From assembly GCA_018609965.1 (NCBI GenBank), contig JAHENP010000050.1, forward strand, positions 1-15,886: a stretch of 15,886 nt of DNA. Reading direction: 5' to 3'. Below are positions 1 to 15,886 of the stretch, piece by piece. A program made the translations under genes and the position numbers. Under the pieces are notes generated by a model, which saw nothing but the letters and a program-made list of their open reading frames with translations, searched no databases and was not told where the DNA came from. The stretch is from Haloferacaceae archaeon. GTDB lineage: Archaea > Halobacteriota > Halobacteria > Halobacteriales > Haloferacaceae. Numbering within the stretch: the first letter of the stretch is position 1; each line of letters begins with the position of its first letter.

Positions 1-88
1 GGACATCGCGGACTCCGCGTCCAATTCGGAGTCGGACATCGCGGACTCCGCGTCCAATTCGGAGTCGGACATCGCGGACTCCGCGTCC
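1..88 (-). repeat. 33-bp in-frame tandem repeat at the end of the membrane protein gene
   Basis: Positions 1-33 and 34-66 are identical 33-bp units (each starting GGACATCGCGGACTCC on the plus strand). The first 22 bases of a third unit match at 67-88, after which the copy degrades. The array probably continues past the left edge. In the minus-strand gene it encodes the acidic 11-residue unit DAESAMSDSEL in frame. Confidence 0.95.
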
Positions 89-2463
89 GGTTCAGGGTCG
101 TCTCTGCCCGTCAAGCGCTGTAGCACGACAACTGCACCCAGCCACGATGATAAGAACGACGCAACCACCGCGAGCGGCAGATACGGCGTCACACTCTCTG
201 CCCGTCCGATCACCCCTAACAACGGGAGCAGGAGTACGACGAGGGTCACGGTGACCGCGATGAGAACGTCTGCTACGACGCGTCGAGAGAAGTACGCACC
301 CAGCCCCGGCGAGGACTGCGTCGTCACCTGCAACTCCGACTCGTCGAGACGGTTCTGGAGGAACTGTTCGACATCGTCTGGCTCGACATCACCCGTCTCG
401 GCGTCGTTTAGACTTGCGACGACGTTCTCGGTGGTCTCGATGGCTCCGGCGAATGTCGACTCTCTGAGGCGCATATCTTCGATACCCCCCGAACGCCACC
501 AGCGCCACACCGTGTTCAGCGCGTCTCCCTGTCCGGTGAACACCGCTATCGGAGACCCCCACGCCAGAACCGTCACAGCCGGGGGGATCGCTGTCGCGAG
601 GAGAAGCTGCCAAACCGAGACCTGGAGCCCCGGACCGTTCTCAGCGACACCGACAAACGCCGCCGGCCCACCCAGAACAACCGTAAGCCGACGGGTCAAG
701 ACACCGAGAGCGGCACCGAACTGTCCGAGGAGAACGATCGTTCCGGCGACGGCGACAAGCGTGAGCAGAACGCTCACGGCCGGGAACAGCCGTCGGAGAT
801 TCGTCTGGAACCGTTCGCCAGTCCGGCGAACTGTCGGGGGCTCTCGATCGTTGCCGACGAACGGGAGTCCGTCGCGACGCCGGGAAGGTCCGAGCGCCTG
901 TTCGAGTGCGTTCTCGATCCACGCTGCGGCGCGCACGTGCCCCAGGCGCTCCTCGACCGCGTTTTCTTCCAGAGACGACATCTGGTCGTCGATAGTCGCT
1001 GTGGCATTTTCCAGCCGAATCTGATCGAGTCGTCGTTTCGCCTCCCCGGTCGTCGTCACTTCGTCCGTCGTTTTGCTGTATTTGATGTGGACGTCCGCGT
1101 CTCCGCTGATCTCGTCTCTGCCACTGCCGGCAACCGCGACACTGGTGCCGTCGGGCCAGCGTTCGCGAACGGACTTGACCACACCCATCGCCGTTGTCCG
1201 GTCCGGAACAGCCAGTGAGACCTGATCTATGTCCACCAACTCGGCTGTTTCCTGTTCGTCGTACGGCCAGACACGCTTGACATCTGCTTCACCGCGAAGG
1301 ATGTCGAACTCTGGCTGTGTGGCAGTCGGGTCAACCTGCCAGTCTTGTCGGCGAATCTCTCTCGCCACCGCCTGCGCACAGTACTCGAGAAACCCACCCG
1401 GAGGTGACTCGTCGACAGAGACATCCGCAATCTCTTGTTCAGGGTTGGGCCGCCTGACGTTGAGGTAACACCGGAACGTCCCCGCTTCGGGGTCTGCAAA
1501 CAGGCGGAGATTACTCTTGTAATCCTCTTTCGCCGACGGTCTATCACTCCACGACGGCGGTGACTGGCTGGCGTCGTTGTCGAGACGCTGGGTTCCCGTG
1601 TCGCCGTTGAATATCCGAACTCGAGTCGGAATCGAGTGGACCGAGTCGTTCGGGTTCCGGTCAGCGCCGGTGTCTGCATCGTCACCCTTCCGGCGGTCCG
1701 GCGTCCGTTCGTCCGGTTGTTCGGTGGTCGCGCCGTGGTCACCCGCCTCTGTCTCCACGGTACCTCGCTCCCCACCTGCTGTCCGTTCGTTCGGTTGTCC
1801 GGTCGCCGTGTCGGAACTGCCCGTCGTTCGGTCTGTCCTCTCTGCGTCTCCGCCTGACGGTTGTTCGGTTGTCGAGTCAAAGCCGGTCGTCGGTTCCTCC
1901 GTGGCCTCCCGTCGTCCGTCTGGTGTCTGCTTGTTCGACTGCTCGGTGGCGGAGTCTATCTCCGAACTCCCGTCGTCAGCTAAGTTGACCAGTTCTACAC
2001 CGTCCTGGCCGTCGTCGATCAAGATGCGGAAAGGAATGTCACTGGGACGAGCCCACATTTCTTGCTGATACACTGCAATGGGGTTCTTGTCACGTCTCCG
2101 GAAGACGATTCGTCCGGCCGTGTCGGCATCGGGGACGGCGACGACCTCTGACCCGTCTACGTTGTCTACATTCCTGTCATCGACGCCGGTACCTTCCCTC
2201 TCGCTCAGCGGACCCAACAGGCCGGTCGCCGTCTCGTTGTTGATTTCGTCAATCTCAGTCACGAGAATCCTTCCGCAGGCGTGTAAGCTCTCGGCTTCGG
2301 CGACGCAGTACACCGTGTCGTGCTCGGGGACCTCAAACTGAACCGCGAGGCGGTCACCGTCCCACAACAACACAGTGTGTTCGAGTTGTTCTTCGTCGAA
2401 CAGCTGCTCACTGCTGTCTCCGTCGATCCGAACGCCGTTCTCGTTACACAGCATCACTGTCAC
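1..2463 (-). CDS. Large membrane protein of the tubulin-like/GTPase locus, C-terminus beyond left edge
   Basis: I do not recognise the family. Reading the minus strand from GTG at 2463 gives 821 codons with no stop before the left edge, so the gene is partial at its 3' end. Residues 1-170 form an acidic folded-looking region. Residues about 171-275 are a Thr/Glu/Gln/Pro/Arg-rich linker with imperfect repeats such as TTEQP, TGQPNERT and TTEQPDERT. Residues 280-550 are a second soluble region ending in a charged helical stretch. Four likely membrane segments follow at about 562-580, 616-640, 732-752 and 761-782. The tail from 783 on carries an 11-residue tandem repeat (DAESAMSDSEL). GTG at 2463 was chosen because a GGAGGTGA ribosome-binding site lies 6 nt upstream; GTG 2457 and ATG 2454 are alternatives. 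It begins 2 nt after the GTPase gene, so the two are probably co-transcribed and co-translated. It may be a membrane scaffold or partner for the GTPase. No signal peptide is seen. Confidence 0.85.
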   Translation of the reverse strand, partial: MTVMLCNENGVRIDGDSSEQLFDEEQLEHTVLLWDGDRLAVQFEVPEHDTVYCVAEAESLHACGRILVTEIDEINNETATGLLGPLSEREGTGVDDRNVDNVDGSEVVAVPDADTAGRIVFRRRDKNPIAVYQQEMWARPSDIPFRILIDDGQDGVELVNLADDGSSEIDSATEQSNKQTPDGRREATEEPTTGFDSTTEQPSGGDAERTDRTTGSSDTATGQPNERTAGGERGTVETEAGDHGATTEQPDERTPDRRKGDDADTGADRNPNDSVHSIPTRVRIFNGDTGTQRLDNDASQSPPSWSDRPSAKEDYKSNLRLFADPEAGTFRCYLNVRRPNPEQEIADVSVDESPPGGFLEYCAQAVAREIRRQDWQVDPTATQPEFDILRGEADVKRVWPYDEQETAELVDIDQVSLAVPDRTTAMGVVKSVRERWPDGTSVAVAGSGRDEISGDADVHIKYSKTTDEVTTTGEAKRRLDQIRLENATATIDDQMSSLEENAVEERLGHVRAAAWIENALEQALGPSRRRDGLPFVGNDREPPTVRRTGERFQTNLRRLFPAVSVLLTLVAVAGTIVLLGQFGAALGVLTRRLTVVLGGPAAFVGVAENGPGLQVSVWQLLLATAIPPAVTVLAWGSPIAVFTGQGDALNTVWRWWRSGGIEDMRLRESTFAGAIETTENVVASLNDAETGDVEPDDVEQFLQNRLDESELQVTTQSSPGLGAYFSRRVVADVLIAVTVTLVVLLLPLLGVIGRAESVTPYLPLAVVASFLSSWLGAVVVLQRLTGRDDPEPDAESAMSDSELDAESAMSDSELDAESAMS

Positions 2464-2465
2464 CG

Positions 2466-4124
2466 TCAATCACCTCCGAGCCGCCGGTCGAGTTGCCGGT
2501 TCCCCATCCGGTCGAGTAGGTGTCCCGCACCACGGAGCGGGTACCGGCCGTCTCCGTCCTCCGTCTTCAGAATCTTCTCACCGCGGTCTTCTCTCCCCTC
2601 AACCTCGAAGTGGACTGGAATCACCTTGTCCTGCAGTGAGTCGTCCGTCGACGTGCCGATGAGCTCGTTCCCGATGGTGTCACCGAACTCGTCCCAGTCA
2701 CGGGTCGTGTCGACACCGTGCTCCAACTCACAGTGCCGCTTCACGATGTCGGCCTTCGTCCCCACCGCGAACACGTCTTTCTCCGTTCGATACTTCCTGG
2801 CGACCTGTCGGAGCGACTCTACGTAGTCCTCGCGTCCGCGTGGTGTCACAACCTCGGTGCCATCGATGTCGACGTATTCCGGAACAGTCCCCCCAGTGAC
2901 CGCCTCCTCCGCAAAGTCGTCCATCGGGTACAGGAGACCGACACTGTCGGAGTACGCTACGATGTCGTGGAGTAGCTGCAAGACAACTTCCCGGTCGTTA
3001 TCCAACTGCTTTAGTTCCGGCACTTCCTCCGGGTTCTTCCCGTCTAACTGTCCGCCTCCTGTTGTTTCGTCGGACTTGTTGTGCATGTACGCCGCCACGT
3101 CGAACGCCTCGTCGATGTCGGCTGTCGCCGCGTTCTCTGGATCGATCGGTTCGAAGTTCTCGATGTGGTTTCCGGCGTAGTCGATGGTTCTGACAGTCAC
3201 CTTCCGTGGGAGGAGACGGCCGTGTTTGAACGTCATCCGGAGCGGCGGAACGGCCTCTGTGTCTGTCGACCTGAACAGTCCCTCTTGATCGAGTTCTCTA
3301 CGCAGTTCCTGCAGCGGTCTGTTGAGATCGTAGTCACCGTCCGAGTAGTCGTCGAGGGACATGGCGAGTCCGGCCATCGTCGCAGTCTTTCCCGTCCCGG
3401 TTGCGCCCAGAATCGTCACCTCCCTGTCTGCGGTTGCGTCCTTGAACCACCAGACCGTGCCGAGGAACACGGTGACCACGGCGGCGTTGTAGAGCCACTG
3501 TCCGTCGCCGGGCGCGATGAACACGAACGGCTGGAAGAACACGTCTCCGGCGCGGTAGACCAACGGGCTGTCGTAGACGACGAGCGACTCCACCAACACC
3601 GTCACTCCGACGACGGATAGGATGTTGAACAGCCGTGGCACCACGTTCGGAAACTCCAACCAAGACACAGTTCCCGACTGTTTGAACACGTCGTGGCCGG
3701 GGCCGCCTCGAACCGTGATCCCGCCGCCGACGACTCCAGAGACGAGGCCGAGCCCCGCCGCTTGCCTGTGTGCGAACCAGTCGACCCGGGCGATTCCGGC
3801 CTGGTTCATCAACAGAACACCGCCGACCGAGACCAACAGCAACACCAGCCCGTTGAACCGTCTGTACCGGTCGGCCGTCATCAACAGAAACAAGCCGAAC
3901 ACGAGCGTCGCGGCAAAGACGACCGCTCCCTCCGGCGAGAAGCCCAGCAGATCGCCGACTGTGAAAAAGAGGTGGTAGGAGAGTCCGCGTGGGCCCTGAC
4001 TGTACTCCTGTCCCACGAATCTGGCCACCTCGAGCCCGGAGATTAGACTGACGAGGCTAAAAAACACCAGCGAGAGAATCTCACGACGGCTGACACTGCT
4101 GGTGCCAACACCGTTCACTGACAC
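2466..4124 (-). CDS. Membrane-anchored P-loop GTPase
   Basis: Predicted 552-residue nucleotide-binding membrane protein. About six hydrophobic segments occupy the N-terminal half (roughly 16-36, 67-83, 92-107, 121-137, 165-184, 211-227), followed by a cytoplasmic P-loop domain. The Walker A/G1 motif is GATGTGKT at 240-247. A G3-like DYAG sits at 315-318 after a beta-strand (VTVRTI). A G4-like TKAD sits at 456-459 in the strand VFAVGTKAD. This set favours a GTPase over a AAA or ABC ATPase; GTP specificity is inferred. The start is GTG 4124, which lies about 26 nt after a TTTTTTATT TATA element, giving a leaderless transcript. The longer reading upstream to 4487 runs through the promoter and antisense to the tubulin-like gene, so it is rejected. 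It is divergent from the tubulin-like gene and 2 nt ahead of the large membrane protein. A distinct GTPase is a known genomic partner of FtsZ-like proteins of this type. Confidence 0.88.
   Translation of the reverse strand: MSVNGVGTSSVSRREILSLVFFSLVSLISGLEVARFVGQEYSQGPRGLSYHLFFTVGDLLGFSPEGAVVFAATLVFGLFLLMTADRYRRFNGLVLLLVSVGGVLLMNQAGIARVDWFAHRQAAGLGLVSGVVGGGITVRGGPGHDVFKQSGTVSWLEFPNVVPRLFNILSVVGVTVLVESLVVYDSPLVYRAGDVFFQPFVFIAPGDGQWLYNAAVVTVFLGTVWWFKDATADREVTILGATGTGKTATMAGLAMSLDDYSDGDYDLNRPLQELRRELDQEGLFRSTDTEAVPPLRMTFKHGRLLPRKVTVRTIDYAGNHIENFEPIDPENAATADIDEAFDVAAYMHNKSDETTGGGQLDGKNPEEVPELKQLDNDREVVLQLLHDIVAYSDSVGLLYPMDDFAEEAVTGGTVPEYVDIDGTEVVTPRGREDYVESLRQVARKYRTEKDVFAVGTKADIVKRHCELEHGVDTTRDWDEFGDTIGNELIGTSTDDSLQDKVIPVHFEVEGREDRGEKILKTEDGDGRYPLRGAGHLLDRMGNRQLDRRLGGD
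2470..2477 (-). promoter_or_regulatory. Strong Shine-Dalgarno for the 1-2463 gene
   Basis: The minus strand reads GGAGGTGA, close to a full complement of the archaeal 16S 3' end. It lies inside the last codons of the GTPase gene and 6 nt before GTG 2463. It decides the start of the downstream gene and indicates translation from a polycistronic mRNA rather than a leaderless one. Confidence 0.8.
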
Positions 4125-4131
4125 AGCTAAC

Positions 4132-4144
4132 GAGTCGGGGACTC
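4132..4144. promoter_or_regulatory. Small inverted repeat between TATA box and GTPase start
   Basis: GAGTC-GGG-GACTC is a perfect 5-bp inverted repeat located between the minus-strand TATA element (4146-4157) and the GTG start at 4124, where a repressor would block initiation. It is short and could be chance in this GC-rich DNA. Confidence 0.25.
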
Positions 4145-4145
4145 C

Positions 4146-4157
4146 GAATAAAAAATC
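4146..4157 (-). promoter_or_regulatory. TATA element of the GTPase/membrane-protein operon
   Basis: The minus strand reads GATTTTTTATTC, an AT-rich block in GC-rich surroundings. Its centre is about 26 nt upstream of GTG 4124, the spacing expected for an archaeal TBP site driving a leaderless transcript. Confidence 0.7.
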
Positions 4158-4228
4158 TGCCGATACGGCTACCCCGTGCCGGCCGTGAGAGTGCGTCGGC
4201 GTGTGGTTAGTATCTACACCGTCGGTAG

Positions 4229-4236
4229 GTTTATTT
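4229..4236 (+). promoter_or_regulatory. TATA element of the tubulin-like operon
   Basis: The plus strand reads GTTTATTT. Transcription would start about 25-28 nt downstream, at 4258-4261, on the cluster of GTG codons that begins the tubulin-like protein. It is back to back with the minus-strand TATA element about 75 bp away, giving a compact bidirectional promoter region. Confidence 0.7.
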
Positions 4237-4260
4237 GCCACGGCTGGCGAGCGGAGAGTG

Positions 4261-7200
4261 GTGACAGTGAGCACGCCGGACACGGTAATCGGGTTGGGCG
4301 GAGCAGGCAAGGAGATCGTCTTCCACATGCTCGAAGGCTCCGACGCGACGGACGGCTGGCTCGTCGAACAGCTCGTCGACTCGGAGACGGGCGGTGGGAT
4401 GGACGTGTTCGCCGTCGACACGGAGCAGAAGAACAGTCGGAAAGCCGAGTTCCAACGGCGCGCATCCGAGCTCAACGAACGGATCAAGCGGCTCGCGGAC
4501 CAACGAGCGGAGCCGGTCGAGCAGCCGACGATCAGCTACGTCGATCTGGTCGAGAACGCACAGGTGGCGGGCCACCAGTTGTTGGCAGACGCCATCGTCC
4601 GGGGGTTCGCCGAGCCGGAGCAGTCCCGGCTCCAGTGTTGGTGGTACGACGAGAGCAACCTCGACCGCACGACCAACTACAACGACGGAGTCGACCGCAG
4701 ACGGTCGCTCGCGAAGTCGTTGTACTACGCGAACCGAGCGGGCCCCGACCCGTTAGAGGAGATCGTGCAGTCGGTCGCCGGCGGGCAGAGTGTGAAGCTC
4801 GTCGTCGGAATCGGTGGTGGAACCGGGTCGGGGGCGCTGCTGGACCTGGCGCGTGACCTCGATCGGGTGGACGGCGCGGAACTGGACCTGTTCGCGGTGC
4901 TCCCGGCCGAAGACGCGAACGAGAACGAACTCGCCAACGCACACGCTGCGTTGTCCGAACTGGAGTATCTCGCGTTGACCGGTCAGAACCCGTTTCGGAA
5001 CATCGTACTGCTCCCGGCCGGACCGGCGGACGACATCGACGAGTTCGACGAGGCGATCGTCCACTCGATGCTCCTCCACGAGCAGATTCCGCGGGTCGGG
5101 AACGCGAACAATCTCAACATGCTCGACGAGAGTATGCAGGGTGGGCCAGACGACTACGCTCCGTTCACCGTCGCGGTGCCTCACATCTTCCGGTACAACG
5201 CCTCCAGCATCAACGCGACACGCGAGAACTTTCGTCAGTATCGACGGGAGAAGCAGAACGTGTGGGAACAGGAACGCCAGTTGTACGACGAGGTGACGGC
5301 GTTTCTCGAACGGTTCTATCCGGCGGTGTACGACGAATACGAACGGTACCGGGAGACGAACCACGACGAATTCAGACTGCTCGAAGGGGAGTTGGTGGCG
5401 ATGGGTCGGCGGTTAGAGGAGATCGAGACGCTCGTCTCGTTGGACGGCTACGGCGGCAGCGCCGACGTGGACGCCATGACACAGGCCGGCTACGAGGTTG
5501 CCGAAGACGTTCGTGAACGGCTCGACGACCACCGAGGGACGATTCTCGTCGGCCACGACTCCGACCGAGAGTCGGCCGAGCAACGCCGGCGGCTGCTCGT
5601 CGAGCGGCTGCCGGACACGTTCCTGAACGACGACGTGGAGCCGCCGAGCGGCTTCAACCGGGAGGAAGACCAGACGTTCCACCGACTCGTCCGCGAGTTC
5701 TTCGAGGTGTTCCGGGAACGGCGGGCGGTGTTGCGTGGGAAGAATCTCCTCGACGACGAGACGGCGTCGGAGGCGCTCGGACGCGCGTTGAACACCGACA
5801 TCTCCGGTGCCGACAGACGGCGATCGCTCAGAGAGACGGCGGCAGAGAAGAACGCCGCCATCGACGACAGACGGAGCGAGGTAGCGGACCTCGAGACTGC
5901 CAGAGAAGTCGCACAGAGCCGGATGGCGGCTCGACTCGACGACTGCCGCCCACAGTTGGCAGACGCCGTCGAGCAACTGATCAGGCTCCGGGAGAACCAG
6001 TCGGAGATAGAGAGCCTCCTCACGGATCTCAGACAGACAGTCGAGACGGCAGTCGACGAGATGAACACGGCCGGCAGTGAGGGGATCACCGTCCGTGGGT
6101 TGGAGTTCGACGAGTTCGGTCGGCTGAACGACCTCCTCGAAGCAGTTGGGATGGAGCCGTTGAACCGGCGGGCGTTCGACACGAGCGTCGAGCGGGCCAA
6201 AAAGGCCTGTTCGGTCTGGCTCGACGAGCGACACGCCGGGGTGCTCGAACAGCTGATCAACGTCGGAAGCCGCGATCCACCGCCGAGCCTCCAGTACGAG
6301 GAGAACCGTGACGAGGTCGACGGGCGTATCGTGCGGCTGCCGCCGTGGGACCCGGACAGTAGCTTCGAAGCGACGGTCAGACTCGATCCGGTCGTCGACC
6401 GGCTCTCACAGCTCCGTGGACTCGACGAGCAGTTGCTCGAACAGATCGTCGCGACGACCGTCCGGTTCGCCGATCCGGATCTCACGCTCGGTGCGGTGCA
6501 GACGGAGGTTCGTGAGTCCGTCTCCGATCCCGACAACCTCACCGGATTGGCACCGCTGACCGTCGACCGATCGGCGATCGAGTCGGCGGTCGAGGCGGAG
6601 TTGTCGGACATCAACGGGCGCCAGGCGGACGAGATGCTGTCGGAACTGACCGCCGAACCGCCGCAGCCGGGGACGCTCACCGAGCTGTTCCACGAGGCGT
6701 ATCTCGGGCCGTTCGACGAACGGATCGACGAGTTGCGCGACGAGATCGAGCAGTTGGAGCAGGAACGCGAGGAGCTTGACCGACTACAGGGGTTGTTGGA
6801 GACTGGCAACCGGCTACGGTCACTCCGAGAGGAGGCGATGGAGCCGACGGCGGTTCCGGAGGCCGAGGAGACGGACGAGGACCGCGGGAGCCACCTGACG
6901 GTCCAGACGACCAACGACCGCGGCCAACTGATTGGCTTCGACGATATCGGCGAGGCGGATCTGTGGGAGGCAGAGCGTGCGTACATCGGTCGCGAACTAG
7001 ACGAGATCGCCACCGAGGTGAACCGTGGTGGCGACGGGTTCCTCCCTCTGCGAACGCGTCGCCCGACACACACGGACGCCGAGCCACCGGAGTACGACCA
7101 GTTCGTCGTGTTCCCAGTCGTCGCGAGCCGGGCACTGGAGGACGTCCACGGGCCGGCGGCCGGGATTCCGGAGTTCGACGAGGTGATCAGAGACGGGGCG

Positions 7201-7617
7201 AACGAGCTCAGGGTGCCCGACCCCAAGTACCAGCCGGTGATGGTCGGCGACGCACCGCCGTGGGATCTCAGTCTGACGGTGTTCGTCGGTGGGGTGTCAC
7301 TCGACAACCTCGCTCCGGCTCGTGACTACCACGCGGCCTACGAGCGGGAACGGGAGACGACCCGAGAGAGTCCGTTCGCACGCAACACCCACGGGCTCGA
7401 CGGGGTCGACGACGGCGACCGCGACCTGTTCGGCGACGACGACGGTGCGTTTCTCTACCGGGAGTCGTTGCTCGACCTCGGTGGGAGAGACGGTGAGACA
7501 GAAGACAGCTACCGACTCCTCGACGAGAGTGAGGGCGCGGTCGTCGACTGGTTGCTCGACCACCACCACGTCGAGACGCTGTCTTCGACCGTGTCGTTCG
7601 ACGGAGACGAGGAGTGA
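4261..7617 (+). CDS. Large FtsZ/tubulin-like GTPase (Tubulin_2-type)
   Basis: Predicted polymer-forming GTPase of the tubulin/FtsZ superfamily, 1118 residues. The N-terminus has the Rossmann-like glycine motif VIGLGGAGKE (9-18). The tubulin signature loop GGGTGSG is at 185-191, preceded by a hydrophobic strand (VKLVVGI). A long helical C-terminal region follows, with likely coiled coils around 322-393, 528-602 and 818-860, and an acidic tail ending FDGDEE. FtsZ is usually 350-400 residues, so about 700 residues are additional. It is clearly not cell-division FtsZ or CetZ but fits the large tubulin-like family (Makarova and Koonin's FtsZ-like proteins). The start is placed at GTG 4261 because the TATA box at 4229-4236 predicts a leaderless transcript from about there; GTG 4258 or 4267 are equally possible, and GTG 4201 lies upstream of the TATA box. 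The stop is 4 nt before the next gene, so the two form an operon. Confidence 0.9.
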   Translation: MTVSTPDTVIGLGGAGKEIVFHMLEGSDATDGWLVEQLVDSETGGGMDVFAVDTEQKNSRKAEFQRRASELNERIKRLADQRAEPVEQPTISYVDLVENAQVAGHQLLADAIVRGFAEPEQSRLQCWWYDESNLDRTTNYNDGVDRRRSLAKSLYYANRAGPDPLEEIVQSVAGGQSVKLVVGIGGGTGSGALLDLARDLDRVDGAELDLFAVLPAEDANENELANAHAALSELEYLALTGQNPFRNIVLLPAGPADDIDEFDEAIVHSMLLHEQIPRVGNANNLNMLDESMQGGPDDYAPFTVAVPHIFRYNASSINATRENFRQYRREKQNVWEQERQLYDEVTAFLERFYPAVYDEYERYRETNHDEFRLLEGELVAMGRRLEEIETLVSLDGYGGSADVDAMTQAGYEVAEDVRERLDDHRGTILVGHDSDRESAEQRRRLLVERLPDTFLNDDVEPPSGFNREEDQTFHRLVREFFEVFRERRAVLRGKNLLDDETASEALGRALNTDISGADRRRSLRETAAEKNAAIDDRRSEVADLETAREVAQSRMAARLDDCRPQLADAVEQLIRLRENQSEIESLLTDLRQTVETAVDEMNTAGSEGITVRGLEFDEFGRLNDLLEAVGMEPLNRRAFDTSVERAKKACSVWLDERHAGVLEQLINVGSRDPPPSLQYEENRDEVDGRIVRLPPWDPDSSFEATVRLDPVVDRLSQLRGLDEQLLEQIVATTVRFADPDLTLGAVQTEVRESVSDPDNLTGLAPLTVDRSAIESAVEAELSDINGRQADEMLSELTAEPPQPGTLTELFHEAYLGPFDERIDELRDEIEQLEQEREELDRLQGLLETGNRLRSLREEAMEPTAVPEAEETDEDRGSHLTVQTTNDRGQLIGFDDIGEADLWEAERAYIGRELDEIATEVNRGGDGFLPLRTRRPTHTDAEPPEYDQFVVFPVVASRALEDVHGPAAGIPEFDEVIRDGANELRVPDPKYQPVMVGDAPPWDLSLTVFVGGVSLDNLAPARDYHAAYERERETTRESPFARNTHGLDGVDDGDRDLFGDDDGAFLYRESLLDLGGRDGETEDSYRLLDESEGAVVDWLLDHHHVETLSSTVSFDGDEE
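7609..7617 (+). promoter_or_regulatory. Ribosome-binding site for the 7622 gene, overlapping the tubulin-like stop codon
   Basis: GAGGAGTGA contains a GGAG core 7 nt before ATG 7622 and includes the TGA stop of the tubulin-like gene. It supports coupled translation and fixes the ATG as the start, although the frame is open further upstream. Confidence 0.6.
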
Positions 7618-7621
7618 GTCG

Positions 7622-8884
7622 ATGGTGCGACTGCCCGCCGGCAGCGCCCGCCGAGCGGAACTGCCGGCACTGATCCTCGTCGCCGTCGCCCTCCTGATCG
7701 GGGCGGTGTTGTACACGGAACTGCTGGTCACAGCGTGGTACCGAGGCGCGTCCGGTCGACAGCTCGTGGTCGCACTGAGTCGGCAGTCCCCGATCGGTAT
7801 CAACGCTTGGGTCGTCGGTCCAGCGGGCGTTGTTGCCGGGTGGCTCGTGGTGTTCCTGTTCGACCGCTCGAAGAAACTCCAGGCCGTGCTCCTCGCGTTC
7901 GCGGCCGCACCGTTTCTTGCCGTCGTCCGTGGGAGCGGTGCGTGGGGGACGGGGGTGTGGCTGACGAGTTGGCCGTGGTTTTTCCCCGGGTTGGTGGTCG
8001 GTGTCGCCACCGCGGTTGGAACCTCGAGGCTGTTGACTGACCGCCACATTCGCGAGTTTCCGGGTGCCGTTGGGCTGTTGACTGTCACCGCAGTCGTAGT
8101 GGCAGTCGTCGGGGTGTACGACGCACACCTGACACGGGCGACGGCACTGGGTGAGATGCTCCGTCACGGCGGCGGGTCGGCGATGTTTCTCGCAGTACTC
8201 GTCGTCTTCGTCCAGTACCAGGATCGTGACGACGTGCTCGTCGTCGCTCCTGACGACGGGACGAGCGCCACGACAGTGTTGGCGGCGTTGTACGACCACG
8301 TCGACGGCCGAACCGGGACTGCGGTGGTCCGTGACCGCCGTCTCACCCGCGCGGTCGCGACACTGCGACAGACCGGCACCTCGGACCGGTCGGGTGACGG
8401 GGTCGAACTGTCGTACCGGCCGGCCGGCGCGTTCGGTCGGTGGGTCTCTGTCCGCGGGAGACGAGTCGACATCTCGCGGACGCCACTCGGCGAGGCGGTT
8501 CGCACACTCCACCCGGATCGGAGCGGCCCGCTGTGGGCCGGCTTCTTCGACACCGGTGTCGACGAGTTCACCGGAGCGGTGGGTCGCTCTCGGGCAGTCG
8601 TGTTGGTGCTCCCCGGGACGTGGCTGGACAACGACAGCACGGCGAGCGGTGTCGCCGATACGGTGGACGGCTACCGGAAGCTCTGTCGAGCGGGACGCCG
8701 CTCCGACACCGAAGTCGTCGTCGTGGTTACCGGCCAGCCGTCGCCGAACGACTCCCCGCGGCTCACCGACCAGGTCGAACGCCTCACCGACGGTGAGATT
8801 GACTGTGCTGTCGTCGGCGTCGGCGTCGACGATGGAACTGTCGTCGGCGCCGACACTGTGTACGAGGCGGTGACGCCTCGGTGA
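7622..8884 (+). CDS. Multi-pass membrane protein with a degenerate GTPase-like domain
   Basis: A 420-residue protein of no recognised family. About six hydrophobic segments (roughly 14-34, 63-80, 86-102, 112-135, 148-166, 185-198) precede a soluble domain from 203 to the end. That domain follows the order of the GTPase at 2466-4124. A strand plus loop, VLVVAPDDGTSATTVLAAL (205-223), sits where the GTPase has VTILGATGTGKTATMAGLA. VSVRGRRVDI (275-284) sits where it has VTVRTIDYAG. VVVVVTGQPSPND (365-377) sits where it has VFAVGTKAD. The P-loop Lys, the DxxG and the TKxD are all missing, so it probably cannot hydrolyse GTP. My reading is a pseudo-GTPase partner of the other membrane GTPase; this is inferred by eye. 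Start ATG 7622 follows the tubulin-like gene by 4 nt, so the two are co-transcribed. It is convergent with the next gene across a 2-nt gap. Confidence 0.85.
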   Translation: MVRLPAGSARRAELPALILVAVALLIGAVLYTELLVTAWYRGASGRQLVVALSRQSPIGINAWVVGPAGVVAGWLVVFLFDRSKKLQAVLLAFAAAPFLAVVRGSGAWGTGVWLTSWPWFFPGLVVGVATAVGTSRLLTDRHIREFPGAVGLLTVTAVVVAVVGVYDAHLTRATALGEMLRHGGGSAMFLAVLVVFVQYQDRDDVLVVAPDDGTSATTVLAALYDHVDGRTGTAVVRDRRLTRAVATLRQTGTSDRSGDGVELSYRPAGAFGRWVSVRGRRVDISRTPLGEAVRTLHPDRSGPLWAGFFDTGVDEFTGAVGRSRAVVLVLPGTWLDNDSTASGVADTVDGYRKLCRAGRRSDTEVVVVVTGQPSPNDSPRLTDQVERLTDGEIDCAVVGVGVDDGTVVGADTVYEAVTPR

Positions 8885-8886
8885 AC

Positions 8887-10677
8887 TCACACCACGGCTC
8901 GACGGTAGTAGCCGACACTGACGACGACGAGGAAGGCGCCGACGAGAAGGAGCGGCAGTGTCGGGAGGGTCGTCAGATACACCGACAGGACGGCGACGCC
9001 GGTGCCGGCCACCGTGACCACCGCCGACAGAAGAGAGGCGATCGAGCGAGCCTGTTCGGTGGTGATTCCCTCTGGTTCCGGCTCCGATTCGGAGTCGTCT
9101 GGGTCGTCGTACTTCGCCCGGCGGACGCTGATCTGTCTCTCCTCGGAACGACGAGCGGCGCCACCGTCGGTGACCCCGCCGGTCGTGTTCTCCGCCCAGA
9201 CGCGCCACTGTCCGGGCTGTAAGTCGAGGCGGGCGGTACCGTCACTGAGTTTTACCTCCTCGTAACCGTCTCGTTCGAGTCGGTCAGCCCGAACCACCAC
9301 GTCCGTGAGCGGGTCGCGGGACGCGTCACCGACGACGTTACACCGTACCCGTTGATCCGACAGGAACTGCCCGTTGTCGGCGTTGGGGAACGACACGACA
9401 GGTTGCTCTATCCCTTCAGCAAGGAGAGTCTCCGTGGCGGTCACCGTGTCGCCGGTCGGGGCTTCGAACTCGACAGTGATCTCGTACTCGCCCGGATTCT
9501 TCGGTGAGAACGTCTCCGTCCCGTCTACGCCGGTCCTGCCGGCTTCGACCTGTGTGCCGTCACGTTCGATCAGGAGCTGTGCGTTCGACACTGGCTCCTC
9601 GTCGTAGTCCCGTTCGACCGACACTGTCACCGTCTCTCCGATGGCAACGGTTGAACCGTCGAGTGAGACCGTGCCGGTCGGTGACGTTGGCCACACGTCG
9701 ATCGACTGGGTGTCGGGGTCGTACTCGTAGTCGTCAGTCGGCGCTGCGGTCGCCTCCAGCTCCGCTTCCCCGGCGGCGGTGAACGTCACCTGCGCCGTCC
9801 CGTCCGTCGCCTCGATCTGTTGTTCGTCTGCAGTTGGTGTACCGACCGAGGTGACTGTCGCGGCGTCGACCGGCTCACCGGCCGCCTCGACAGTGATCTC
9901 TGTCGGTGTGTCCACGGTCGTCAGCGTCGGCGCCTGGAGGTCCAGCCGACGCACGCCGCGTGCCACCTCGACACTGTCTCGCCACTTCTCGAACTGCCAC
10001 CGGCTTCTCGTGTCACCGGGGACGACCACGGGGAGTTCACCGCCCTGTTGTGGGGTGATCTCGGCGACACCGTCGACCGTCGTCTCCGTGCTCTCGTTGC
10101 CGACCCAGACCGTCGCACCGGCGACCGGCTCGTCTTCGACCGCGACTGCAACGGCACTCGGCTGGCCGACAGTCCAGTCGTCTGCCACGTCGACCGTCGG
10201 TTCGACGACCCGCGGCGAGACCGAGACGTGTGTCGTGTCGACTGCCACGTCTATCGCCGCGTTGATCTCGTACTCGCCGGCGGTCTCGATCCGCACGGTG
10301 GCCTCGCCCGTCTCGTCGGTGACAGCCGTCTCGTCGGTCTCCGACACGACAACCGTCGCGCCGACGACCGGCTCCCCGTCGCGGGAGACTGTCACCGGGA
10401 CGGTGCCCGTGTGTGGGTCCGTCGGCGTCTCGACCTCGATTGAAGACGGGCTGTCTGTCTGGTGACCCTCGTGGTCGCCGTCAATGAGCGCCTCCTCGGC
10501 CTCAATAATCTCGTAGAACGCATCGCGTGCCTCCCGTTTCTCCCCCTCGGGGTACATGTCGGGGTTGTACATCGCCTTCGCCTCCGCCGCCGCGATCTCA
10601 ATCTCCTCCAGTGACGCACTCGGCTCGACACCGAGAACGTCGTACGGGTCGTCGGCGAACGGCTCCGGATCACCCAT
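8887..10677 (-). CDS. J-like domain protein with intracellular Ig-like repeats and C-terminal membrane hairpin
   Basis: 596 residues. Residues 10-64 resemble a DnaJ J-domain (DPYDVLGVEPSASLEEIEIA, then NPD at 38-40, then a helix ending FYEIIEAEEAL), but the catalytic HPD is NPD. Residues about 85-515 form roughly five Ig-like (Big/carboxypeptidase-regulatory type) repeats, each with a PVVGATV- or TDETGEATV-like pattern. An acidic stretch (about 521-536) leads to two membrane segments at about 546-568 and 571-591. There is no signal peptide, so the J-like and Ig parts should face the cytoplasm. It has its own TATA element (10705-10716) and an ATG 5-10 nt after the predicted transcript start, although it also follows the second J-like gene by 54 nt. 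It likely anchors or recruits the Hsp70 at 12268-13803 to the membrane. A classical DnaJ has a G/F and zinc region, absent here. Confidence 0.87.
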   Translation of the reverse strand: MGDPEPFADDPYDVLGVEPSASLEEIEIAAAEAKAMYNPDMYPEGEKREARDAFYEIIEAEEALIDGDHEGHQTDSPSSIEVETPTDPHTGTVPVTVSRDGEPVVGATVVVSETDETAVTDETGEATVRIETAGEYEINAAIDVAVDTTHVSVSPRVVEPTVDVADDWTVGQPSAVAVAVEDEPVAGATVWVGNESTETTVDGVAEITPQQGGELPVVVPGDTRSRWQFEKWRDSVEVARGVRRLDLQAPTLTTVDTPTEITVEAAGEPVDAATVTSVGTPTADEQQIEATDGTAQVTFTAAGEAELEATAAPTDDYEYDPDTQSIDVWPTSPTGTVSLDGSTVAIGETVTVSVERDYDEEPVSNAQLLIERDGTQVEAGRTGVDGTETFSPKNPGEYEITVEFEAPTGDTVTATETLLAEGIEQPVVSFPNADNGQFLSDQRVRCNVVGDASRDPLTDVVVRADRLERDGYEEVKLSDGTARLDLQPGQWRVWAENTTGGVTDGGAARRSEERQISVRRAKYDDPDDSESEPEPEGITTEQARSIASLLSAVVTVAGTGVAVLSVYLTTLPTLPLLLVGAFLVVVSVGYYRRAVV

Positions 10678-10704
10678 CGTTTAGTGTCGCTCGTTCAGTT
10701 CCTC

Positions 10705-10716
10705 ATATTTTAAAAC
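10705..10716 (-). promoter_or_regulatory. TATA element ahead of the membrane J-like/Ig gene
   Basis: The minus strand reads GTTTTAAAATAT within the 54-bp gap between the two J-like genes. Its centre is about 34 nt before ATG 10677, giving a transcript with a leader of only a few bases. It implies that this gene can be expressed independently of dnaK and the soluble paralogue. Confidence 0.6.
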
Positions 10717-10731
10717 TTTCGGATTGCCTGT

Positions 10732-12261
10732 TCAGATCTCAACGCCGCTGAGCGTCGTCGTCGTGCCGACCCAGCGTTCCGCTGGGTGTGTCACGGTCAG
10801 CGTCCGACTGGTGCCGTCGACCGTGATCGCTGCGCGACCCCTGTCGTCCGTCGTGGCTGTCTCGTCGGCGATCGACACGGTCGCGTCCGGGACGCGCCGC
10901 CCCCACTCGTCGCGCACGACGACACGACACCGCGGGCTCGTGGTGGTCGGGGGGTCGACCACCTCGACTGCCAGCGTACTCCTGTCGGCGACAACTGTCA
11001 GCTCCCGTGTGCCCGGGACGACCTCGGTGTGCGGGCGGTTGTCGCTCGCACGGAGTGTGTACGTCCCCGGCCGAGCGACGGAGAGTGTTGCCTCCCCCCG
11101 GTCGTCGGTGACCGTCTCCGTCACCGCGTCGCCGTCCCGGCGGGCGGCAACCCGGACCGCGGCGGCCGGCTCGCCGGTCGACTCCCGGATCGTCACGCCG
11201 AACTGCTCGTCCGTGTCGACCGTCTCCGGTGCCGACACTGCGAGTTCGACCGACGACGGCACCACCTCGACCGTCCGGGTGGCGGTCGTCGTCACCGTGC
11301 CTGCGACCTCGCGACTGGCCGTCAACTGGAGCTGTCCAGGCTCGGTCGGTCGGATTCGGACCCGGCCGTCCGTCGCCGTCCACGAGCGCCCGTCGGCCGA
11401 CTCCACGGTCGCGTGAGAGACGAGTCTGCCGTCCGACTGCCATCTGACTGCGATCCGCAGGGGTTCGCCGGTCCGCACCGTCGTCTGTGCAAACTCCAGA
11501 CCGATCGCTCCCGACGGCGGCGTGACCGTCACCTGCGCCGTCCCGGTCTGGTCGCCGGCGACCGCGGTGAGCGTCTGCTCGCCCGTCTCCGTGAGCGTCA
11601 CCTGTGCCTCTCCGTCGGTGAGGGTCGTTCGGCCGTCGGGCGTCTCGACGCGACCGTCGACTGGTTCCTCCGCCCCGTCGGTCACCCGGACGGACAGCTG
11701 TTCACCCGCGGCGACTGTCGTCTCCGCCGGCTCGACGACGAGTTCTGGAACAACGGTCACTGTCGTTGTCGCCGTCGCACCGCCGACTGTCGCCGTCAGC
11801 GTCACCTCGGTGGCTGTCTCCGGAGTTGCCCGGTCCGTCGACTTTGTCGCCGCACCCGTCGGCGCCGGTGTCAGCGTCGCACGCCCGTTGCCAATCTCGG
11901 CCGTCACCCCGCCGGCCCGAACCATCCCCTCGTCGGCAGGTGTGTTGTCGAGCATCACGGAGACGGTGACGGACTCACCCGGAGAGATCTGCTCTCGTGC
12001 TGCCGTCACGGTGAGCGTCTCGGTGGCCGTCGGTGCGGTCCGTTCTGGGGGGAACTCCCCGTCTGCCAGCAGTGCGTCCTCGGCGGCGTGGACGAGGTAA
12101 AACCGGTCTCTGGCGGCGCGTTTCTCCGCTTCGGTGTAGTTGTCTGGGTTGAACTGCGACTTCGCGTGCGCGGCAGCCAGTTTCACCTCCTCGGGGGGGG
12201 CGTCCGGTGACACCCCGAGACACTCGTGTGCGGTGTCGGCGGTTAGGTCTGGCTCCGGCAT
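10732..12261 (-). CDS. J-like domain protein with intracellular Ig-like repeats, soluble paralogue
   Basis: 509 residues, paralogous to the 8887-10677 product. The N-terminal J-like domain (about 10-65) aligns with it without gaps: CLGVSPDAPPEEVKLA, NPD again at 38-40, then a helix ending FYLVHAAEDALL. About five Ig-like repeats follow (roughly 75-165, 167-245, 247-335, 336-425, 427-509), rich in Thr/Val and patterns such as TDDRGEATL and TDDRGRAAI. It has no signal peptide and no membrane segment, so it is probably cytoplasmic. ATG 12261 lies 6 nt after the Hsp70 stop without a clear ribosome-binding site, suggesting translation coupled to the Hsp70 gene. The loss of the HPD histidine in both paralogues suggests a conserved, altered mode of Hsp70 interaction rather than a random mutation. 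It might instead bind Hsp70 or the tubulin-like polymer without stimulating ATP hydrolysis. Confidence 0.87.
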   Translation of the reverse strand: MPEPDLTADTAHECLGVSPDAPPEEVKLAAAHAKSQFNPDNYTEAEKRAARDRFYLVHAAEDALLADGEFPPERTAPTATETLTVTAAREQISPGESVTVSVMLDNTPADEGMVRAGGVTAEIGNGRATLTPAPTGAATKSTDRATPETATEVTLTATVGGATATTTVTVVPELVVEPAETTVAAGEQLSVRVTDGAEEPVDGRVETPDGRTTLTDGEAQVTLTETGEQTLTAVAGDQTGTAQVTVTPPSGAIGLEFAQTTVRTGEPLRIAVRWQSDGRLVSHATVESADGRSWTATDGRVRIRPTEPGQLQLTASREVAGTVTTTATRTVEVVPSSVELAVSAPETVDTDEQFGVTIRESTGEPAAAVRVAARRDGDAVTETVTDDRGEATLSVARPGTYTLRASDNRPHTEVVPGTRELTVVADRSTLAVEVVDPPTTTSPRCRVVVRDEWGRRVPDATVSIADETATTDDRGRAAITVDGTSRTLTVTHPAERWVGTTTTLSGVEI

Positions 12262-12267
12262 CGGTCG

Positions 12268-13803
<1,536 letters not shown>

Positions 13804-13830
13804 CTTGCCACCAACTACTGCCGTCACCAG

Positions 13831-13838
13831 AATAAATC
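13831..13838 (-). promoter_or_regulatory. TATA element of the Hsp70 gene
   Basis: The minus strand reads GATTTATT, with its centre about 31 nt before ATG 13803. This predicts a transcript with a leader of only a few bases and excludes the upstream GTG at 13827 as the main start. Confidence 0.65.
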
Positions 13839-13880
13839 TCGCGGTGTTCAGAACGGGGAGGTGACGGCTCTGGGGATTAT

Positions 13881-13903
13881 TTATCGTTAATATATAACAA
13901 TAA
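13881..13903. promoter_or_regulatory. AT-rich inverted repeat, possible operator
   Basis: TTATCGTTA, a 5-base ATATA spacer, then TAACAATAA: 9-base arms with one mismatch, inside an almost pure A/T stretch in GC-rich DNA. It lies about 80-100 bp upstream of the Hsp70 start. It could bind a regulator of the chaperone operon or form a second promoter; there is no direct evidence for either. Confidence 0.4.
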
Positions 13904-14060
13904 TATCAGATAAGTGAGTCAGGTGGGTGATAGACTTTTTACCGGTTCGCACAGAGGCCACCACTCGGAACCGCGCGGGATAGTCCTCGCGCGTCGGAGC
14001 GTCTGCGGCACACGGGTGGAGCGGTGTGGAGCAGTGTCATCTGTCCGTAGCGGGATGTGT

Positions 14061-14708
14061 TCAGTCGGCCACGAACACCTCTGCCTTCTTCACCACCTCG
14101 CCGTCGAGGCGGAATCCGGGTCGTTCAACCTGCAGAACAGTGTTCGACTGGCAGTCGGGGCGTTCGACCGCACGGAGTACTTCGTGGACATCTCTGTCGA
14201 GCGTGGTCCCCGTGTCCGGGTCGATGATCTCGACGCCCTCTGCCGCGAGCACCGATCTGAACTCCTCGCGTGTCAGTTCGACCCCGGCGCGGAGGTCCTG
14301 TTCGGAGTCGCCCGCGAGCCCCCTGCCGAGCGGCGTCCAGACGCGTGTCAGCAACGACTCGACGAGCGACACGGTCGCGCGACGCTTCTCTTCTCTCACT
14401 CGTCGTTCCTTGGCTTCGAGGTACCGATCGACCTCCTCGCGTTTCTCTTCGAGTTCCGTCTCGACGGCCGCCCGTCGCTCCCGTTCCGCTTCGAGTTCCC
14501 GTTCGAGGCTATCGACCTCTTCTTCCAGGCTGTCGATCTCTCGTCGTGCCGCTTCGAGACGCTCTGTCAGTTCCGTGTGGTCGGCACTGTCTGCGTCGTC
14601 TCCGGACGCTTCGGTGTCTGGGGGTTCGACACCGTGTGTGTGGCGGACCGACTCTGTGGCCGGTTCGACTGGCCCGTCAAGTTCGTCTGTCGGATCGTCG
14701 TCCGTCAT
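14061..14708 (-). CDS. GrpE-like nucleotide exchange factor
   Basis: 215 residues; predicted partner that releases ADP from the adjacent Hsp70. Residues 1-45 are an acidic disordered tail. Residues 46-112 form a long heptad-like helix (ELTERLEAARREIDSLEEEV onward), matching the GrpE dimerisation coiled coil. Residues about 113-215 match the conserved GrpE core: LTREEFRSVLAAEGVE, IIDPDTGTTLDRDVHEVL and a final beta-wing ending KKAEVFVAD. The length is close to that of typical GrpE proteins. ATG 14708 was chosen because acidic composition begins there. The frame is open to 14993, but the added 95 residues are Arg/Pro-rich and unlike haloarchaeal protein. No clear TATA element lies just upstream, so it may be transcribed from farther upstream. 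The Hsp70 gene follows after 257 bp with its own promoter. Confidence 0.88.
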   Translation of the reverse strand: MTDDDPTDELDGPVEPATESVRHTHGVEPPDTEASGDDADSADHTELTERLEAARREIDSLEEEVDSLERELEAERERRAAVETELEEKREEVDRYLEAKERRVREEKRRATVSLVESLLTRVWTPLGRGLAGDSEQDLRAGVELTREEFRSVLAAEGVEIIDPDTGTTLDRDVHEVLRAVERPDCQSNTVLQVERPGFRLDGEVVKKAEVFVAD

Positions 14709-15047
14709 TGACCTCTCTGTCGGGTGGGTGGTGCGTCGGTGCCGACGCTCGCGAGCGCCAGCGTCCGAGCCGACGGGCTCGGTCGTGACAGCCACACGGA
14801 GCAGGCAGTCGGGGTGACGCCACCAAGGGGCAGTTCTATCCGAGGCGTTCGCATCAGTGTCAGGGTACGGAGATGGCTCTGAAAAGGGTACCGTCGGGCC
14901 GGACGGCGGTCGCGACAGTTCGGCGTGCAACCAGAGCATCACCCGGCCGAACAGAGTGGAGTGAACACCGAGACGGAGTCGTGTGAGTGCCAAGCCAAAA
15001 CCGGGGGAAACTGGAACGAGAGCGAACGTGGCCGGTCGCCCAGCCCG
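14709..15047. other. 339-bp gap upstream of the GrpE-like gene
   Basis: No convincing gene on either strand. It contains a cluster of short inverted repeats next to the GrpE-like start (14734-14782) and a weak T-rich element (minus strand CCCTTTTCAG near 14879-14888) that could be a promoter with a long leader. I see nothing else. Confidence 0.5.
14734..14782. repeat. Cluster of three short inverted repeats ahead of the GrpE-like gene
   Basis: CGTCGG-TG-CCGACG (14734-14747), the perfect palindrome CGCTCGCGAGCG (14746-14757) and CCGAGCC-GACG-GGCTCGG (14765-14782) follow one another within 49 bp, 26-74 bp upstream of ATG 14708. They could fold in the 5' leader or bind a regulator. GC-rich DNA makes short palindromes common, so the significance is uncertain. 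Confidence 0.4.
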
Positions 15048-15500
15048 CTACTGGACGACGCCGGCCGCGGCGGTCGCGTCACCCGCGCCGGGGGTCTCGA
15101 CGGCGGTGAACAACAACGCCGACAACACGCCCAGCGTCTCGTCGCGCTCTGCGGGTGTCAACACGTACGCCTCGCTCGGGACGCCCGTGTCGAGCGCCCG
15201 CGAGTCCGGGAGTTCGTCGTCGCCGACGACTCTCGCGTCCCGCACCTGCTCCATCGCCTCCGCGACTGTCGTGACCAGTTCCAACACCGTCTCGTGGCTG
15301 ACGGTGCCGTGGGTGTCGAGTCGTTGCTGCATGTCCACGCAGGCGGCGACCAACTCCTCGACCCGCGCGTCCGGGAGTGTGGTGTGCCGCAGGTCGTCGA
15401 TAGTCGCGCCGTAGTCCGACTGCAGCTGCTCTGTGGTGATCGCTGTCTGTGCGCCTGTCGCGCCGTCACGCTTTTGTGACGGAGAATCGTTCGAACACAT
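15048..15500 (-). CDS. Acidic helical protein of unknown function
   Basis: 150 residues, not recognised. After a polar N-terminus (1-20) it appears mostly helical: 22-38, 45-63 (DARVEELVAACVDMQQRL), 69-90 and 115-135. It has a small C-terminal Ala/Gly/Val tail. There is no membrane segment, no zinc-binding Cys pair and no recognisable catalytic motif. The acidic composition and haloarchaeal codon pattern support a real gene. Start ATG 15500 is the first in frame. It lies upstream of the GrpE-like gene on the same strand but 339 bp away, so operon membership is uncertain. It sits next to the CRISPR trailer, but nothing in it resembles a known Cas protein. A large inverted repeat (15521-15590) lies just upstream. 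Confidence 0.7.
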   Translation of the reverse strand: MCSNDSPSQKRDGATGAQTAITTEQLQSDYGATIDDLRHTTLPDARVEELVAACVDMQQRLDTHGTVSHETVLELVTTVAEAMEQVRDARVVGDDELPDSRALDTGVPSEAYVLTPAERDETLGVLSALLFTAVETPGAGDATAAAGVVQ

Positions 15501-15520
15501 GTCGTTGCTTCGTTACCGCG

Positions 15521-15590
15521 AGCACGACACGCGAGGTGAGGGAGTTTGGGCTCCCTCGCCACCTCTCGGCGACGACCCACGTGTCGTACT
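15521..15590. promoter_or_regulatory. Nested inverted repeat upstream of the 15048-15500 gene
   Basis: Outer arms AGCACGACACG (15521-15531) and CGTGTCGTACT (15580-15590) pair with one mismatch. Inside them, a hairpin at 15533-15565 has GAGGTG/CACCTC and AGGGAG/CTCCCT stems separated by a 3-base bulge on one side, with loop TTTGGG. It lies 21-90 nt before ATG 15500, where it could fold as a 5' leader. It may be an RNA structure, an operator, or the terminator of something to the right. Confidence 0.5.
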
Positions 15591-15610
15591 TTGGCTGAGT
15601 GGTTGTTGAC

Positions 15611-15618
15611 TATTGTAT
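15611..15618 (-). promoter_or_regulatory. Weak TATA-like element for the 15048-15500 gene
   Basis: The minus strand reads ATACAATA in an AT-rich patch. Initiation about 26 nt downstream, near 15588, would place the whole nested inverted repeat in an 88-nt leader, unlike the leaderless genes elsewhere here. The match to consensus is poor. Confidence 0.3.
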
Positions 15619-15678
15619 CTTGTTGTTGCAAACAGCAGTGGGTGTCGTTGAGGAAAGTCGTGGCTGTCGTGTGCGGGG

Positions 15679-15886
15679 TCTCTGCTCCCGTAGTGGGTTT
15701 TCTCCACATTGCGACATAGTCAATGAGACTGTCACAACGCCTGTGACAATTGTGTTTCAATCCCGCAGTGGGTTTTCTCCCCGTCGCGACCGCGTGATCC
15801 GTAAGCAACACTCCGAGCGTGTCGTGTTTCAATCCCGCAGTGGGTTTTCTCCCCGTCGCGACACGACTCTGATTCGATCACGTCAC
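15679..15886 (-). CRISPR. CRISPR array, trailer end, continues past right edge
   Basis: Two identical 37-bp repeats lie at 15754-15790 and 15826-15862, separated by a 35-bp spacer. A degenerate copy at 15679-15715 (about 26 of its last 30 bases match, the first seven do not) is followed by a 38-bp spacer. A partial spacer occupies 15863-15886. On the minus strand the repeat ends in ATTGAAAC, the usual 5' handle of crRNAs, so the array is read leftward and the decayed repeat is the leader-distal end. The leader and any cas genes must be to the right, outside the window. The repeat length of 37 differs from the 30-base I-B repeats of many haloarchaea and would fit I-D or III better; the type is inference. 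Confidence 0.93.

Follow-up and report, generated by a model that had tools for sequence, protein, structure and literature searches.

Our present results describe a haloarchaeal locus in which an FtsZl1-type tubulin-like protein and a pair of homologous GTPase-like membrane proteins are encoded beside a special Hsp70, a GrpE and two J-like/Ig proteins, an arrangement that recurs in other genomes. The best reading, to which we assign a probability of roughly 0.45, is that a J-docked Hsp70 module has been added onto a putative FtsZl1/GTPase device. The window, as we call the whole 15,886-nucleotide contig that was analysed, carries both sets of genes.

Results

Gene content of the window

Each of the genes that an earlier note on this DNA had listed (tubulin-like protein, GTPase, degenerate GTPase, large membrane protein, two J-like/Ig proteins, Hsp70 and GrpE) was recovered by gene calling, Pfam matches and motifs (Table 1). 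They are arranged in three packed blocks, P2-P1 leftward, P3-P4 rightward and P8-P7-P6-P5 leftward, instead of the four described before. CRISPR repeats adjoin these genes at the right end of the window, and the Rfam search of the window matched only sub-threshold CRISPR repeats. The promoter scan of the window used a bacterial pattern, uninformative for an archaeal host. In loci fetched from other genomes, genes were called by our own codon-score caller; some starts may be wrong, the N-terminus of L107_9 is shorter than in its database record, and several loci stop at contig ends.

Table 1. Features of the window
Feature	Position	Strand	Characteristics
P1, large membrane protein	1..2454	-	818 aa up to the contig end, which truncates the C-terminus; 4 predicted TM segments
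P1 conserved domain, ~205 aa	937..1551	-	57 protein matches
P2, membrane P-loop GTPase	2466..4118	-	4 N-terminal TM segments (predicted); Walker A GATGTGKT, DYAG, TKAD
P3, FtsZl1/Tubulin_2 protein, 1119 aa	4258..7617	+	Pfam Tubulin_2, GGGTGSG loop
P4, degenerate second GTPase-like membrane protein	7622..8884	+	P2 homologue without P-loop
P5, membrane-anchored J-Ig protein	8887..10677	-	J-like start with NPD; Ig/CarboxypepD_reg-type domains; two predicted TM segments at the C-terminus
P6, soluble J-Ig protein	10732..12261	-	NPD N-terminus; Ig-type domains; no TM predicted
P7, special lidless Hsp70, 511 aa	12268..13803	-	Pfam HSP70; retains R167 and the ATPase residues; P in place of N170; changed linker
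P8, GrpE nucleotide exchange factor	14061..14708	-	Pfam GrpE
P9	15048..15500		beyond P8, towards right end

The tubulin-like protein and its partners

FtsZl1 tubulins occur in many bacteria and archaea, and we know of no established function for them. By its sequence P3 belongs to this FtsZl1/Tubulin_2 family, with a Pfam Tubulin_2 match of E 6.8e-8 that scores 32.6 bits where 27 are required. Its GTP loop, rightly called intact before, lies at residue 186 and is identical in 68 of 74 alignment rows (window included). The start codon is a GTG at either 4258 or 4261. For the coiled coil and mostly helical C-terminal domain of this family, P3 gave only indirect profile matches.

P2 and P4 are homologous, and TM segments are predicted in each. 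P4 aligns with the P2 family profile (hhalign probability 100, E 1.1e-44) and has no P-loop, so its earlier description as a degenerate membrane GTPase is correct. The Walker B motif of P2 reads DYAGN, without Glu; many relatives have DYAGE. Pfam DO-GTPase2 was matched with E no higher than 0.01 by five of 27 P2-family members, window P2 not among them; the best match (E 1.1e-5, 25.6 bits) falls short of the 27-bit cut-off.

P1 has a low-complexity stretch in its N-terminal part, followed by the conserved domain; its 3' end is missing at the contig end, where contig C234 overlaps by 82 bases. The domain matches comprise 54 proteins from loci (window and five duplicate records counted) and three from the protein database. 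Most of them are encoded close to the GTPase gene in archaeal FtsZl1 loci, and 46 of 60 FtsZl1 proteins have both GTPase and P1 domain within 9 kb. This domain of about 205 residues, recurring beside most archaeal FtsZl1 genes examined, is new here. Pfam searches with 20 proteins encoded in or close to the P1 position returned no family accounting for it, and GAP1 was absent from their matches and from those of P1 itself. There is no vWA gene in the window. Neither a vWA gene nor a vWA-Ig gene was found in the organism's own incomplete genome (74% complete); vWA partners are present in two relatives (L089 and L128).

Hsp70, GrpE and the J-like proteins

P7 and P8 match Pfam HSP70 (3.1e-125) and GrpE (4.5e-24; 85.4 bits against a cut-off of 25.8), and for P7 a start at 13803 is preferred over 13827. 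The same genome encodes canonical DnaJ and DnaK elsewhere, the DnaK on another contig, so that P7 is not the housekeeping DnaK and the locus is not the housekeeping operon for chaperones.

P7 retains equivalents of the ATPase residues D8, K70, E171, D194 and T199 (E. coli numbering). The special Hsp70s fall into two separate clades, in a tree whose long branches may attract each other. All six of type A keep these five residues and R167 and have N170 changed to P; both type B proteins have lost R167, and their loci have no J-like gene. From linker to end P7 measures 138 aa and the type A proteins 138-154, whereas five canonical DnaKs have 273-280; the helical lid is absent. Linker and D393 vary within type A, so that this Hsp70 may lack normal allostery altogether. 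Judged from the residues, a type A Hsp70 with altered J interface and no lid is new here.

In P5 the Pfam DnaJ match (32.3 bits) lies above the cut-off of 27.8, in P6 (16.8 bits, E 0.0074) below it. The HPD position reads NPD in both, and the His is missing in 18 of the 18 J-like domains read (19 sequences minus P0100, which has no J-like start); the DnaJ proteins of G000, G044 and G327 read HPD. The loss of the HPD His from all J-like domains read is likewise new here. P5 and P6 match CarboxypepD_reg and DUF4198, P5 additionally YtkA; with E of 1 or less, neither matched any FNIII family of Pfam. Over 392 genomes of the phylum, the J-like profile, built from three tubulin-adjacent loci and therefore biased in its tubulin association, matched only in the window genome and in G044. 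J-Ig proteins with a TM anchor occur in the four genomes with the P2 GTPase inside the cluster and are absent from G327 and G328.

Recurrence in other genomes

All eight genes occur in identical order in another genus, in a genome matched to Halobellus litoreus (G270). Tubulin identity to the window is 37%, and P7 is 67% identical while the other genes stand at about 22-39%. Full synteny at such tubulin identity makes the adjacency more than chance, and its being unique to the window assembly is ruled out by this and further loci. In Halorubrum sodomense (G044) the set is rearranged and has a single J-Ig gene; two haloarchaeal plasmids carry a type B Hsp70 and GrpE beside FtsZl1 genes. Scanning genome contigs gave at least 12 loci; among viral contigs there was no relative. 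For a relative of P6 (95%) and one of P1 (88%) the longest contig listed has 12,884 bases in both cases, and the two may share one contig.

The family search covered 170 genomes, and the gene-order searches 392 evenly drawn ones with a few first-look candidates scored in each. FtsZl1 was found in 41 of the 170 and the special Hsp70 in eight. Hsp70 lies beside tubulin in five of the 41 FtsZl1 genomes and not in the other 36; the special Hsp70 is wholly absent from 34. In the congeners G326, G327 and G328 the special Hsp70 and J-Ig genes (with GrpE in two of three) have no adjacent tubulin, and G327, 97% complete, yielded neither FtsZl1 at E up to 1e-20 nor a P2-family GTPase at E up to 1e-6.

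Among 59 tubulin loci found regardless of chaperones, Hsp70 lies within 5.3 kb in loci of five genomes. If 1.2-2 Hsp70 genes per 3.3-Mb genome are assumed, the chance of such adjacency is about 7e-5 to 8e-4, or 0.009-0.035 if three origins are counted. No further Hsp70-family gene was met in the fetched tubulin neighbourhoods (six duplicate loci left out). This count is fairer than the one from Hsp70 to tubulin (association, Fisher 2e-4; adjacency, 1.7e-10), whose two figures are biased by ascertainment because five of the special Hsp70 loci were found through tubulin. The Hsp70 profile, built from five tubulin-adjacent proteins, is biased in the same direction, and none of the three special Hsp70 loci outside profile building (those of G326, G327 and G328) is tubulin-adjacent. 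On a quick tubulin tree, without bootstrap and with long branches, the chaperone label changes at least four times, and two of the six labelled tubulins share one plasmid cassette.

The earlier note had assigned the Hsp70 set to this system alone and credited it with control of the tubulin polymer, and had asked whether the two halves also occur independently. They do exist apart, as in G327, yet their adjacency recurs outside the window genome. The proposed specificity and control are unsupported, given the congeners and the FtsZl1 genomes without special Hsp70; specificity as first claimed was too strong. The chaperone module, being found without tubulin, has some use of its own.

Discussion

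Proposed addition of an Hsp70 module to an FtsZl1/GTPase device

P3, P2 with its intact motifs, the pseudo-GTPase P4 and their partner P1 would together make up an FtsZl1-type device that is associated with the membrane and switched by GTP, to which the Hsp70 module may have been added. The tail-anchored P5 and the soluble P6 would dock the lidless P7 without firing its ATPase, since the HPD Asp, partner of Hsp70 R167, is kept and the triggering His lost. P8 would reset the nucleotide on P7. Held near the membrane by P5, P7 would most likely bind P3, P1 or an incoming foreign protein, and by analogy with what is proposed for bacterial relatives such binding could permit assembly or release only above a threshold. 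Contrary to this docking-only view, a canonical DnaJ could drive P7 in trans.

The two halves may instead be independent modules, GrpE, Hsp70 and J-Ig forming a self-standing chaperone island (for membrane protein quality control, for instance) brought beside FtsZl1/GTPase genes through shared accessory regions and plasmids. The chaperone operon standing alone in G327 and away from tubulin in the other two congeners, the plasmid-borne type B sets and the 36 FtsZl1 genomes without Hsp70 beside tubulin would all fit. We nevertheless regard this as rather unlikely, as the eight-gene order is kept in Halobellus and a near-same set in Halorubrum sodomense, the TM-type J-Ig tracks the GTPase and not Hsp70 alone, and two separate Hsp70 clades have reached FtsZl1 neighbourhoods.

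On a par with it stands a threshold-type anti-virus or conflict system as in Kaur et al. 2020, in which assemblies built by tubulin and Hsp70 would contain or kill. The parts resemble two themes in the portion of that paper considered here (PMC7159879). The spread of FtsZl1 and special Hsp70 is patchy, there are plasmid copies (on one, SAVED and ThiF-family genes lie about 17 kb off), CRISPR repeats adjoin the window genes, and P7 is far better conserved towards Halobellus than its neighbours. However, neither GAP1 nor an effector domain was recognised, PADLOC gave only coiled-coil and marginal matches on the window proteins, and on 74 of 106 listed neighbour proteins it gave ten families with one member each, an uncontrolled count. 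The PADLOC matches of P8 look like coiled-coil matches and were rejected as proof.

That the locus is a membrane remodelling or vesicle machinery, as Makarova and Koonin proposed for FtsZl1, with the Hsp70 set as assembly factor of a large membrane complex, is improbable: P3 lies in the FtsZl1 family, TM segments are predicted in P1, P2, P4 and P5 and vWA partners exist in two relatives, but an informal look saw no recurring link to secretion, S-layer or division genes, and most FtsZl1 loci have no Hsp70.

To return to the docked Hsp70 module, a further extension of it seems quite doubtful to us. The locus might represent a new class of haloarchaeal membrane switch. Its pseudo-J/Ig proteins would tether the lidless Hsp70 and leave it untriggered, and release or firing of this Hsp70 by an invader or by the GTPase state would gate assembly of FtsZl1 with the GTPase/pseudo-GTPase pair; the tubulin and Hsp70 themes, described as non-overlapping, would in that case be the two halves of a single threshold machine, kept whole or in part by different lineages.

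Comparison with known systems

Compared with the canonical DnaK/DnaJ/GrpE machine, the locus has GrpE and the Hsp70 ATPase residues and lacks HPD and the helical lid. An HPD-less J-like domain beside a membrane Hsp70 recalls type IV pseudo-J proteins such as Pam16, although, as far as the consulted part of a 2026 review goes (PMC13254874), our locus differs in its Ig-type domains, its archaeal host and the lack of an HPD-bearing J partner in the window. That part of the review calls the role of pseudo-J domains not yet elucidated. Here every J protein encoded together with Hsp70 and GrpE lacks the HPD His, and the Hsp70 side is changed too, which offers a natural experiment on such domains.

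CoCoNuT type IV restriction systems (PMC11090510) likewise have an Hsp70-like NBD/SBD and vWA in predicted defence loci. They differ in having nucleases and GTPases of the McrBC type; neither DnaJ nor GrpE is mentioned in the main text, and no tubulin was seen in the part considered.

Closer are the FtsZl1 vWA/GTPase operons of Makarova and Koonin 2010 (PMC2875224), which, in the portion used here, share with the window a Tubulin_2 protein with GGGTGSG and a long C-terminal part, and an archaeal membrane GTPase with a TxKD motif. Unlike them the window has no vWA gene, and that portion mentions no gene for Hsp70, GrpE or a J-protein, apart from a GTPase that carries a fused DnaJ-type Cys-rich domain.

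The earlier note knew of no description of a chaperone-cytoskeleton combination in haloarchaea. For haloarchaea our searches of the open-licence literature brought up none, but Kaur et al. 2020 (eLife, PMC7159879) describe GTPase-centred systems, mainly from bacteria and "a few archaea", that give a bacterial precedent, again as far as the part considered goes. Their DO-GTPase/GAP1-N2 systems have a single GTPase or two paralogues, one of them bearing TM helices at its N-terminus, and a tubulin homologue with a C-terminal extension; their other theme combines HSP70 and GrpE with a DnaJ-fused repeat protein. Further likenesses are vWA proteins, proximity to the membrane and patchy distribution. 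In contrast to those systems, the window has no GAP1 or FNIII match, its GTPase family stays below the Pfam DO-GTPase2 cut-off, the P2 Walker B motif lacks Glu, and the J-like domains are without HPD. Above all, tubulin and HSP70/GrpE are merged in one haloarchaeal locus, and the window thus joins two themes stated there to be non-overlapping in bacteria. With FtsZl1 tied to an Hsp70 pair of its own in named cultured haloarchaea too, the function becomes testable by gene removal.

Gene content of the window

Eight genes are arranged in three compact blocks: the P-loop membrane GTPase P2 and the large membrane protein P1 leftward (P2-P1), the tubulin-like protein P3 (Tubulin_2/FtsZl1 in Pfam) and the degenerate GTPase-like protein P4 rightward (P3-P4), and GrpE, Hsp70 and two J-like/Ig (J-Ig) proteins leftward (P8-P7-P6-P5). 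The earlier note was therefore right in describing tubulin and GTPase genes beside an Hsp70, J-Ig and GrpE set, as all eight genes were identified in the window. P7 and P8 match Hsp70 and GrpE in Pfam, P2 carries Walker A, DYAG and TKAD motifs, and P4 is homologous to P2 over most of its length and lacks the P-loop (hhalign probability 100, E 1.1e-44). P5 and P6 both start with a J-like domain followed by Ig/CarboxypepD_reg-type domains; the Pfam DnaJ score is over the cut-off for P5 and under it for P6, and the C-terminal end of P5 has two predicted transmembrane (TM) segments. The source genome bin (2.6 Mb, 74% complete, the window being its contig C50) carries its housekeeping DnaK and DnaJ on other contigs.

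The 3' end of P1 (window 1-82) is a short tandem repeat with an 82-base overlap with contig C234, where the ORF past the overlap is ABC-transporter ATPase-like by eye. The CRISPR repeat of the window is also present on contigs C147, C262 and C281, and contig C4 holds many copies of a variant. The small ORF P9 has no Pfam match above the cut-off.

Features between the GrpE gene and the right-hand end of the window
Feature	Position	Strand	Description
P9, 150 aa	15048-15500	-	between GrpE and the CRISPR repeats
CRISPR array, start or end	15677-15886		three repeats (37-39 nt; first one degenerate) at spacings of 75 and 72

Common core of archaeal FtsZl1 loci

The P1 domain spans about 205 residues and was matched in 57 proteins, 54 of them from the loci (window and five duplicate records included) and three from the database. 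Both the family P-loop GTPase and the P1 domain lie within 9 kb of 46/60 FtsZl1 proteins, and a degenerate GTPase lies near 17/60. The common core of these archaeal loci is therefore FtsZl1, the GTPase and the P1 domain, to which P4 and the Hsp70 set have been added. Proteins at the place of P1 have varied extra parts, for example PQQ propellers (5/20 scanned, a loosely clustered set). One genome has two FtsZl1 genes in tandem (L101, G330:C5:412503-419659), resembling the paired tubulins of Firmicutes in Kaur et al. (PMC7159879).

Recurrence of the combination

A tubulin-only query found an FtsZl1 relative (E <= 1e-20) in 41 of the 170 Haloferacaceae-level genomes; the regions around all 41 relatives (for the window's own genome, the window) and around order-level hits were taken and their genes called, some being cut by contig ends. 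The genome matched to Halobellus litoreus (G270) has P1, P2, P3, P4, two J-Ig genes, Hsp70 and GrpE, with order and strands as in the window. Halorubrum sodomense (G044) has P3, P4, a single J-Ig, Hsp70, GrpE, a vWA-Ig gene, P1 and P2, with order and strands changed. On two plasmids, both circular records (Haloplanus rubicundus pCBA1112-01, G258; Halorubrum sp. BOL3-1 p117, G313), a distinct Hsp70 with a Cys/His-rich insert occurs <= 5.2 kb from FtsZl1 genes, accompanied by GrpE, a small protein and vWA; the J-like profile found no J-like gene of the window kind in either genome. At L092:16776-18524 and L107:14579-16204 this second Hsp70 type has its insert between the ATPase and substrate domains, next to vWA, GrpE and two further proteins, one of 133-139 aa and one transglutaminase-like by eye (no Pfam match). 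Across 59 tubulin loci, five genomes have an Hsp70 within 10 kb; assuming 1.2-2 Hsp70 genes per genome, the chance of this is ~7e-5 to 8e-4, and counting three origins instead gives 0.009 to 0.035.

Starting from the chaperones, the Hsp70 profile separates eight of the 170 genomes (>= 712 bits) from the remaining matches (<= 541) by a clear gap, and the J-like profile six (>= 84 bits) from the rest (<= 53.5). Among 392 order-level genomes none outside the family passes the Hsp70 and J-like cut-offs, and the J-like profile added nothing from 392 phylum-level genomes. FtsZl1 lies within 5.3 kb in 5/8 special-Hsp70 genomes, the other three being congeners of the window genome. The association (Fisher 2e-4, adjacency 1.7e-10) is biased in both figures, because the five positive loci were found via tubulin and used in the profile.

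The first congener (G326) has GrpE-Hsp70-J-Ig, followed after ~7-9 kb by genes for a TM-type J-Ig, a P2 GTPase and a P1-like protein; this region has no tubulin and no P4, and an FtsZl1 gene lies ~40 kb further on. G328 has Hsp70-J-Ig, with FtsZl1 on a different contig. In G327, GrpE-Hsp70-J-Ig adjoins apparent gas-vesicle locus remnants, and neither FtsZl1 nor a P2-family GTPase was found in the genome. At L149:13001-14659 the operon directly adjoins a PadR-like regulator, a 44-aa piece of the GvpD C-terminus and a gas-vesicle match below threshold, and so looks as though it had been placed in a decayed gas-vesicle locus. The presence of the set without tubulin in G327 speaks against its exclusivity to the tubulin system, and the specificity claimed earlier was too strong. 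The expected co-occurrence holds in part: the two halves are adjacent also in Halobellus, Halorubrum sodomense and, with the second Hsp70 type, on both plasmids, but in all three congeners the chaperone genes have no tubulin next to them.

A quick tubulin tree with long branches groups the window with Halobellus and Halorubrum sodomense (SH-aLRT 89, rising to 100 for the window-Halobellus pair) and places the remaining chaperone-linked tubulins elsewhere; the chaperone label requires at least four changes, two BOL3-1 tubulins sharing one cassette. In the Hsp70 tree, which drew a program warning on long branches, the special Hsp70s form two clades apart from DnaK, with six of the window type in clade A and two of the plasmid type in clade B. 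As the two outermost members of clade A are tubulin-linked, loss of the adjacent tubulin in the three congeners would be the simpler history.

Unusual Hsp70 and J-like domains

Hsp70 residue numbers, assigned by motif, are taken to follow E. coli DnaK. Clade A Hsp70s retain the ATPase residues and have no lid, since they measure 138-154 residues from linker to end, versus 273-280 in five canonical DnaKs. The histidine of HPD is absent from 18/18 J-like domains (nine from loci, nine from the database), which read NPD (16), LPD (one) or QPD (one); DnaJ of the window genome, Halorubrum sodomense and G327 has HPD. According to a 2026 review, even H-to-Q or D-to-N abolishes stimulation, and such proteins are named pseudo-JDPs (PMC13254874). 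Another paper (PMC13012618) reports contacts between D35 and R167 of DnaK and between H33 and linker residue L391. R167 is kept in 6/6 clade A Hsp70s and the aspartate of xPD in all 18 J-like domains, so that, judging from sequence, the Asp-R167 contact could persist. N170 is replaced by proline (6/6), the linker VLLLD is altered (6/6; GGILD in the window, with Ile in the L391 position) and D393 is retained in only 2/6. In clade B R167 is replaced (2/2) and the loci have no J-like gene.

The best supported mechanism, we propose, is that P5 and P6 would dock P7 without firing it, P5 keeping it at the membrane beside the GTPases and P1, and that P8 would exchange the nucleotide. Assembly of P3 would then be under GTPase control, with a threshold set by the Hsp70. 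The best hint that P5 connects the two halves is that the distribution of TM-type J-Ig fits that of the GTPase: it is present in the window genome, Halobellus, Halorubrum sodomense and G326, and absent from G327 and G328 (the latter with its GTPases on other contigs).

Relation to known systems

On the Haloplanus plasmid, ThiF-family and SAVED-domain genes, which we take to be CBASS-like, lie ~17 kb from the FtsZl1/Hsp70 cluster (L176:1-1915). On the BOL3-1 plasmid a metallophosphoesterase gene directly follows an FtsZl1 gene (L179:8574-9000); its product presumably shares a superfamily with a calcineurin-type effector of GAP1-N1 systems. Such an effector is listed for these systems by Kaur et al. 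(PMC7159879).

FtsZl1 and its vWA/GTPase operons were defined by Makarova and Koonin in 2010 (PMC2875224). In the GTPase-centred systems of Kaur et al. 2020, the share of GAP1-N2 neighbourhoods is ~52% for tubulin and ~14% for HSP70/GrpE combined with a DnaJ-fused FNIII protein, the two themes being non-overlapping (PMC7159879). The earlier claim of no precedent is right only in part: searches of open-licence papers brought up no description of the combination in haloarchaea that was recognised as such, but the two themes themselves are both present in the paper of Kaur et al. The window proteins matched no GAP1 or FNIII family, and P2 has neither the Glu of Walker B nor a score above the Pfam DO-GTPase2 cut-off; the window is therefore not assigned to this class. 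It resembles the class in its working, on paper only, and differs from the systems of Kaur et al. (PMC7159879) in uniting the tubulin and HSP70/GrpE themes.
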